From an uncultured Bacteroidales bacterium (GTDB taxonomy: Bacteria; Bacteroidota; Bacteroidia; Bacteroidales; P3): DNA of 64,000 nt. The stretch lies in contig CAMVMF010000006.1 in NCBI GenBank assembly GCA_947168515.1, positions 1 to 64,000 of the forward strand, given 5' to 3'. Numbering within the stretch: the stretch's first letter is position 1; each line of letters begins with the position of its first letter. Under the pieces are notes generated by a model. It was not told the origin of the DNA, ran no database searches, and saw only the letters and a list, made by a program, of their open reading frames with translations. Shown one piece after another: positions 1 through 64,000 of the stretch. Position numbers and translations under genes: made by a program.

Positions 1-76
1 GGGTTGAGAGTTGAGAGTTGGCTTCCGCACCCGGATAATTCTCCATTCTCAATTCTCCATTCTCAATTCCAAAAAA
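1..76. repeat. Dispersed 7-mer repeat element, copy 1
   Basis: Runs of GAGAGTTGAGAGTTGG, a GC-rich core (GGCTTCCGCACCCGGATAAT), then runs of TTCTCCATTCTCAATTC. The left and right runs are roughly complementary, so the element can fold into a hairpin with the GC core as loop. The same core recurs near 2.4 kb (inverted), 12.8 kb (variant) and 27.5 kb (two copies). It lies just before the histidine kinase; the gene to its left is outside the window. Confidence 0.85.
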
Positions 77-101
77 TGGACTCGTACCATTTCATACTAT
101 C

Positions 102-2375
102 ATGATAAAGAAAAGATTGTTTTTGGCTTTTTGGATATGGGGAGGGCTAGGAGTCTGGTTCAGCCTTGCCTTGCTTTTCGGAAGCTGTCAACAAGGACAA
201 GGTGGCCGTGACTCTTCTCAGCCAACCAAAGCTGATTTCGCACTCCGTGCCCATGTGGACAGCCACAACAAAACGGCTTTCCTCAACCGCTATGAAGACC
301 CCTCCTGCTCCATCCACGAAGCATACTGTGCTCTGGACCTCCTACACGACTCCATTCCTAATTACCACGACGGACTCCTCCGCGCATACAACAACCTGGC
401 CTTCGGCTACTACATGTTGGCCGAACAGGACAGCGCCCAAGCCTATATAGACAGCGTCCTGAATTTCTCCGAGAGTCTTTCCCATTCCCGCCTTGACAAG
501 TCCACACGCCCTTCCGGCACCGCACGCCCCGGCGAAAACGCCCCTAAGGCTGCTGCCAGAACCATCAAATCCTCCTCCAAGAATGTAGAGGTGGAGCAAC
601 TAATCGCCAAACTAATGCGCATTCGTCTGCTCCAACGCAACTGCCGCATTGCCGAGTCGTACCAACTGCTATATGACATCAACCAGTCTCGGGTGTTGAA
701 TCTGAATTCCAGCAACTATCTTTACTCTTATGCACAGATGGAGTATTTCATCACTTCGCTGACCCTCAACTACCACTACCGAAACAGTGCTTTGGCCTCC
801 TCCTCGTCAACGTTGCTGACGCCTGGCACTATGCAAACCATGAAGGAGCTGTTGGAAAAAGTCGAAGAGACGCGTCCCCACCTGAAATGCGACTATGCCG
901 AAGACATGTCGCTGAACTATGCCATGGCACACTGCTATTACCGCCTAGCCTCGGCCTCCAATGGCGACCCACAAATCCTAAGCAAAGCCTACGACAACTT
1001 GACCAGCACCCTCCGCATCCTATCCATTCCCAACCAATACAGCATTTACCATCTTGCCAATGTGTTCCAGCTACAGGCCTTCATCGTGGCCGACACCGAT
1101 ATTGCACCTGAGATGTACTATGAACACTGCCACGGACAACTGCTGTTGCTGGACAGCCTGAGTCGCCAACTCTACCCCCCTGACTCCATGTACTTGGAGC
1201 AGGACTATGGATTAGATATGTTCCGCATTAGCACCAACCTCTTCTTCCGCACCACCGACCCCTACCAGCATCTTGGGGCTGCCGTGTCGGCGGCAGAATA
1301 CTGCCTGCGCATCCATGACTACGACGAAGCCTATCGATACTATTCCATGATACTGGAAGACACCTCATGGAACGATGGCATCGCTCCGAAATTCGAGTCT
1401 ATGCTGTATGACGGCCTTATCCGCATGGGCTATTCGGACAATCCCGCCGACAACACCAAATGGTATGCCCACGAGATGGAGCTGCTCTCCTTCATACGCG
1501 AGAATGAGAGTGCCGATGCGATGCTCCAAAACCTGCTAAACCGTGCCGAGAACCGCAACAAATACTACGTTGTAGCCATTATCGCCACCGTGCCTTTCCT
1601 CATCATCCTTTCCATATTGGTGGTACTTCTGGTGAGTAGGTCGCGCCGACTGCGCCAAGAAAAAACGGCCCTGCAAGAGGCCAAACGGCAGGACGTAGAG
1701 CGTATTGCCAACGTAGAGACCTGCCTGTCCGTGATGCGGCACGACATCAACCCGTTCCTCTCCTACCTACAAAACAAAAAGCTGAGCCCCGAGATGCGCC
1801 AAGAGGTGCTGGACCAGCTGCTCCGAACCTTTGCCAACATCAAGACATGGACCAATCTCTCCATTCCCAGTGGGCTTCAATTCCAGTCCTCCACCTTCCC
1901 ATTAAATGAGGTTTTCGACAGCGTCCGCGGCTCCTGCGTGCGGTTGGACCACGACGTAGACCTAATTTTCCACCCCACCACCCTCAGCATCCTGGGCGAC
2001 CGACAACTGACAGAAATTTTGCTGCGCAACCTGGTCAACAATGCCTTACAGCACACCACTGAAGGCAAAGTGAGCATCCACGCCGAAGTATACGAAAAAG
2101 ACAAACGTTTTGTTCATATCGAAGTGAAGGACACCGGCGAAGGTATGGACGACGAAACACTAGAAAACTTGTTCCGGGCCGACAAGAAAGTGAAAACCAC
2201 CTCCGACCCCGAAGCACCCCATGGCTCGGGTTTTGGGCTGGTCCTGTGCAAATACATTATCAAGCGACACGACGACAACACCCTCCGAGGGTGCCGAATA
2301 TGGGCGGAGAGCGTAGCAGGCCAGGGCAGCACATTCCACTGCATCCTGGCAGGCAACAACAACGGAACCTCGTGA
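102..2375 (+). CDS. Membrane-anchored sensor histidine kinase
   Basis: Two-component sensor kinase. The N-terminus is a hydrophobic signal with a lipobox-like LLFGSC (Cys29). It is followed by about 450 residues of helical, TPR-like extracytoplasmic sensor region, a transmembrane helix near residues 488-512 (YYVVAIIATVPFLIILSILV), a basic juxtamembrane stretch, and a kinase core. The phospho-acceptor box is VMRHDINPF with His547. ATPase motifs are visible in order: N box NLVNNALQH, G1 DTGEGMD, G2 GSGFGLVLCK. There is no receiver domain, so this is not a hybrid kinase. A response regulator follows on the same strand after a repeat element and is the likely partner. The stop codon TGA lies in the first bases of that repeat. 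Input signal unknown. Confidence 0.9.
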   Translation: MIKKRLFLAFWIWGGLGVWFSLALLFGSCQQGQGGRDSSQPTKADFALRAHVDSHNKTAFLNRYEDPSCSIHEAYCALDLLHDSIPNYHDGLLRAYNNLAFGYYMLAEQDSAQAYIDSVLNFSESLSHSRLDKSTRPSGTARPGENAPKAAARTIKSSSKNVEVEQLIAKLMRIRLLQRNCRIAESYQLLYDINQSRVLNLNSSNYLYSYAQMEYFITSLTLNYHYRNSALASSSSTLLTPGTMQTMKELLEKVEETRPHLKCDYAEDMSLNYAMAHCYYRLASASNGDPQILSKAYDNLTSTLRILSIPNQYSIYHLANVFQLQAFIVADTDIAPEMYYEHCHGQLLLLDSLSRQLYPPDSMYLEQDYGLDMFRISTNLFFRTTDPYQHLGAAVSAAEYCLRIHDYDEAYRYYSMILEDTSWNDGIAPKFESMLYDGLIRMGYSDNPADNTKWYAHEMELLSFIRENESADAMLQNLLNRAENRNKYYVVAIIATVPFLIILSILVVLLVSRSRRLRQEKTALQEAKRQDVERIANVETCLSVMRHDINPFLSYLQNKKLSPEMRQEVLDQLLRTFANIKTWTNLSIPSGLQFQSSTFPLNEVFDSVRGSCVRLDHDVDLIFHPTTLSILGDRQLTEILLRNLVNNALQHTTEGKVSIHAEVYEKDKRFVHIEVKDTGEGMDDETLENLFRADKKVKTTSDPEAPHGSGFGLVLCKYIIKRHDDNTLRGCRIWAESVAGQGSTFHCILAGNNNGTS

Positions 2376-2450
2376 ATTGAGAATTGGGAATTGAGAATGG
2401 AGAATTATCCGGGTGCGGAAGCCAATTCTCAACTCTCAACTCTCTGCCAA
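2374..2450. repeat. Dispersed 7-mer repeat element, inverted copy
   Basis: GAATTGAGAATTGGGAATTG, the core in reverse orientation (ATCCGGGTGCGGAAGCC), then CAATTCTCAACTCTCAACTC. The arms are complementary and could form a long stem. It begins inside the stop codon of the histidine kinase and separates that gene from its response regulator. Confidence 0.85.
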
Positions 2451-2478
2451 TTATGAGAATACTAAAATAACACCAGAT

Positions 2479-3288
2479 ATGGAACCTATCAAAATAATGA
2501 TTGTCGACGACGAGCCCATCATCCGCAAGGCTCTCAAGGCAGAACTGAACAGCATGCAGGGCAACATTGCCTGCGGCATGAACGACGACGGAGAGATAGA
2601 GTACCGCAGCGTAACCGTACTCGACACCTACGCCAATGGCGCACAACTGATGGCAGCCCTCGACAATCCGCTCCCCCACCCTATGCCCGACTACTTGCTG
2701 CTGGACATGGAATTTCAGGGCGAACCCACTGGAGGCATTTTTATAGCCGACAGGGTGCATAAGAAATATCCTGACATCCGCATCGCCATCCTGTCGGGAC
2801 GTTTCGACAATCCGCTGCCCAACGAGGGCAACCGTATCGACCGTATGCTGGAGATAGCTCGTGTGGTTTTCGAATCACTAGAACATGGCGCACAGGCTTT
2901 CGTGAGCAAGAATGCTGCCGGCGGTTTTTCCGTGGAGAATGTGTTGCGTGCCATCGAAGGTCTTGAACGAGGGGAGAAATACTACTTTAATTATCCCGTG
3001 ATGATGACGCTGAAAGAGGCTGCCGAACTGTATGTGAAACACGCAGCCGAGATGCGTACCGACATCACCCTCAGCGAGACAGAACGCAACCTGCTGCTAC
3101 TGGAAGCCGCAGGCTGCACGGCATCCGAAATCGCCTCCACACTGAGGGAGACCGACAAAAGCATACAGGAACGGCAGAAGGAACTGTCAAGAAAACTAGA
3201 TATCGTGAACAAGTCGAGTGCACGAATAGCCAAGGCCATGCAGTACGGACTGATAGATGGGCGGGACATCAAATATTTGAAGAGATAA
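2479..3288 (+). CDS. Response regulator, LuxR-like C-terminus
   Basis: Receiver-domain regulator, probably phosphorylated by the kinase just upstream. I chose the ATG at 2479 (MEPIKIMIVDDEP) rather than the ORF-track start at 2413, because the first 22 residues of the longer ORF are translated repeat DNA. The receiver shows the acidic pair VDDEP near residue 10 and the phospho-acceptor Asp in LLLDMEFQGEPTGG near residue 75, with a longer than usual segment between them. The C-terminal third (SETERNLLLLEAAGCTASEIAS) has the spacing of a LuxR/GerE helix-turn-helix, though divergent. Length is 269 residues. Targets unknown. Confidence 0.85.
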   Translation: MEPIKIMIVDDEPIIRKALKAELNSMQGNIACGMNDDGEIEYRSVTVLDTYANGAQLMAALDNPLPHPMPDYLLLDMEFQGEPTGGIFIADRVHKKYPDIRIAILSGRFDNPLPNEGNRIDRMLEIARVVFESLEHGAQAFVSKNAAGGFSVENVLRAIEGLERGEKYYFNYPVMMTLKEAAELYVKHAAEMRTDITLSETERNLLLLEAAGCTASEIASTLRETDKSIQERQKELSRKLDIVNKSSARIAKAMQYGLIDGRDIKYLKR

Positions 3289-3492
3289 AATGAGGAGGAA
3301 AGAGAGAAATAGCACGGACCACTTAGCAACAAAGATACGCAGGATAATACTACTATGATAAGTCGGGACAGAAAAAGGTCAATTTTCAGATAAACGGACG
3401 TTTTTTCTTCCCCTTTTCATGAGACAAAAACGGGCAAACGAAAAGAATATTTACTTAATATTCAATATGTCATACAGAAAATAGCATTTTTT

Positions 3493-3524
3493 TTTGGTCA
3501 ATTGAGAAATTCTTCGTACTTTTG
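3493..3524 (+). promoter_or_regulatory. Bacteroidota promoter for tRNA-Cys
   Basis: A -33 TTTG (3493-3496) and a -7 TACTTTTG (3517-3524) are separated by 20 nt, matching the Bacteroidota primary sigma consensus TTTG/TAnnTTTG. The tRNA starts 22 nt after the -7 box. Confidence 0.7.
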
Positions 3525-3545
3525 CAATCGATTTTGAAAGAAAAA

Positions 3546-3616
3546 GGTCGTTTGGCCGAGGGGCTAGGCACAGGTCTGCAAAACCTGCTACTCCGGTTCA
3601 AATCCGGAAGCGACCT
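3546..3616 (+). tRNA. tRNA-Cys (GCA)
   Basis: A full cloverleaf can be drawn by hand: 7-bp acceptor stem GGTCGTT/AGCGACC with one G-U pair; D arm GCC/GGC; anticodon stem CAGGT/ACCTG with loop CTGCAAA, giving anticodon GCA; 5-bp T stem TCCGG/CCGGA with loop TTCAAAT; discriminator T. It is 71 nt long and CCA is not encoded. It has its own promoter and is followed within 10 nt by a hairpin terminator. Confidence 0.95.
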
Positions 3617-3625
3617 CAACAAAAT

Positions 3626-3654
3626 GAGCCTCCTGATATGAAGGAGGCTTTTTT
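3626..3654 (+). terminator. Rho-independent terminator after tRNA-Cys
   Basis: Stem AGCCTCCT / AGGAGGCT with a short loop, followed by a run of T residues. Confidence 0.85.
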
Positions 3655-3745
3655 CATGTAGATAAGTTCGTGTTAATACGCTAATGCGTAAATCTAATAT
3701 TTTAGTCTCCAATAAACCATCCGCCTCGCACCCATCGGTGCCCAT

Positions 3746-4792
3746 TCATCGCAGAAGGGTGATGGTGCCCGAAAGCGTCTGAAAACCCGCAGGAGTTTCT
3801 ATATCACGGTAGCGACATTTGTACACATAGGTGGCCGCAGGGCAAGGGTGTCCCCCACTCGTGCCGTCCCACGAATGGTTGCTATCGGTGGTGTGAAAGA
3901 CCAGGGCACCTCGACGGTCATAAATCCATAATTCATATTGCAATAAACCGTCAACAATGGGACGGAACGTGTTGTTCTGTTCTAGACCCGGGGTAAAAAC
4001 AATGGGAAAATAGAGTGCCACACGGCGGAACGGCACCACCTTGATAGCAGAATCGACGCAAGTAGACGAGAATGCTACCATCTTCACCTCCACACTGTCG
4101 CCCTCCATCCACGGCTTTACCGCGAAAGAGGTATGTTTTTTTTGGCTTCCTTGCAAGACACCATTAAGGTACCATTTCCGACCATTCCAAAAATCATATT
4201 GTTGCCCACTATTGCCGATACTGAAATCCTCCACTTCCACCTCCAGTTGATTATACGAGAGCTGGTCGGGATACACATACATTTGCGCTAACACAGGCTG
4301 CACAGGATTGAGTTTTATGCGACCCCGCGATGGGCACTGCGGAGTTTCGCGATAGTCGACATATACCTCATAGACCGTTGGCTCAGTTGGCATCACATAT
4401 ATATCCGAGAGATGTTCCTGTCCCAATAGAGAAGAATCCATAGGCACCGACGTCCAATGAAAATACATGCCTCTACCATCATCATAGACAATAACATTAT
4501 GTCCGGCAGGCTCAACGCAATGAGCCTTCGAGCCCGGCTCAGCGTATGGATACTCCAATACCGCCAGCCTTAAGATGACTATGCTGTCACAATCCGCACC
4601 CACCCTCGTAAGGGTGTCATAGTATATACCACTCCTAGTGAGGGTGCGACCGTTAAAAACATACTGGCTTCCTTCGCAAATGGAGTCGCGGACACGTACA
4701 AGCGTGTCCGTACAAGGCCTTTGGGCCTTTAGGGAGAGGCTACAGCACAACAGACAGACCACAAAAAACACTATTTGGAGAACTCGTTTCAT
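3746..4792 (-). CDS. Secreted protein with T9SS type B sorting domain
   Basis: A 348-residue exported protein. It has a classical signal peptide (MKRVLQIVFFVVCLLCCSLSLKAQ). The C-terminal 90 residues match the gliding-motility-associated (type B) type IX secretion sorting domain: FPIVFTPGLEQNNTFRP, LWIYDRRGALVFHTT, WDGTSGGHPCPAATYVYKCRYRD and a short terminal strand. The middle is beta-rich and Cys-containing, without a domain I can name. Proteins with this tail are usually exported by the Por/T9SS machinery and retained at the cell surface. It follows a lipoprotein gene by 18 nt on the same strand, so the two are likely cotranscribed. Confidence 0.85.
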   Translation of the reverse strand: MKRVLQIVFFVVCLLCCSLSLKAQRPCTDTLVRVRDSICEGSQYVFNGRTLTRSGIYYDTLTRVGADCDSIVILRLAVLEYPYAEPGSKAHCVEPAGHNVIVYDDGRGMYFHWTSVPMDSSLLGQEHLSDIYVMPTEPTVYEVYVDYRETPQCPSRGRIKLNPVQPVLAQMYVYPDQLSYNQLEVEVEDFSIGNSGQQYDFWNGRKWYLNGVLQGSQKKHTSFAVKPWMEGDSVEVKMVAFSSTCVDSAIKVVPFRRVALYFPIVFTPGLEQNNTFRPIVDGLLQYELWIYDRRGALVFHTTDSNHSWDGTSGGHPCPAATYVYKCRYRDIETPAGFQTLSGTITLLR

Positions 4793-4810
4793 AGCCCACC
4801 TCTCTTTTTA

Positions 4811-5206
4811 TTACTGTGCCAGCGTCATCAGCACCACATACTCCTCTGCATCGTATGCGGAGTGCTGGAAGAGTAACAGCGTATCATGTTGACGGACATA
4901 ACGCCAACGGATAAAGACATCGCCATCGATACTGGTAACGATTAACGAGTCGCCCTCGGTGTAATAGGGATAAACCATGAGCAGGTCGTAAAACAAGATA
5001 GAATCCTCATAAATACACATCTTGCCAGCCGACGAATCTTGCGGGCAGAGCCAGCATCCGACAGGGCTGCTGGCATCGAAAGATGGGGTGTCTATGGAGG
5101 CAGTCTCCACGAAGTCGGAGGCCGACACGCCTTCCTCTTTGGGCACACAAGCGTCCACCAATAAGACCCCAAGGCACACCACAATCCACGAAAAAACCTT
5201 ATTCAT
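4811..5206 (-). CDS. Small putative lipoprotein, unknown function
   Basis: 131 residues. Signal peptide with lipobox LVDAC (Cys20), then an acidic linker and a compact beta-rich domain that begins VGCWLCPQDSSAGKMCIYED. I do not recognise the family; the pattern of a small lipocalin- or META-like barrel is possible but unproven. It is the first gene of a two-gene minus-strand unit with the T9SS-sorted protein downstream. Confidence 0.7.
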   Translation of the reverse strand: MNKVFSWIVVCLGVLLVDACVPKEEGVSASDFVETASIDTPSFDASSPVGCWLCPQDSSAGKMCIYEDSILFYDLLMVYPYYTEGDSLIVTSIDGDVFIRWRYVRQHDTLLLFQHSAYDAEEYVVLMTLAQ

Positions 5207-5383
5207 GAGTTTGAGCAGTTTTGGATTCTTACAATGGATTCCATTGCGTCGCCGGAAAGGATAAATCTTGCACGTCCATAATAAAAATCATTAATCAAAT
5301 TCTAACAGTTTCTAATAGCACACACCTATTCTCACATGCAAAAGGGTGCTATCTGTATAACCTGCATGACACCCACCCTCTAC

Positions 5384-6364
5384 TTACAGGCAAGCCTGGA
5401 TGACCATTTCGTAGAGTTCCTTGGTGCTGATGCCCATGGCCCGAGCTTGCTTGGGGACGATACTCTCGGCACTTTGACCAGGGATGGTGTTGACCTCTAG
5501 GAAGAAAAGTTCTTGTTTCTGCGTGTCGTAGATGTAGTCGAACCGGACAATTCCGCGGCAGTCCAAAAGGTCATAGAGTTTGGACGAAACCTCCTGTATC
5601 TGGTCACTGATGGCCTTGTCCACTTCGGCAGGAGTCACCTCGTTGCTAAAACCGTCGTACTTGGCAGCATAGTCGAAAAACTCGTGTCCTCCAGTAGGAA
5701 TAATCTCGGTGATGGGGAAGATGTATTTCCGCTCCTTGGTACGAAGGACTCCACAGTCGAACTCCCGGCCTTGGATAAACTCCTCAACCAGCACCTCGCT
5801 GTCCTCGGTGAGGGCCTCTTGTATGGCGGGCATGAGATCTTCTGGCCGCTTCACTTTGGTGGTGGCGACGCTGCTACCTCCAGCAGCGGGTTTGACGAAT
5901 ACGGGGAGGGATAGTTCGCGAAGGATGGCATCGGCATCAATCGGCTGATTGCCGTAGAGCAGTTTGGACTTTGCCAAGCTGACCACGCCAAAACTGCGAA
6001 CAACTGGGTTGCAGTAGCCTTTGTTGAATGTGAGGGCAGAGGTATAAAAACCACAGGTGGTGTAAGGAATGCCGAGCATGTCGAAATAGCCCTGCAGCAC
6101 GCCATTCTCACCGGGGTTGCCGTGGATGATAATAAAAGCCAAGTCAAAACGGTCGACCCCCTCTACAGTGAAATTGTCGCGATTGACTGCGCGGTGCTCG
6201 CCATCATTGGCAAGCCAGTACCACCCAGAGCGTTCCACTACAATCTTGTAAACATTATACTTCTGATGGTCGAGGTTCTCGTATACCTGACATCCACTAT
6301 TGATGGAGACATCATGCTCTCCTGAAAAGCCGCCCATCACCAGGGCTATATTCTTCTTGGTCAT
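5384..6364 (-). CDS. ddl: D-alanine--D-alanine ligase
   Basis: ATP-dependent ligase that makes the D-Ala-D-Ala dipeptide for peptidoglycan; cytoplasmic. It has the typical length (326 residues) and ATP-grasp layout: N-terminal GGFSGEHDVS, central LPVFVKPAAGGSSVATTKV (ATP-binding Lys and loop), VEEFIQGREFDCGVL, the omega-loop region FFDYAAKYDGFSNEVTPA with the KY pair typical of D-Ala rather than D-lactate ligases, and the metal-binding FLEVNTIPGQS. It lies 28 nt downstream of the GSCFA gene on the same strand, so probably the same transcript. Confidence 0.95.
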   Translation of the reverse strand: MTKKNIALVMGGFSGEHDVSINSGCQVYENLDHQKYNVYKIVVERSGWYWLANDGEHRAVNRDNFTVEGVDRFDLAFIIIHGNPGENGVLQGYFDMLGIPYTTCGFYTSALTFNKGYCNPVVRSFGVVSLAKSKLLYGNQPIDADAILRELSLPVFVKPAAGGSSVATTKVKRPEDLMPAIQEALTEDSEVLVEEFIQGREFDCGVLRTKERKYIFPITEIIPTGGHEFFDYAAKYDGFSNEVTPAEVDKAISDQIQEVSSKLYDLLDCRGIVRFDYIYDTQKQELFFLEVNTIPGQSAESIVPKQARAMGISTKELYEMVIQACL

Positions 6365-6392
6365 ATCTATTATATGTTTTTTGTTTGACTAA

Positions 6393-7280
6393 TTATTGCT
6401 GTGGCGAATGCAAGGGCCGGTGCTGCTGCCGCCGCCACTCTTTCTCTTTCTGACGCACCCGGTTGCGGGTATCTTCGCTCATATAGGTCTGCTGGAAACG
6501 CTCCCATATAATGTCCACCGCCAAGTCAGATGGGTGGCAAAGGTCGCGGGCGTAGAAACGATAGTCGCGCAACTCGTCCATCACGATTTCATAACTGTCG
6601 AAATAGGTGCTTCGTGCATCCACACCCACCAGTTGGTCCACTGCCAACAGCAGGGTACTCTTGCTCAGCTGGTTGCCATGGGCACCGTCGGACAGATGCC
6701 GGATGGGGCTCACGGTAAAGATGAAATGGGAGGGCAGCGTACCCATGATTCCCTGCCAGCAACTCACAATTTCCTCTACCGCCAGCCGTCTCCGCCGGAA
6801 GGTGGCAGCCGGCAATTTATGGCAGTTGGCCACAGGGTACCCCTGCATGGAGGAAGCCATGGCGGGGTCGGCGAGGAAGAAAGCGTAGGCAGTGCCAAAG
6901 GTGCAGAGGACGACCGGATTGCGTTGTAGAAATAGATGCACCTGATGGATTGAGTCGTTGCAGCTTCGCCACACGGCATCGAGGTCTGGCCCAGAGAAAC
7001 GTCCATGGTGCAACCACGAGTGCCACAGCCCTTCATGCCGCACCAGACATTCCTGGCCCAGTTCCTGGTCCGTCACAGCCTTTTGCATACACAAGGCCAT
7101 CGAAAAAGGGTTATACAGCGTACCGAAGGGGTTGCACAGGCAGTCCAGCCCCGCAGCTTGCATCCTGGCCCCCACTTCGTCTGTGAAACAAGAACCCAAC
7201 AGCAGCAGGGGCGTACCGTAGTCGATGCGTAGGGTCGAAGGGGCAATATTTACGGGAGTGGTCAATTGCAAAGCACACAT
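6393..7280 (-). CDS. GSCFA domain protein
   Basis: 295 residues with the family-defining motif LLLGSCFTDEVG near residue 30, followed by NPFGTLYNPFSM. It also carries FTVSPIRH and DYRFYARDLCHPSDLAVDIIWE, features of the SGNH-hydrolase-like GSCFA family common in Bacteroidota. The Ser of GSCF and the later Asp/His pair (DLCHPSD) fit a hydrolase or esterase; the substrate is not established. No signal peptide. It lies upstream of ddl in one minus-strand unit, which hints at an envelope role (inference). Confidence 0.85.
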   Translation of the reverse strand: MCALQLTTPVNIAPSTLRIDYGTPLLLLGSCFTDEVGARMQAAGLDCLCNPFGTLYNPFSMALCMQKAVTDQELGQECLVRHEGLWHSWLHHGRFSGPDLDAVWRSCNDSIHQVHLFLQRNPVVLCTFGTAYAFFLADPAMASSMQGYPVANCHKLPAATFRRRRLAVEEIVSCWQGIMGTLPSHFIFTVSPIRHLSDGAHGNQLSKSTLLLAVDQLVGVDARSTYFDSYEIVMDELRDYRFYARDLCHPSDLAVDIIWERFQQTYMSEDTRNRVRQKEKEWRRQQHRPLHSPQQ

Positions 7281-7464
7281 TTTAATACCTCCTTTCGGGT
7301 GCGGGTGTTATCTCGTCTTGGCAAGGCTCAGCCTCTGAGGATTAGCACTCGGCTGTTAGCCGGTGAGAACATTTCTAACATCAGTTTTTTTCTATTTCTT
7401 CTTTTTATAACATTTCCGAATGACGCATGACAAATAGTTGCCAACACGTTCGTACTCAATCAGC

Positions 7465-10400
7465 TCAGCTGGTCATCACAGGCTTCACATCGCTCACGCC
7501 TGGCATATTGGAGAGGATAGGTAAGAAGGCCTTAGCACCTACACGCAAATCGCGCGACCTCATGGTAAGGGTGAGTTCGTGCTCGTAGTCGACAATTAGG
7601 GCCTCCAACGGTACATTGCCTTTATGCTTGTCGGCCATAGCCTTCAGCTCTTTACAGAATGGTATGGAGATATTATTCAGGCGCACGGTGAACTTGATAA
7701 GCTTGGTATACCTTTCCAATACATCGCTGAGCATCATCATCTCAGTAATGGTCACCTTGGGACGGCCCGTGAAGACTGTGCCGTCGGGATTCATTCGAGA
7801 AAACTGAGAGACGCGACCCTTCATGTAGATGAACAAGTCCTTCTGAAAATAATTCTTGTACTTGAGAAACTCATCTTTGTACAGCTGTAGGGAGAAAGAC
7901 CCTTTGTAATCCTCCAACACCATCCGCCCATAAGGGTCCCCATTGCGTTGTGAGATGCCATCCTTGGCATCAGTGACAATGCCACCTATGCTGAACTCTT
8001 TGCCCACACAACTGCTCAGGTCCGAGAGGTCGGCACAGGAGGCCGTGGTGAAGTTCTCCATTTCAAACTTGAACTCGTCCAGCGGATGCCCACTCAGGTA
8101 GAGGCCTATCACGCTGAATTCTTCGCGGCAGCGCTCCACCACGCTCCATTCGTCGCATTTGGGCACATCGGGGTGGTCTTCTTGCTTTATCTCGTCGCTC
8201 ATGTCGAAGATAGACATCTGGGCACTCTCTGCGTTCTCGCGGTTGCGGGTGGCCCAGCGCATCAGCTTTTCGACGAAGGTGGGAGTTGTCTCCAAATCAT
8301 TCTCTTTATAAAAGTACTGGGCACGGTGCATCTCCCCTATTCCATCGAAAGCTCCGGCTTTAACCAGCACCTCTAGGTTCTTGCGGTTGATGGCAGGGAT
8401 GTCCACACGCCCAAGGAAGTCAAAGATGTCGGTATACTGCCCACCCTTCTCTCGTTCCGAGATGACCGCCTCGGCGGCAGCCTCGCCCATTCCGCTGATG
8501 GCCTGCAGTCCGAAACGGATCTTTCCCTCGGCATTGGCCGAGAAGTCTTTCTCCGACTCGTTGACCGATGGAGCCAGGATGGCAATGCCGTTTTTGCGGC
8601 AGTCGTCCATCAATTCCGTCACGCGCTTGATATCGTTCTGGGCACTGGTCATCACCGCAGCCATATACTCTGCCGGGTAGTGCGCCTTGAGGTAGGCCGT
8701 CTGGTAGGCCACCCATGAGTAACAAGTGGCGTGCGACTTGTTGAAGGCGTAGGAGGCAAATTTCTTCCAGTCCTCCCATATCTTGTGCAGCGTCTCATGC
8801 TTGTGCCCGTTGGCTTCACCGCCCTTATAGAAGAGCACCTCCAGCTCGTTCATCTTCTCAATCTGCTTCTTGCCCATGGCCTTACGCAGGGTATCGCTCT
8901 GTCCGCGAGTGAAGTTGGCCAGCTGGCGGCTCAGCAGCATCACCTGCTCCTGATAGACCGTGATGCCGTAGGTGTCCTTCAGGTACTTCTCCATGCAGGG
9001 AATGTCATATTCCACAGGTTTGCGCCCTAGTTTTCGGTCGATGAAGTCGGGGATATAGTCCATAGGACCCGGGCGATAGAGGGCGTTCATGGCAATGAGG
9101 TCTTCAAAGACATGAGGCTGCAGTTCACGCAGATATTTCTGCATACCTGCCGACTCAAACTGGAAGGTGCCCACGGTGTTGCCGTCGCAATAGAGCTGAT
9201 AGGTCTTGGGGTCGTCGATGGGTATGTGGTCTATGTCGATATCCACGCCGTGGTTTCTCTTAATCATGCGGATGGCATTCTTGATGATGGTGAGGTTCTT
9301 CAGCCCCAGAAAGTCCATCTTAATCAGACCCACCGTCTCCACCACATGACCGTCATACTGGGTCACCAACACCTTGCCGCCCGACTCCTTATCGTCTATC
9401 GTGCACACGGGGGCTATATCGGTGATGTCCTGTGCACCGATGATAACGCCGCAGGCATGGATGCCCACCTGTCGGTTGGTGTCCTCTAGCTCGGCGGCAT
9501 AGGTCAGCATATTCTGCAGCTCGGGACCTTCTTCCCCTTCGGCTATTTTGTGCAATTCGGGCACATACTTGTAGCAGTTGACCAAGTTCACCTTGGGCGA
9601 CTTGCCTTTCTCATCCTTCACATTATCGGGGAAATTGCGGTCAGGAATCAGTTCCTTGATGTGGTTCACCGTGGTCAGCGGCACCTTCTCCACACGGCCC
9701 ACGTCGGCTATGGCGGACTTGGTGGCCATGGTGCCGTATGTGATGATATGGGCCACCTTCTCGTAGCCGTATTTCTTGGTAATCCATTCCAGCACCTTGC
9801 CGCGCCCAGCATCGTCGAAGTCCACGTCGATATCGGGCAACGATATTCGGTCGGGGTTGAGGAAACGCTCAAACAGCAGGTCGTACTTCAGCGGATCCAC
9901 GTCGGTAATCCACAGGCAGTACGCCACCACGCTGCCGGCCGCGGACCCTCGGCCAGGACCTACGCTCACGCCCAGCTCCTCGCGCGCCCCGCGGATATAG
10001 TCGGCCACGATAAGGAAATAGCCCGGGAATCCCATCGTCTTGATTGTGTGGAGTTCGAAGACCACTCGCTCTATCTGCTCTTCGGTGAGCTCCTCGCCAT
10101 AGCGTTTGTGAGCACCCTCCCAAACCAGTTTCTCCAAGTAGTCGGCCTCGAACTTAATGCGGTACAGCTTCTCATAGCCGCCCAACTTCTTTATCTTCTT
10201 CTCTGCCGCCTCCTGCGAGAGCACCACCTCATGCTTCTCGTTTTGGGTAAATTCGTCAAAAAGTTCCTTTTCGGTGATGCGCTGGCGATATTCTTCCTCG
10301 CTACCGAAGGAAGCCGGTATGTCGAACATGGGCATGATGGGGTCCGAGTCGATGCTGTACACCTCCACCTTGTTGGCTATCTCCATCGTGTTCTCCAAAG

Positions 10401-11355
10401 CTTCCGGCAGGTCGGCAAAAATCTCCGCCATCTCCTCCGGGGTCTTCATCCACTCCTGCTTGGTGTAGTGCATTCGGTTGGGGTCGGCATAGTCCTTCTG
10501 CGTGGCCAGGCAAATCAGGTGGTCATGGGCCTCGCCATGGTCCTCCTCCACAAAATGCACGTCGTTGGTGCAGATGATCTTCACCCCGTTCTCGCGGGCC
10601 AGCCGCACCAGCACGGGATTGACTTTCTCCTGCAAAAGATAGGTGTCGCGGTTGCTGTTGGGCTTGTCCGTCTTGTGGCGCTGCAACTCTATGTAGTAGT
10701 CGTCGCCAAAAATACTCTTGAACCATTTTACCGCACGGTCGGCGCCCTCTATGTCGCCTTTCATAATCAGCTGGGGTATCTCGCCGCCCAAACAAGCCGA
10801 ACAGACAATAAGGCCCTCATGGTATTTCTCCAACACATTGTGGTCAATACGCGGACGGTTGTAGAAACCGTCGGTGTAGGCTATGGAAGCCAGTTTGCAC
10901 AACGAGTGGTAGCCCTGCTTGTTTTTGGCCAACAGAATCAAGTGGTAGCCACTGGAGTCCACAATGCGCTCACGCCCCGTTTCGGGGTTGACCTCTTTGA
11001 CATTCTTGTCCATGTCGTAGAGGGTGCGGCGGGCACAGTAGGCCTCTGTGCCGATGATAGGCTTAAAGATTTGTTTCTTCAACTCCTCAATCTGGTATTC
11101 GGCCTCCTGCTTCTCCTCGGGGGTGGCTCCGTCATTCTTCAGTATGGCCTCCTGCTCCTTTATCTTATCCTTCACCTTGCCATTCTCTTTGCCCACGGTG
11201 TCCACCAAATCCTTAATGCCGAACATATTGCCATGGTCGGTCAGCGCCATGGCATACATGCCGTTCTTCTTAGCTTTCTTAACCAAGTCGGGTACCTTGC
11301 TCATACCGTCGAGCATAGAGTAGTGCGAGTGGACGTGCAAATGCGTGAAATTCAT
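7465..11355 (-). CDS. dnaE: DNA polymerase III alpha subunit
   Basis: Replicative C-family polymerase. I set the start at MNFTHLHVHSHYSMLDG (11355), not the longer ORF-track start, because the extra 16 residues overlap a TAnnTTTG promoter box (TATATTTG near 11391-11398). The N-terminal PHP domain has HLHVHSHYS. The palm shows GPGRGSAAGS and the catalytic acid cluster PDIDVDFDD. Later come YRPGPMDYIPDF, the helix-hairpin-helix region and an OB-fold (SIGGIVTDAKDGISQRNGDPY). At 1296 residues it is DnaE-type rather than PolC; it has no exonuclease insertion. Confidence 0.97.
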   Translation of the reverse strand: MNFTHLHVHSHYSMLDGMSKVPDLVKKAKKNGMYAMALTDHGNMFGIKDLVDTVGKENGKVKDKIKEQEAILKNDGATPEEKQEAEYQIEELKKQIFKPIIGTEAYCARRTLYDMDKNVKEVNPETGRERIVDSSGYHLILLAKNKQGYHSLCKLASIAYTDGFYNRPRIDHNVLEKYHEGLIVCSACLGGEIPQLIMKGDIEGADRAVKWFKSIFGDDYYIELQRHKTDKPNSNRDTYLLQEKVNPVLVRLARENGVKIICTNDVHFVEEDHGEAHDHLICLATQKDYADPNRMHYTKQEWMKTPEEMAEIFADLPEALENTMEIANKVEVYSIDSDPIMPMFDIPASFGSEEEYRQRITEKELFDEFTQNEKHEVVLSQEAAEKKIKKLGGYEKLYRIKFEADYLEKLVWEGAHKRYGEELTEEQIERVVFELHTIKTMGFPGYFLIVADYIRGAREELGVSVGPGRGSAAGSVVAYCLWITDVDPLKYDLLFERFLNPDRISLPDIDVDFDDAGRGKVLEWITKKYGYEKVAHIITYGTMATKSAIADVGRVEKVPLTTVNHIKELIPDRNFPDNVKDEKGKSPKVNLVNCYKYVPELHKIAEGEEGPELQNMLTYAAELEDTNRQVGIHACGVIIGAQDITDIAPVCTIDDKESGGKVLVTQYDGHVVETVGLIKMDFLGLKNLTIIKNAIRMIKRNHGVDIDIDHIPIDDPKTYQLYCDGNTVGTFQFESAGMQKYLRELQPHVFEDLIAMNALYRPGPMDYIPDFIDRKLGRKPVEYDIPCMEKYLKDTYGITVYQEQVMLLSRQLANFTRGQSDTLRKAMGKKQIEKMNELEVLFYKGGEANGHKHETLHKIWEDWKKFASYAFNKSHATCYSWVAYQTAYLKAHYPAEYMAAVMTSAQNDIKRVTELMDDCRKNGIAILAPSVNESEKDFSANAEGKIRFGLQAISGMGEAAAEAVISEREKGGQYTDIFDFLGRVDIPAINRKNLEVLVKAGAFDGIGEMHRAQYFYKENDLETTPTFVEKLMRWATRNRENAESAQMSIFDMSDEIKQEDHPDVPKCDEWSVVERCREEFSVIGLYLSGHPLDEFKFEMENFTTASCADLSDLSSCVGKEFSIGGIVTDAKDGISQRNGDPYGRMVLEDYKGSFSLQLYKDEFLKYKNYFQKDLFIYMKGRVSQFSRMNPDGTVFTGRPKVTITEMMMLSDVLERYTKLIKFTVRLNNISIPFCKELKAMADKHKGNVPLEALIVDYEHELTLTMRSRDLRVGAKAFLPILSNMPGVSDVKPVMTS

Positions 11356-11459
11356 ACCAGTTAAAGAATAAATGAAACAAACTACTAAACTGCAAATATA
11401 CACAAAAAAAAGAGAATAGTGAAAAGTGAATCGACATTTTCAAGTGAATAGTTCTTAGT

Positions 11460-11680
11460 TTACCAAATTCTCAATTCTCAATCCTCAATTCTCAATTCTC
11501 ATTCTCAATTCCCAACTCTCAATTCTCAATTCGAAAAACCCTCAACTCTCAACTCTTCCGCCTCGTCCACCCTTTTAGTTTTTAGTTTTTACCTTTTACC
11601 TTTAAAAAATTCCCAATTCTCAACTCTCAACTCTTCCGCCTCGTCCACCCTTTTAGTTTTTAGTTTTTACCTTTTACTTT
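11460..11680. repeat. 7-mer repeats plus 78-bp tandem pair
   Basis: Between dnaE and the DUF3089 gene lie runs of ATTCTCA/CTCAACT units and two copies, 78 bp apart, of a second core (CTTCCGCCTCGTCCACCC) followed by TTTTAGTTTTTAGTTTTTAC. The same second core, inverted and slightly changed, occurs at 62.36 kb. The second copy runs straight into the -7 box (TATCTTTG, 11698-11705) of the DUF3089 gene. This fills the whole 316-bp gap; no gene is supported here. Confidence 0.85.
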
Positions 11681-11719
11681 TTTTGTGTATCTTTGCAACA
11701 TCAATACACAACACAAATC

Positions 11720-12682
11720 ATGAACAAAAAAATTGTATTTCAACTCCTTATCCTAGCATTACTCTTTGCCTCTTGTCGGCACGACACCATCAGCCCCGTC
11801 GCACAGGAGACCACACCGCCCATCCCCAACTATTCCAACACCTCCCAGTGGCACATCGTCGACCGCCAGGCTCCCGTCGATGTCTTCTACATCGTCTCCA
11901 CCGAGATAGGCGACTACAAACTCGACGGTTTCGACTGCCACTTCGCGCACACCTACCTCGACAGCCTCCGTCAGCCCCTGCTGGGCGAGATGGTCGGAGT
12001 CGACTCACTCCTCTCCGGCAGTCTCAATTTCTTCTCCCCCTTCTATCGGCAATGCTCCCTGCAGTCCTTTGCCTCCGACAGCCTTGTCGCAGCCCGCTGC
12101 CCGCTGGCCATGCGTGACATAGTGGATGCCTTCAACTACTACCTCCGCCACCTCAGCGGCGGCCGCCCCTTCATCTTGGCAGGCTTCAGCCAAGGCGGCA
12201 TGGCCGTGGTCGAAATACTGAGGCACCTCTCGCCCGAGGCACAGAAAAGGTTAGTGGCAGCCTATGTCATAGGATGGAAAGTCACCGAGGAAGACCTCAG
12301 TGCCGCTCCTTACCTGCGCCCCGCCCAAGACAGCTCCGACCTCGGCGTGGTGATCTGCTACAACACCGTGCGCAACGACTCCTGCGCCATCCCCCTCCTC
12401 AGCGACGGCAACCGCATGGCCATCAACCCCGTCAACTGGCGCACCGACTGCACCCCCGCCACCTTCACCACCTCCCTCGTGCCCGACAAACTCACCGTGG
12501 CCCTCGACACCACCTCACTCCTGCTCCACCTAAATGGCTACTCCCGCACTGACTACATCCTGCCCCTCTTCGGCCGAGAAGGCAACTACCACACCCTCGA
12601 AATCCCCCTCTACCAGGAGAGCCTCCGCCGCAACATGGCCCTCCGCGCCGAGCGGTACATCGAGCAGCACAAGACCCGATAG
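11720..12682 (+). CDS. DUF3089 alpha/beta-hydrolase-like lipoprotein
   Basis: 320 residues; start at MNKKIVFQLL (11720), 14 nt after the -7 box TATCTTTG. Signal peptide with lipobox LLFASC (Cys17). The body matches the DUF3089 family of alpha/beta-hydrolase-fold proteins: PVDVFYIVSTE, AFNYYLRHLSGGRPFILAGFSQGG with nucleophile elbow GFSQG, and INPVNWRTDC. The catalytic acid and His are not confidently placed. Substrate unknown. It is a single gene, flanked on both sides by the dispersed repeat family. Confidence 0.8.
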   Translation: MNKKIVFQLLILALLFASCRHDTISPVAQETTPPIPNYSNTSQWHIVDRQAPVDVFYIVSTEIGDYKLDGFDCHFAHTYLDSLRQPLLGEMVGVDSLLSGSLNFFSPFYRQCSLQSFASDSLVAARCPLAMRDIVDAFNYYLRHLSGGRPFILAGFSQGGMAVVEILRHLSPEAQKRLVAAYVIGWKVTEEDLSAAPYLRPAQDSSDLGVVICYNTVRNDSCAIPLLSDGNRMAINPVNWRTDCTPATFTTSLVPDKLTVALDTTSLLLHLNGYSRTDYILPLFGREGNYHTLEIPLYQESLRRNMALRAERYIEQHKTR

Positions 12683-12710
12683 CACCCGCGCCCCCTTGGC
12701 CGTTAGAAAT

Positions 12711-12951
12711 TGAGAGTTGAGAATTGAGAATTGAGAATTGGGAATTAAGAATTGAGAATTGGCTTCCGCATCTGGATGATTCTCCTTTCTCCTTTCTCAA
12801 TTCTCAATTCAAAAAAGCCTCTTCCTTAAAATTGAGAATTGGGAATTAAGAATTGAGAATTGGCTTCCGCATCTGGATGATTCTCCTTTCTCCTTTCTCA
12901 ATTCTCAATTCAAAAAAGCCTCTTCCTTAAAATTGAGAATTGGGAATTAAG
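12711..12951. repeat. 101-bp tandem repeat of the 7-mer element
   Basis: TTGAGAATTGGGAATTAAG starts at 12731, 12832 and 12933, so the unit is exactly 101 bp: two full copies and the start of a third. Each carries the variant core GGCTTCCGCATCTGGATGAT and ends in CAAAAAAGCCTCTTCCTTAA. The partial third copy overlaps the 3' end of the minus-strand lipoprotein gene and supplies its stop codon. Confidence 0.9.
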
Positions 12952-13151
12952 GGATGTCGGGTCAAATAGCCGTACACCTCCCCCAATCTGTTGTAGGTCA
13001 CAGTATTCCTAACGACACTATCCATCGGGTTAAGGTACTCCTCCCTTTCTTCCAAAGCTACTTCCTGCCGCTCACTGCCGCCATTGCATGATACCAAGAA
13101 CAGCATCGCCATAAAAGCTGCCCACAAAAAAGATAACGCTTTAATATTCAT
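12927..13151 (-). CDS. Short lipoprotein, C-terminus replaced by repeat
   Basis: From ATG 13151 (MNIKALSFLWAAFMAMLFLVSC) this is a 74-residue lipoprotein with lipobox FLVSC. A -7 box TATCTTTG lies at 13199-13206 on the minus strand. The last residues (IPNSQF) and the stop are translated from the tandem repeat, so the original C-terminus has probably been lost. Family not recognised. It may be a truncated remnant that still carries a promoter and start. Confidence 0.55.
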   Translation of the reverse strand: MNIKALSFLWAAFMAMLFLVSCNGGSERQEVALEEREEYLNPMDSVVRNTVTYNRLGEVYGYLTRHPLIPNSQF

Positions 13152-13277
13152 ACTGTAATTAATTCGATTAAACATATTGTATGCACCATCCGCAGTTGCA
13201 AAGATACGCTTTTTTCACCATACAGGAATAATTGCGTCTGAACTTATCGACAAGAAAATAGCGGAACGGCAACACCC

Positions 13278-15347
13278 TCACCCTAATCGTGCAACCTTTC
13301 GACTGAGCCGGACAAAAGCCTTGCTCTCTCGGGAGGTCTCGCCCATCAGCTTTTCAAACTCCTCGCTCGAAAGCTCGGTGTCGTTGAAGGCCGTCACTAA
13401 ACGCTCGTTCTCATCGTTGTTCCCTTCATCGGTCGTCTCCAATGCCTTGCCATTCTTCAGGCTCTCCTCCCTCAAAATCACATACGCTCTCAGACACTCC
13501 GGACAGATCTTTATCAACTTCTTGCAGATGGCCATGTTCGGGTTGCCTATCTGCGTGTTAATCTTGGCCTCCAGCAGCAGCTGCTTCTTGTCTATGCCCT
13601 TCCGGTCATCCGAATCGTTGGCCGCCATGATGATTTGCATGTCCATATCATAGGCATCTTCGTATCGAGCTAAGGCATACAGGGCACGCTCCTTGACAAA
13701 CATGGCCTCCAGGCAGGTCCTTCTACCCAGCACCAGGTCGGCAAAGCCGATGGCCTCCTCATACCGCTTCCCATACAGGCACAGCACCGCATTCAGAAAA
13801 TCGCACGTCATGTTGCTGTCCTTCAGCAGCTCCACATCTTCCGTCTCCCCCATCAGGCACTCGTCGTCCAGCATCACGTCAAACATCTTCTTCGCCAGCA
13901 GTGCCGCATTGCGGTAGTCGCCCTTGCGGCACTTCTCCACCACGTAAGTCAGGCAGGTGTGCGCTGCGCCGTCGTAGTCCTTGTTTTTTAGGCAACTGTA
14001 TATTCTTTCCCCAATCTCCATTTCGTCGTCTATCAGGGCAGCGTCGTTGTACGAGTTGGCAAAAGCCTTGATTTCAGGGTCTAGGATGATGTGTTGCCGC
14101 ATCAAGGGGTTGCTCAGCGTCAGTCCCTCCAACGAGCGCATCCGGCTGATGGCCACGTATGCCTGTCCCGATGTAAAGAGTCCGCGCTTGAGGTCGAAGT
14201 GCATGCGGTCGAAGGTCATGCCCTGCGACTTGTGGATGGTGATGGCCCATGCCAGCTTCAACGGGTATTGGGTGAAGGTGCCCACCACCTCCGACTTCAT
14301 CTGTTTTGTCTCTCGGTCATACACCCGCTCCTCGCTCTCCCACACGGTCTGCCCCACGTTCACCTCGGTGCCGTCCTTCAGGGTCACGGTGATGGTGTCC
14401 TCGCTCAGGCTCGACACTTTTGCAATTGTGCCGTTCACGCAGCTGCGCGAAATGTTCTTGCAGAAGATGACCTGTGCCCCTACTTTCAGCTTCAACTGCT
14501 CAGGTACGATGAAGTCCCTTGCGTTGAACTTGCCCGTCACCTTGCCTGTGTAACAAAACTCATCGCCCTCCAGCGCGGCCAATTTTTGCTCGTTCATCAG
14601 GTCTACGCGCTTGCGATAGGCCGATAGGATGACCGAGTAGTCCTCTGCATCGTCAGAGTAACTCACCTGCTGATTGATCAGCTGCAGGTCCTGCTGTGTA
14701 CATTCAGCAACACGCAGGTGGTTCAGCACCTCTAGGAAACGGCCGTCCCTCTGACGGTACACCGTACGGAACTCTATTTTGGGCAGGTTCATCCGCTTCA
14801 GCACATGGGCCTTGTAGAAGTAGGGCTTGCCCTTCTCCCACAGATGGCTGAGCATATCCTCGTCGGCGGGGTCTGCCACCACGGGCGGCAGCTGGAACAG
14901 GTCGCCCACAAACACCACCTGCTTGCCGCCAAAGGCCATGTGGGTGTCAAATGCTACGCGCAAGTAGCGGTCCATGCCGTCAACCATGTCGCACCGCACC
15001 ATCGACACTTCGTCCACGATGATAGTGTCGATATGCTGCAACAATTGCCGTTTCTCCTCCGACACCTTCATGATTGTCTTGGGTCCTATCACCTCAAAGG
15101 GGAAGCCGAAAAACGAGTGCATCGTCTGCCCACCCACATTGATGGCGGCAATGCCCGTCGGGGCCAGCACCAAGAAGTTCTTGGCTATCCGCTCCTGTAT
15201 CATCTTTATGAACGTGGACTTGCCCGTCCCCGCCTTACCCGTGATAAAGAGGCTGGTGTTGGTACTCTCAATCAGATTGAATGCCATCTGCTGGTCGGCA
15301 TCCATGGTGAACTCTTGCTGCATTTTGTTGTTGGTAGTTGTATTCAT
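13278..15347 (-). CDS. Pif1-like helicase with C-terminal repeat domain
   Basis: SF1 DNA helicase, 689 residues. Start taken at MNTTTNNKMQQEF (15347), since the longer ORF reads through the promoter (-7 TACTTTTG at 15389-15396). Motifs: Walker A ITGKAGTGKST, APTGIAAINVGGQTMHSFF, Walker B IIVDEVSM, GDLFQLPPV, and the C-terminal helicase motif AWAITIHKSQGMTFD...YVAISRMRS. After about residue 440 the helicase ends and an alpha-helical, TPR-like region with many Asp/Cys/Leu residues runs to the end. Pif1 family members unwind structured DNA or displace proteins; the role of the tail is unknown. The promoter belongs to a module shared with genes in the defence island. Confidence 0.85.
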   Translation of the reverse strand: MNTTTNNKMQQEFTMDADQQMAFNLIESTNTSLFITGKAGTGKSTFIKMIQERIAKNFLVLAPTGIAAINVGGQTMHSFFGFPFEVIGPKTIMKVSEEKRQLLQHIDTIIVDEVSMVRCDMVDGMDRYLRVAFDTHMAFGGKQVVFVGDLFQLPPVVADPADEDMLSHLWEKGKPYFYKAHVLKRMNLPKIEFRTVYRQRDGRFLEVLNHLRVAECTQQDLQLINQQVSYSDDAEDYSVILSAYRKRVDLMNEQKLAALEGDEFCYTGKVTGKFNARDFIVPEQLKLKVGAQVIFCKNISRSCVNGTIAKVSSLSEDTITVTLKDGTEVNVGQTVWESEERVYDRETKQMKSEVVGTFTQYPLKLAWAITIHKSQGMTFDRMHFDLKRGLFTSGQAYVAISRMRSLEGLTLSNPLMRQHIILDPEIKAFANSYNDAALIDDEMEIGERIYSCLKNKDYDGAAHTCLTYVVEKCRKGDYRNAALLAKKMFDVMLDDECLMGETEDVELLKDSNMTCDFLNAVLCLYGKRYEEAIGFADLVLGRRTCLEAMFVKERALYALARYEDAYDMDMQIIMAANDSDDRKGIDKKQLLLEAKINTQIGNPNMAICKKLIKICPECLRAYVILREESLKNGKALETTDEGNNDENERLVTAFNDTELSSEEFEKLMGETSRESKAFVRLSRKVARLG

Positions 15348-15380
15348 ATCTTCTCTGGTTTGTTTTTTTTGCTTTATTGT

Positions 15381-15425
15381 TTCGGCTGCAAAAGTACACA
15401 GTAACCGCGCAACCTTTTTGCGCAG
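15381..15425 (-). promoter_or_regulatory. Shared promoter module, copy A (helicase)
   Basis: Minus-strand module GCGCAAAAAGGTTGCGC then TACTTTTGCAGCCGAA. Distance from the start of the -7 box to the GCGCAA block is 18 nt, identical to copies B, C and D. It drives the Pif1-like gene. Confidence 0.75.
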
Positions 15426-15462
15426 TCTGATTTCCACGATACATCACGGAGAAAAATAGCGA

Positions 15463-15519
15463 TTTTCGTACAGATAAACGATAATTTTTCGTTTATCTGT
15501 ACGAAAATTCGTATATTTG
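15463..15519 (+). promoter_or_regulatory. Perfect 19-bp inverted repeat and -7 box before AbiEi
   Basis: Arms TTTTCGTACAGATAAACGA (15463-15481) and its exact reverse complement (15489-15507) flank a 7-nt spacer. The -7 box TATATTTG follows at 15512-15519 and the AbiEi start is at 15543. The palindrome covers the -33 region, where a repressor would block transcription. AbiEi proteins are known to repress their own promoters by binding inverted repeats, so this is the likely autoregulatory operator. Confidence 0.75.
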
Positions 15520-15542
15520 CAGCATTGAAAAAACTGTGACAA

Positions 15543-16172
15543 ATGACAAAACCCGCATTGAATCAAGTAGGTAACACTCCATTTACGACCGCTGTTCTAG
15601 CTTCTTTGTACCCAGAAACCCGTCAAATCAACGACAAAGCGCGCCGTATGGAGCAGGAGGGACATATCATCCGGCTCAAGCGCGGACTTTATGTGCGCAG
15701 TTCCGACGATGGAGCCACCATCATCCCCATGCTGATAGCCAACCACCTCTATGGTCCGTCGTATGTCAGCATGCATACTGCTTTGCGACATTATGGACTG
15801 ATTCCCGAACGGGTGTACGAAACCCAGTCGATGACCATCAAGCACAACCGCAGTTTCGACACACCGATTGGGCGCTTTTCCTTCCATTCGTGCCCACCGA
15901 ACTATTTCCCCCTTGGCATCAGACAGGAGTCGCAAGGCAACGACACCTACCTCATCGCCTCGCCCGAGAAGGCCTTGTGCGACCTGATTGTCAAAACTGC
16001 GGGGCTTATGGCCACCAGTATCAAGAGCCTCAACGGCTGGTTGGCTGAAGACCTGCGCTTCGACATGGACGCCCTCAACCAATTCGATGTGGCACTATTG
16101 GAGCAATGCGGCAAGCTGGCACCAGTGAAAAACAACTTGATAACCCTATTAATAAAACTGATACAACGATAA
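15543..16172 (+). CDS. AbiEi-type antitoxin / transcriptional regulator, orphan
   Basis: 209 residues matching the AbiEi antitoxin family of type IV toxin-antitoxin systems. The N-terminal winged helix contains INDKARRMEQEGHIIRLKRGLYV, followed by the family signature ANHLYGPSYVSMHTALRHYGLIPE and SPEKALCDLI. In known systems it represses its operon and counteracts the AbiEii nucleotidyltransferase. Here no AbiEii-like gene follows: the next 266 bp hold no supported ORF and then comes the IS-truncated gene. Either the toxin was lost or the protein works as a stand-alone regulator. A perfect inverted repeat lies in its promoter. Confidence 0.85.
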   Translation: MTKPALNQVGNTPFTTAVLASLYPETRQINDKARRMEQEGHIIRLKRGLYVRSSDDGATIIPMLIANHLYGPSYVSMHTALRHYGLIPERVYETQSMTIKHNRSFDTPIGRFSFHSCPPNYFPLGIRQESQGNDTYLIASPEKALCDLIVKTAGLMATSIKSLNGWLAEDLRFDMDALNQFDVALLEQCGKLAPVKNNLITLLIKLIQR

Positions 16173-16439
16173 TACCCCACATTCTCGTCATCCAGAGCAA
16201 CGAATACAGCCTCTGGCAGACAAGAATGGTCTGGTGTAAATAATTGTCACCTTTTTTCACTATTGTTTTTTTGGGAGAGGATATATCACTGGAGCTATCA
16301 CCGGAAATTCATCGACTGGCTGCAAATGAACTATTACAGCACCTACTATTATTATTTGTTATTCAATGCTAGCATTAACATTCGTATATTCATGCATTTA
16401 TACATTCTCATATTTAGGCAATAACACCCACCTGATTTC

Positions 16440-16789
16440 CTATTCTATTACAACCCATCTGCCACTTCTATCATCACCCTCTCTTTTTAGTTTGCCATTT
16501 GCACGAAGATGTTTGATGTCTCGAGATATGGTTCTTGGAGTCACATGAAGTATATTAGCAAGATTATTCATCGTAACCGTAGGAGTAAGCCGCATCAGAC
16601 GTATAACCTCCTTTCGTCTCTTATCTGCTGCTTTCTCATCTGTGACATTTTCTATGACTTTTTCTATGACATTATCTGCAGCATTGCTTATAACATCAAT
16701 ATTATCAACCACTTTATCTGTAGAATTATCTATGACATCATCTGTGACACCTGGATTCCATACCTCACCTAAAGGAAGGATATGACCCT
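16440..16789 (-). pseudogene. IS-truncated winged-helix gene fragment
   Basis: An open frame runs from the IS left end to a stop at 16440. Beyond the ORF-track start (a GTG at 16712) it stays open to the IS border, reading GHILPLGEVWNPGVTDD. The C-terminal half is a winged helix: LMRLTPTVTMNNLANILHVTPRTISRDIKHL. Such tails are common at the end of AlbA_2- or Fic-type proteins. The middle is an Asp/Val-rich linker. The 5' part of the gene is missing: it was cut by the IS, and the half promoter on the other side of the IS may have belonged to it. Confidence 0.7.
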
Positions 16790-18103
16790 CAGGGCAAACG
16801 CATCATATTTCCAGTAGCGAGAACAGGTAATCGATACTCCAGCCTGCTTTTAGACGCTTTGTCACGAGACTTCCTTTGCCTTTGTCTCGCTTGAGTATAT
16901 TCAGCGAGAATTTTCTCACCAATGCGAAGTTTTCTGCAGCCATGCCGGCACGCTTGCGCTGACGGTCTTCGCCGAATGACATATCAAGCACCCAGTGTAG
17001 CGAGTTCTCCACGCCCCAGTGGCTGCGGATGTGCGATATGAAGTCCGTCTCGCTGCCGAGACTGCTTATGTACCAGCGCGTTTCAGTTGTCTCCTCTTTT
17101 GAGATGGCGTTCCACCTCACGGCAGTTATCTTCACTATGGACTGCAGACCTTTCCATCCATGGTTTTGGCGGATCCACTCCGTCGGCCTGTAGACTTTGC
17201 AGCTTCGGGTCTCCACTCGTCCGTGTCCCTTGTCCACCGACTCCGACACAGGCCGTTCCTCTTTTTCCATCAGTTCCACGTCCTGCAACAGGGTGCCCTG
17301 GTTGCCTTTGAGGGCCAGTATGTAGTCCGCACCGCCGTCGACTATCTTCTCGGCTATGGCTGTCTGCGTCCCCATCGCGTCTATGGTTATTATCGAGCCT
17401 TCGATACACAGCATATCCAGCAGTTCCGGTATGGCCGTAATCTCGTTGCTCTTGTCCCGTGTCTTGCGCTGCCCCAGGCAGATGCCGTTCTCCACGCTCC
17501 AGGCGTGGACGAGGTGGATGGCTGGATTGTCGTGGTATCCGTCGCGGCTGCCCCTGACCGTCTTGCCGTCTATGGCAATGACCTTTTCGGACGAGCCTTC
17601 CGGCTTCAGCCCTTCCGCCCACTCCAGAAACAACCGCTCGAACTGGCGGAACTTGATCGACTGGAACACCCTGTTTATGGTGTCATGCGACGGTATTCCG
17701 TTAGGAAGCCGCAGCCTTCTCTTCAGTGTCTGGAGGTGGTACTTGCCGAATTCCTCTATCGCCTCATAGCTCTCGGCACCACTGGTGACGGCGAGTACCG
17801 CCAGTATTACTATGTCGGCCAGCAGGTGCTTGCTCCTGCCTTTTACTCTCGGGTCGTGCAGCCGTGCTGCTGTTTCATATAAACTTGCCATAACAATTCT
17901 TGATGGTTATGGCTATATAACGAACATTATCTCAAAAATGTTACGTGCTGCCATACAAATAGTTATCAACAATCCACACGCAAACCTGCCCAGAAATGTT
18001 CATAACGTGTTTTTTTTAATTCTGAGACGGGACCACCTGTTGACAACGACGTCACATATGTTGATATTGTACTGATTTTTTAATCTTTCATGCGTTTGCC
18101 CTG
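16790..18103 (-). mobile_element. ISAs1-family insertion sequence
   Basis: 1314 bp bounded by terminal inverted repeats CAGGGCAAACGCAT (16790-16803) and the reverse complement ATGCGTTTGCCCTG (18090-18103). It contains one full transposase gene. No matching target-site duplication is seen: the left flank is ATATGACCCT and the right flank is CTCGGAGTGC. The left flank is an open frame missing its 5' end and the right flank is half a promoter, so sequence next to the IS was probably deleted. Confidence 0.9.
16803..17891 (-). CDS. ISAs1-family transposase
   Basis: 362 residues, full length for the family. DDE-type acidic residues sit in VIAIDGKTVRGS, ITIDAMGTQTAIA and HWGVENSLHWVLDMSF. The N-terminus has DPRVKGRSKHLLADIVILAVLAV and the C-terminus IRSHWGVEN followed by LNILKRDKG, all typical. 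Its stop codon falls 13 bp inside the left terminal repeat. It is intact and could be active. Confidence 0.95.
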   Translation of the reverse strand: MASLYETAARLHDPRVKGRSKHLLADIVILAVLAVTSGAESYEAIEEFGKYHLQTLKRRLRLPNGIPSHDTINRVFQSIKFRQFERLFLEWAEGLKPEGSSEKVIAIDGKTVRGSRDGYHDNPAIHLVHAWSVENGICLGQRKTRDKSNEITAIPELLDMLCIEGSIITIDAMGTQTAIAEKIVDGGADYILALKGNQGTLLQDVELMEKEERPVSESVDKGHGRVETRSCKVYRPTEWIRQNHGWKGLQSIVKITAVRWNAISKEETTETRWYISSLGSETDFISHIRSHWGVENSLHWVLDMSFGEDRQRKRAGMAAENFALVRKFSLNILKRDKGKGSLVTKRLKAGWSIDYLFSLLEI

Positions 18104-18130
18104 CTCGGAGTGCAACCTTTTTTGTGCACA
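18104..18130 (-). promoter_or_regulatory. Half copy of the shared promoter module, cut by the IS
   Basis: On the minus strand GTGCACAAAAAAGGTTGCAC then TCCGAG, directly followed by the IS end. The match to copies A-D stops where the -7 half would begin. It points toward the IS and the truncated winged-helix frame beyond it. Confidence 0.6.
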
Positions 18131-18189
18131 AAACAAAAAACACCAGTAAAAAACTGGCGTTTTTTCTGTTTATTCTTTTCGGAATAATA

Positions 18190-19443
18190 CTATGGATTCA
18201 ACCATTCTCTATCTGGTTTAGCCAGTAGTCTTGCATTATTGTATGCTTGATCCAACGTTAAGATTGTTGTCACTTCGTAAATCTGCTCACTCTTTTGTAT
18301 TACCATTGCTGCCAAAGCTTTTCCTCTATTCCTCCTCTCGCATAGAGGAACTAAAAACTGAATATCGTTATTATAGAAATGCGGTATAGCAGTTTTATAA
18401 TTACGCTTAATCCTTTTTTTTGCCATCTCAATAGAATCCTCTATAGCATCGCGAAACTCTTGTTCGGACATCTTCTGTATTTCTTCTGAAGCGACTCTTT
18501 TTCTACGTGTGTTTAAATGTTCCCAATTAGGTCGAATGTTGATTGTTGTGTCAAAAATAAGTTTACTGGTTTCTGTCTCTTCAAAATATGTTGCTATCTC
18601 AGGAATGTCTGTGAAATATTTAAAATATACCGATTGATCTGTATTAAATTCCAAAAACCACCATTTGGGTGTTTTTATTCCCCACGATGTACTGTCTGTA
18701 TACCTGCGATTTTCACTAAAATATGCGTATATCTCATTTTGAAAAACATCAACTAAGCCGGTATTGAGAAAAAGATACTTCACTCCTTTTGAAGATGCAC
18801 CTTCAACATATTTTCCTTGATCAACAACCCTCTTACATGTTTGGTTAAGATAGCTTTTCAAAATAGGATTTCCACCTGTTGGTTTTTGAATATAATCCCA
18901 ATTTTCATCTTCGCATAAATCAGTTTGTAGTTGATGTACTGCATTTTCATAGTCCTGGAATTCTGCAAATCCTAGTATGAATGGCCGATTGTCAAGCAAA
19001 ACAACGTTTTTTGCCAACATCCCTTTTTCATTTGAACTAGGGGTAAATATCACGGGATCTTCTTCTTCAAAACTAACATATTTATCGGCGACCGATTTCT
19101 TTACATTCGAATGGTGCAAGAAATATTCATCTTCAGAATGATAATCTTTAATATAATAATAGTCAAAATCATAATCACCCTCCTTTTTCTTAATATACCC
19201 TACCTTTCTTTTTTCTAAATCGAGCTTAACGTTAAACGCTTCTGTCTGTCCTGAACGTTTTGTGGACGGCTTTGTCTCAAAAATAACAGGTTCGTTTTGA
19301 GCCTTGTCGTTTAATAAAAGGACCTCTAATTCATCCTTCACATTACTAATGTGAAAATATACATCAATGTTTTCATCTGTATCTAATGTAAGATACCCCC
19401 AACCTTTACTGGTGTTGTAAAATTTTACTATTCCTTTTTCCAT
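18190..19443 (-). CDS. Double cold-shock domain protein with DUF3825
   Basis: 417 residues, markedly AT-rich. Residues 1-65 form a cold-shock domain with RNP1-like KGWGYLTL and RNP2-like VYFHIS. A second, more divergent one (KRKVGYIKKKEGDYDF ... EYFLHHSNVK) spans about 75-145. The rest matches DUF3825: FLNTGLVDVFQNEIYAYF, YKTAIPHFYNNDIQFLVPL, and the strongly conserved ending TILTLDQAYNNARLLAKPDREWL. Cold-shock domains bind single-stranded nucleic acid. DUF3825 often appears with RNA-related domains, but its activity is unknown. It has its own copy of the shared promoter and lies next to Pycsar, so a defence role is plausible but inferred. Confidence 0.8.
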   Translation of the reverse strand: MEKGIVKFYNTSKGWGYLTLDTDENIDVYFHISNVKDELEVLLLNDKAQNEPVIFETKPSTKRSGQTEAFNVKLDLEKRKVGYIKKKEGDYDFDYYYIKDYHSEDEYFLHHSNVKKSVADKYVSFEEEDPVIFTPSSNEKGMLAKNVVLLDNRPFILGFAEFQDYENAVHQLQTDLCEDENWDYIQKPTGGNPILKSYLNQTCKRVVDQGKYVEGASSKGVKYLFLNTGLVDVFQNEIYAYFSENRRYTDSTSWGIKTPKWWFLEFNTDQSVYFKYFTDIPEIATYFEETETSKLIFDTTINIRPNWEHLNTRRKRVASEEIQKMSEQEFRDAIEDSIEMAKKRIKRNYKTAIPHFYNNDIQFLVPLCERRNRGKALAAMVIQKSEQIYEVTTILTLDQAYNNARLLAKPDREWLNP

Positions 19444-19473
19444 GGTTTACTACGATTAAATATTTTCTTCAAA

Positions 19474-19515
19474 TGCAAAAATACACTCTCGAAGTGCAAC
19501 CTTTTTGCGCAGTGG
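19474..19515 (-). promoter_or_regulatory. Shared promoter module, copy B (DUF3825 gene)
   Basis: Minus-strand CTGCGCAAAAAGGTTGCAC, then TATTTTTG as -7 box (19476-19483). The 18-nt internal offset is the same as in the other copies. The start codon is 33 nt downstream. Confidence 0.75.
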
Positions 19516-19666
19516 AATAATTTTAGGTTTACGCCGAAAGCGATTGCAAAGATACAAAGATTTTTTGGATTGAAAAGAAATAAATGAAAAAGAAGCAGAA
19601 GAAAGAGTGAATGATGCTTTTACATGGAATACTGTTACTAGTTACAACTAATTGGTTTCATTTGTC

Positions 19667-20110
19667 TTAGTCTGCAAAACTAGAGTGTGAACTGGGGCTA
19701 TTAAATATGGTCAACAAGATTGGCTGAATCTTATATGGGATTAGAAATATGGTGTATGGGGCTTTGCCGTGAATTTGACAGACAGTGTTTGTCAAGTTAC
19801 CATAAACCATATAAAATTGTCGTACCTGACGTAGGTTAGAATATAACCAACCCTCACAATACCGTACAGGCAGACGAGCCGACAACTCTCTGAAAACCTG
19901 CTTGCCATATTCTGCATGGCTTTTACCCTGCTGTTCATTTTGAACAATATACTGGCTAATATAATATTTCGTATACACCTCGGCTATGTTGGTTGCTGTA
20001 ACCAGCCTTCGTCGTGCTTGTTCTATCAACCCCAATATACGTCCAAAAAGCACATCTATTTGTGACTCTTCATTCGTCTCTGTTTGTTTCAGTGTTTCAT
20101 CCTTGCCCAT
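19667..20110 (-). pseudogene. Truncated DUF1016 (YhcG-type) N-terminal fragment
   Basis: From ATG 20110 (MGKDETLKQ) this encodes 147 residues. The central part matches the DUF1016 N-terminal domain: RRRLVTATNIAEVYTKYYISQYIVQNEQ, AEYGKQVFRELSARL, YSNLRQVRQFYMVY. Full proteins of this family are about 350 residues and end in a PDDEXK-type nuclease domain, which is absent here. The last 45 residues do not match the family and look like out-of-frame or foreign sequence. It keeps a good promoter (copy C), so an N-terminal domain may still be expressed. Confidence 0.7.
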
Positions 20111-20140
20111 AACATTAATTATTGATAGTCTCAGTTTTGT

Positions 20141-20184
20141 TTTCGGCTGCAAAATTACACCCTAGAAGTGCAATCTTTTTACGC
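20141..20184 (-). promoter_or_regulatory. Shared promoter module, copy C (DUF1016 gene)
   Basis: Minus-strand GCGTAAAAAGATTGCACTTC, then TAATTTTGCAGCCG (-7 box 20150-20157), with the same 18-nt offset. It shows that the ORF-track start at 20152 is too early and supports ATG 20110. Confidence 0.75.
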
Positions 20185-20298
20185 TTTTATTTATACTGCA
20201 TTTTGATAGCGACTAGAAAGATATGAGGAATATTGTATTGGGAGAAAAGATAGTTAATGGCATTCTCTGAAAACTATTTACTCAAAGGAGAGGGTAAT

Positions 20299-21018
20299 CT
20301 ATTTCATTATCATAACTGCGATAAACAGCATTACCGACACAAACAACAATATCTTAAACCAAAATAGGCCTTCATTATAATTCTTGTATTTAGTCGTTGC
20401 AATTTTGGAATTAATGTATATCTGTGATTTCAGGTCATCTTCATATTTAGTTCCGCCCTTTTTATAGTCTTCATACTTCATTTGGCTAATATCACCATAG
20501 AAAATATACGATGGCTTCTCTATAGTAGGATTCTCATTATACCTTTTTTCATTGTCAATGTCAGCGCGGATTGCCTGAAATAGGTAAATACAGCACACAA
20601 TCAATAAGGTCATTTCAATAACCAAAAGAACAAAAACCGTGAATCTACTCCAAGAAAATGACAAATCAGAAGTCCCTGAACAATATTCCATAAACGGTGC
20701 AAAGATATAACTTCGCAAGAGTTTCATGATGTCACTGGTCACAATAACAGTAATAGCTACACCTACTATTGCCAGCAAGATACCTGCTTTTTGGTCACAA
20801 TTATTCACCCAAGAGTTAACTGATTCCAACGAAAATTTTAGATTTTCCCTCTCAATGTTGTTTACAGATTCTAATGGTGCTTGCTCTTTGTTTACAGTTT
20901 CCGATAGTGCTTGCTTTTTATTTTGTTTCTTCACTCTTTTACCTATAACATGATTAATGCTCACAAAAACGATAACGGCAATGCAAACAAAAAAATAAAT
21001 AATTCCGAACGTTTCCAT
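20299..21018 (-). CDS. pycTM: Pycsar transmembrane effector (PycTM-like)
   Basis: 239 residues with four predicted membrane helices: about residues 5-25, 73-93 (GILLAIVGVAITVIVTSD), 125-150 and 217-238. The segment SVNSWVNNCDQKAGILLAIVG carries the W...D.KA pattern I associate with Pycsar TM effectors. In Pycsar defence, infection triggers a cyclase to make cCMP or cUMP, and the TM effector responds by damaging the membrane and halting phage production. It starts 28 nt after the cyclase stop, on the same transcript. An alternative reading as a generic SLATT-like 2TM effector cannot be excluded, but the cyclase partner favours Pycsar. Confidence 0.8.
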   Translation of the reverse strand: METFGIIYFFVCIAVIVFVSINHVIGKRVKKQNKKQALSETVNKEQAPLESVNNIERENLKFSLESVNSWVNNCDQKAGILLAIVGVAITVIVTSDIMKLLRSYIFAPFMEYCSGTSDLSFSWSRFTVFVLLVIEMTLLIVCCIYLFQAIRADIDNEKRYNENPTIEKPSYIFYGDISQMKYEDYKKGGTKYEDDLKSQIYINSKIATTKYKNYNEGLFWFKILLFVSVMLFIAVMIMK

Positions 21019-21046
21019 ATTATTCTTATTTTATTAAAAAAAACAT

Positions 21047-22000
21047 TTAAAAAGCCCACAATAATTCAGCACCCCAAACATCAAATTCAATATCCTTAAT
21101 TCTCCGTTTTTCCTTCTTCCACCATCCATTCGTTATACTATTAGAATTAGGTTGGGCTTTTGCATATTCTTGATATACCATGTCGGATAGTAGGATTGGG
21201 TTGTATCTATAATCAACTCCACTCTTTTTTATAGAATAGACTTTACGGCATGAGGATATTTCCAAGTTTTGGTTATATGGTGAGACCCTTAATTTTGATG
21301 ACAGTTCCTCTTCGGTAAACTTTTTTGTTTTCCTGTAGTACCCGCTTGGTCTCCCATGATATAGTCCAATCCCAAAATCAAGCTCATAGAATTCTCCATC
21401 GACAAAGTAAACGACATCAGTAAAATTCTTGTTAGCACAGTCTGTAAGGCGTGAAGCAAAATTTGAAGGATAGCCGACCCATACAAGCCCCTTATTGTCA
21501 TCATTCTCTACACCCTTCTTCCGTATACCAACCTTCATTACGCTGAGCTTTCCATAGTCAACACCTATACCACATTTAAACTCAAAATTGTCAAACTTCT
21601 GGTTTATCAGAGAAGCTATATGATTGATTGTGATAGCACAGTGCACAGCCTTCTTATAGCTATCAACGGGAGGAAACACCACCATCACTCTGTCACCAAT
21701 GATATTACGGACATACCCTCCTTCATATTGTGCAGCAAGTAAAACGCAATGAGTAAAAACTGAGTATATCCTACCCATTGTGCGGATTTGCTTGTCTTTA
21801 GTGAGTTGGACGGAGTTTCTTATATCGACAAACAAGACACATGTGTTAATCTCAACACCTTTCTTTTCTTCCCCATTACCGTATGTTAGACTAGGATCAT
21901 CCAATCCCGGAACATAGCTCTTCGTGGTGAATGTGAATGTGGTGTTTTTCCAATCGTTAATGACGTTTGTGATATCTTCGAAAAAATCTTTACGTGACAT
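21047..22000 (-). CDS. pycC: Pycsar class III nucleotide cyclase (PycC-like)
   Basis: 317 residues. The class III cyclase core has metal-binding Asp59 in CVLFVDIRNS, Asp103 in IIGDRVMVVF, and the transition-state pair in SNFASRL (Asn180, Arg184), preceded by VWVGYP. There is no transmembrane or sensor domain in front of the core, as in Pycsar pyrimidine cyclases. The last 80 or so residues form a separate small region (KVYSIKKSGVDYRYNP ... FDVWGAELLW), perhaps a sensor tail. Whether the product is cCMP or cUMP cannot be read by eye. It is preceded by shared promoter copy D and followed by the TM effector. Confidence 0.85.
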   Translation of the reverse strand: MSRKDFFEDITNVINDWKNTTFTFTTKSYVPGLDDPSLTYGNGEEKKGVEINTCVLFVDIRNSVQLTKDKQIRTMGRIYSVFTHCVLLAAQYEGGYVRNIIGDRVMVVFPPVDSYKKAVHCAITINHIASLINQKFDNFEFKCGIGVDYGKLSVMKVGIRKKGVENDDNKGLVWVGYPSNFASRLTDCANKNFTDVVYFVDGEFYELDFGIGLYHGRPSGYYRKTKKFTEEELSSKLRVSPYNQNLEISSCRKVYSIKKSGVDYRYNPILLSDMVYQEYAKAQPNSNSITNGWWKKEKRRIKDIEFDVWGAELLWAF

Positions 22001-22031
22001 CTATAATAGTAATTAATAATTAAATGTTTCG

Positions 22032-22081
22032 TTTTCGGCTGCAAAATTACACTCTCGATGTGCAGCCTTTTTGCGCGGTGG
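22032..22081 (-). promoter_or_regulatory. Shared promoter module, copy D (Pycsar operon)
   Basis: Minus-strand CCGCGCAAAAAGGCTGCAC, then TAATTTTGCAGCCG (-7 box 22042-22049), with the same 18-nt offset. The cyclase ATG follows about 40 nt downstream. Confidence 0.78.
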
Positions 22082-22156
22082 TTTTTCTGTCTATTTTTCG
22101 GTGTTTTCTGTTTCCTTTAATCTCATCAAGTTGCTCAGTTGCACCCTGTGGTCGTA

Positions 22157-23428
22157 CTATTTTGCCCCCAACAGCCATTTGGTAGCGGGGAGTACGTGGA
22201 TAGTTTCGTTGTCTTTTTCAATCGTCTGCTCGGTGCCGAAGGTAATCAGCGTGAGGTTACGGCAATTGAACTTTTTGGCACCTCGCAGCAGGGCATTGAT
22301 TTCGCGCTGACGTGTTCTTTTGGAAGTGACATTGTAACTTACTTGTATCAATTCCTGCACGATTCCGTTTTTGGCCACTAAGAAATCAATCTCAAAGGAT
22401 TTCTCCTTATAGTAGAATATTTCGGCATACTGGTGGTGATAACGGCGCAGGAGTTCCAGGCACACCACATTCTCCAGCCGCCATCCGAGATTTTCAAGCG
22501 AGAAGGTGTCGTTGCGCTCGGCGGCCAAAGCCACGTCTACCACATAGCATTTCTCGTTGCGAAGGCGTTCGCTGGCCTTGTAGGAGAACTTCTTTACACC
22601 AACAAACAAGAATGCCTCTTTCAAGTAGCCGAAATATTTCTCGGCCGTATGGTTGGAGATACCGAACAACTTAGCAATGGCGGTGGCCGAAAATTCTTGT
22701 GCAAAGTTGTCGGCGAGATAAGCGGCCACCTTTGCGAGGATATCTACTTGACGGATGCGGAAGCGCCGAGATATGTCGTTGCGGATGATTGCATTAAACA
22801 AACCGTCGATATAGTTTTGGGGGTTGCTCTCGTTCTGCAATTCGGGAAAACCGCCTACATGAAGGTATTTGTGCAGTGCATTTTGCCGAATGCCCTCGGC
22901 TTTGGTGGTGATGGAAGCGACATCTACGCCGCTCATACGGCAATAGTCAGAAAAAGAAAAAGGATAAAGCTCCACCTTATTGTATCGGCCTGTAAGGTGG
23001 GTAATCAGCTCGTTGGACAACAACTTAGAGTTCGACCCCGTAAGGAAGATACGTTTTTTTTGCCGCAACAGTCGGTTGACAAACAGCGGCCACGACTCCA
23101 CATTCTGTATCTCGTCGAAGAAAAGGCAATCTACATTGCCATAAACAATATAGATGGCTTCGAGCAGTTTGTTTAGGTCATCGGTCTGCATCGTCGAAAG
23201 ACGTTCATCGTCGAAATTGACAAATGCACAATTGATAGCATTGTCTATCAGGTACTTGGTACAAAAGGTAGATTTCCCGCTCCTTCGCACCCCAATGACC
23301 ACCTGTGCCAAACCACTATCTGGTGATAGCTGTGAAGCCTCGTCGCGATTGCAGAAGACACTCATATCTTCTGACTGAATCTCCTCGCGTTGGTCGGCCA
23401 CTATCTGGGCTAATTCTTCAACTGACAT
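22157..23428 (-). CDS. AAA ATPase of the DUF4143 family
   Basis: 423 residues. Walker A VVIGVRRSGKSTF, Walker B CLFFDEIQNVESW, sensor FLTGSNSKLL and SDYCRMSGVD typical of AAA_14. The C-terminal DUF4143 region includes ISNHTAEKYFGYLKEAFLF (winged helix) and a PDDEXK-like tract YKEKSFEIDFLVAKNG...ELIQVSYNV. These proteins are common in Bacteroidota and are carried in multiple copies; their function is not established. The promoter (-7 TATCTTTG at 23445-23452) is preceded by an array of five regularly spaced repeats. Confidence 0.85.
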   Translation of the reverse strand: MSVEELAQIVADQREEIQSEDMSVFCNRDEASQLSPDSGLAQVVIGVRRSGKSTFCTKYLIDNAINCAFVNFDDERLSTMQTDDLNKLLEAIYIVYGNVDCLFFDEIQNVESWPLFVNRLLRQKKRIFLTGSNSKLLSNELITHLTGRYNKVELYPFSFSDYCRMSGVDVASITTKAEGIRQNALHKYLHVGGFPELQNESNPQNYIDGLFNAIIRNDISRRFRIRQVDILAKVAAYLADNFAQEFSATAIAKLFGISNHTAEKYFGYLKEAFLFVGVKKFSYKASERLRNEKCYVVDVALAAERNDTFSLENLGWRLENVVCLELLRRYHHQYAEIFYYKEKSFEIDFLVAKNGIVQELIQVSYNVTSKRTRQREINALLRGAKKFNCRNLTLITFGTEQTIEKDNETIHVLPATKWLLGAK

Positions 23429-23458
23429 ATGGTAATTTTTTTTGCAAAGATACGAAAT

Positions 23459-23620
23459 AATTCCTTATTGGGACAAAAAAAGTATATAAAACTTCCTTAT
23501 TTTCCCAATTTTCGGCAGTGAAACTTCCTTATTTGACCTGTTTCGGCACCCGAAAACTTCCTTATTTTCCCAATTTTCGGCAGTGAAACTTCCTTATTTG
23601 TACCAATGGAGCAGCCATTG
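23459..23620 (-). repeat. Five iterons with 32-bp spacing upstream of DUF4143 ATPase
   Basis: TTCCTTATT begins at 23461, 23493, 23525, 23558 and 23590, spacing 32, 32, 33 and 32 bp, about three helical turns. Units 2-4 share more sequence, ACTTCCTTATTT with TTTTCGGCAGTGAA after it; units 2 and 4 are nearly identical, giving a 65-bp super-repeat. The proximal unit abuts the -7 box. This looks like a cooperative operator for a DNA-binding protein stacked on one face of the helix. Confidence 0.85.
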
Positions 23621-23651
23621 CACCCTCAAACTGTCTTGAAAGGAGGCTCGC

Positions 23652-24974
23652 TCACATATCGTCCATGGAGAGGCCTATCTGGGTGACGCTATATTTGGCC
23701 AGATGGGTACTCAATGAGGCCACCTTTCGGGACAGTTCGGCGGGATTATATTTCTTTGGCTGTCGTTTGATTTCTGCCACAATAGCTGTCTTGTCGATAT
23801 CGTTGATGGCAATCATGTCTATCTCGTTTTCTCCTTTTCGATCCCAATAGTTGCCCACAAGCGTCACACGCTCTTCTTCCATCCATTTCTGGCGGTAATA
23901 CTGTTCAAGCACTAGGCCCGAAAACTGTTCATAGTCCCGTTCGACAATTTCTAACAGAAGGTCGTGGCGTCCCATTTCGACAAGCGACTGATTGCGCAGA
24001 ATAAAACGAAACCAAAATCGAAGGAAACAGTCATCTATTTGCCAGCGCAGATTGCGACCTCCGGGCTTGCTGAAAATGGGTTGTTTACGGTGGATGTAGT
24101 TGTAATCGCTTTCAAGGTTATCGAGGTATGAACCTGTGTTTTTCCCGATAGCACCGTCTATCTCGCTTTGTGTTGTCATGCCAGCTGCAATGAGTTGCAA
24201 GATGCTGAGATAGTTGGTGTAGTCTTTCCCAAACTCGGACATGATAAGTTCTGACCCCTCAGAAAGGTAGGGCGAGCCCTCCTGCGTAATCCAACGGAGC
24301 ATCTGTGTCTTAGTGGTGGCTCCGCTGTCCATAAGCCAAGCCACATACTTAGCAACGCCACCTGTTAGTGCGTAGAGGCAAAGCAGGTCTTCGGAGGTAT
24401 ATTGCGGGTTGTGGTCACCAAGAATCTGTTTCAACACCTGTATTCGGAATGGCTGCACAGCTATTCGACAGTCTTGGCGGCCATAGAGGGGTTCGTCTTC
24501 GTTGTCGAATATCTTGTGCATCATGCTATAAATGCTGCCACAAGCCACCAGATTGACTTTGGACTGCTCGTGATAACGGTCCCATAAATCTTGAATATGA
24601 CTTGGGATGGCAGGATTTGTTTTAACGAAATTCTGAAACTCGTCAAACACAAGTGTAAAATGGTGTTGCTGTCCATAGCGCAACAGTTGCTCAAAGAATT
24701 GGGCAAATGTTTCCATCTGGCCGTAAACCTCTAGACCAAGCATCCGAGCAGCTGCTTCTTGAAATTTGCTTGTCAAAACCTTCTCGTTGTCTTTAGAAAC
24801 GTATAGGTAAAGCATGGGGGAGTAGCCATCGGAGCTATCGGCACCTTGGGTCAGCAAGGTGGTTTTACCAACACGTCTCCTCCCGATAAGAACTGTAAGT
24901 CGCCCACGTTCAGTAGATTGATTCCAATTCTGGAGAAGTGTTTCCAACTCTTTTTTTCTATCGTAGAATCTCAT
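23652..24974 (-). CDS. AAA ATPase with DUF234-like C-terminus
   Basis: 440 residues. Begins MRFYDRKKELETL, then Walker A VLIGRRRVGKTTLL, Walker B FTLVFDEFQNFVK and sensor VACGSIYSMM. The middle holds a winged helix (MTTQSEIDGAIGKNTGSYLDNL). The C-terminus has FWFRFILRNQSLVE and the DUF234 nuclease-like tract WDRKGENEIDMIAIND...AIVAEIKRQ, where the E-ID...EIK spacing resembles a PDDEXK site. Function unknown; the archaeal-type ATPase/DUF234 family is often found near mobile or defence genes. A palindrome lies between promoter and start codon. Confidence 0.85.
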   Translation of the reverse strand: MRFYDRKKELETLLQNWNQSTERGRLTVLIGRRRVGKTTLLTQGADSSDGYSPMLYLYVSKDNEKVLTSKFQEAAARMLGLEVYGQMETFAQFFEQLLRYGQQHHFTLVFDEFQNFVKTNPAIPSHIQDLWDRYHEQSKVNLVACGSIYSMMHKIFDNEDEPLYGRQDCRIAVQPFRIQVLKQILGDHNPQYTSEDLLCLYALTGGVAKYVAWLMDSGATTKTQMLRWITQEGSPYLSEGSELIMSEFGKDYTNYLSILQLIAAGMTTQSEIDGAIGKNTGSYLDNLESDYNYIHRKQPIFSKPGGRNLRWQIDDCFLRFWFRFILRNQSLVEMGRHDLLLEIVERDYEQFSGLVLEQYYRQKWMEEERVTLVGNYWDRKGENEIDMIAINDIDKTAIVAEIKRQPKKYNPAELSRKVASLSTHLAKYSVTQIGLSMDDM

Positions 24975-24991
24975 GTAATGGGTGTTAATTT

Positions 24992-25025
24992 AACCGCCAT
25001 TAAATTAATGACGGTTGCAAAGATA
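24992..25025 (-). promoter_or_regulatory. Palindromic operator and -7 box for DUF234 ATPase
   Basis: AACCGCCATTAA (24992-25003) faces TTAATGACGGTT (25005-25016) around one base, with one mismatch in 12. The -7 box TATCTTTG on the minus strand is at 25018-25025, so the palindrome would lie across the transcription start, suited to a repressor. Confidence 0.6.
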
Positions 25026-25063
25026 GCAATTATTTTTGATATAACAACTTTTCCATCTTTTTC

Positions 25064-26071
25064 TTAATGATAAAGGCTGTGCATCTGGCTGGCGATTTCG
25101 GCTATCTGCTGGCGCAGGTGCTGGGGTTGCAGCACTTCGATGTCGGCTCCGAAGGAGAGCAGTTCGGCCACCAGCTCGCGGTTCACCCGCATGCGAAAAG
25201 TAATGGTGTGGCTTTGGTCATCATAGTCGACGATAAGCTGATTCTCGCTGAAAGGTTTGGTCTCGACATAGGGGTAACGCTGGTTCGAAACCCGCAGGAT
25301 TATCTGTTCGACGGCCATGTCGCTGTTGCGGCTCACACCAATCATGTTGTCGAAGAAGGTGCTGAAATCCACCTCCGGCTGACGGTAGGCGTGCCGCCAC
25401 TGGCGGATGCCAAGTATGCGGTCGAGGGCGAGGTTCTGGATGCCGTCGCGCCCTTCGACTGCGGCAAAAAGGAACCACCGGCTGTTGAACTGCTTGAGAT
25501 GGTAAGGATGAACTTTCAAATCCTCGGGACTGGGTTGGAAATAAGGCTTGTATCGTACTATGACGGGATGGCGGTTTGTGATGCTCTCCAGCATAGTGGC
25601 GAAATGCGCATTACCGGCAAAGGCACTGTTGTTCTCGAAACTGACGTAGGGGTCGTCCGCCTCTAAAGGACGCCCGTCGGCAATGGCCTGGAGGGTGGTG
25701 AGCATCCACTGCCACTGGGGGTTCTGCTCGTCGGCATCGCTATAGCGTTGGAGCAACATGTCGATGGTACGGGTGAGGGCATCATGGTCAGGTGCTGCCA
25801 GCTGAAGGACTTCTAGTCTAAAGGAAGTGTCGGAATAGCGATAATAATAGCGTTCCTTCAACTCGGGGTCAAACTCGACGTTGTAGGGTTCACTCTGGAG
25901 TTCTTGTAAATCGTTCTGTATGGTGCGTTTAGAAATTGGAGGCAGGCCTTTCTTGTTTAATTCTCGGTTGCAACGCTCCAGTAGGTCGCTGGCCTTATAG
26001 CGTTGCGAGCCATCTCGAAAACAGCTGTCGAGCACCGCGTAACGTAGCATCTTATTTCGGTCAAGGGGCAT
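25064..26071 (-). CDS. WYL-domain transcriptional regulator
   Basis: 335 residues. The N-terminal winged helix shows RYKASDLLERCNRELNKKGLPPISKRTIQNDLQEL. The WYL domain follows from about residue 145: HPVIVRYKPYFQP, VHPYHLKQFNSRWFLFAAVEG, LALDRILGI. The C-terminal extension has LSFGADIEVLQPQHLRQQI. WYL regulators often sense nucleic-acid or nucleotide ligands and commonly control phage-defence genes. It starts 19 nt after the Fic gene on the same strand, so the two form an operon and it may regulate Fic (inference). Confidence 0.88.
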   Translation of the reverse strand: MPLDRNKMLRYAVLDSCFRDGSQRYKASDLLERCNRELNKKGLPPISKRTIQNDLQELQSEPYNVEFDPELKERYYYRYSDTSFRLEVLQLAAPDHDALTRTIDMLLQRYSDADEQNPQWQWMLTTLQAIADGRPLEADDPYVSFENNSAFAGNAHFATMLESITNRHPVIVRYKPYFQPSPEDLKVHPYHLKQFNSRWFLFAAVEGRDGIQNLALDRILGIRQWRHAYRQPEVDFSTFFDNMIGVSRNSDMAVEQIILRVSNQRYPYVETKPFSENQLIVDYDDQSHTITFRMRVNRELVAELLSFGADIEVLQPQHLRQQIAEIASQMHSLYH

Positions 26072-26090
26072 AAAACAAGGGCTTTGGGGT

Positions 26091-27314
26091 TCAGGCTAAT
26101 GTGTATGTTCGGTTTCGGTTGGCACCGTGGGCAACAATCTTTCCTTGGCTAAGCAATTGGTAGATGTAGGCTTTGGTCTGTGTGGGTTTCAACCCAAGGA
26201 GGTCCGACAGGTCGGCTGTTTTACAACTTCCTTTCTTTTCGAGAAAAGATATAATCATCGTCAGTTTATCGTCGGCAATAACGTTTTTGTCGCCAATTAC
26301 GGCTGTTTTATCGTCGGTTTCGGCCCCGTTATCGTCGGTTTGCACCCCGTTATCGTCGGCATAGAGGACTTTATCGTCGGCCTCAACCTTTTTATCGTCG
26401 GCTTTTGCAGTTTTATCGTCGGGGGCGGGCTCCATTTTGTTGATTAGTGTCGGATTAACGTCGGAAACCGAGGGAGTCTCGTCCTCACACCCCTCGGGTG
26501 CAGCAACAAGCATGGACCGGTTCTTCAATTCATTATGTTCTAATAGCAGCAGGTTGCGGAAGAAGCGTTCTAGGAAACTGAAGTCGTAGTCGATGCCTAG
26601 GCGGGCATTCTTATAGTTGGCACGGACCAGCGCATTGCGGAAATACCATGAGTGCTCTTTGAAAAGGTTATTGGTCACCTCGTAACCCAAAGAACGGAAA
26701 TACTGGATGGCAAACACGGCAGTGGTGCGGGTATTGCCCTCGCGGAAGGGATGGATCTGCCAGAGGCCCGAGACGAATCGGCAGAGGTGGCGCACTTTCT
26801 CCAATTCGGAGAGCCCCTTGTAGCTGAATTGGCGTTCCTGTTGAATATCATAATCGAGGGCCCGCCGCAGGTCTTCCCAGTTGAGATAGCGGACGGTGTC
26901 GCCTCGAAGCACCCATTCTTTCTTGGTGATGTCGAAGGGTCGGAGTTCTCCGGCATGTTTGAAGACCCCTTCAAAGATGCGGCGATGGGTGGCCACAAAG
27001 CCGTTGGTGTTGAAGGCAAACGTCGGGGAGGAAAGAATCTTCTTGATGTTGGCGGAAGCTTTGTCGCACTCAGCCTTGTCGTCGTCAATAGGGGTGCGGC
27101 CAGTCTTGGAGCTATAGTAGGAGTCGAGCATCTGCCTCACTTCATCAATGGTGATGTCGCCGTCGATGTTGCGACGGGCGGCGTCGAGGAGGTATTGTGA
27201 GGGCTGAAGGCCGTCCACCTGTTGCAGTCCGATGGCGGTCTGCCATTCGAATGCGCTTTCCCGTGCCGATGGCTCCACCTGCCTTATGTATTCGTCAAAA
27301 TCCTGTTGTTTCAT
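26091..27314 (-). CDS. Fic-family protein with DDK-repeat linker and C-terminal winged helix
   Basis: 407 residues. The Fic core motif is complete: HPFREGNTRT with catalytic His188, so AMP- or other nucleotidyl transfer activity is likely. The N-terminal part (ESAFEWQTAIGLQQVDGLQPSQYL) is typical of the large Bacteroidota Fic family. After the core, residues about 292-345 are a low-complexity linker with eight or so DDK/DDN/GDK units every 6-7 residues, encoded by repeated TTATCGTCGG. A small winged helix (TADLSDLLGLKPTQTKAYIYQLLSQGK) ends the protein. Target protein unknown. Likely cotranscribed with the WYL regulator. Confidence 0.88.
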   Translation of the reverse strand: MKQQDFDEYIRQVEPSARESAFEWQTAIGLQQVDGLQPSQYLLDAARRNIDGDITIDEVRQMLDSYYSSKTGRTPIDDDKAECDKASANIKKILSSPTFAFNTNGFVATHRRIFEGVFKHAGELRPFDITKKEWVLRGDTVRYLNWEDLRRALDYDIQQERQFSYKGLSELEKVRHLCRFVSGLWQIHPFREGNTRTTAVFAIQYFRSLGYEVTNNLFKEHSWYFRNALVRANYKNARLGIDYDFSFLERFFRNLLLLEHNELKNRSMLVAAPEGCEDETPSVSDVNPTLINKMEPAPDDKTAKADDKKVEADDKVLYADDNGVQTDDNGAETDDKTAVIGDKNVIADDKLTMIISFLEKKGSCKTADLSDLLGLKPTQTKAYIYQLLSQGKIVAHGANRNRTYTLA

Positions 27315-27404
27315 TTTCCCCTGTATTAGAATACAAAGATACGAAAAATAATTGGATTAGAGAAAAAAAAGTGATGGGTTTTGTAATAAAGTAAAAAGCT
27401 TTTT

Positions 27405-27578
27405 TGAATTGAGAATGGAGAGGTGAGAATTGAGAGTTGAGAGTTGGCTTCCGCACCCGGATAATTCTCCATTCTCAATTCCCAATTCTCAATTCACGAG
27501 GGTTGAGAGTTGAGAGTTGAGAATTGGCTTCCGCACCCGGATAATTCTCCATTCTCAATTCCCAATTCTCAATTCACA
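27405..27578. repeat. Dispersed 7-mer repeat element, tandem pair
   Basis: Two near-identical copies about 85 bp apart, each with GAGTTGAGAGTTGG-type runs, the core GGCTTCCGCACCCGGATAAT and ATTCTCAATTCCCAATTCTC. The array ends five bases from the stop codon of the minus-strand gene at 27582 and fills most of the 267-bp gap to the Fic gene. Confidence 0.88.
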
Positions 27579-27581
27579 TTC

Positions 27582-28037
27582 CTACTCCTCGAAGGGGACC
27601 TCCTTCCCGTTGAGGCGGATGCCCACGAGGCGGTAGGACCCATCGGAACGGCGGGTGTATCGGTAGCGGTAGGTGTTACTGGTGGGGTGTCCCTCTTCGT
27701 CATAGGTGGTCTGGATGCAGCGGGTGCGATTGCCGTTGCGGTCATAGCTATTCTCTTCGGTGTATAGCAGGTATTCGTCGGCGGTATAGATCTCTTTGCG
27801 CAGAGGGCGGTCGTAGCGGTCGTAGCTCTGTAGCATACGGGTTTCCACAATGCCCAGGCTGTCGTAATTGTAGGTGATGAGTACGGCTAGATGGTCGTTG
27901 GCATCCAACACCCTGTGTGAGGAACTGACGATGCGTCCTTCGTCATTGCGGTTGATGACTATCTCCTGGGCAGACAGGGACGGAATCCATAGGACGCACC
28001 AGAGGGCAAAGAGTGTAATGAGGGGTTTTGCGTGCAT
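27582..28037 (-). CDS. Secreted protein, YD-repeat-like, unknown function
   Basis: 151 residues with a signal peptide (MHAKPLITLFALWCVLWIPSLSAQ). The mature part has repeated motifs of the kind YNYDSLGIVE, YDRYDRPLRKEIY, NSYDRNGNRTRCIQTTYDEEGH, similar to single RHS/YD repeats, then YRYRYTRRSDGSYRLVGIRLNGKEV. Too short to be an RHS shell. It lies 21 nt after the ettA stop on the same strand and may be translated from the same mRNA. The repeat array begins right after its stop. Confidence 0.7.
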   Translation of the reverse strand: MHAKPLITLFALWCVLWIPSLSAQEIVINRNDEGRIVSSSHRVLDANDHLAVLITYNYDSLGIVETRMLQSYDRYDRPLRKEIYTADEYLLYTEENSYDRNGNRTRCIQTTYDEEGHPTSNTYRYRYTRRSDGSYRLVGIRLNGKEVPFEE

Positions 28038-28058
28038 GGCTGACAGTCCTTTCTCTGC

Positions 28059-29729
<1,671 letters not shown>

Positions 29730-29911
29730 AATTGTTGTGTATTATGTGTTAAGTAATTGTTCAAATATATTTTACATATAATTTCCATCTAATTGATCAC
29801 TAATTAATGGATAATTCATGGTAATTCGTGTTAGAGATATGCACATTAATGTTGGTTACTTACATATAAGTATAGGCCACTCCTCAACTCAAAAGAGTGG
29901 CTTCGCTGTTT

Positions 29912-30766
29912 TTATTTCTCAAACTCTTTGACGAACTTGATATTGGACTTCTCCAAGGGGGTCAGCACTTTGTCAACATTCAAAAACAACGGCATGTACC
30001 AAGGCTGTTGGAGGAAATAGTCCAACATCTCCTGGTTGTCGTGGAAATCATAACCATGCCGGGCCAAAATCTCATTGCGTACAATAGCCAAATCATTGCG
30101 GTGCAGCCCATTGAGGTCGTTTGTGTCTAATTTCCGCTCAGAGGCTTGAGGGAAACGACCTGGGACACCCTCACACCTGCAGGGGACAAAATCGTCTGCA
30201 TCCTGCTTGGCGAAATCCTCTTTGTAGCCTTTCGCCATTTCGATACAGTCTTCAACCGACACCGCATCACTGTTGTGGTAATCTGCCTTGACCACGCGCC
30301 ACACACCTTCCTGTCGCTCAAAATTCACCATCAGGTAAAGGTTGGCGGGAGTGAGTTGACTGGTGAAGCAAACATGTTCATCATCCTTCCAATCAAAACC
30401 ACCTGTCATAACGGGCTCTATCCCATTGCTGAAGTCACCTGAGTCACGGGAAATCACAAAATCCGTGAGTTTGAGCATACGCCAATATTCTACAGTATAG
30501 GGTACCGAGTCGTTCAGCGGATAGGTCAGCGTCCCTGCCGGAAACTTGACGTGCGCCAGCTGATAGGCCCTGTCCGTGCAAAAATCATGTAGGAACATCA
30601 TGAATTCCATCACTGGCGTACAACCCTCTTCATCTTGAAAGCTAGCATCCACTATGGCCGAATCTACAGCATCCATCTCCTTTTCCTCCGAATGGTGGCA
30701 TGAGACAATCAGTCCCATGGTCAGCGACAGCAGCAACATCAGTGAAAAAGGTTGGGTGTTTCTCAT
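29912..30766 (-). CDS. YARHG-domain lipoprotein
   Basis: Start set at MRNTQPFSLMLLLSL (30766). Lipobox LIVSC (Cys21 or so). The central region is beta-rich, and the C-terminal 70 residues form a YARHG domain: LHRNDLAIVRNEILARHGYDFHDNQEMLDYFLQQPWY. YARHG domains are extracellular and of unknown function. The gene starts 10 nt after recJ stops, so it is likely cotranscribed. A GCCACTC/GAGTGGC hairpin lies just beyond its stop (29877-29902), but with no T run in its direction of transcription. Confidence 0.8.
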   Translation of the reverse strand: MRNTQPFSLMLLLSLTMGLIVSCHHSEEKEMDAVDSAIVDASFQDEEGCTPVMEFMMFLHDFCTDRAYQLAHVKFPAGTLTYPLNDSVPYTVEYWRMLKLTDFVISRDSGDFSNGIEPVMTGGFDWKDDEHVCFTSQLTPANLYLMVNFERQEGVWRVVKADYHNSDAVSVEDCIEMAKGYKEDFAKQDADDFVPCRCEGVPGRFPQASERKLDTNDLNGLHRNDLAIVRNEILARHGYDFHDNQEMLDYFLQQPWYMPLFLNVDKVLTPLEKSNIKFVKEFEK

Positions 30767-30776
30767 TGTATTAAAC

Positions 30777-32615
30777 TTAATCTTCGTCGAAACGGAGGTC
30801 CTTGACATTGAGCTGGATGTCGGTCTTGCCGTTCCAATAGTTCTCCTCCAGCGAATAGCAGAGGGTGAACGATTGTCCCGCCTTCATCTTGGAGTAATAC
30901 GGAGCCAACTGGAAGCCGATGGCTGGATATGAGCGCGACCGGGCGGTGAGGGAGATGGCGTTGAACTTGAGGTGCTTGCCACCCACCACACGGGCGTAGC
31001 CGGTGTCCACCAAGTCGTGCGATACAAAGACCGGAAGATTGTTCTCTGGTCCAAAGGGACTGAACTGCTTGAGGATGCGCAAGAACTTGGGGGTTATCTG
31101 GGTGCCAAAGTCCACTTCGGCATCTACCTCTATCTCCGGCACCATGCTATCCACCTTTAAGTTTTGCTGCACCACCTCTTCGAAACGGGCCTTGAAAGCC
31201 TCGAAGTTCTCGGGTTTGACACTCACACCGGCAGCACATTTGTGTCCGCCGAAATGCTCCAACAGCTCGCTACATTGTTCGAGGGCAGTATGCACATCGA
31301 ACTCTTTGATGCTGCGGGCCGAGCCAGTGATCAGGTCATCGGTGGAGCGAGTAAAGATGATAGTGGGCTTATAATAAGCCTCCACCAAGCGAGAGGCCAC
31401 AATGCCTACCACACCCTTGTGCCAACTCTCGTCAAAAAGGACTATGCTCTTTCTGGCTTTAAGCTGGGGGTTGCTCTCGATGCGACGCTTGGCCTCTTCG
31501 GTGGCGGCAGTGTCCAGGTCTTTGCGCTGGATATTGTAGTTGTTGATTTCCTCGGCCAACAGCCCTGCCTGCCCAGGATTGTCGCTCAAAAGCAGACGCA
31601 CTGAGTCAAAGGCACTGCGTATGCGGCCGGCAGCATTGATGCGGGGACCCACGAGAAAAACGAGGTCGGTGATGTTCAACTCCTTACAGAAATATGACTT
31701 GTCCTCGGGATGGGATGCTTTATACTCCTCAGTGCGACGTTCGATATGGCCGTAGGTGAGTATGGCCTCCAAGCCGGGACGCGGATGAGTGTTGATGACC
31801 TTCAGCCCATAGAAAGCCAACACACGGTTCTCGCCCATGATGGGCACAATGTCCGAAGCGATGCTCACAGCCACCAAATCAAGGTATTTGAGCAGGCGCA
31901 GCTTCAGGGCCTCGCGCTTTTCCTTGCGCACTTCGTCCAGTTGGTCGGGATTGTCACAAAGGCGCACGCCCACACGCTGCTCCTGATGGGCCTCGACAAT
32001 CTTGAAGCCGATGCCACAGCCCGACAGTTCTTTGTATGGGTATGGGCAGTCGAGCCTCTTGGGGTCGAGAACAGCCACGGCAGCGGGTATGTTGTACCCG
32101 TCGGGCAGATGGTGGTCGCCAATGATAAAGTCGATTCCAAAGCTTTTGGCATAGGCCACTTGTTCGTTGGCCTTGATGCCGCAGTCGAGGGCTATGACAA
32201 GTTTGACACCCGTCTCTCTGGCATAGTCGATACCCTGAAAGGAGACTCCATAGCCTTCGCTATCGCGGTCGGGAATGTAGAAGTCGATATTGTGGTGGAA
32301 CGACTGCAGATAGGAATACACAAGCGCAACGGCTGACGTGCCGTCGACATCATAGTCGCCATAGACAAGAATACGCTCTCGGCGTCGGACCGCCTCGTTG
32401 ATACGGGCTATGGCGCGGTCCATGTCTTTCATGCGGAAAGGATCATGCAATTGGTCCAGACTGGGACGGAAAAAACATCGGGCCTCTTCAAATGTGGTTA
32501 CACCACGTTCTACAAGCAACGTGGCGATAATTTTATCAACGCCTAAAGATTCCGCAAGTTTGTCAACTACCTCTATATCATAATCTTTCCTTAAAATCCA
32601 ACGTTTTTCTTTCAT
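30777..32615 (-). CDS. recJ: Single-stranded-DNA-specific exonuclease RecJ
   Basis: 5'-3' ssDNA exonuclease of recombination and mismatch repair. Start at MKEKRWILRKDYD (32615); the longer ORF covers the promoter region. Motif I VYGDYDVDGTSAV, the DHH motif DFIIGDHHLPD, then LVGPRINAAGRI, and DHHA1 signatures GVVGIVASRLVE and HFGGHKCAAGVSV. The OB-fold end shows FSPFGPENNLPVF. At 612 residues it is of normal size. Metal-binding acids and His are all present. Confidence 0.95.
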   Translation of the reverse strand: MKEKRWILRKDYDIEVVDKLAESLGVDKIIATLLVERGVTTFEEARCFFRPSLDQLHDPFRMKDMDRAIARINEAVRRRERILVYGDYDVDGTSAVALVYSYLQSFHHNIDFYIPDRDSEGYGVSFQGIDYARETGVKLVIALDCGIKANEQVAYAKSFGIDFIIGDHHLPDGYNIPAAVAVLDPKRLDCPYPYKELSGCGIGFKIVEAHQEQRVGVRLCDNPDQLDEVRKEKREALKLRLLKYLDLVAVSIASDIVPIMGENRVLAFYGLKVINTHPRPGLEAILTYGHIERRTEEYKASHPEDKSYFCKELNITDLVFLVGPRINAAGRIRSAFDSVRLLLSDNPGQAGLLAEEINNYNIQRKDLDTAATEEAKRRIESNPQLKARKSIVLFDESWHKGVVGIVASRLVEAYYKPTIIFTRSTDDLITGSARSIKEFDVHTALEQCSELLEHFGGHKCAAGVSVKPENFEAFKARFEEVVQQNLKVDSMVPEIEVDAEVDFGTQITPKFLRILKQFSPFGPENNLPVFVSHDLVDTGYARVVGGKHLKFNAISLTARSRSYPAIGFQLAPYYSKMKAGQSFTLCYSLEENYWNGKTDIQLNVKDLRFDED

Positions 32616-32772
32616 TTTTTCTGGCTGTAAAGATACGACTTTTTCCCGACATGGCAAAATCTTTTTTATTTCCAAACGCTGAATTATGAGTGGATGGCAG
32701 TATGTTCAAAACTACCTCCTGCTCGATCTTAGCGTCAACTATTACAGCCAGCGAAGCTACAACGGACTCACT

Positions 32773-34134
32773 TCAGCGTCTCATCCGGAGGAAGTGGGCC
32801 ACGTCCTTCCACGTAGTTTTCTGTCCGTAACGGAGGATGGCAGTACGGTAGATTTTGGCAGCAACCCAAATGCAAAGAGGGAAGGTGACCAATAGCAGTA
32901 CCATGGAGAGCACCACTTGCCAGACAGGCACTCCAAAGGGAATGCGGAAAAGCATGGACACCGGAGAGGTGAACGGTATGAGGGAAAGCCAGGTGCTGAG
33001 AGTGCCAGAAGGTTCGTTTACCATGGCTGGCATCAACAGGATGGTGAGCAACAGCGGGATGGTCATTGGCAGCGTAAACTGCTGCGAATCGGTCTCGTTA
33101 TCCACCAACGAACCTGCTGCGGCAAAGAGCGACGCATAAAGCAGATAGCCAAAGACAAAATAGAAGACAAACAACACCAATATCAGTCCGAAATTGATGC
33201 TGCCTAGGCCTTCGAGAAGATCCTGGACTTCGTTATCGACACCCATGCCGGCCTCGTATTGGGCAGCCTGATACTGGGCTACTTCGTACTGATTGGTGGC
33301 CTCTGTGCCCTTGGTTGATATCTGGGTGACGCGGCGGCTCTCGGCCTGCTCAAAAAGACCGGCGTTGGTTATCCGAAGTCCCCCTAACGCAACGCCCGAG
33401 AGTAGCACCCAAAGCGCAAACTGGGTGAGGCCAACCAAGCCTATGCCCACCACTTTGCCCATCATTAACTGGAAGGGCTTGACACTACATACAATGACCT
33501 CCACTATGCGACTGGTTTTCTCCTCCATGACACCCCGCATCACCTGCGAGCCAAACATAAAGACAGCCATAAACACCAAGATGGCCAACAAGGCTCCGAC
33601 AATCACTTTGATTTGCAAGAATCCGTCCCGCCCGGTCTCAATGTCTTGGGTGCGGAGCTTAATGCTCGTATTGCTGATAAGGGCATAATCTTCGGGCGTA
33701 ATGCCATGGACATCCAAGAGAATAACATTGCGCAGAATTTTCTGCAGCTGATTGTTCACATCGCTCTGCACATTTACCGAGGGAGCATCGGTACGGTAGT
33801 AAAGGTAGGCATCTGACGGCAGGGTAGTCTCGCGGGCGGGGATGTAGACGATGGCATCCAAAGTGTCGACAGTCTCCAACTGGCGCTTGGCATAGTCGAG
33901 ACTGCCGGCATCAAAATAGGTGATGTCGCGCCCCGAAGCAAACTGGCCTTTAAAAAGACCGCTATCATCAACCACCAGCACATTGGCATGCTCCAGTGGA
34001 CGCGAGGCCAGCATGATGGGTATGGCATAGATGATCGCAATCAGTATCGGCACCACAAGGGTCAAAATCCAAAAGGAGGGCTTTTTGACGCGTGTAAGAT
34101 ATTCGCGCTGTATGACAAGGAGTATTTTGTTCAT
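32773..34134 (-). CDS. ABC-2 type permease, NatB-like
   Basis: 453 residues. It begins MNKILLVIQREYLTRVKKPSFWILTLVVP, typical of the NatB-type exporter permease. One N-terminal helix, a large extracytoplasmic domain (about residues 45-175), then five helices including FMAVFMFGSQVMRGVMEEKTSRIVEVIVCSVKPFQLMMGK, the ABC-2 coupling signature. It lies 39 nt after the ATPase gene on the same strand. Substrate unknown; NatAB exports sodium in Bacillus but the family is wide. Confidence 0.88.
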   Translation of the reverse strand: MNKILLVIQREYLTRVKKPSFWILTLVVPILIAIIYAIPIMLASRPLEHANVLVVDDSGLFKGQFASGRDITYFDAGSLDYAKRQLETVDTLDAIVYIPARETTLPSDAYLYYRTDAPSVNVQSDVNNQLQKILRNVILLDVHGITPEDYALISNTSIKLRTQDIETGRDGFLQIKVIVGALLAILVFMAVFMFGSQVMRGVMEEKTSRIVEVIVCSVKPFQLMMGKVVGIGLVGLTQFALWVLLSGVALGGLRITNAGLFEQAESRRVTQISTKGTEATNQYEVAQYQAAQYEAGMGVDNEVQDLLEGLGSINFGLILVLFVFYFVFGYLLYASLFAAAGSLVDNETDSQQFTLPMTIPLLLTILLMPAMVNEPSGTLSTWLSLIPFTSPVSMLFRIPFGVPVWQVVLSMVLLLVTFPLCIWVAAKIYRTAILRYGQKTTWKDVAHFLRMRR

Positions 34135-34173
34135 AATAAAAAACTTGCTACGTAAGCTTGCTAAAACCGGAAA

Positions 34174-34887
34174 TCATTTTAAAGCGGTGACAGTCTCGAT
34201 GAAGATGCGGTCGAGGTCCTGTCCCTGATGCTGCGCCTTGATGTCGGACAAAGAGCCGGAGAGCACCACTTCAGAATGGTTGATCAGGGCAATCTCATCG
34301 CACAGCTCTTCGGCGGACGGCATGTTGTGGGTGGAGAAAATAATCGTGGTGCCCTGCTCTTTCAGCCGCAGCATCTCGCGTTTGAGAATATCGGCATTCA
34401 CAGGGTCGAAACCGCTAAAAGGTTCATCAAAGATAAGCAGCTGTGGCTCGTGCAGCACCGTCACCACAAACTGGACCTTTTGCTGCATGCCCTTGGAGAG
34501 CTCTTCCACCTTGCGGTTCCACCAGCCATCTATTTCCAATCGGTCAAACCACTGGTGCAGCCTTTTTTCGGCCGTGGCCTTGTCCAAGCCTTTGAGACGA
34601 GCCAGGTAGATGGCCTGTTCTCCTACCTTCATCTTTTTGTATAGGCCCCGTTCCTCAGGCAAATATCCTATCTGCACCACATCGGCATCGGTCATCGGAT
34701 GACCGTTGAAAAACAGCTCGCCACTATCAGGACGGATGATGTGGTTGACGATTCTAATCAGCGTGGATTTGCCGGCACCATTGGGGCCCAACAACCCGAA
34801 CACTTTGCCCTGACGTATATGAAGGGTAACATCGTTGAGCGCACGATAGTTGCCAAAAGTTTTTGTTATATTGTTAATTTCCAGCAT
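34174..34887 (-). CDS. ABC transporter ATP-binding protein, NatA-like
   Basis: Start at MLEINNITKTFGNYRALNDV (34887). Walker A GLLGPNGAGKST, Q loop QIGYLPEERGLY, signature LSKGMQQKVQF, Walker B LLIFDEPFSGFDPVN, H loop IFSTHNM. The signature LSKGMQQK and PEERGLY are typical of NatA-like exporters. It is the ATPase for the permease downstream. Confidence 0.92.
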   Translation of the reverse strand: MLEINNITKTFGNYRALNDVTLHIRQGKVFGLLGPNGAGKSTLIRIVNHIIRPDSGELFFNGHPMTDADVVQIGYLPEERGLYKKMKVGEQAIYLARLKGLDKATAEKRLHQWFDRLEIDGWWNRKVEELSKGMQQKVQFVVTVLHEPQLLIFDEPFSGFDPVNADILKREMLRLKEQGTTIIFSTHNMPSAEELCDEIALINHSEVVLSGSLSDIKAQHQGQDLDRIFIETVTALK

Positions 34888-34924
34888 ATCTATTTTTACA
34901 CACAAATAATTGAGCTTCTTTATT

Positions 34925-36973
34925 CTATTTGCCAGAACGAATAGGCATCCTAATCAGTACAATTTCCGCCAGAAGGGCCAACAAGGCCAACAGGAGGCAG
35001 AGCCGCCACAAGGGAGTTCCTTGGCTACGTTGGCGGATATAGTCTGTCATGGACTTCTGGGCCGAAGGCACAACACTGCAATATTTTAGTTGGGCATCGG
35101 CAATCTGTTTTTTTATCTCACTGCGGTCGTAGAAGGCCATGTCGGACTCTTGACGGCTATAGTTGAAGGAGAGCCCTTCGGAGGTTATGCCATTAAGGGC
35201 CAATTGGTAGTTGCCTGCAGTAGAGAGTTGACCATGAGGCACCATAAACTGGGCAGCCCCCATACGGCGTATGTCGGGAATGATATCCACTCCCCCATTG
35301 GCCCCCTTCAGATGGGCTGCCTGCTCGGCATCATAGCTGCCTGTCAGAGGTATGGGGTCCGTTGCCGTCAGCTGGTGATAGGGTCTCAGCGGTGGGGTGC
35401 TGAAGAGAGCCATATTATATAGCGTGGGTACAAACATGGCTTGCTGCACAAAGTCGGTATGCTCTTTGCGCAAAGGCGTGGAAACCAAATAGCAACGCCC
35501 CTGCCCAACAGGTGTGACAATAAGAAAATCGCTACCATCGAGCAGACGGATGAGCGACTGCCCCACCGTGGAGGACGAGGAGACAAGACGGTAATACCCA
35601 GTTACCGTAGGCAATTCCAGATCCTCCCTCACGCCCTGGAAGACCCCCTGATAGAGGTCGGCATCCTGCTGCACCTGCTCAGCCCGCACCTGCCGGTCCT
35701 CCCACGCTCCTATCTGGGGCATCAGCATGGAGGCAAGCATTTGATTGTAAGAGGTCACCACAGCATCTTTGCCAGGTACTACCAGCAAAGAACCTCCATT
35801 AGTGACAAATTCCAACATGGTATGGGCCATACCCGAAGAGATACTGGGGAGCTCGTCGAGGATGATGAAACGATGGTCGGCAAGATGGGCATAATCCACC
35901 TGCGAGATCGACTGCTGATGGTAATCCACCAAGGAGTCGCCTTGGAAGAGCTTTTGCAGGTATGGGTTTGCATCCCCTCCGCTGACGACCAGCATGGGTA
36001 CCTGATGTATGACCAGAAGGGTGAAATAAAGCTTGTCGTCAAAGGTAATGGGGTAATCAGTTGTCTCCACATATCCTTGCAGCACTCCTTCCTCCTCAAT
36101 AGTAAAAGTCATTGTGGCCTTGGTGCTGCTGTGGGCTCCGATGTCCACCGAGGTAAGGGCCCGCTGCTTATCGGCCACAAAGAGACGCAACGGAAGGCTC
36201 TCCACAGGCTTGTCGCCATTGTTCGTAACAGAAACCTCTACCCGCACCGTAGCCCCTCGGTAATAAGCCGGACTGTTGAAGGCCAAGCTGTCGATAAAGA
36301 TATTGGCCACCTCGGTCCCTCCCAAAGGGATGAAAGTCGTGAGCACCAGGCTGTCGTTTGGGAAATGGGCTATGTCGGTAGTGGTTCGCTGAAAATCACT
36401 TACTATATAGGCATGGCGGTTGGCAGCGGTAGCGGAATGGAGAAACTCCATCTGCCGCAAAGCTATCGAAGAGACCGGCACCGACACGGAGCTCACCTCC
36501 AAGCCATCCACAGCGTCCAGGAACTCTTCGCGGCTAAGCCATCGGAACTGAGACCCTTGCGCATCACACGTGAGCAACTGAAACTGCACATCGGGTTTGT
36601 AGGCCTCCGCTATCTCGCGCGCCTTTTTCTTAGCACTCTCTATCAGACTACCCTCCATGCCGCCGCTCTCCATGCTGTAGGAGTTGTCCACATAGACACT
36701 CACCACCGTGCCACCGGTCTGCAACTGGGTATCTCGGTTGGGAATGACCGGCTGGCAGAAGGCCAATACCAGAAACACTATGGCGAGAATACGCGCCAGC
36801 AGAATCAGCAACTTACGTAAATTGTTCTGCTTGCGGTTCTCGCTCTGCAACGCTTGAAGCATGTCGACGTTGCTGAAATAAACCTTCTTGTAGCGACGCA
36901 ACTGAAACAGGTGTATCGCTATGGGGATGCCTACGGCCACAAGGCCTATGAGGAAGAGCGGAGCAGTGAGCAT
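34925..36973 (-). CDS. BatA-domain / VWA-like membrane protein
   Basis: 682 residues. The N-terminus is the BatA (aerotolerance-type) domain: MLTAPLFLIGLVAVGIPIAIHLFQLRRYKKVYFSNVDML, with two membrane helices. A VWA-type fold follows (VYVDNSYSMESGG, a MIDAS-like DxSxS). The long extracytoplasmic middle is of DUF4159-like glutamine-amidotransferase appearance (FIILDELPSISSGMAHTMLEFVTNGGSLLVV), and a C-terminal membrane helix (LCLLLALLALLAEIVLIRM) closes the protein. Function not established. It precedes the ABC exporter on the same strand and follows nth by 3 nt. Confidence 0.85.
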   Translation of the reverse strand: MLTAPLFLIGLVAVGIPIAIHLFQLRRYKKVYFSNVDMLQALQSENRKQNNLRKLLILLARILAIVFLVLAFCQPVIPNRDTQLQTGGTVVSVYVDNSYSMESGGMEGSLIESAKKKAREIAEAYKPDVQFQLLTCDAQGSQFRWLSREEFLDAVDGLEVSSVSVPVSSIALRQMEFLHSATAANRHAYIVSDFQRTTTDIAHFPNDSLVLTTFIPLGGTEVANIFIDSLAFNSPAYYRGATVRVEVSVTNNGDKPVESLPLRLFVADKQRALTSVDIGAHSSTKATMTFTIEEEGVLQGYVETTDYPITFDDKLYFTLLVIHQVPMLVVSGGDANPYLQKLFQGDSLVDYHQQSISQVDYAHLADHRFIILDELPSISSGMAHTMLEFVTNGGSLLVVPGKDAVVTSYNQMLASMLMPQIGAWEDRQVRAEQVQQDADLYQGVFQGVREDLELPTVTGYYRLVSSSSTVGQSLIRLLDGSDFLIVTPVGQGRCYLVSTPLRKEHTDFVQQAMFVPTLYNMALFSTPPLRPYHQLTATDPIPLTGSYDAEQAAHLKGANGGVDIIPDIRRMGAAQFMVPHGQLSTAGNYQLALNGITSEGLSFNYSRQESDMAFYDRSEIKKQIADAQLKYCSVVPSAQKSMTDYIRQRSQGTPLWRLCLLLALLALLAEIVLIRMPIRSGK

Positions 36974-36976
36974 GGG

Positions 36977-37639
36977 CTATTTCTTTTTCTCTTGATGCAT
37001 TTTGAAATAGTTACAGATATCGCTGATGCCGCATTCGGCGCAATGAGGTTTGCGGGCCTGACAGACATATCGTCCATGGAGGATGAGCCAGTGATGGGCT
37101 ATGGGTATCTTCTCCTGTGGTATATGCTTGGTCAGCTCGCGCTCGGTCTGCAACGGGTTTTTGCTATTCTTGGTAAGTCCTATGCGGTTGGCCACACGGA
37201 ACACATGGGTGTCCACAGCCAAAGCGGGCAAGTTAAAGACCACCGAGGCTATGACGTTAGCCGTCTTGCGCCCAACGCCGGGAAGCGTCTGCAGCTCGTC
37301 GACATCGCTCGGCACCACACCACCGAAATCGGACAACAGTTTTTGCGCCATCCCCACCAAATGCTTGCTTTTGTTGTTGGGATAGGAGATGGAATGGATA
37401 AATTCAAAAATCTCCTCAGGCGTGGCCTTGGCCATGGCCTCGGCATCAGGATAGGCCGCAAAGAGGGCCGGAGTGGTCATATTCACCCGCTTGTCGGTGC
37501 ATTGGGCCGAAAGGATAACCGCCACCAACAGCTGGAAAGGGTCGGAATAATGCAACTCTGTTTCTGCCGTGGGACGAGCCTGCTCAAAGTAGGCTATCAG
37601 TCGATTGTATCGTTCTTTCTGCGTCATCTCTGTTCTCAA
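36977..37639 (-). CDS. nth: Endonuclease III
   Basis: Base-excision repair glycosylase/AP lyase for oxidised pyrimidines. HhH motif LQTLPGVGRKTANVI with catalytic Lys, then the catalytic Asp in ALAVDTHVFRVANR. The [4Fe-4S] loop is C-x6-C-x2-C-x5-C (CQARKPHCAECGISDIC). 220 residues. The start overlaps the 3' end of the upstream EEP gene by 56 nt (44 nt if the second Met is used). It is followed 3 nt later by the BatA gene. Confidence 0.95.
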   Translation of the reverse strand: MRTEMTQKERYNRLIAYFEQARPTAETELHYSDPFQLLVAVILSAQCTDKRVNMTTPALFAAYPDAEAMAKATPEEIFEFIHSISYPNNKSKHLVGMAQKLLSDFGGVVPSDVDELQTLPGVGRKTANVIASVVFNLPALAVDTHVFRVANRIGLTKNSKNPLQTERELTKHIPQEKIPIAHHWLILHGRYVCQARKPHCAECGISDICNYFKMHQEKKK

Positions 37640-38693
37640 GGTCGAATTGTACGACTATGGGATAATGGTCGGAAATATTGGTTTTAAGGCGCTTATACGA
37701 TAGGGCCTTGATATCGTCGCTATGCAGGATATAGTCGATGCGGAAGGCTGGGAAGGGGCCATGATAGGTGGTGCCGAACCCTCGGCCCTGTTCGACGTAT
37801 GGGTCGCGGAGCAACTTGGTTGCCTGCTGGTAGATATAGGATGCCGGCGTGTCGTTGAAATCACCTGCTATTATGATGGGAATGCTCGTATTCTCAATCA
37901 GCGGCTTCAGGTCTTCATTCCATTCCTTTTCATGACAGCGGGTGGTTTCCTTGAACTTATGCAATATTTTGCGGGTCGAGGTGCTGTCGTACTGCGCGTG
38001 GCTCAACTGCTCAAAACTACGTAAGTCGTTTTCGTCCAGTTGATACGAATCCAAATGAACACAACAGATGCGCACCACATGGCTATTCTTGACCACATCC
38101 ACATAGAATTTGGACGGGCGGTGCATGTCGAATACTCGGGAGAAGGGATAGCGCGAATATAGCACCAACGGCGACCGTGTGCTTTGGCCATGTACGCCAT
38201 AATAATGAACATAACCGCGCGCCTTTAAGCTGTCTAATAGATTGACCTTGCCACCAGTATAGCATTCCTGTAGACTCATCACGTCGGGTTGCTCTTCGTC
38301 GAGCATGTGCAGGAAAAGCACCGCCCCAGAGTCGCGGGTCATAAGGGTATCATCGTCCAGACCGGTGAAACTATGGGTGTTGAACGACATCACCTTGAGC
38401 GTATTGTCATCAGGCGCAACCTCCAATGTGCCGCCCACCTGGAAGAACAGAGGCACAAAAACGTATCGGATGGCGATGGCGGCAACAGAGATGAGAAACT
38501 CCCATCGCGACAGACAAAGCCATATTACAACAAACACAATATTGGCCAGCAAAAGCAAAAAATAACCGTAACTAAGAATGGATACCCACCAGATTTTGGT
38601 AGGCGGAACCACCCCTGCCAACGTGGACACCAACATAGCCACCACGAATAGCAAATTGATAATTAACAATATGCTGCGAAAGAACTTTCTCAT
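37584..38693 (-). CDS. Endonuclease/exonuclease/phosphatase family protein
   Basis: 369 residues. Three N-terminal membrane helices (first ~100 residues) are followed by an EEP fold: LKVMSFNTHSFTG, QPDVMSLQECYTGG, VVRICCVHLDSYQ, IIIAGDFNDTPAS, and the ending FRIDYILHSDD...ISDHYPIVVQFDL. The catalytic N, E, D, N, D and H residues of the fold can all be placed. Substrate unclear (nucleic acid, phosphoinositide or sphingolipid-type). The membrane anchor places the catalytic domain at the membrane. The 3' end overlaps nth. Confidence 0.88.
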   Translation of the reverse strand: MRKFFRSILLIINLLFVVAMLVSTLAGVVPPTKIWWVSILSYGYFLLLLANIVFVVIWLCLSRWEFLISVAAIAIRYVFVPLFFQVGGTLEVAPDDNTLKVMSFNTHSFTGLDDDTLMTRDSGAVLFLHMLDEEQPDVMSLQECYTGGKVNLLDSLKARGYVHYYGVHGQSTRSPLVLYSRYPFSRVFDMHRPSKFYVDVVKNSHVVRICCVHLDSYQLDENDLRSFEQLSHAQYDSTSTRKILHKFKETTRCHEKEWNEDLKPLIENTSIPIIIAGDFNDTPASYIYQQATKLLRDPYVEQGRGFGTTYHGPFPAFRIDYILHSDDIKALSYKRLKTNISDHYPIVVQFDLENRDDAERTIQSTDSLL

Positions 38694-38965
38694 AATCCTT
38701 TATTAATAAATTGCAAAGATACGAAAAAAAAACCGAATGCTTAATTTATCATCCCTAAATGATTTATCCGCATTTGCCATACCAACACTTCGAAAAGGCT
38801 ACGCTAGAATGAGCTCTTGCATTAGGGTGGAAGTCGTCAGAATCCACTGCGTGCGGATTCGAATGATCAAGAATCGTTCATAAGAGGACCCGCGGTAAAT
38901 TCATGACATTTTGTGTCATAGGAGTTTTTTTGTTTGCGGCAGATGCGTATGTGTGTTTTTTTGAG

Positions 38966-38973
38966 TATATTTG
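38966..38973 (+). promoter_or_regulatory. -7 box 4 nt before aroE ATG
   Basis: TATATTTG (TAnnTTTG) is followed by GCAGC and ATG at 38978. Transcription would start at or next to the start codon, implying a leaderless or nearly leaderless aroE mRNA. Confidence 0.55.
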
Positions 38974-38977
38974 CAGC

Positions 38978-39724
38978 ATGAAAAAATACGGCCTCATAGG
39001 AAAGAAACTCGGCCATTCTTGGTCGAAGAAATGGTTTGAAGACATGTTTTTACGCGAAGGCATCAGCGATGCAGGATACCAGCTATATGAGATGCCCTCT
39101 TTAGAGCACCTTCTGCAATGGGTGTCGCAGGAGGGCATCTACGGCTTTAATGTCACCATTCCCTACAAAGAAGAAATCATCCCCCTGCTGGACCATTTGG
39201 ACGCTGAGGCCGAAGGAGTGGGTGCCGTGAATTGTGTGGCAGTCGATGGTGGCAGACTAATCGGCCACAACACCGATGCCCCTGCCTTTGCCCAAACACT
39301 ACAACCTCTCCTCCATCCTTGGCATACGCGGGCTCTCATCCTTGGTACCGGCGGCGGGGCCAAGGCCGTAGCCTTCGCACTCAAGCAACTCGGCATCGAT
39401 TACACCTTTGTCTCCCGCACTTCCCAAAAGCACCCCAACGCCATCAGTTACGCCGAAGCATCAGTTCAGGCCGCTAGCACCTTCCTCATTATCAACTGCA
39501 CCCCGGCAGGAATGTTCCCCAACAACGACACTTCACCTTGGCCCACCACCCCTCCCACCCTCAGCCATAGGCACCTCTGCTACGACCTTGTATACAACCC
39601 GCCCCAAACCCATTTCCTTCAACAGGCCCAACAAAGCGGAGCCGCTACCGCCAACGGCCTCGCCATGCTGCAGCAGCAAGCCCAACTCAGTTGGCAGATA
39701 TGGCTAGGCAGCTTGAATCCATAA
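38978..39724 (+). CDS. aroE: Shikimate dehydrogenase
   Basis: NADP-dependent reduction of 3-dehydroshikimate in aromatic amino acid synthesis. Start at MKKYGLIGKKLGHSWSK (38978); the ORF-track start lies upstream of the promoter. Motifs: GHSWSK substrate loop, FNVTIPYKE with the catalytic Lys, GAVNCVAVDGGRLIGHNTDAPAF, nucleotide loop ILGTGGGAKAVAFAL, INCTPAGM, and NGLAMLQQQAQ near the end. 248 residues, slightly short but complete. Confidence 0.95.
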   Translation: MKKYGLIGKKLGHSWSKKWFEDMFLREGISDAGYQLYEMPSLEHLLQWVSQEGIYGFNVTIPYKEEIIPLLDHLDAEAEGVGAVNCVAVDGGRLIGHNTDAPAFAQTLQPLLHPWHTRALILGTGGGAKAVAFALKQLGIDYTFVSRTSQKHPNAISYAEASVQAASTFLIINCTPAGMFPNNDTSPWPTTPPTLSHRHLCYDLVYNPPQTHFLQQAQQSGAATANGLAMLQQQAQLSWQIWLGSLNP

Positions 39725-39921
39725 GCCCAATAATACGCCCGTATCCATCTGGCCACCAGCCAGTAACTTACCTTACACGTGCGCCCATTCACCAAGCAGT
39801 CCGGATGGGGGTGATGCCGTTGCAGAGTGCAGGCGAATCTACAGCGAAACCTAATTGTCCGCAGTACACCTCTTTCATGATTACAATATATTAAAAATAT
39901 TTTGTATCTTTGCACCTTGAT

Positions 39922-41007
39922 ATGGAAGATTACAGCAGATACTATCCTTATGAAGGTCAGGAGTTTAAAGACTCACTACGGCAATTGGTGGAGAGCCAAT
40001 ATTACCTGCCGTTGGTCTCTAAGCTGTTTCCCGACCAGGCTCCTGAGGATGTAAAGCAAAAGATTTTGGAACTGACCGATGTCGACCAGTTCCAAGCTTT
40101 TGTTATGTTCCGTGCCTGCCTCTATATCATCCACAACACCATGGCCGAATTCACCTACAGCGGTTTCGATAATATCGGCCACAAACCTTGTCTCTTCATC
40201 TCCAACCACCGCGACATCACCGTCGATGCCATCATGACGGAGTATATCCTCATTGCCAACCATCGCAAGTCATCTCATGTGGTCATCGGCTCCAACCTCT
40301 ATGAGGCCCCACTTATGGGTCTGTTGGCACGTCTCAACAAGATGTATGCCATCTCGCGTGGCGGCAACCGCATGGAGTTCTACAACAGCCTCATGACCAT
40401 GTCGCGCTACCTGCGCCATCTGGTCACCGAACGACAGGAAAGCGTATGGATTGCACAACGCAACGGCCGCACCAAAGACGGCCTCGACCGCACCAACCCC
40501 ACCCTCATCAAGATGATTGCCGCCAGCGGCAACCGCAGCAACCCGTCCCAAGCACTGGACGACATGAATATCGTACCCATCAGCATCTCCTATGAGTGGG
40601 AGCCTTGTGGGCTGCTCAAAGCCCGCGAGGTGAGCCTGAGACAGCAAGGCCCCTACACCAAAGTCCCTGGAGAAGACACCCAAAGCATCCTCTCCGGCAT
40701 CTCCGACTTCAAAGGACGCGTTCACCTCTCTTTCTGCCAGCCCCTGCAGATGAGGGAACTGGAGGACTGCCATGGCAACTTCGACGACATCGCCCATCTT
40801 ATCGACCAGCGCATCAAAGAGAACTACCGCCTTTGGCCCAACAACTACATCGCCCACGAGCTGCTCACCGGACAAAACACTGCCGACCACTATAGCGCGC
40901 AAGAGAAACAGCAGTTCCTCCAGTATCTCGACCAAGCCTGCCAGCAATACCCCATCCCCGGCTTCCGCGACAACCTCATCGGCATCTACGGCGGTGCCGT
41001 CCATTAG
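39922..41007 (+). CDS. PlsC-like acyltransferase
   Basis: 361 residues; start at MEDYSRYYPYEGQEF (39922), 9 nt after the -7 box TATCTTTG (39905-39912), so the leader is only a few nucleotides. The centre resembles glycerol-3-phosphate/1-acylglycerol acyltransferases: CLFISNHRDITVDA in place of the HX4D box, SSHVVIGSNLYEAPLMGLLARLNKMYAISRGGNR, ESVWIAQRNGRTKDGLDRTNP. No membrane helix is obvious. Probably phospholipid synthesis, substrate not certain. Confidence 0.75.
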   Translation: MEDYSRYYPYEGQEFKDSLRQLVESQYYLPLVSKLFPDQAPEDVKQKILELTDVDQFQAFVMFRACLYIIHNTMAEFTYSGFDNIGHKPCLFISNHRDITVDAIMTEYILIANHRKSSHVVIGSNLYEAPLMGLLARLNKMYAISRGGNRMEFYNSLMTMSRYLRHLVTERQESVWIAQRNGRTKDGLDRTNPTLIKMIAASGNRSNPSQALDDMNIVPISISYEWEPCGLLKAREVSLRQQGPYTKVPGEDTQSILSGISDFKGRVHLSFCQPLQMRELEDCHGNFDDIAHLIDQRIKENYRLWPNNYIAHELLTGQNTADHYSAQEKQQFLQYLDQACQQYPIPGFRDNLIGIYGGAVH

Positions 41008-41112
41008 CTCGTAAGAGCTATCTCTTCCCGTATTATCTCCACCTTATTATAATTCATATCATCCAGTCTGACCCTTGCGGTTCAGATATTCCAAATGTAA
41101 TTTATAGAAACA

Positions 41113-42183
41113 ATGTTAGATAAATTAGAAGCCATTTACACGCGTTATCAAGAGATTGAGGCTCAGATGAACGACCCTCAAATCACCTCCGACATGAAAC
41201 GCTATGTCAAACTCAGCAAGGACTATAAGGACCTTCAACCCGTCGTGAAGGCCTATCATGATTACAAATCTCTTCTCGACACCATCGCCGAATGCAAAGA
41301 GCTGCTCTCTACCGAAAAAGACGAGGAACTCCGCGAGATGGCCAAAATGGAACTGACCGAGAGCACCGAGAAGAAAGACAAGATGGAGGAGGATATCCGC
41401 ATCATGCTCATCCCCGAAGACCCCACCGATAGCAAGAACGCCGTGGTGGAAATCCGCGGCGGCACGGGCGGCGACGAGGCCTGCATCTTTGCTGGCGACC
41501 TTTTCCGCATGTACAGCCGCTACTGCGAGAAAAAACATTGGAAAATAGACATCGTTGACTTCAACGAAGGCACCGCGGGCGGATACAAGGACATCACCTT
41601 CAACGTCACCGGCGAAAAAGTGTACGGCATGCTCAAGTATGAGAGCGGCGTCCACCGCGTACAGCGTGTCCCCGCCACCGAGACACAGGGCCGCGTGCAC
41701 ACCTCCGCAGCTGGCGTGGTGGTACTGCCCGAAGCCGAAGAGATAGACGTAGAACTGAACATGGCAGACATAAAGAAGGAAACTTTCTGCGCCTCCGGTC
41801 CTGGCGGCCAGTGTGTCAACACCACCTACTCCGCCGTGCGTCTCACCCATATTCCCACAGGCATCGTGGTCTCTATGCAGGACCAGAAATCGCAGATCAA
41901 GAATATGGAGAAAGCACTGACCATCCTGCGTACCCGCCTCTACGAGCGCGAGTACAATAAATATATGGAGGAGCTTTCCAGCAAACGCAAGACCATGGTG
42001 GCCACGGGCGACCGCAGCGAGAAAGTGCGCACCTACAACTACCCCCAAAGCCGTGTCACCGACCACCGCATCGGCTACACCATGTACAACCTGCCTGCCT
42101 TTATGGACGGCGACATCGAAGACCTGATTGATGCCCTCCAGCTGGCTGAAAACGCCGAAAAGCTCAAGGAAAGCGTCGGCTGA
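41113..42183 (+). CDS. prfA: Peptide chain release factor 1
   Basis: 356 residues. Recognises UAA/UAG through the PxT motif (HRVQRVPATETQGRVHT) and triggers peptide release through GGQ (CASGPGGQCVNTTYSAVRLTH). Has EIRGGTGGDEACIFAGDLFRMY and the C-terminal RTYNYPQSRVTDHRIGYTMYNLPAFMDGDI. No frameshift site, as expected for RF1 rather than RF2. A PrmC-type methylase is not adjacent. The DUF1848 gene follows 9 nt after. Confidence 0.97.
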   Translation: MLDKLEAIYTRYQEIEAQMNDPQITSDMKRYVKLSKDYKDLQPVVKAYHDYKSLLDTIAECKELLSTEKDEELREMAKMELTESTEKKDKMEEDIRIMLIPEDPTDSKNAVVEIRGGTGGDEACIFAGDLFRMYSRYCEKKHWKIDIVDFNEGTAGGYKDITFNVTGEKVYGMLKYESGVHRVQRVPATETQGRVHTSAAGVVVLPEAEEIDVELNMADIKKETFCASGPGGQCVNTTYSAVRLTHIPTGIVVSMQDQKSQIKNMEKALTILRTRLYEREYNKYMEELSSKRKTMVATGDRSEKVRTYNYPQSRVTDHRIGYTMYNLPAFMDGDIEDLIDALQLAENAEKLKESVG

Positions 42184-42192
42184 TTTTCCCTC

Positions 42193-43152
42193 ATGATTAT
42201 CAACACCGGCGGGCGTACCGACACGGTTCAGTACTATAGCGATTGGCTGCTCAACCGTTTCAGCCAAGGCTACGTGCTATCTCGCAACCCGTTGTTCCCT
42301 TCCACGATAAACCGCTACGAATTGGACCCCGAGGTAGTGGACTGCGTGGTGTTCTGCTCGAAGAATTACCGTCCCATCCTGCCACGGCTGCACGAGATAA
42401 CGGAGCGGTTCAACACCTATTTCCACTACACCATCACCGCCTACGGCACCGACATGGAGCCTCGGGTACCGCCCATAGACGAGAGTATGGACACCCTCGT
42501 AGAACTGAGCCAGCTGGTGGGCAAGCGGCGGATTGCCTGGCGGTACGACCCAGTGCTGCTTTCGGACAAATACTCGGTGGAGCTGCATTGCGAGACTTTT
42601 GCCCGCATGGCAAAACGGTTGGCACCATACGTCGACCGTTGCATATTCAGTTTTGTGCAGCTGTACAAGAAATTGGAGTACAACATGCCAGAGTTGAAAC
42701 CTGTGGGAGATTCCGAACGAATGAAATTGGCGCATAGTTTCGGCCAGACGGCACAGGCCTGTGGGATGACACTGCAGACTTGTGCCACGGCGGAGGACTA
42801 TTCGCTGTTCGGCATTCAGAACTCGGGCTGCATGACCCTCGACATTTTAGGACGCGCCAACGGCATCCAGTTCAGGCCGAGGAAGCATCCCGGCATGAGG
42901 CCCAAATGCCATTGCATCGATGCCCGCGACATCGGTGCCTACAACACCTGCCCCAACGGCTGCCGTTACTGCTATGCCAACCGCGACCCTCAACAGGCCG
43001 AACGCAATTACCACCTGCACGACCCCAACTCCCCTCTCCTACTCGGCCACCTCCAACCCTCCGACACCATCCTCCCCAGCCCACAAAAGAGCTGGCTCTC
43101 ACCCCCACCGCAACCCACACTGTTTGATTTCCCTGATATGACAAAACAATAA
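42193..43152 (+). CDS. DUF1848 family protein with Fe-S-like Cys cluster
   Basis: 319 residues. Begins MIINTGGRTDTVQYYSDWLLNRFSQGYVLSRNP, the DUF1848 signature, followed by VDCVVFCSKNYRPI, HYTITAYG and WRYDPVLLSDKY. The C-terminal Cys cluster CHCIDARDIGAYNTCPNGCRYCYAN resembles radical-SAM-type iron-sulphur sites (CxxCxYCYA), and the fold is related to spore photoproduct lyase-like TIM barrels. Reaction unknown. It starts 9 nt after prfA, so cotranscribed, and ends at a shared terminator. Confidence 0.85.
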   Translation: MIINTGGRTDTVQYYSDWLLNRFSQGYVLSRNPLFPSTINRYELDPEVVDCVVFCSKNYRPILPRLHEITERFNTYFHYTITAYGTDMEPRVPPIDESMDTLVELSQLVGKRRIAWRYDPVLLSDKYSVELHCETFARMAKRLAPYVDRCIFSFVQLYKKLEYNMPELKPVGDSERMKLAHSFGQTAQACGMTLQTCATAEDYSLFGIQNSGCMTLDILGRANGIQFRPRKHPGMRPKCHCIDARDIGAYNTCPNGCRYCYANRDPQQAERNYHLHDPNSPLLLGHLQPSDTILPSPQKSWLSPPPQPTLFDFPDMTKQ

Positions 43153-43156
43153 TAAA

Positions 43157-43188
43157 CCAGAGCCACCCAAATGGGGGCTCCGGCTTTT
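43157..43188. terminator. Terminator between convergent genes
   Basis: CCAGAGCCACCC / GGGGGCTCCGG hairpin with a T run after it on the plus strand (GGCTTTTTG). It lies between the DUF1848 gene (+) and the MerR gene (-). Confidence 0.7.
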
Positions 43189-43204
43189 TGATTGAGGGCA
43201 CCGA

Positions 43205-44407
43205 CTACTTTTGTAGGGTAGCCCAGATGCGGCTGCCTTGGCGATAGACGGTGAATATCTTTGTGCCTGCAAGGATGGGTATGCGAACTTGTGCGCTCTG
43301 CTCGGGGAAGAGGCGGAAGAGTTGGACGCTGTCATGCCGCTCGGCTACAACTGCAGCTATGTAGTAGTCCTTGGTCATGGGATGGCCATACTCAAGGAGG
43401 TACTCGCCGTCCGTTTCAGTGACCGAGGGCTGGTCAGCCGGTTCGCTTGGCTTTACGGGGATGGGGTCGAGTATCTTGCCACAGCACTCCATTCTTCCTT
43501 TGCCATACGTGATGGCCACATTGCCACAATCGGGACAGCAGAATAGACTGAGGCGATTTGTCATTGGGACTTTGAGAGGTGCTACTTTCTCTGCCGGAAC
43601 CTGAATGATCGTGAGCCACTTCTGAGGGTCTGTCTGGTTCCACACGCCATCCACATAACAGGCACGCGGTGCTCCCACCATCCGATAGCCCTCTTTCTCC
43701 ATGTAGGCGAAAAGGTCGATATAGCTTTGGTAGAGCTGATCGTAAGGACCGTAGACCTTCATGCAGACGGCCAAAGGTATCTCTGGATTGTGGCGGAAAT
43801 GGATGATTTCGCTGTCCTCTTTGGCCTCAAGAACCTGCTCGCAGTACTCGAAGTCGATGTCGTGGTCCTTGTATTCTTGGTCGTGCTCAAAGGTGTAGCA
43901 ATAGCCCGGCTCGGGACATTTGCAACCAAGACGCGCCATTTCTGGTCCTATGACATTGCGACAGAGGTCGCCAATGGCATTATAGCTGGGAATGATGCCG
44001 CGGTAGTAGGCCACGGTCATGGCTGGGATGCTTTGAATTGATATTTTTTCCATGATTTGGTACTTTTGCTGTGAGCTTATCAAAGCCTGCAGTCGGTCGC
44101 GACGGAGGAGCATCTGATGGAGGCTCGCCTCAGTCTGGAGGATTTTGGCCTCCAAGAGTCGGAGGGAGGGCTCTTGCGAATTGCTGTCCATAAGGCCGCC
44201 TATTTCTTCTAACGAAAAGCCCAACTCTTTGAAACGGCGTATCGTATTCATCGTCTGCAACTGGCTGACATGATAGTAGCGATAGCCTGTCCACGGGTCC
44301 ACCTTACTTGGCGTTATCAAACCCAGTTTCTCGTAATAGTGGAGCGTTTTGACCGTCACACCACAGAGCTTTGAGAACTCACCGATCTGTAAATTAGTTA
44401 CTTCCAT
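43205..44407 (-). CDS. MerR regulator fused to GyrI-like and desulfoferrodoxin-like domains
   Basis: 400 residues. Residues 5-75: MerR helix-turn-helix (IGEFSKLCGVTVKTLHYYEKLGLI, WTGYRYY), then a coiled coil to about 115. Residues 118-275: GyrI-like effector-binding domain (IPAMTVAYYRGIIPSYNAI, LAVCMKVYGPYDQLYQSYIDL). Residues 288-400: LFCCPDCGNVAITYGKGRMECCGK, with Cys291-x2-Cys294 and Cys308-Cys309 arranged as in the desulforedoxin iron site. Next comes GHPMTKDYYIAAV (341-353), like the HPM segment of superoxide reductase. The other superoxide-reductase His/Cys ligands are replaced (HPMTKDYY for HPMxxxH; RQGSRIW for CNxHGxW). It may sense metal or redox state; inference. Confidence 0.8.
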   Translation of the reverse strand: MEVTNLQIGEFSKLCGVTVKTLHYYEKLGLITPSKVDPWTGYRYYHVSQLQTMNTIRRFKELGFSLEEIGGLMDSNSQEPSLRLLEAKILQTEASLHQMLLRRDRLQALISSQQKYQIMEKISIQSIPAMTVAYYRGIIPSYNAIGDLCRNVIGPEMARLGCKCPEPGYCYTFEHDQEYKDHDIDFEYCEQVLEAKEDSEIIHFRHNPEIPLAVCMKVYGPYDQLYQSYIDLFAYMEKEGYRMVGAPRACYVDGVWNQTDPQKWLTIIQVPAEKVAPLKVPMTNRLSLFCCPDCGNVAITYGKGRMECCGKILDPIPVKPSEPADQPSVTETDGEYLLEYGHPMTKDYYIAAVVAERHDSVQLFRLFPEQSAQVRIPILAGTKIFTVYRQGSRIWATLQK

Positions 44408-44433
44408 GATTCATTGCGCAATTAAATCATTTG

Positions 44434-44470
44434 CAAATATACAACCCTCCCTAAGGTATGAGTCAAAAGG
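44434..44470 (-). promoter_or_regulatory. MerR-type promoter/operator
   Basis: Minus strand: TTTTGAC (-33), then CTCATACCTTAGGGAGGGTTG, then -7 TATATTTG (44434-44441). The spacer is 22 nt, longer than the usual 19-20, and holds a partial dyad CCT-TA-GGGAGGGT like known MerR-family multidrug operators. Autoregulation is likely (inference). Confidence 0.5.
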
Positions 44471-44807
44471 TTTAACAAAGTTTAACGTCCATGGAGGCAG
44501 GGAGGTCTGTCTGGGAAAAGTAGACTTATTGGTTATAAGCCTTAACTACATTGGAAATGATACCGTTGTTGGGTCTGTGGGTATACAGTTTTTAGCTGGC
44601 AGCCGAATAGATGCTGCAGAATTGCGGCGAGAATCTCCGAATTGAAGCAGACATACGCCTAACTTGGGGAGATATTGAACAAGGCGACTTGATTTAGCCT
44701 ACATAAATAGCGCAGGTGTTGCAAATCCCTTCGCTCTCAAACGTGGTGTTAATACCTCATTATGAAACAACTGCGGATTTGGCGCGTTACTCAATGGCAC
44801 CTATTAT
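44471..44807. other. No supported gene
   Basis: About 340 bp between the MerR promoter and the STAS-like gene. Short frames exist but none shows recognisable motifs, start signals or a promoter. One stretch (44630-44695) reads like a coding remnant but is not continuous with its surroundings. Confidence 0.5.
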
Positions 44808-45098
44808 TTATGACAGTGACAGATGGCGGCGACGGAGAGCGGTGAGGACACTTTCGGAGGCCAGGGGATTAAGTCCACGGAAAGTGGTATGAGCCTTCAA
44901 CTCAGATAGGGGCATGGTGAGCAGCAGCTTGGCTATACATTCGTCGGCAAATGAATTGCTAACCACATCCACGCCTGTGAAATCGAGCACCACGCGCTCG
45001 TCGCCAGCAAGCAGCGGCATCAACTTCTCGCGCACCTGTTGTCCCATTTGACGTGTGCCTAAATTCTCACCAAATTCTCTAAAACTGAATGTTACCAT
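44808..45098 (-). CDS. STAS-like DUF4325 protein
   Basis: 96 residues. SFREFGENLGTRQMGQQVREKL, then VVLDFTGVDVVSNSFADECIAKLL, the core of the STAS-like DUF4325 family. No kinase domain is attached. It starts 30 nt after the PemK-like gene and is probably the third gene of that operon. STAS folds mediate protein-protein switching; its role with a toxin-antitoxin pair is unknown. Confidence 0.8.
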   Translation of the reverse strand: MVTFSFREFGENLGTRQMGQQVREKLMPLLAGDERVVLDFTGVDVVSNSFADECIAKLLLTMPLSELKAHTTFRGLNPLASESVLTALRRRHLSLS

Positions 45099-45128
45099 AA
45101 TTCCTCCAATTCATTGTCGAGTCAGTGT

Positions 45129-45590
45129 TCATACAGATAGTATTCTCCTAAAGTTTCTTTTTACGGCAGGGGAAACAGACAGACATTTGATAATTGCGGT
45201 GTACTCGTCGGTTGTCAAGATGCCACACTCATCAATAACAGTTTCGTCTGTGATTTCTTGCAGCAAGAGTGTGTTCAGTTTGAATGCCTGTAATCGGTAG
45301 CCATAGACGTAAGTTTCTATCGGGAAGGAGAAACCGTTGTTACATATCACGACGTTCGGGTCAAAGTAGTAGCAGTTGAAATTGATGTCGGGGCGTTCTA
45401 TGCAGCCGTGTTTTTTTTCTATCGTTGATGGCACAAAGTCTTTGGAAGTGGGCAATGAGGCAAGGAGACAGACATCATCCAAAACCTTCAGCACTAAAAA
45501 GTACTTAGGTTTTGGTTTGCCACCATCGGGGAAAATGTATGGGTCGAAATAGAGAATGGCTCCCTCTTGAAATCTACTGTCACGCTCCAT
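45129..45590 (-). CDS. Putative toxin partner, PemK/MazF-like
   Basis: 153 residues. The N-terminal half has EGAILYFDPYIFPDGGKPKPKYFLVLKVLDDVCLLASLPTSK, a G-x-I...KPKYFLVL...LPTS pattern resembling PemK/MazF-like barrels. The remainder has no known motif. Its start overlaps the stop of the DUF4065 gene by 11 nt, indicating translational coupling. Toxin identity is inferred from context and weak pattern similarity, not from clear catalytic residues. Confidence 0.55.
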   Translation of the reverse strand: MERDSRFQEGAILYFDPYIFPDGGKPKPKYFLVLKVLDDVCLLASLPTSKDFVPSTIEKKHGCIERPDINFNCYYFDPNVVICNNGFSFPIETYVYGYRLQAFKLNTLLLQEITDETVIDECGILTTDEYTAIIKCLSVSPAVKRNFRRILSV

Positions 45591-46155
45591 AGGCCCGCGT
45601 CATTTTGAGGAAATCCATCTGTTCGCGGTAGAACTCTTGACTGCATCCACTGAGGCACTCGCCGAGGTCAATCTGACAGTCGGAGTTATTGATAACCTTC
45701 TGCTCGAAGCCCTCCAACAGGTTATTGCGCTTGGCAGTGGCATACCACAGACCATCTTTGCGATGCGTCAATTCTACCAATTGTTTGGCGGTCTTATTGC
45801 CGTAACGACGGAGGATGTCATCCATAACGGTAATGTCGTTATCCGAAAACTCATCGTCAGAAAAAGAGGCAGCGGCCTTGATATAGGTTTTATCGTCCAC
45901 CACCTCTTTCTCCACATAGCCGTCAAGGATGACAGGGGTCTCGGAGAGGTCAATGAAAATGTCCTTGACCACAGGACCTGCCTGCCACACCTCGAAAGGC
46001 AAACCGAGGAACGGTGTCTGGAAGCGTCTTACGCTGTACTCTTCCATCAGATAGAGCAACTTAAGCAGTTTGGTCTTACTCAACATCGGAACATGCTGCG
46101 CAATATACACAACTGCATTGCCTATCTTGTTCCTGTCGGCTTGGGTGAGTTTCAT
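45580..46155 (-). CDS. Panacea-domain (DUF4065/SocA-like) antitoxin
   Basis: 191 residues. KIGNAVVYIAQHVPMLSKTKLLKLLYLMEEYSVRRFQTPFLGLPFEVWQAGPVVKDIF is the Panacea/DUF4065 core, followed by a second part with VMDDILRRYGNKTAKQLVELTHRKDGLWYATAKR. Panacea proteins neutralise many unrelated toxins through this domain. First gene of a minus-strand trio with the PemK-like and STAS-like genes. No -7 box is visible between it and the strong hairpin upstream. Confidence 0.85.
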   Translation of the reverse strand: MKLTQADRNKIGNAVVYIAQHVPMLSKTKLLKLLYLMEEYSVRRFQTPFLGLPFEVWQAGPVVKDIFIDLSETPVILDGYVEKEVVDDKTYIKAAASFSDDEFSDNDITVMDDILRRYGNKTAKQLVELTHRKDGLWYATAKRNNLLEGFEQKVINNSDCQIDLGECLSGCSQEFYREQMDFLKMTRAYGA

Positions 46156-46170
46156 ATTCTTTATTATTAG

Positions 46171-46202
46171 AAGCCAGAGGTTCCTCTCGAAACCTCTGGC
46201 TT
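46171..46202 (-). terminator. Perfect 12-bp hairpin between EF-G-like and Panacea genes
   Basis: AAGCCAGAGGTT and AACCTCTGGCTT are exact complements around an 8-nt loop. It lies after the EF-G-like stop and before the Panacea start, both on the minus strand. It has no strong T run, so it may be a terminator or an attenuator that lets some readthrough express the toxin-antitoxin operon. Confidence 0.6.
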
Positions 46203-46248
46203 GAGGTTGTATTGCGAAGCATTATTGCTCTCCGCGAGCACGCGGCGG

Positions 46249-48381
46249 TTACTCTTCCTCGTTGGCGGCTTCTTCGTAGGCCTTGAGGAGGGCCTGCTGG
46301 ACGTCGGCGGGGACGAGCTCGTAGCTGCTGAAGGTCATGGTGAAGGTGCCACGGCCGCTGGTGAGGGAACTCAGGGCGGTGCAGTAGCGGTTCATCTCGG
46401 CCAAAGGAGCCTTGGCGCGGAGGGTGGTGTATTTGCCCTCGGCATCCATGCCCATGACGATGGCGCGGCGGCCCTGGAGGTCGGTCATCACACCACCTTG
46501 TGCCTCGGTGGGAACGGTGACGGCCACGTCGTAGATAGGCTCTTTAATCTTAGGAGCAGCCAGTTTGAAGGCTTCGCGGAAGGCGGTACGGCCGGCAATC
46601 TTGAAAGCGGTCTCGTTGGAGTCCACGGGGTGCATCTTACCGTCGTAGATGTTAACGACGATGTCGCGAGCGTAGGAACCGGTCAGAGGACCTTGTTCCA
46701 TCTTCTCCATGATACCCTTGAGGATGGCAGGCATGAAACGGGCATCAATCGAGCCACCCACGATGCAGTTGTTGAAGACCAGCTTACCGCCCCACTCCAG
46801 AGGATACTCCTGAGTGTCGCGGATGGGGTACTTGGTCTGATTGGGCATGCCGTCGTAGTAGGGTTCGATGAGCATGTGCACCTCGCCGAACTGACCGCTA
46901 CCACCGGACTGTTTCTTGTGGCGGTACATGGCTTCGGCACTCTTGGTGATAGTCTCGCGGTAAGGAATGTTGGGGGCGGTGAAGTTGACGGCCAGCTTGT
47001 ACTGGTTCTCGAAGTACCACTTCACGGTGTTGAGGTGGAGCTCACCCTGGCAGCCGAGAATGACCTGACGCAGCTCGCGGCTGTTCTCAAGCGTGAGGCT
47101 GCGGTCGTAGGTGACCAAGTCCTTCAGGGCAGCGCCGACCTTCTCGTCGTCGTTGCTGTTGGCAGCCTTCACGGCCACGGTGTAGATGGGTGCGGGGAAC
47201 TCAATCTCGCAGACGACGTCGTCGGTGTTCTTAGGAGTGGTGAGCGTATGGTTGATCTTAACGTCTTTCAGCTTGATGGTGCAGACGATGTCGCCGGCGC
47301 AGGCCTTCTCGACACGCTGGCGGTTGTTGCCACTGCACACGAGCACCTGGCTGACACGTTCCTTACTCTGGTTGCAGGCGTTAATCACATCCTGGGCTTC
47401 GGCCAACTCGCCGTCGTAGATACGGAGATAGGTGATTTCGCCGAGGTTCTTATCTTTGGCACTCTTGAAAGCGAAAGCCACGGTGGGGTTGGCGCCATCG
47501 CACTTCAGCTCTTTGCCGCCTTTGGTCTTCTTGGCATCGGCCACCTCGCAGGGAGCGGGGACGTTCTGGCAGATGAACTCAAGCAGACGGTTGACACCGA
47601 AATTCTCCTTGGCAGAAGTGCAGAGGATGGGGAAGAGGTCGCGTTTGTCGATGGCGAGCTTCAGGGCCTGGGTGAGTTCCTCGGCAGTGAGGTCGCCGTT
47701 CTCGAAGTATTTCTCCATGAGGGCATCGTCGGCAGCAGCAGCTTCCTCAACGAGGGCCATGCGCATCTCCTCAGCCTTGTCGGCATATTGCGAGGGAATG
47801 TCGGCTTCGGTCATCTTGCCGTCGGTGAAGGTGAACATCTTGTTGGCCACGATATCGATCACCTGGTTGAATCCGAGACCAGCGTTGGTGGGGAACTGCA
47901 GCACGGTGCATTTGCCTCCGAAGTAGTCTTTCAGCTGACTGACGGTGTCGTCGAAATTAGCCTTCTCGGCATCGAGATGGTTGACGACGAAGAGCATCGG
48001 GGTGTCGAGCTTGGCAGCGTAGCGGTTGGCTATCTCGGTGCCGACCTCGACGCCGCTCTGAGCGTTGACCACGACGACGGCAGCCTCGACCACATTCAGG
48101 GCACTGTCGAGCTCACCCTGGAAGTCGGCGAAGCCGGGCACATCAAGGATGTTCACCTTCTTGCCACCGAACTCGGTGTACATAAGGGTGTTCTCCACGG
48201 AGTAGCCGCGGTCGTGCTCGATGTCGCGATAGTCGCTGATGGTGTTTTTGCTGTCCACGCTGCCACGACGGTTGATAAGACCGCCGCAGAAAGCCATGGC
48301 TTCGGCCATGGAGGTCTTGCCGCTCTTGGCACCGCCCACGAGGGCGATGTTGCGGATGTCGTTAGTCTGGTAAATTTTCAT
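46249..48381 (-). CDS. EF-G paralogue with degenerate GTPase motifs (EF-G2 type)
   Basis: 710 residues with all EF-G domains. The N-terminal G domain differs from canonical EF-G: G1 is GGAKSGKT, switch II reads DVPGFADF where canonical EF-G has DTPGHVDF (so the catalytic His is Phe), and G4 is NHLD instead of NKMD. Later domains are intact (VQLTSGRGTFTMTF-like end, DARFMPAILKGIMEKMEQG, GCQGELHLNTV). A Bacteroides EF-G2 with this build is reported to support translocation without GTP hydrolysis under starvation; this gene looks like its orthologue. A -7 box TATCTTTG lies near 48474-48481. A flippase is divergent. Confidence 0.88.
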   Translation of the reverse strand: MKIYQTNDIRNIALVGGAKSGKTSMAEAMAFCGGLINRRGSVDSKNTISDYRDIEHDRGYSVENTLMYTEFGGKKVNILDVPGFADFQGELDSALNVVEAAVVVVNAQSGVEVGTEIANRYAAKLDTPMLFVVNHLDAEKANFDDTVSQLKDYFGGKCTVLQFPTNAGLGFNQVIDIVANKMFTFTDGKMTEADIPSQYADKAEEMRMALVEEAAAADDALMEKYFENGDLTAEELTQALKLAIDKRDLFPILCTSAKENFGVNRLLEFICQNVPAPCEVADAKKTKGGKELKCDGANPTVAFAFKSAKDKNLGEITYLRIYDGELAEAQDVINACNQSKERVSQVLVCSGNNRQRVEKACAGDIVCTIKLKDVKINHTLTTPKNTDDVVCEIEFPAPIYTVAVKAANSNDDEKVGAALKDLVTYDRSLTLENSRELRQVILGCQGELHLNTVKWYFENQYKLAVNFTAPNIPYRETITKSAEAMYRHKKQSGGSGQFGEVHMLIEPYYDGMPNQTKYPIRDTQEYPLEWGGKLVFNNCIVGGSIDARFMPAILKGIMEKMEQGPLTGSYARDIVVNIYDGKMHPVDSNETAFKIAGRTAFREAFKLAAPKIKEPIYDVAVTVPTEAQGGVMTDLQGRRAIVMGMDAEGKYTTLRAKAPLAEMNRYCTALSSLTSGRGTFTMTFSSYELVPADVQQALLKAYEEAANEEE

Positions 48382-48586
48382 TGTTAAAATATATATTATT
48401 ATTTTTTTATCTTTCTTACTATAAATAATTTAATATGGAAAACAAGGGTCTTCCATCCCAAATTAAGGAATGGCAAAGATACAAACTTTTTTTGAATTAA
48501 TAGTTAAGCTGTAAGAATTATTTATCTATGTCGCAAAAAAAACGTACTTTTGCACACCAGAAAAAAGCCTTTAGACACACAAAAAA

Positions 48587-50098
48587 ATGGGCGTAATAGC
48601 TAAGCAAAGCATCCGTGGCGCCATCGCCAACTACCTCGGTGTCCTCATTGGAGCCGTCACCACCTTCTTCGTCGTCACCGACCTCCTCACCCAAGACGAG
48701 ATCGGCCTCACCCGCGTGATGGTCGATGCCGCCATGCTCTTCGCGGGCCTCGCCCAGCTGGGCACCAATGCCTCCATCCTCAAATTCTACCCACGCTTCA
48801 AAGACCCCCACAGCCGCGACCATGGCTTCTTCGGATGGACCCTCATCCTTCCCTTCGTGGGGTTCCTCATCATCGCCTCCCTCTTCTTTATTTTCAAAGA
48901 AAGCATCATCGGCTTTTATGCCGAAAAGTCGCCCTTGCTGGTCGACTATGCCTATCTGGTACTCCCCCTCACCTTCTTCACCCTCTACATGACGGTTTTC
49001 GAAACCAATGCCAGCGTGCTGCTGCACATAGCCTTGCCCAAGTTCGTGCGCGAGGTGGTCATCCGGCTCCTCAACCTGGCCGCCTACCTTCTCTACGGCC
49101 ACCGCCTCATCTCGCTCGACCTCTTCGTCATCCTTTTCTGCTCATCCTATGCCGTGGCCACGGTCATCAACTTCTGCTACCTGCTCACCCTCCGCCGCAT
49201 CAGCTTCAAGCCCGACTGGAAATTTGTCGACAAGCGACTTTTCAAAGAGGTGGGGGCCTACACCCTCATCATGACCGCCGCCGTACTGGCCGGCAATGTC
49301 AAGCTGTTCAACACCATCTTCTTAGCCCACCAAACCCTGGCCCTTGCCGGCATCTACACCATTGCCAACTACATAGCCAACGTTATCGAAATCCCCTACC
49401 GCTCCCTCGGTGCCATCTCCAGCCCCGTCATCTCACAGGCCGTAGCCTGTGGCGACTTCAGGGAAGTCAACCGCCTGGGGCAGCAGGTGTCGCTCCACCA
49501 GATGCTCGTTGCCAGCATGCTGCTCTTCTTCATCTGGATCAACCTCGAACCCCTCTTCGCCGTCATCCCCAACGGCCAGGAGTACGTCTCCGGCACCCCC
49601 GTGGTGCTCTTTCTCGGCCTGGCCAACATCCTCAATTCCACCTTCAGCATCGCCACTAACATCCTCAATTTCTCCAAACAGTACGCCTTCTCGCTGCTGT
49701 TCATCGCCCTGCTCACAGCCTCAGCCATCCTGCTCAACATCTGGCTCATTCCGCGCTGGAGCCTCACCGGATCGGCCTGTGCCACCCTCTTCGCCTACAT
49801 GCTCTACTTTGTCCCCCTGCTCACCTTTCTTTGGCGGCGTCTCAGGGTCTCTCTCTTCTCCCAAAAGCAGCTGTGGGTGGTGCTTTTCGCCCTGGTGCTC
49901 TTCGGCCTCAACGCCGTGTGGGAGTGGGTCTTGTCGCCACTCTTTGCACATCTGGGCAGCGGACTCCTCCCCTTCCTTGTCCAGGCCCTGGTGCGCACCC
50001 TCGTCTTCGCGGTCCTCGTCATTGTCGTCATCCGCCGTCTCCACATATCGCCCGAGGTTGATGCCCTCCTAGCCAAAATCCGCCTTTCGAGGCATTAG
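48587..50098 (+). CDS. Oligosaccharide flippase family protein
   Basis: 503 residues with 12-14 hydrophobic helices. Begins MGVIAKQSIRGAIANYLGVLIGAVTTFFVVTDLLTQDEIGL, the Wzx/MOP-type start, and continues with LGTNASILKFYPRF, YTLIMTAAVLAGNVKLFNTIFLA and a C-terminal polysaccharide-synthesis-type domain. Likely flips lipid-linked glycan across the inner membrane. -7 box TACTTTTG at 48545-48552. It stands alone, not in a glycan cluster. Confidence 0.85.
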   Translation: MGVIAKQSIRGAIANYLGVLIGAVTTFFVVTDLLTQDEIGLTRVMVDAAMLFAGLAQLGTNASILKFYPRFKDPHSRDHGFFGWTLILPFVGFLIIASLFFIFKESIIGFYAEKSPLLVDYAYLVLPLTFFTLYMTVFETNASVLLHIALPKFVREVVIRLLNLAAYLLYGHRLISLDLFVILFCSSYAVATVINFCYLLTLRRISFKPDWKFVDKRLFKEVGAYTLIMTAAVLAGNVKLFNTIFLAHQTLALAGIYTIANYIANVIEIPYRSLGAISSPVISQAVACGDFREVNRLGQQVSLHQMLVASMLLFFIWINLEPLFAVIPNGQEYVSGTPVVLFLGLANILNSTFSIATNILNFSKQYAFSLLFIALLTASAILLNIWLIPRWSLTGSACATLFAYMLYFVPLLTFLWRRLRVSLFSQKQLWVVLFALVLFGLNAVWEWVLSPLFAHLGSGLLPFLVQALVRTLVFAVLVIVVIRRLHISPEVDALLAKIRLSRH

Positions 50099-50235
50099 AC
50101 CTTCACAACACCTATTTGTCTGATAAAGGAATCTTAAACCTTGGTTGACATGTTGTCATAAGTCAATCCTAATAGACTTTCGCAGTATAGCCTCAACCCT
50201 ACCGTTTGTCGTCGGAGAAGGATTCCTATAGCAAC

Positions 50236-50271
50236 AAAAAGGCTGCTGCAGTTTAGAATCGTGCAACAGCC
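50236..50271 (-). terminator. Terminator after the GIN/OMP gene
   Basis: On the minus strand GGCTGTTGCA ... TGCAGCAGCC forms a stem followed by TTTTTG. It ends the sigma/anti-sigma/outer-membrane transcript. The rest of the 230-bp gap to the flippase holds nothing I can name. Confidence 0.75.
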
Positions 50272-50331
50272 ACTGAAAAGTACTAATTATTTCGTCCTAG
50301 ATTGTGGAGGACACCCTCCAGACCAAAGCCG

Positions 50332-51711
50332 TCAATCATCGCCCAAAGAAAGGGCCAGACCCAGTTTGATGGGATAGACGGCCTGGTCCATACCGGTGTT
50401 GACGGGGAGCGTAGCCACCTGCAGGAAGGCATATATATTCTCCCAACCAATACTCAGGCGAGCATCCAAACGGAAGGGATTCAGCATTTTGGACAAATTA
50501 TCCTTGTCGTTATAGGTACCGTTGGGGTACTCTGCCTTATGCTTCAAACCCGTATGTTTTCCATTGTAGTTCAGTCCTGGAATGGCAGCCAGACCGATGA
50601 AGAAATCACTGTTGCCAGGTTCCCAGCGCACCATCAGAGGCAGCGTAATGTAGCGCGCCGTCAATTTGGTGCTCCATGTTCCACCGTCGTGGGGGTCTGA
50701 GGCGACAAAGGTCTGCATCGTGCCAGTGATGTCGTCGGCCACCGCCACATAGTCATCACTAAACTTATACACATCGGAGCCATAACCCAAGCCCACGCCC
50801 AAACGCCAATGGTTGTTGACGAAGGGGTAATAGACAGCCTCTAGCTGGTAGGAGGAGAACGTAGTGTTGAGGGCGTAACCGTCCTGCATACGCATCAGAC
50901 CGTTGAAAGGAGTTGTGCCCCAGTTGTGGAATCCCCACAGGAAGTCGAACCTGAAGTCGCTGCTATAGGAGTTGACCTTCTGCTTCAAACGGGATGACTT
51001 ATTGTCGGTAATCAGCTTGTCGATGGTGCTCTCATCTTCTCCGTCCTGAATGATGGCCGAGAACTCGGTTTGTTCCATTTGGCATGAGGCCACATCTACC
51101 CGACCATGGTCATTTTCGGTCGAAACTAGTTTGTTGCCCTTGCAGAAAGCCACACTAATATTGGCATAATCGTCGGCCCGAAGCCCTATTTCGTCCAGCA
51201 CACAAGGGGTCTGCATCGTGACTGTAGAATAGTCTTCTGCCTTAAGCACGATATGCCGTGCACGGAGAGTGTCGATGCCGGGGAGTGCTGCAACGTTCAC
51301 CTTGCTATAGTCTTCTGCCCAGACTGACATCTTGACCATGTTGGCCGGGCAGAGCAGGTCCACCTGGGCATAGTCCTCGGTGCTAATCTTGGTGGAGGCC
51401 TCCATGAGCAGGTGCAGGCGCAGTCTGGGGCATCCCGGAGGGGTGTTCAGTTTCAAACGGTAGTTATAACGGTTTTCGCCAGTCTCATAGGTCATTCCTT
51501 TGGGCCTTTCGCTGATGGAAGGGTCGCAATACTCCAGGTATTCCACCGAGTCGTTCACTATCTCCACCTTGCAATAACCTGAGAACTGCACAATATCCAG
51601 TTTTTGGCTGAAATGAATGCGGAACGCCTTCAGCGTGTCGTCGCTGCCCGTATTGGCATGCACCGTGGTGGCCATCAGCAGGGCTGCCAGTAAGAAAAGT
51701 TTTGTCTTCAT
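50332..51711 (-). CDS. GIN-domain-like outer-membrane beta-barrel protein
   Basis: 459 residues, signal peptide MKTKLFLLAALLMATTVHA. Residues 20-220 form a repetitive beta-helix with EDYAQVDL, EDYSKVNV, EDYSTVTM, DDYANISV, the pattern of DUF2807/GIN autotransporter-adhesin-like domains. The C-terminal 230 residues are a beta-barrel (YQLEAVYYPFVNNHWRLGVGLGYGSD, ending LGLALSLGDD). It follows the anti-sigma gene by 30 nt, so is probably in the same operon and under the ECF sigma factor. Confidence 0.75.
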   Translation of the reverse strand: MKTKLFLLAALLMATTVHANTGSDDTLKAFRIHFSQKLDIVQFSGYCKVEIVNDSVEYLEYCDPSISERPKGMTYETGENRYNYRLKLNTPPGCPRLRLHLLMEASTKISTEDYAQVDLLCPANMVKMSVWAEDYSKVNVAALPGIDTLRARHIVLKAEDYSTVTMQTPCVLDEIGLRADDYANISVAFCKGNKLVSTENDHGRVDVASCQMEQTEFSAIIQDGEDESTIDKLITDNKSSRLKQKVNSYSSDFRFDFLWGFHNWGTTPFNGLMRMQDGYALNTTFSSYQLEAVYYPFVNNHWRLGVGLGYGSDVYKFSDDYVAVADDITGTMQTFVASDPHDGGTWSTKLTARYITLPLMVRWEPGNSDFFIGLAAIPGLNYNGKHTGLKHKAEYPNGTYNDKDNLSKMLNPFRLDARLSIGWENIYAFLQVATLPVNTGMDQAVYPIKLGLALSLGDD

Positions 51712-51741
51712 AACTATAAATTTATAATATAATAATCAAAA

Positions 51742-52527
51742 TCAATTGTTCACCATTGCCAGCAGTTCGCCGCGGGTTTCGGCGTAGGACTTGTAGGCAT
51801 AGTCGCGTATGGTGTTGGAAACACGACTGCGCAAGTTGCGGTAACGGTCTTTCAGACTAGGGGTGTCGACGGGCTCGGCCTGCACCACTTCTGTTTCAGG
51901 AAACATCATTACGTCGATATATTCTATCACCAACGTGTCCTTTTCGGCCTCTGTGGGTTGCGGGTCGGCCTGTGCCAAGAGTTCGGGCGCTTCCACAACG
52001 GTTTGGGACGGCATATCTTCCTGCTGAGGGACCGAAACCACGGGCAAGGCAGCCTCTGCCTGAGGGGCGGCAACAGCTGCCGGCTGCGCCTTGGCATAGG
52101 CAAGGGTTGGCTGGGCTGCAGTCTCCCCTGCCGAATGGCGGATGGTTTCTTCCACCATTTCAACGTCGGGCCGAATCGTGTCAACAGGCTGCTGCTGGGC
52201 CAACAAGGGTGCTGACCCTGCCACTCCGTCAGACTGCGAAGGCCAAAACAGCCACACCCCGCCCATGAGCACTGCCGCCACCGAGGCAGCAGCAGCCCAA
52301 CGCCACAACGGTTGCACACGGGCCGGATGGTGCATAAGGCCATTCTTATCGGGGTAGGGCAACGGCGGCTCGGAAATTTTGAGCTGAGGGTCGTAGAGGG
52401 CCAGCTCTTCGGCCAGCTGGGGGTGCTGGGCGACAAAGTCTTCCACGGCGGCCCGCTCCTGGGCGTTCAGCTCGCCTTCGGCATAGCGGTAGAAGTACAG
52501 CTCGTAGTTGTCAGTTGTTATTGTCAT
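51742..52527 (-). CDS. Anti-sigma factor, single-pass membrane protein
   Basis: 261 residues. Cytoplasmic N-terminus with YELYFYRYAEGELNAQERAAVEDFVAQHPQLAEEL, the zinc-less anti-sigma pattern common in Bacteroidota; one membrane helix near residues 77-94 (RWAAAASVAAVLMGGVWLFW); then a Pro/Ala/Gln-rich periplasmic part. Overlaps the sigma gene by 17 nt, showing coupled translation. Confidence 0.8.
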   Translation of the reverse strand: MTITTDNYELYFYRYAEGELNAQERAAVEDFVAQHPQLAEELALYDPQLKISEPPLPYPDKNGLMHHPARVQPLWRWAAAASVAAVLMGGVWLFWPSQSDGVAGSAPLLAQQQPVDTIRPDVEMVEETIRHSAGETAAQPTLAYAKAQPAAVAAPQAEAALPVVSVPQQEDMPSQTVVEAPELLAQADPQPTEAEKDTLVIEYIDVMMFPETEVVQAEPVDTPSLKDRYRNLRSRVSNTIRDYAYKSYAETRGELLAMVNN

Positions 52528-53005
52528 AGCCTAAAGCAATTAAGGTTTTCTTTAATGATACGCGGGCACGGAAAAGGTAGACCGACACTTGGGTCTCGCT
52601 CAGCGACAGTATTTCGGCAATCTCCTTGCAGCTGTAGCCTTCCACGTCCTTCAGCTCCACTGCGGCCCGCTGCACCTGAGGGAGCCTTTCCAGGGCTTTG
52701 CGCAAAGCCTCTTTCAGGTCAAAGCCCTCGTCGGGGGCCACTAGCAAAGGGGGAACCAATTGCTGAGCGGTCTGTTGGTGTACCCGGCTGTGCCTGTGCT
52801 GACTCATCAGGTGGTTGTGGACCACCGTCAGCAGGAAAGACTTGCCCTTCTCCGCCGGCACTTTCTCACGTCTCTCCCACAGCGATGCATAGGCCTCCTG
52901 CACAGCGTCTTTCGACAGCTCCTCGCCACCTCCGCAGCGGACCGCAAAGCGGTAAACATCATCGGCCCATAGCCTCACACCGTTGTTGTATTCCTTTTGA
53001 GTCAT
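52511..53005 (-). CDS. ECF-type RNA polymerase sigma factor
   Basis: 164 residues. Region 2: ADDVYRFAVRCGGGEELSKDAVQEAYASLWERREK, FLLTVVHNHLMSQHR. Region 4: ALERLPQVQRAAVELKDVEGYSCKEIAEILSLSETQVSVYLFRARVSLKK. Overlaps its anti-sigma factor. Probably transcribes this operon. Confidence 0.93.
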   Translation of the reverse strand: MTQKEYNNGVRLWADDVYRFAVRCGGGEELSKDAVQEAYASLWERREKVPAEKGKSFLLTVVHNHLMSQHRHSRVHQQTAQQLVPPLLVAPDEGFDLKEALRKALERLPQVQRAAVELKDVEGYSCKEIAEILSLSETQVSVYLFRARVSLKKTLIALGYDNNN

Positions 53006-53148
53006 TTTTCACAATCTTGCTATATAAACGCGCAACAGCCCAAAATACTACACCCATCTCAAAAAAAAACGCAACTCCAACATTTTCAATAGTCAGAGCG
53101 CGTCGTTGTGGCCGACAATGTGCAATTGAAAACCAATTAGGCATCGGC

Positions 53149-53538
53149 TCAGCCCAGGAACAAGGCCACAATTTTAGGCAGGAAGATGATGACGCCCACC
53201 ACGGCGGCACTGATGGCGCATACCAGCACTGCGCCTGCACCCAAATCCTTGATGTCTCGTTTGCGGTCGTCGCGCTCGGCCTTGATAAAGTCGGCAGTGC
53301 GCTCCAACGCCGAGTTGACCACCTCTGCCGAAATAACCATGCCTATGACGATGGCCACCGCCATCCACTCCACCAAGGAGAGACCCAACAAGGCCCCGGC
53401 AATGATGACGCAAACCGCAGCAACACCATGTATCCACATATTGTGCTCCTCCCTAAAGGCAAGCTTCAGTCCCGCAAAGGCGTAGCCGAAACTCTTGATC
53501 CGTTTTTTGATGGAAAATTTCTCGTGGTTCATATTCAT
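53149..53538 (-). CDS. dgkA: Diacylglycerol kinase family protein
   Basis: 129 residues, three membrane helices. Start taken at MNMNHEKFSIKKRIKSFGYAFAGLKLAFREEHNMWIH (53538), after the DUF1963 stop by 4 nt. The signature ISAEVVNSALERTADFIKAERDDRKRDIKDLGAGAVL carries the catalytic Glu and the conserved Asn. Could act on diacylglycerol or undecaprenol; the family does not tell by eye. Confidence 0.92.
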   Translation of the reverse strand: MNMNHEKFSIKKRIKSFGYAFAGLKLAFREEHNMWIHGVAAVCVIIAGALLGLSLVEWMAVAIVIGMVISAEVVNSALERTADFIKAERDDRKRDIKDLGAGAVLVCAISAAVVGVIIFLPKIVALFLG

Positions 53539-53542
53539 AGTT

Positions 53543-54676
53543 TTAGTAACACTGTTCATCGAAATAGACCTTGCTGAAATCGCGACGGCGCAAGTCGGCG
53601 GAACTGACGAACAAACGCGCAGAGCCGCAGTCGCCCCAAATGGTGCGCCAATGGCCGCCTTCCGGTGCCTCGATGGTGGGAATCTGTAGCAGCAGGGTGT
53701 CATATGGGCTGCCCTCCGGTCGAAAATCCACTTGCTCGAATGCCGGAAAGCCCAACATCTGGAAACTCTCTTCGGAGGGACCCTGATACATGGGATTGTC
53801 CCCCACCACCAGCGAGTCATCCACCTCCATACGTTGCTCTTCCGGCATTGTCCTCCTCAGATAGTCGTCATAGTAGGGCGAGTCCAACTCGTCGCCATAC
53901 AGCTTCTTCACCGCCTCGGCAAACAACCCATCAAAGTCTTTGCACGTATGGTTGATGCACGACAAGGCTGCCTCAGCCCTTAGCCCATATTCACCCAACA
54001 CGGGCGCATACTCCAAATCCTCGCAGCGGGGATAATGCCGCAACTCCTTCTCGTCCACACTTCTGTCTACCTGCTCATGATACACCACGCGGCAGTTGGC
54101 CTGGGAGGTGGGATTGTCGAAGTCGAAACCATAGCCACTTTCCACCACCTCGGGGTCTGACGAGATAAATAGTTGCAGCAGACCCTCCTGGGGCAGCAGA
54201 CCCACATGAGGGCATTGTCCGAAATTCACCTGCACCACCATAGCCATTGGCCGGCCCTTAGCATCTGTTGGATAAGGCTCTGCGGAGTTCCAGTAGGGCG
54301 TACCGCCCAATTTAGAGCTGTAAACCGATGGCTTCAGTTCTGGGTCAATGACAAATTTCAGACAAGGGCGCGGAGGGCATTGTAGGTTGATTTCCTCGGC
54401 AATGGCATCGGCTTTCGAGGTCATGGCTTCTATCTCGCCGGGCTTAGGGATACAAGTCGGCCTGCCACTCTGCCTCAGTTGCTCCTGCAATTCATTGGTC
54501 GCCTTGCGCAATCGCAATAGCCCAATCAGCACGGCGCCCTTGCTGCCGACAAACAAAACAGCCAACACGGCAAAGGCCGTCCACCTGCCTCTGACCAACC
54601 CCAATACCAATGCCGCCACAAGCAGCACCCCCCACAGGATGTTGCGGACAAGACTGACCTGTTTTTCTTTTTCCAT
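53543..54676 (-). CDS. DUF1963 (YwqG-like) membrane-anchored protein
   Basis: 377 residues. Two N-terminal hydrophobic helices (about 10-50), then DUF1963 motifs: LKPSVYSSKLGGTPYWNSAEPYPTDAKGRPMAMVVQVNFGQCPHVGLLPQEGLLQLFI, and near the end EQVDFRPEGSPYDTLLLQI...WGDCGSARLFV. YwqG-like proteins are of unknown function. Translationally adjacent to dgkA. Upstream of the start is ACGTTAT/ATAACGT, a short inverted repeat. Confidence 0.82.
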   Translation of the reverse strand: MEKEKQVSLVRNILWGVLLVAALVLGLVRGRWTAFAVLAVLFVGSKGAVLIGLLRLRKATNELQEQLRQSGRPTCIPKPGEIEAMTSKADAIAEEINLQCPPRPCLKFVIDPELKPSVYSSKLGGTPYWNSAEPYPTDAKGRPMAMVVQVNFGQCPHVGLLPQEGLLQLFISSDPEVVESGYGFDFDNPTSQANCRVVYHEQVDRSVDEKELRHYPRCEDLEYAPVLGEYGLRAEAALSCINHTCKDFDGLFAEAVKKLYGDELDSPYYDDYLRRTMPEEQRMEVDDSLVVGDNPMYQGPSEESFQMLGFPAFEQVDFRPEGSPYDTLLLQIPTIEAPEGGHWRTIWGDCGSARLFVSSADLRRRDFSKVYFDEQCY

Positions 54677-54789
54677 AGTGTAAAACGTTATTTGTCTTTG
54701 GATAACGTCGTTCCTCTCTTTTTATTGCCCCGCCGGCAACATACCCCCCATCTGCTGATTGCAAATCCTTAAACTCAATGGATCCAAAT

Positions 54790-54965
54790 TGTAGACCCAG
54801 ACCAACGGCACGCACCCAAACATCCTCTAGGTCAGAGACCCAGACCAGCGGCACACAACCGAACATCCGCCAGGTCAGAAATCCAAACCAGCGGCACGCA
54901 GCCACACATCCGCCAGGTCAGAAACCCAGACCAGCGGCACGCTCCCAAACATCCGCCAGGTCGGG
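54790..54965. repeat. 43-bp minisatellite, four copies
   Basis: ACCA(G/A)CGGCA begins at 54801, 54844, 54887 and 54930, so the unit is exactly 43 bp (contains CATCCGCCAGGTCAGAAA). Copies differ at a few positions. 43 is not divisible by 3, and frames crossing it cycle through all registers, so it is not coding. It lies upstream of the DUF1963 gene on the minus strand. Confidence 0.88.
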
Positions 54966-55532
54966 TACTGTTGATGGACCAAGGGCTAGGCGGTGGCAAC
55001 GAGCCGTGCTGTCGAAGACTATCCGGCGGGTGGGGTCGATGCCTGCACCGAAGGTGTAGGACACATTGTTTAGTGTTCTTTTTCTTCTACTCAGTGTTGC
55101 ACTTGTAACTGGAATTTAGGATCATCAGCATTGTGGAGATGCCCCTCCCGCGTTACCCATCTACTTCTACAGCAACCTTTAAAAACCCCGAATAGGGTAA
55201 TCGGATATAGCCGCAGACCTCGCCTACAGAAAACCAGCAAGATACACTCATACCCAATTGGAGAAAAACATAAAAAGGACACTTTTTGACACTCACTTTA
55301 CAAGATATTTTAGATTACATCTATTATACCGTAACAAGTATAAGTAAACAGGATTATAATCATAATTGAAACCTAATACAAACATAATATAAATAGCGAA
55401 GGGAGGTCGAAGCATTGCAAGAACGAAAAATTTGGCCCAAAGGGCACATCTTTGCTGAAAATTTTGGTCAAGCCACACTCTTTCTGAAATGAAATTATAG
55501 TATTATTTTTTCAATATGTGACATATATTTTG
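54966..55532. other. No supported gene
   Basis: The 1.2-kb gap between DUF1963 and the B12-regulated gene is divided into the minisatellite, this 570-bp AT-rich stretch, and the riboswitch. A minus-strand frame at 54970-55075 reads LNNVSYTFGAGIDPTRRIVFDSTARCH, perhaps a gene remnant, but it has no start or promoter. Nothing else was recognised. Confidence 0.5.
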
Positions 55533-55540
55533 TAATTTTG
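55533..55540 (+). promoter_or_regulatory. -7 box of the B12-controlled gene
   Basis: TAATTTTG (TAnnTTTG) directly before GCAGCC and the start of the cobalamin riboswitch. Confidence 0.7.
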
Positions 55541-55548
55541 CAGCCGTT

Positions 55549-55707
55549 ATTGGTTACCCCTAGGGGTATTAAAAGGGAAGCAGGTGCAAGTCCTGCGCAG
55601 TCCCGCTGCTGTAAGTTCTACAACTGAGGCCCAGCATGTTACGTCACTGTGTGTCGCCATAGGCACATGGGAAGACAGGGCCGATTGAACAAGCCAGAAG
55701 ACCTGCC
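55549..55707 (+). ncRNA. Cobalamin (AdoCbl) riboswitch
   Basis: Conserved blocks in order: GGTTACCCC..., GAAGCAGGTGCAAGTCCTGC, GCAGTCCCGCTGCTGTAA, GAAGACAGGGCCGATTGAAC, and the B12 box GCCAGAAGACCTGCC. These are the hallmark of the cobalamin family. The 147 nt between it and the ATG hold a near-perfect pair AATATTTTACC (55783) and GGTATAATATT (55829), and a CGACAA/TTGTCG pair; one may form the expression platform. Ligand binding would normally repress the gene when B12 is plentiful. Confidence 0.93.
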
Positions 55708-55854
55708 AAAACGATGGATTCGGAGCACTTTCGAGGAAAAGTAACCGACAATGCCGACCCCTCTGGGCTTTTTTGTCGTTATAATATTTTACCCCCTCAT
55801 AGTCCTCCGATGGGAAAAGAGTATTAAGGTATAATATTAATAAATTAAACAACG

Positions 55855-57567
55855 ATGAAAAAGTTTTTTACCAATTTGATGTTTCTTGCCTTGATAGGCA
55901 TGGCCATGCCTGCCATGGCACAATCCCCTTCTGTTGCCAAAGATGGTGATACCGTCGAGGCCACCATCGACGCTTCGCAAATCCTCTATTGGGTGGGCGA
56001 AGGCGACAACGAGGTGATTCTGGCTGTCAACTGGGCCGAGACTGCACTGGCTTGGGGCTACCGTTTCAGCGAATCGAGCGTTTCTGTGGCCACCGTCATG
56101 ACCGCCATAGCTGCCGACGACCCTCGTTTGAGTTTCAGTGGCTCGGGCTACCTGGACGACATTCTTTTCTTCGATGCCGCCGCCGGCATGACGGACACCC
56201 TGCGCATCACTCCCGGCAACTACTGGGAGAGCACCCGCAACGGCGTGATGGATGCCGGCATGGGCCAGCAGCTGCAGGACGGCGACTTTGAGAAATGGTC
56301 GGACCCTGCCGCCGGCATTGCTGTCGACAGTTTCTACTACGAAGGCTGGGGCTGGATTTACACCAATGTCTACACCATGCCCATCTTTGCCATCACCGAC
56401 CCCGACACCACCAACATCCCTGATGAGAGTTCCCTTGCCGCTGCCGACATCCGCTTCTGGGTGGGCGAGGGCAGCAACGAGGTGGTGCTGGCCGTCAACT
56501 GGGCCGACACCGCACTGGCCTGGGGCTACCGTTTCGACGAGCCCACGGTCACTGTGGAGAATGTCCTTGCAGCCATTGCCGCTGCCGACCCACGCTTCAG
56601 CTACAGCGGTTCAGGGTTCATTAACGACATCTATTTCTTCGATGCCAAGCGCGGCATGACCGACACCTTGCACATCACCCCCGGCAACTACTGGGGCAGT
56701 TCCCGCAACGGTTTGATGGATGCCGGCATGAGCCAGACACTGGTGGATGGCGACTTTGAGAAATGGGCCGACCCCGCTGCCGGTGCCATTTCGGGCTGCA
56801 GCTACTTTGCCGGCTACGGCTGGTTCTACAACTACGCCTACCCCATGGCTGTCACCCCTGTTGCTGCTCCGCTGCCCGACGAGGCCACTATCGATGCTTC
56901 CGAAATCCTCTATTGGGTGGGCGAAGGTTCCCATCAGGTTGTCATGGCCGTCAACTGGGCCGACACCGCCCTGGCTTGGGGTTACCGTTTTGCTGACGAC
57001 TCCGTCACCGTAGAAACCATGATGAACGCCATTGCCGCCGCCGACCCACGACTGAGCCTACGTGTTTCCGGCTACCTCGACGACATTCTCTACTACGAAG
57101 AAGGCATGGCCGACACCCTGCGCGTTGCCGAGGGCAGCTACTGGTCCAGCACCCGCAATGGCTATGGCGACATGGGCATGGCGCAGTATCTGGTTGACGG
57201 CGACTTTGAGAAGTGGGCCGTTCCCGCCGCCGGCGTTGTTGCCGACAGCGTTTACTATGAAGGTTGGGGCTGGTCCTACATCTACATCTACCCCATGGCC
57301 ATCACGCCTGTCACCGTTCCCGCCCCTGTGGCCATCGACGCTGTTGCCAGCACCGTCGAACTCAACTGCTGGCCCAACCCCGTCGTCGACCGTGTGACGG
57401 TCACCATCAGCCACGAAAGCAGCGCACAGCTCTTCGACCAGGCAGGTCGCTTGGTGGCTGCCTACACCCTCCATCAGGGCGAGAACACCCTCGACCTCTC
57501 CTCCCTCCATACTTCCGTCTACCTCCTCCGCGTGGGCAACACCGTCCAGAAACTCATCAAGCGCTAA
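55855..57567 (+). CDS. Secreted T9SS-sorted protein with three copies of an unrecognised domain
   Basis: 570 residues. Signal peptide MKKFFTNLMFLALIGMAMPAMAQ, then three tandem copies of a ~150-residue domain starting near residues 38, 196 and 346. Each has ILYWVGEG-NEVILAVNW, TALAWGYRF, a stretch AIAA-DPR-SFSGSGY-DDI-FFD, TDTLRITPGNYW-STRNG, LQDGDFEKW-DPAAG and a Y(Y)EGWGW ending. The last 70 residues are a type A sorting domain (CWPNPVVDRVTVTISHE...HTSVYLLRVGNTVQKLIKR). Trp-rich surface repeats behind a cobalamin riboswitch suggest a cell-surface corrinoid-handling protein, analogous in setting to BtuG/BtuH lipoproteins of Bacteroides but not recognisably related. No TonB-dependent BtuB gene is adjacent in this window. 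Confidence 0.7.
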   Translation: MKKFFTNLMFLALIGMAMPAMAQSPSVAKDGDTVEATIDASQILYWVGEGDNEVILAVNWAETALAWGYRFSESSVSVATVMTAIAADDPRLSFSGSGYLDDILFFDAAAGMTDTLRITPGNYWESTRNGVMDAGMGQQLQDGDFEKWSDPAAGIAVDSFYYEGWGWIYTNVYTMPIFAITDPDTTNIPDESSLAAADIRFWVGEGSNEVVLAVNWADTALAWGYRFDEPTVTVENVLAAIAAADPRFSYSGSGFINDIYFFDAKRGMTDTLHITPGNYWGSSRNGLMDAGMSQTLVDGDFEKWADPAAGAISGCSYFAGYGWFYNYAYPMAVTPVAAPLPDEATIDASEILYWVGEGSHQVVMAVNWADTALAWGYRFADDSVTVETMMNAIAAADPRLSLRVSGYLDDILYYEEGMADTLRVAEGSYWSSTRNGYGDMGMAQYLVDGDFEKWAVPAAGVVADSVYYEGWGWSYIYIYPMAITPVTVPAPVAIDAVASTVELNCWPNPVVDRVTVTISHESSAQLFDQAGRLVAAYTLHQGENTLDLSSLHTSVYLLRVGNTVQKLIKR

Positions 57568-57604
57568 CTGCCGCAGACATAGAAATCTGCACAGCATAGA
57601 ACAG

Positions 57605-57643
57605 AAAAGCGGAACCGCGCCTATTGCGGTTCCGCTTTTTTTT
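57605..57643. terminator. Strong terminator
   Basis: AAGCGGAACCGC / GCGGTTCCGCTT stem with eight T residues after it on the plus strand and AAAA/TTTT on the other. It serves the B12-controlled gene and can also end the convergent DUF5714 transcript. Confidence 0.9.
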
Positions 57644-57661
57644 CATTCAGCGATAATTGTG

Positions 57662-58453
57662 TCAGTTCTTAGGGCAAAATGGGCACTTCTTGCCGATGCA
57701 TTGATTGTTGATTTGACTGCGTGAACAAGTCACTTGAGGTTTTTCCATTTCCACCCCCAAGTGCTCTTTGACAAAGTCCACGGCCGCCAGCACCGACAGA
57801 TACGAATCTCGCTTACAGCAGCGGGGGCCACCATTCAGTGCCACCTGTTCTAGGGCCTTTGCGGTCAGCAGATTGCACAGCTGCCAAGTGTCGGTAGAGA
57901 GAGGTGTATTGCGTGTGGCTACCGACAGGAAAATGCCTGTGCTGATGGCTGCCCCGCAAGCACCCATATAGCCACAAGCCCCACCAGGCACCTGCTGACC
58001 ACGGCTCATCACCTCAGGCAAAGCCGCGGCAAGGTCCAAACGAAGACTGTCGTCAGGCAGGGCATTGTTGTAGGCCGTCAGCAGCGCAGCACCCACCAGC
58101 ACATGATGCTCTGGGCCATGCATGTGGCAGAATGGCTGGGACATCATCTTCTCCAATATGGCTATGGGGTCCTTAGAAGTCTCGTCCAGACACATAGCCA
58201 GAATGGAGTCCATGCCCTTGGTGTGACAGCTGCTGCAGACATAGTGGCCGTCCACACAGCGTGTTTTGCTCATTTCTTGTTTGTGGCATAGGACACACTC
58301 CATCAGCGTGTCCTGCTGCAAATACTCTAGCGGTTTTCCGCAAATAAGGCATTCTTCGTTGGCCATAGTGGTAGTTTTAGCATTGTCGCTCTTGCTGCCA
58401 CAAGCCGTCAAAAGCATTGCCACAGCAATAAAAACGATAGTTTTTACTCTCAT
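57662..58453 (-). CDS. DUF5714 domain lipoprotein, Cys-rich
   Basis: 263 residues. Start at MRVKTIVFIAVAMLLTACGS (58453), lipobox LTAC, with a -7 TATCTTTG a few bases upstream. The mature part carries Zn-type clusters CLICGKPL, CVLCHKQEMSKTRCVDGHYVCSSCHTKG and then HMHGPEHHVLVGAALLTAYNNA, VPGGACGYMGACGAAISTGIF, GGPRCCKRDSYLSV and a Cys-rich tail IGKKCPFCPK. This matches DUF5714, which in other bacteria is usually cytoplasmic. Here a lipoprotein signal is present, unless the internal MANEECLICG is the true start. It is convergent with the B12-controlled gene. Confidence 0.78.
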   Translation of the reverse strand: MRVKTIVFIAVAMLLTACGSKSDNAKTTTMANEECLICGKPLEYLQQDTLMECVLCHKQEMSKTRCVDGHYVCSSCHTKGMDSILAMCLDETSKDPIAILEKMMSQPFCHMHGPEHHVLVGAALLTAYNNALPDDSLRLDLAAALPEVMSRGQQVPGGACGYMGACGAAISTGIFLSVATRNTPLSTDTWQLCNLLTAKALEQVALNGGPRCCKRDSYLSVLAAVDFVKEHLGVEMEKPQVTCSRSQINNQCIGKKCPFCPKN

Positions 58454-58515
58454 TTGTAATGTCACATTTTGGCCGCAAAGATACGCTTTTTCTTCGAAAT
58501 GGCAGTTTTTCCCCC

Positions 58516-59175
58516 TCAGAATCGCCATCCGGCGCCCAGGGTCACCCGGTGCGGCCTCACCCACATGTTGTCGCCGTGGTCGAAAGCAAGCAAGTCGGAT
58601 AGGCTGAGGCGGTAGGCCACGTCGACAAAGAGTCCGCAGGGCAGTTCGTATCCCACCGTGGCCCCCAGGCCTGAATGGCTGTCGGTCATGGCCATGGTTT
58701 CTGCACCGGTGGAGGGGTCTATGTCGATGACGTGGTGATAGGGGTTGAAACTGCCTGCGGCACCCGTGTAGCTGCCGTCGATGATGAACTGGGTGTAAGG
58801 GCCAAAGCCCACATATCCCCAGCCGCGAGTGCTGTTGCCGAAGCGCACGGTGGCAAAGATGGGTATCTCTATGCCCCATGAGCTGAGCGAGTGCTGCACG
58901 CCGTCCCCGGTCAAAAGGCTGCGCTCAAAAGTGTAGTTGAGACCAAAACGGATAGCAAAGTGCTTTCCGATGTTATAATCCATGAAGAAAGTACCCTCGC
59001 CACCTAGGGCCGGGGCAGAGGTGAGACTGAGGGGCAGCCCATTCAGCAACGGCTGCGAAAGGTTGGCACCGAGCCTAAAACCATAGTTGACCACCCGGTT
59101 GGTATCTGCGGCATGGCCTGCAAAAGTCATCAAGCCAAGAATTGCTATTAAAACTAAGCGTTTCATATTTCTCAT
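58516..59175 (-). CDS. Outer-membrane beta-barrel (porin-like) protein
   Basis: 219 residues with signal peptide (MKRLVLIAILGLMTFAGHA, from the second Met at 59166). Mature part of alternating strands: VVNYGFRLGANLSQPL, FFMDYNIGKHFAIRFGLNYTFE, GWGYVGFGPYTQFIIDG, ending RPHRVTLGAGWRF, typical of small OMP_b-brl/outer-membrane proteins. It lies 3 nt after the truncated DUF5686 gene on the same strand. Confidence 0.8.
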   Translation of the reverse strand: MRNMKRLVLIAILGLMTFAGHAADTNRVVNYGFRLGANLSQPLLNGLPLSLTSAPALGGEGTFFMDYNIGKHFAIRFGLNYTFERSLLTGDGVQHSLSSWGIEIPIFATVRFGNSTRGWGYVGFGPYTQFIIDGSYTGAAGSFNPYHHVIDIDPSTGAETMAMTDSHSGLGATVGYELPCGLFVDVAYRLSLSDLLAFDHGDNMWVRPHRVTLGAGWRF

Positions 59176-59177
59176 TT

Positions 59178-60353
59178 TTAAATTGATAATCTAAATCCTA
59201 TTCTTATTCCGCTCAGGTTGCTGGCAGGCAAACCGTCGGTGTAGGTGAGCCTACGCACATAGTCTATGCGGATGCACCGTAATATGTTTTCCAGTCCGAA
59301 ACTGACTTCGCAGTAGGGTGTGGTGCCAAAAGGTTCACAGCCGTCGGGCAAGGCATATAGTCCGGCATGCCCGAAGCGCGGATTGTTCTTCGGCGACAGC
59401 GAGCCATAGATGCCGCTGAACGAAACCACCTCGCGCAGCCGCAGTTTCTTCACCAAGGGGATGCGGTTCAGAATCCAGCCTTTGAGATAATAGGTGGCAT
59501 GGAGGGCCAACCACTGGTCGGCAACAAACTCCATGGGACGCATCAGGGTGAAACTGTTGGGCGACAGGTAGAGCGAGAAATTGCTCTGCGGGGTGAAAAG
59601 GCCTGGCAAAGGCACGCGGTTCCACACCACGCCGGTGTGGATGCGCGTGTCGATATGACCGAAGGAAGAGAGCCAGAATCGCTTCTCCCCAATGATGTCG
59701 GTGCGCTGGTAAGGGAAGCTGGCATCTATCAGTCCGACCGTATGGCGCAGCCGGAAAACAGGCGCGTCCTTGCTCAGATTGAAAGGCGATTCGCTGCCCA
59801 TGCGGTTGTTGTAGAGGGGTTCGCCCGGCGCGTAGCGCAGCTGCAGACCCGCCTGCCACTGCGAAAACTGCTCCACCTTACGCAAGGTGCCGTCGGCAAC
59901 AATGCGCTGGTAGTTCAAAGACCCTGCAGGCTCATTGTCGGAATACTCCACCCAGGCATCCAAGCTCAGCCGGTTTTCCCACTCATGCTCGTAGCGCAGG
60001 TTGGTGCGACGCACATACTGCATGGCGGTGGGTTCCAGTGTGGGCCAGCGCGACATCAGTATATTGTCACGGTCCAGCAGGTCGGTGGACTGGCCTGGGT
60101 TCTCCAGGTCGTACATGGTCCGAAAATAGAGAGCGTGACGCAGCGACTCGTAGGGATGGTACTCCTTGGGGCGGAAACTATAGATGGCCGTGGCACTGTA
60201 TTTCACACGCAGGTCTTTGGTGCCAAAGGCCATATACCCATTCATGAACCAATGGTTGCTAAGGTTGGCGGTGGTCATGCCGCCCACACGCAAACGCAGT
60301 CCTTCTTGCGGGTTGAGACTTATGAAATTATATATGGGGCCCAAGTCGAATTA
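59178..60353 (-). pseudogene. DUF5686 C-terminal half, 5' truncated
   Basis: An open frame of 391 residues reads GPIYNFISLNPQEGLRLRVGGMTTANLSNHWFMNGYMAFGTKD and continues as a beta-barrel to IRIGFRLSI. This is the C-terminal half of DUF5686 proteins, which are about 800 or more residues with a CarboxypepD_reg-like domain at the front. The frame remains open as FDLGPIYNF upstream of the ORF start and then hits a stop where sequence changes into the divergent AraC gene. No signal peptide, start or promoter remains, so it is a fragment. Confidence 0.75.
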
Positions 60354-61214
60354 AATACTGATATATCAGCATTGCTTGATGGATGTGACCTCTATCCCGA
60401 CCGAATCCTGTTGGCCAATGGCAGCCAAATGCAGGCCCTACGTCCCACATTAGAATCGCTTCAGACACAGGTATTCCGTCCCAATTGCGCTATCGTGGTC
60501 ATGTGCTCTCGGGGCAGTCTGGAACTCCAAATCAATTTTCAGCAATTTCGATGTACAACCGGTCATTTCATCATTATCATCCCCCAGCAAATTGTACAGT
60601 TCACAAGCATCAGTCCCGATTTCGACGGCCTCGCCATGGCCTTTGCCAACTCATTCCTCCAGACACTCAACATAGGGTCCATCCTGCAGCCCAGCCTCTC
60701 AGTCCGCCAAAGCCCCTTGGTAGAGGCCATCCCAGGGGTGGAGGAAGCTTTCACCAATCTATTTGGCATGATACGGGGCCTGCTTTTTGCTCCAAACCAC
60801 CCACATCGCGACCATGTCATGCGCCTTTTGGTAGAGGCGTACTTTTTCGGCATGTACCATTACCTGCAGAACGCCCCAATTCGGCTTAACACCGCTGAGT
60901 TTCACACCGATTCATTCCTTCGTCTTGCCCAGCAGCAAGCCCGCCAGCATCACGAAATAGACTACTATGCCTCTCAGCTTGGGCTAAGCAAGAAACGCCT
61001 TGCCGCCTGTGTCAGGAAGGTAACCGGCCGCACAGTATCGGACTGGATAGACAGCCATATACTGCTGGAAGCCAAGTGGCAACTTAAATCGACCCAGAAA
61101 TCCGTCAAGCAAATAGCCGCTGAACTGTATTTTTCAAGTCCGTCCAGTTTTGGAGCATGGTTCAAACACCACACCGACACCACCCCTGCCCTTTTTCGCC
61201 AACTGGGGCAGTAA
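60351..61214 (+). pseudogene. AraC-family regulator, 5' truncated
   Basis: The real gene is the last ~285 codons of a longer open frame. It begins near ELNTDISALLDGCDLYPDRILL with no ATG in reach, continues with an N-terminal sensor part (CIVVMCSRGSLELQINFQQFRCTTGHFIIIIPQQIVQF) and ends with an intact AraC DNA-binding domain: IDYYASQLGLSKKRLAACVRKVTG and VKQIAAELYFSSPSSFGAWFKHHTDTTPALFRQL. The first in-frame ATG is at about 60430. It meets the DUF5686 fragment head-to-head at about 60350, where both are cut. Confidence 0.7.
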
Positions 61215-61692
61215 CAGCCATACCGCAGAGAGTCCCGCAGGGAGCAGCACCCCGTTTGGCAATGCTTGGGGCCTCCCGCCCCCATCATCAAATTTTATCA
61301 TTTATCTGGCTGATTTGCATAATACGATGCCTACGGTCATGCCTGTTTTTGCTTTCTCGTGATAACATGTGCGTTCGCTACAAGTGTATGTGTAATAACT
61401 GGCAGTTGCTATTGGATTTTACGGCTTATCAATCCAGGTCTGTTGTGCCATTCTTGCTCAAAAACAATATTTTACAGCTTTCTAAGGTTTAAAAACCAAT
61501 GCCGACCCATGTTTTTTCAAACTTCCACCCCCGTTTTACTACGCTTTGGACATATCGAATCTGAGCAAAAAGAAAAAAAATACCATAGGCAAAGAATCTA
61601 ATAAACAAATGATAGTCAACTACTAGCAAACCCACTTCAAATTTTTTTTGTAGATCTGGTACATTTTTTTTATTCCAATTCGGAAAAAGTGT
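61215..61692. other. No supported gene
   Basis: About 480 bp, AT-rich. Short frames lack motifs. The end contains the -7 box TAACTTTG (61693-61700) of the next gene. Confidence 0.5.
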
Positions 61693-61724
61693 GTAACTTT
61701 GCAGCGCAAAGCACTTTTAAAACT

Positions 61725-62369
61725 ATGGATAACAAAGACGCTCTCAATACGCTCAAAGAAATCAAGGACCTCATGGCCCGTTCTTCACGATTTCAGACCA
61801 TCAGCGGATGGTCCATTGTCATCATTGGCATCTATGCCAGTATAGTTTCGTTGGGAGCCTGGCTGCTGCTTGGCAACCACGAGCCCTACACGTGGCTTCC
61901 CGCCTTCGCACAGGACTTTGCCATCAACACCCCATCACGCACCATTCTGGCCCTCGTCATAGCAGCAGTTCTGGTGGTAGTGTCGTTCCTTACCGTCTGC
62001 CTAGGCTCCTACCTCAAGACCAAACGGGTCAACCAAACTTTTGCCTTCGACCAGACAGTGCGCCGCAGCCTCATCAATTTCTTTGTACCCGCCATCGCCG
62101 GAGCCCTGTTCTGCGTGGCCATGCTGGTTCAAGGGCACTACGGCCTCACATCCTCCATCATGCTACTCTTCTACGGCCTGGCCCTGATCAACTGCAGCCA
62201 CTACACCAGCTCCTCCATTGCCCTGCTGGGTTATGGGCAGCTTCTGTTGGGCATAGTGGACTGCTTCGTCATCGACCATGCTATACTGTTCTGGTTTCTA
62301 GGGTTCGGCCTGTTACACATCATCTATGGTGCCACGACGGAAATAAGAAAAGTAAAAGGTAAAAACTAA
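61725..62369 (+). CDS. Multi-pass membrane protein, unknown function
   Basis: 214 residues from ATG 61725 (MDNKDALNTLKEIKDLMARSSRFQTISGW), 25 nt after -7 TAACTTTG. Five or six membrane helices (SIVIIGIYASIVSLGAWLLL, ILALVIAAVLVVVSFLTVCLG, LINFFVPAIAGALFCVAML, and more). This type of protein often precedes a winged-helix gene and creD in Bacteroidota. The last codons and stop (KVKGKN) are read from the dispersed repeat. Confidence 0.75.
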   Translation: MDNKDALNTLKEIKDLMARSSRFQTISGWSIVIIGIYASIVSLGAWLLLGNHEPYTWLPAFAQDFAINTPSRTILALVIAAVLVVVSFLTVCLGSYLKTKRVNQTFAFDQTVRRSLINFFVPAIAGALFCVAMLVQGHYGLTSSIMLLFYGLALINCSHYTSSSIALLGYGQLLLGIVDCFVIDHAILFWFLGFGLLHIIYGATTEIRKVKGKN

Positions 62370-62550
62370 AAACTAAAAGGGTGGGCGGTGAGAATTGAGA
62401 TTTGAGATTTGAGATTTGAGATTTGAGAATTGAGAATTGGGAATTGAGATTTGAGATTTGAGATTTGAGATTTGAGATTTGAGAATTGGGAATTGAGATT
62501 TGAGATTTGAGATTTGAGATTTGAGATTTGAGAATTGGGAATTGAGATCG
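62355..62550. repeat. 7-mer repeat array, expanded
   Basis: GTAAAAGGTAAAAACTAAAA, the second repeat core inverted (AAAAGGGTGGGCGG), then about 20 units of TGAGATT/TGAGAATTG, most with 7-nt periodicity, ending near 62550. It begins inside the coding end of the membrane protein and separates it from the winged-helix gene in the same direction. Confidence 0.9.
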
Positions 62551-62661
62551 GAGTAATGGCCCACCACTAATAACTAAAATAATAGAATCAGTCACTATCA
62601 GTCACGCAAAGGCACAACGCGCCACTAGCCCTTCACTTATAAAAAAAAGAAATAAAACAAC

Positions 62662-62970
62662 ATGAACCCCCTCGACAATCTCAACAAAGCTTTTGAAAGC
62701 AAGGCCCGCCTCGGCATCATGTCGGTACTGATGGTCAATGAGTCCGTCGACTTCACCTCGCTCAAGTCTTTGCTGAACCTTACCGACGGAAACCTCGCCA
62801 GCCACACTCACACACTAGAAGAAATGGGCTACATCCAGTGCGAGAAACGCTTCATCGGACGCAAACCCAACACCACCTTCCAAATCACCCAGGCCGGCAG
62901 CCAAGCATTCAAAGCCCATCTGGAGGCCCTCGAAGCCCTGATCCAAGGGGCCACCGCCGCAAAGAAGTGA
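62662..62970 (+). CDS. Winged-helix transcriptional regulator
   Basis: 102 residues. NKAFESKARLGIMSVLMVNESVDFTSLKSLLNLTDGNLASHTHTLEEMGYIQCEKRFIGRKPNTTFQIT is a MarR/PadR-like winged helix of the HTH_34 type. It is the middle gene of an operon with creD. Likely controls that operon (inference). Confidence 0.85.
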   Translation: MNPLDNLNKAFESKARLGIMSVLMVNESVDFTSLKSLLNLTDGNLASHTHTLEEMGYIQCEKRFIGRKPNTTFQITQAGSQAFKAHLEALEALIQGATAAKK

Positions 62971-63142
62971 CGCGTTTTTTTTGGCCCTTTTACTTTGCGG
63001 CGCAAAGTAAAAAGAGAGGCAATCTGTTGAAGGGATAGATTAAATAGAGTTGTATAGATTCAATAGAACATATAAGAGTCGCTACAACATTTTTGATAAT
63101 AAAAATACATGATAGAAGTTAAAAATTAAACACTTATTTTTT

Positions 63143-64000
63143 ATGGAAAACACCGCAAACACCACCCAACTCAGAGACTCCGGTCTCAACAAGAACGGCA
63201 AACTGGCTGTCAAGCTCATCATCATTTTCGTTCTCAGCCTTCTGCTTATGATTCCCCAAGTATTCATCCAAAACATTGTTGACGAACGGGTCGAAACCGA
63301 AAGTACGGCCTCCTATGAAATATCCGAGCAATGGGGCTCCTCGTGCCGACTGATAGGCCCCGTGCTTTTTATCCCAGGCAACAAAGTAGAGCACAACGTC
63401 TACATCCTTCCCGAAGAATACAAAGCCAGCGGCAACATCGAAACCAGAACACTGAAACGCGGCATCTACGATTTCTCGGTCTACGAAGCCCCTATGCAAC
63501 TTTCGGGAACCTTTACCCTTCCTAAAGAGCTTACCGCCGAGCAGCTCAACCGCATCAAGGCTGGACATGCGCGGTTACTATTCAGCGTCAGCGACTTCCG
63601 TTCTTTCACCGACAACCCTATCCTTACTTATGAAGGCGCTACCATCGAACTCTCCTCCGAGGGCTACAAGCTAGGGGGCGACAATGCAATTTCCGCTCTC
63701 GTTCCTATCCAGACCATACTCAATGGCGGCAGAATCAACTTCTCACTCTCTGTCCCCCTCAAAGGGTCTAACGACCTCAGCATCGTGCCCGTGGGCCGCA
63801 CAACCACAGTGTTCCTCAGCTCCGACTGCCCCACCCCCAGCTTCGGCGGACGCTATCTGCCGGCCAACCGAGAGGTTAGCGACCAGGGCTTCACGGCAGA
63901 CTGGAAAGTCCTGGGGCTCAACCGCGACTTCCCGCAAGTCCTCAGCCGCTACGATGCCCTCAACAATCCAGGCACCATCGACGTTAACTTGCGCGTACCC
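63143..64000 (+). CDS. creD: CreD-like inner-membrane protein, incomplete at window end
   Basis: 286 codons, open to the window edge. MENTANTTQLRDSGLNKNGKLAVKLIIIFVLSLLLMIPQVFIQNIVDERVE is the CreD N-terminal helix and signature; the following part (LIGPVLFIPG, YILPEEYKASGNIETRTLKRGIYDFSVYEAPMQLSGTF) matches the family. CreD affects envelope integrity and colicin/beta-lactam response in other bacteria. Not in the ORF track because its stop is outside the window. Confidence 0.9.
   Translation, partial: MENTANTTQLRDSGLNKNGKLAVKLIIIFVLSLLLMIPQVFIQNIVDERVETESTASYEISEQWGSSCRLIGPVLFIPGNKVEHNVYILPEEYKASGNIETRTLKRGIYDFSVYEAPMQLSGTFTLPKELTAEQLNRIKAGHARLLFSVSDFRSFTDNPILTYEGATIELSSEGYKLGGDNAISALVPIQTILNGGRINFSLSVPLKGSNDLSIVPVGRTTTVFLSSDCPTPSFGGRYLPANREVSDQGFTADWKVLGLNRDFPQVLSRYDALNNPGTIDVNLRVP

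Follow-up and report, generated by a model that had tools for sequence, protein, structure and literature searches.

Repeated putative binding sites and candidate defence ATPases

The AAA+ proteins DnaA and archaeal Orc1/Cdc6 have repeated binding sites near their own genes. Direct-repeat operators are also known from phage-defence loci, where the RptR protein binds direct repeats in its own defence-locus promoter and thereby represses it (PMC12255303). The PDC-S01 proteins, ATPases of the AAA_14/DUF4143 or COG1373 type, rank fourth in frequency among prokaryotic defences according to one paper, which states that validation by experiment is still pending for most such candidates (PMC12988326). 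In PADLOC, both PDC-S01 and PDC-S27 are single-gene phage-defence candidates. The open-access papers searched on DUF4143, COG1373 and PDC-S01 yielded no description of an upstream repeat array, nor of self-specific, helically quantised arrays of PDC-S01 in two domains of life.

The array upstream of the DUF4143 gene

The window analysed here is a stretch of 64,000 nucleotides from an uncultured Bacteroidales bacterium (contig CAMVMF010000006.1). An earlier note on this DNA had described a DUF4143 ATPase gene preceded by five copies of a short repeat, spaced at about 32 bp and adjoining the -7 box of the gene. The features of the locus are as follows, with positions counted in the window.

22157-23428, minus strand: DUF4143 ATPase (COG1373-type, PADLOC PDC-S01), 423 aa, from Pfam, PADLOC and AlphaFold2
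23445-23452, minus strand: -7 promoter box TATCTTTG of the ATPase gene, read in the sequence
23461-23469, minus strand: degenerate promoter-proximal site (TTCCTTATT on the plus strand), just upstream of the -7 box, from 48-nt family D1
23489-23502, minus strand: putative operator site 1, AAATAAGGAAGTTT (AAACTTCCTTATTT on the plus strand)
23521-23534, minus strand: putative operator site 2
23554-23567, minus strand: putative operator site 3
23586-23599, minus strand: putative operator site 4
23488-23600, no strand: array body with internal 65-bp duplication, from family D1 and TRF

The five starts of TTCCTTATT given earlier (23461, 23493, 23525, 23558 and 23590) are all correct; the measured spacings are 32, 32, 33 and 32 bp, and the last copy lies 8 bp from the -7 box. 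Four of the copies share an extended 14-base site, AAACTTCCTTATTT, beginning at 23489, 23521, 23554 and 23586 and reading AAATAAGGAAGTTT in the direction of the gene, while the copy closest to the promoter, at 23461, has a degenerate sequence (AATTCCTTATTGGG). The motif CTTCCTTATT occurs four times in the window against an expected 0.11, a count reached by none of 100 shuffles, and TRF reports the array with a period of 32 and a score of 155. Within the 3.26-Mb genome, exact AAACTTCCTTATTT is confined to these four places. The same search returned a single site with one mismatch (AAATTTCCTTATTT) on contig C80, 300 bp from an ATPase_2 gene; this lone site, with no array, was judged to be a chance match.

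The blocks at 23488-23535 and 23553-23600 are identical, so that two units and their spacers have been duplicated and the array grew in part through a 65-bp duplication. A CRISPR array was ruled out because the spacers are themselves repeated and the conserved core is only 14-16 bp long, and no RNA family matched the array.

The ATPase protein

Pfam recognizes AAA_14 (1.5e-31) and DUF4143 (2e-21) in the window protein, and PADLOC assigns residues 24-421 to PDC-S01 (5.1e-100). The AlphaFold2 model (mean pLDDT 92) consists of an AAA+ domain (residues ~37-170), a three-helix winged helix (~227-297) and a C-terminal PD-(D/E)XK-like alpha/beta domain (~310-423). Both Walker motifs are present, with Walker A reading G-x-R-R-x-G-K-S and D105 and E106 invariant. 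The closest solved structure found by Foldseek is the archaeal ATPase Sso1545 (2FNA), and the matches also include DNA-bound Aeropyrum Orc1.

The catalytic D...(D/E)xK motif of PD-(D/E)XK nucleases does not occur in the window protein or its subfamily, where E346, D348 and Q362 are followed by S, C, T or A at position 364 (alignment A2). Most members surveyed in Bacteroidales retain an E-x-D...ExK pattern, with E in 86 of 97 and K in 84 of 97. The substitution of Q-x-S/C/T for E-x-K argues that nuclease catalysis has probably been lost or altered in the window's subfamily. In the same alignment Q362 is invariant in 49 of 49 members of this PDC-S01 subfamily, which suggests a conserved, non-canonical role. 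Arrays are found with both the canonical ExK pattern and the Q-x-S/C/T pattern.

Genes around the array

The neighbours of the ATPase gene include the following.

20299-22000, minus strand: Pycsar-like pair directly behind the DUF4143 gene (PycC cyclase 7e-36, PycTM effector 2e-39)
23652-24974, minus strand: ATPase_2 + DUF234 gene (PADLOC PDC-S27), the upstream neighbour
24992-25016, no strand: imperfect palindrome AACCGCCATTAAATTAATGACGGTT, adjoining the -7 box of the DUF234 gene (25018-25025), from sequence reading
25064-26071: WYL-domain regulator
26091-27314, minus strand: Fic-domain protein (PADLOC PDC-S72, 8e-119)

With PDC-S01, PDC-S27, the Pycsar-like pair and the PDC-S72 Fic protein close together, the region around the DUF4143 gene looks like a defence-rich one. 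The DUF234 gene itself lacks a 33-bp array. Many of its relatives carry short inverted or tandem repeats at the place that matches its palindrome, with other sequences (for example GTAACCACCGTTACGGTAACGG in locus L269), and DUF234 ATPases may have putative operators of their own with another geometry.

The window contains further repeats. A 21-bp tandem repeat (26308-26359) lies inside the Fic-protein gene, and a 43-bp tandem repeat is present in 3.9 copies at 54795-54962. Many intergenic arrays of a heptamer (AATTCTC/GAGAATT type) were also seen, among them those at 11466-11532, 12729-12951, 27424-27577 and 62389-62548; some of these carry longer duplications of 80-101 bp.

Arrays across the DUF4143 family

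The earlier note had proposed a search for the same iteron upstream of other DUF4143 genes, and the survey made here shows that related genes do carry such arrays. The upstream regions of 101 DUF4143 genes from 31 Bacteroidales genomes were compared with those of 319 control genes from the same regions; each was scored for self-similarity over lags of 15-60 bp, with dinucleotide shuffles as the reference. Direct repeats with a period of 22-24 or 32-33 bp precede 62 of the 101 DUF4143 genes and 13 of the 319 controls (Fisher p=3e-34, a value that ignores relatedness among loci and takes the first ATG as the start codon). Lags of 25-31 bp are nearly empty. Control genes with a period of 22-33 bp that lie near a DUF4143 gene mostly share its array divergently, and the remaining periodic controls have mainly low-complexity repeats. 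About a third of family members have no detectable array.

A broader set was obtained by scanning GTDB genomes with the window's subfamily, which gave 80 loci, spread over many phyla and including archaea, with 79 of them scorable. A significant period (p<=0.01) was found in 51 of these 79: 23 bp in 12 loci, 31-34 bp in 34, 42 bp in two and 53 bp in one, with exceptions at 16 and 48 bp. The periods thus step by about ten bases, that is, by whole helical turns. Among the loci with arrays are archaeal ones (Methanoperedens, with a clean 33-bp array in one MAG, Thermococcus, Nanoarchaeia and Micrarchaeota) as well as Treponema and Chlamydiae MAGs. Outside Bacteroidota about 12 of 30 loci are significant, mostly with one or two sites; a number of these loci come from MAGs, for which the taxonomy is taken as labelled.

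A single genome can hold many such genes, with up to 29 DUF4143 matches, and 335 plasmid records carry related genes. In the window's genome the arrays of the paralogues all differ in sequence and each lies at a DUF4143 promoter: contig C25 has TCCAAAAAAATGTA at 33 bp, C4 has a 23-bp unit repeated 13 times, C1 has a 33-bp unit and C57 has two further arrays. Among the DUF234 and other ATPase_2 genes examined there are no 32-33 bp arrays, although in many DUF234 genes short inverted repeats lie close to the -7 box or on its downstream side, and the long array is accordingly a trait of DUF4143 genes rather than of all such ATPases.

Two loci were noted for their surroundings. On plasmid pTS1 of Treponema saccharophilum the DUF4143 gene sits between hsdR and a methyltransferase gene in a Type I R-M locus, and on pACLO of Arcobacter cloacae it sits between cas3 and cas4.

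Register and promoter phase in the window's subfamily

Within the window's own subfamily a site is kept in register (AAAATAnCGnAGTTTa). A profile built from the shared consensus finds the site gtAAAATAnCGnAGTTTa, repeated 32-33 bp apart, in 23 relatives with ~40-63% protein identity; one of these (L174) falls under the profile threshold, yet has its own repeats at 31-33 bp. Clades carry variants of the site, such as AAATAAGGAAGTTT in the window, AAAATAGCGCAGTTT in Odoribacter lunatus and AAAATAACGCAATCT in Parabacteroides distasonis. This in-register conservation reaches down to ~42% protein identity, while the spacers differ. A close relative (genome G018, locus L093) carries the array together with both ATPase genes, and in the intergenic region none of the 56 motif bases has changed, against 14 differences in the other 167 positions.

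Quantisation extends to the gap between the last site and the -7 box. Of 21 loci, 19 have a gap of 18-19, 28-31, 40-42, 51 or 61-63 bp, with 9 and 37 bp as the exceptions. The phase of the last site is non-uniform (n=21, Rayleigh R=0.80, p~1e-6) at 10.7 bp, which was the best of eleven periods tried on all sites; periods of 10.5-11 each give p<1e-5 for the last site. Pooling all sites inflates the Rayleigh value, since those of one array are not independent. The quantised distances show that the array keeps its phase both internally and relative to the promoter.

Candidate binders of the sites

Several lines of evidence bear on the identity of the putative binding protein. Genome searches with three array units returned almost only the cognate promoter. 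Two array patterns searched for in viral contigs had no exact match there. The site sequence tracks the clade of the protein rather than the genome: the mean best 14-mer match between loci rises from 8.23 at <30% protein identity to 8.68 at 30-45%, 9.22 at 45-60% and 10.01 at >=60%, while unrelated ATPases that share one genome match at the level of chance (8.28 vs 8.21). Genome G021 has four paralogues, 59-66% identical, whose 23-bp units all differ. In addition, the sites overlap or adjoin the gene's own promoter and are specific to the cognate clade and essentially absent elsewhere in the genome, as one would expect of an operator bound by the product of its own gene.

An extra pair of GTCCGAAAAAATGTA sites, 33 bp apart, was seen on contig C48 of genome G000 (locus L253, ~17228-17275 of the contig). 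This solo array remnant precedes a truncated DUF4143 start, MERLIYNDLLKWK, and represents a dead copy of the C25-type gene.

Divergence of the site correlates with that of the wing (r=0.31) and the C-terminal domain (r=0.41), but not with that of the AAA+ domain (r=0.13, n.s.). With r between 0.24 and 0.41, n=19 and several segments tried, these correlations are weak and only suggestive; conserved promoters, too, would follow phylogeny to some degree.

Taken together, helical quantisation, a site that follows the protein clade and confinement to the promoter point to the ATPase itself as the putative binder of the array. The confinement to the promoter, the clade tracking and the paralogue-specific units likewise favour the ATPase over a shared host factor as the probable binder, and the fact that relatives have their own, different versions of the array suggests that each ATPase may read its own sites for self-control. 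The interpretation first offered for this array, phased sites under cooperative control possibly by the ATPase, is thus supported at the level of sequence.

A proposed model for autoregulation

We consider it likely that the phased array is an operator bound by the ATPase itself, which thereby autoregulates its gene, probably by repressing the promoter. The ~16-bp site (AAATAAGGAAGTTT here, gtAAAATAnCGnAGTTTa in the subfamily) would be contacted by the winged helix, and possibly also by the C-terminal PD-(D/E)XK-like domain. The copies are three helical turns apart here, and two, three or four in relatives; with the sites also in phase with the -7 box, bound ATPase molecules would all sit on the same face of the DNA, next to RNA polymerase, and could touch one another through their AAA+ domains. 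In many relatives the promoter-proximal site lies over the core promoter, where binding would most likely lead to cooperative autorepression. A candidate defence ATPase that is potentially harmful would in this way be kept low until it is titrated, its nucleotide state changes or a trigger is met. One binding mode may not fit all subfamilies, however, since the site is asymmetric in the window's subfamily and palindromic in others.

A wider proposal, which we regard as speculative and rather doubtful, is that PDC-S01 is self-addressed across bacteria and archaea: each clade would have a private phased array, paralogues would have diverged without cross-talk, the array would serve as both operator and oligomer-loading platform, and loss of the array or its titration by invading DNA would be the defence trigger.

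Alternative explanations

The main rival on the sign of regulation is activation, and the main rival on the binder is a separate regulator. In the first, the ATPase would bind the array as an activator or on a sensor platform, the array loading an ATP-driven oligomer that would be released or activated on infection, and repression would be at most a secondary role. This agrees with autorepression on the binder and differs in outcome, and we think it possible though not probable. Where relatives have the last site as far as 40-60 bp upstream, a position that suits activation as well as repression, it still stays in phase with the -7 box, and arrays of up to 13 units seem beyond what repression needs. 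A Thermus DUF4143 gene is also among the genes whose expression changes in the presence of plasmid DNA (PMC4406477), indicating that at least one DUF4143 promoter can respond. Many relatives, however, have sites over the -33/-7 region or further downstream, which is a better fit with repression; because of this overlap with the core promoter, autorepression is the most likely outcome.

Alternatively, a separate host transcription factor might bind the array, with the ATPase merely the regulated gene. Operators of this type are usually bound by dedicated small regulators, as when RptR represses its own defence-island promoter via three direct repeats (PMC12255303), and the WYL-domain regulator lies close by in the window. 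Yet with several unrelated arrays in one genome, each only at a DUF4143 gene, one private regulator would be needed per ATPase; orthologous ATPases in different Bacteroidales families share the site at any location, and no separate regulator gene was seen at the loci looked at. We consider an independent regulator quite unlikely.

The term iteron used in the earlier note raises the possibility of replication or partition, in which an Orc1/Cdc6-like ATPase of a (former) mobile element would use the array as its origin or as an exclusion site. Archaeal Orc1/Cdc6 genes commonly adjoin their own binding repeats, the Foldseek matches to Sso1545 and DNA-bound Orc1 indicate a distant fold relation, and related genes are present on the plasmid records mentioned above. 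The arrays are nevertheless over the gene's own promoter and in phase with it, the neighbours of the window gene are ordinary chromosomal genes, and the maximum of 29 DUF4143 matches per genome is far above the number of replicons. The replication sense of the word is not supported, and this explanation is very improbable. Finally, a neutral minisatellite without function would suit a genome rich in tandem heptamers and an array partly built by duplication, but the fixed register and quantised spacing across dozens of loci and the lack of such enrichment in control genes refute it as a general explanation and leave it with a negligible chance.

Comparison with known systems

The arrays offer a concrete candidate DNA ligand for dozens of family members, which would allow a direct in vitro assay, and they suggest self-regulation by an ATPase without a dedicated repressor. 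The fast-diverging sites, together with the varying wing and C-terminal domain, form a natural data set for an AAA+ DNA-recognition code.

The window protein matches PDC-S01, for which an anti-phage role is a candidate one, and its subfamily lacks the catalytic Lys of PD-(D/E)XK that most of the surveyed family keep. The array resembles the BrickBuilt element of Porphyromonas gingivalis, also from Bacteroidota, in that BrickBuilt consists of intergenic 23-nt tandem repeats with promoter activity (PMC4596501). BrickBuilt, however, is a MITE dispersed at 19 sites, and the text of that paper makes no mention of an ATPase (PMC4596501); the DUF4143 arrays are gene-specific and not dispersed. The likeness to RptR of the Type I R-M/DarTG2 islands lies in promoter direct repeats at a defence locus, here with a putative local binder. 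RptR is a dedicated 9-kDa regulator that uses 9-bp repeats and one site across bacteria (PMC12255303), whereas the DUF4143 repeats recur at 23 or 32-33 bp and differ for each ATPase, with no separate regulator seen. The ORB repeats of archaeal Orc1/Cdc6 and the DnaA boxes are similar in a different way: there too, an AAA+ protein with a winged helix has repeated binding sites close to the gene that encodes it. For the DUF4143 sites nothing indicates a role as an origin, and they lie over the promoter of their own gene in strict helical phase.
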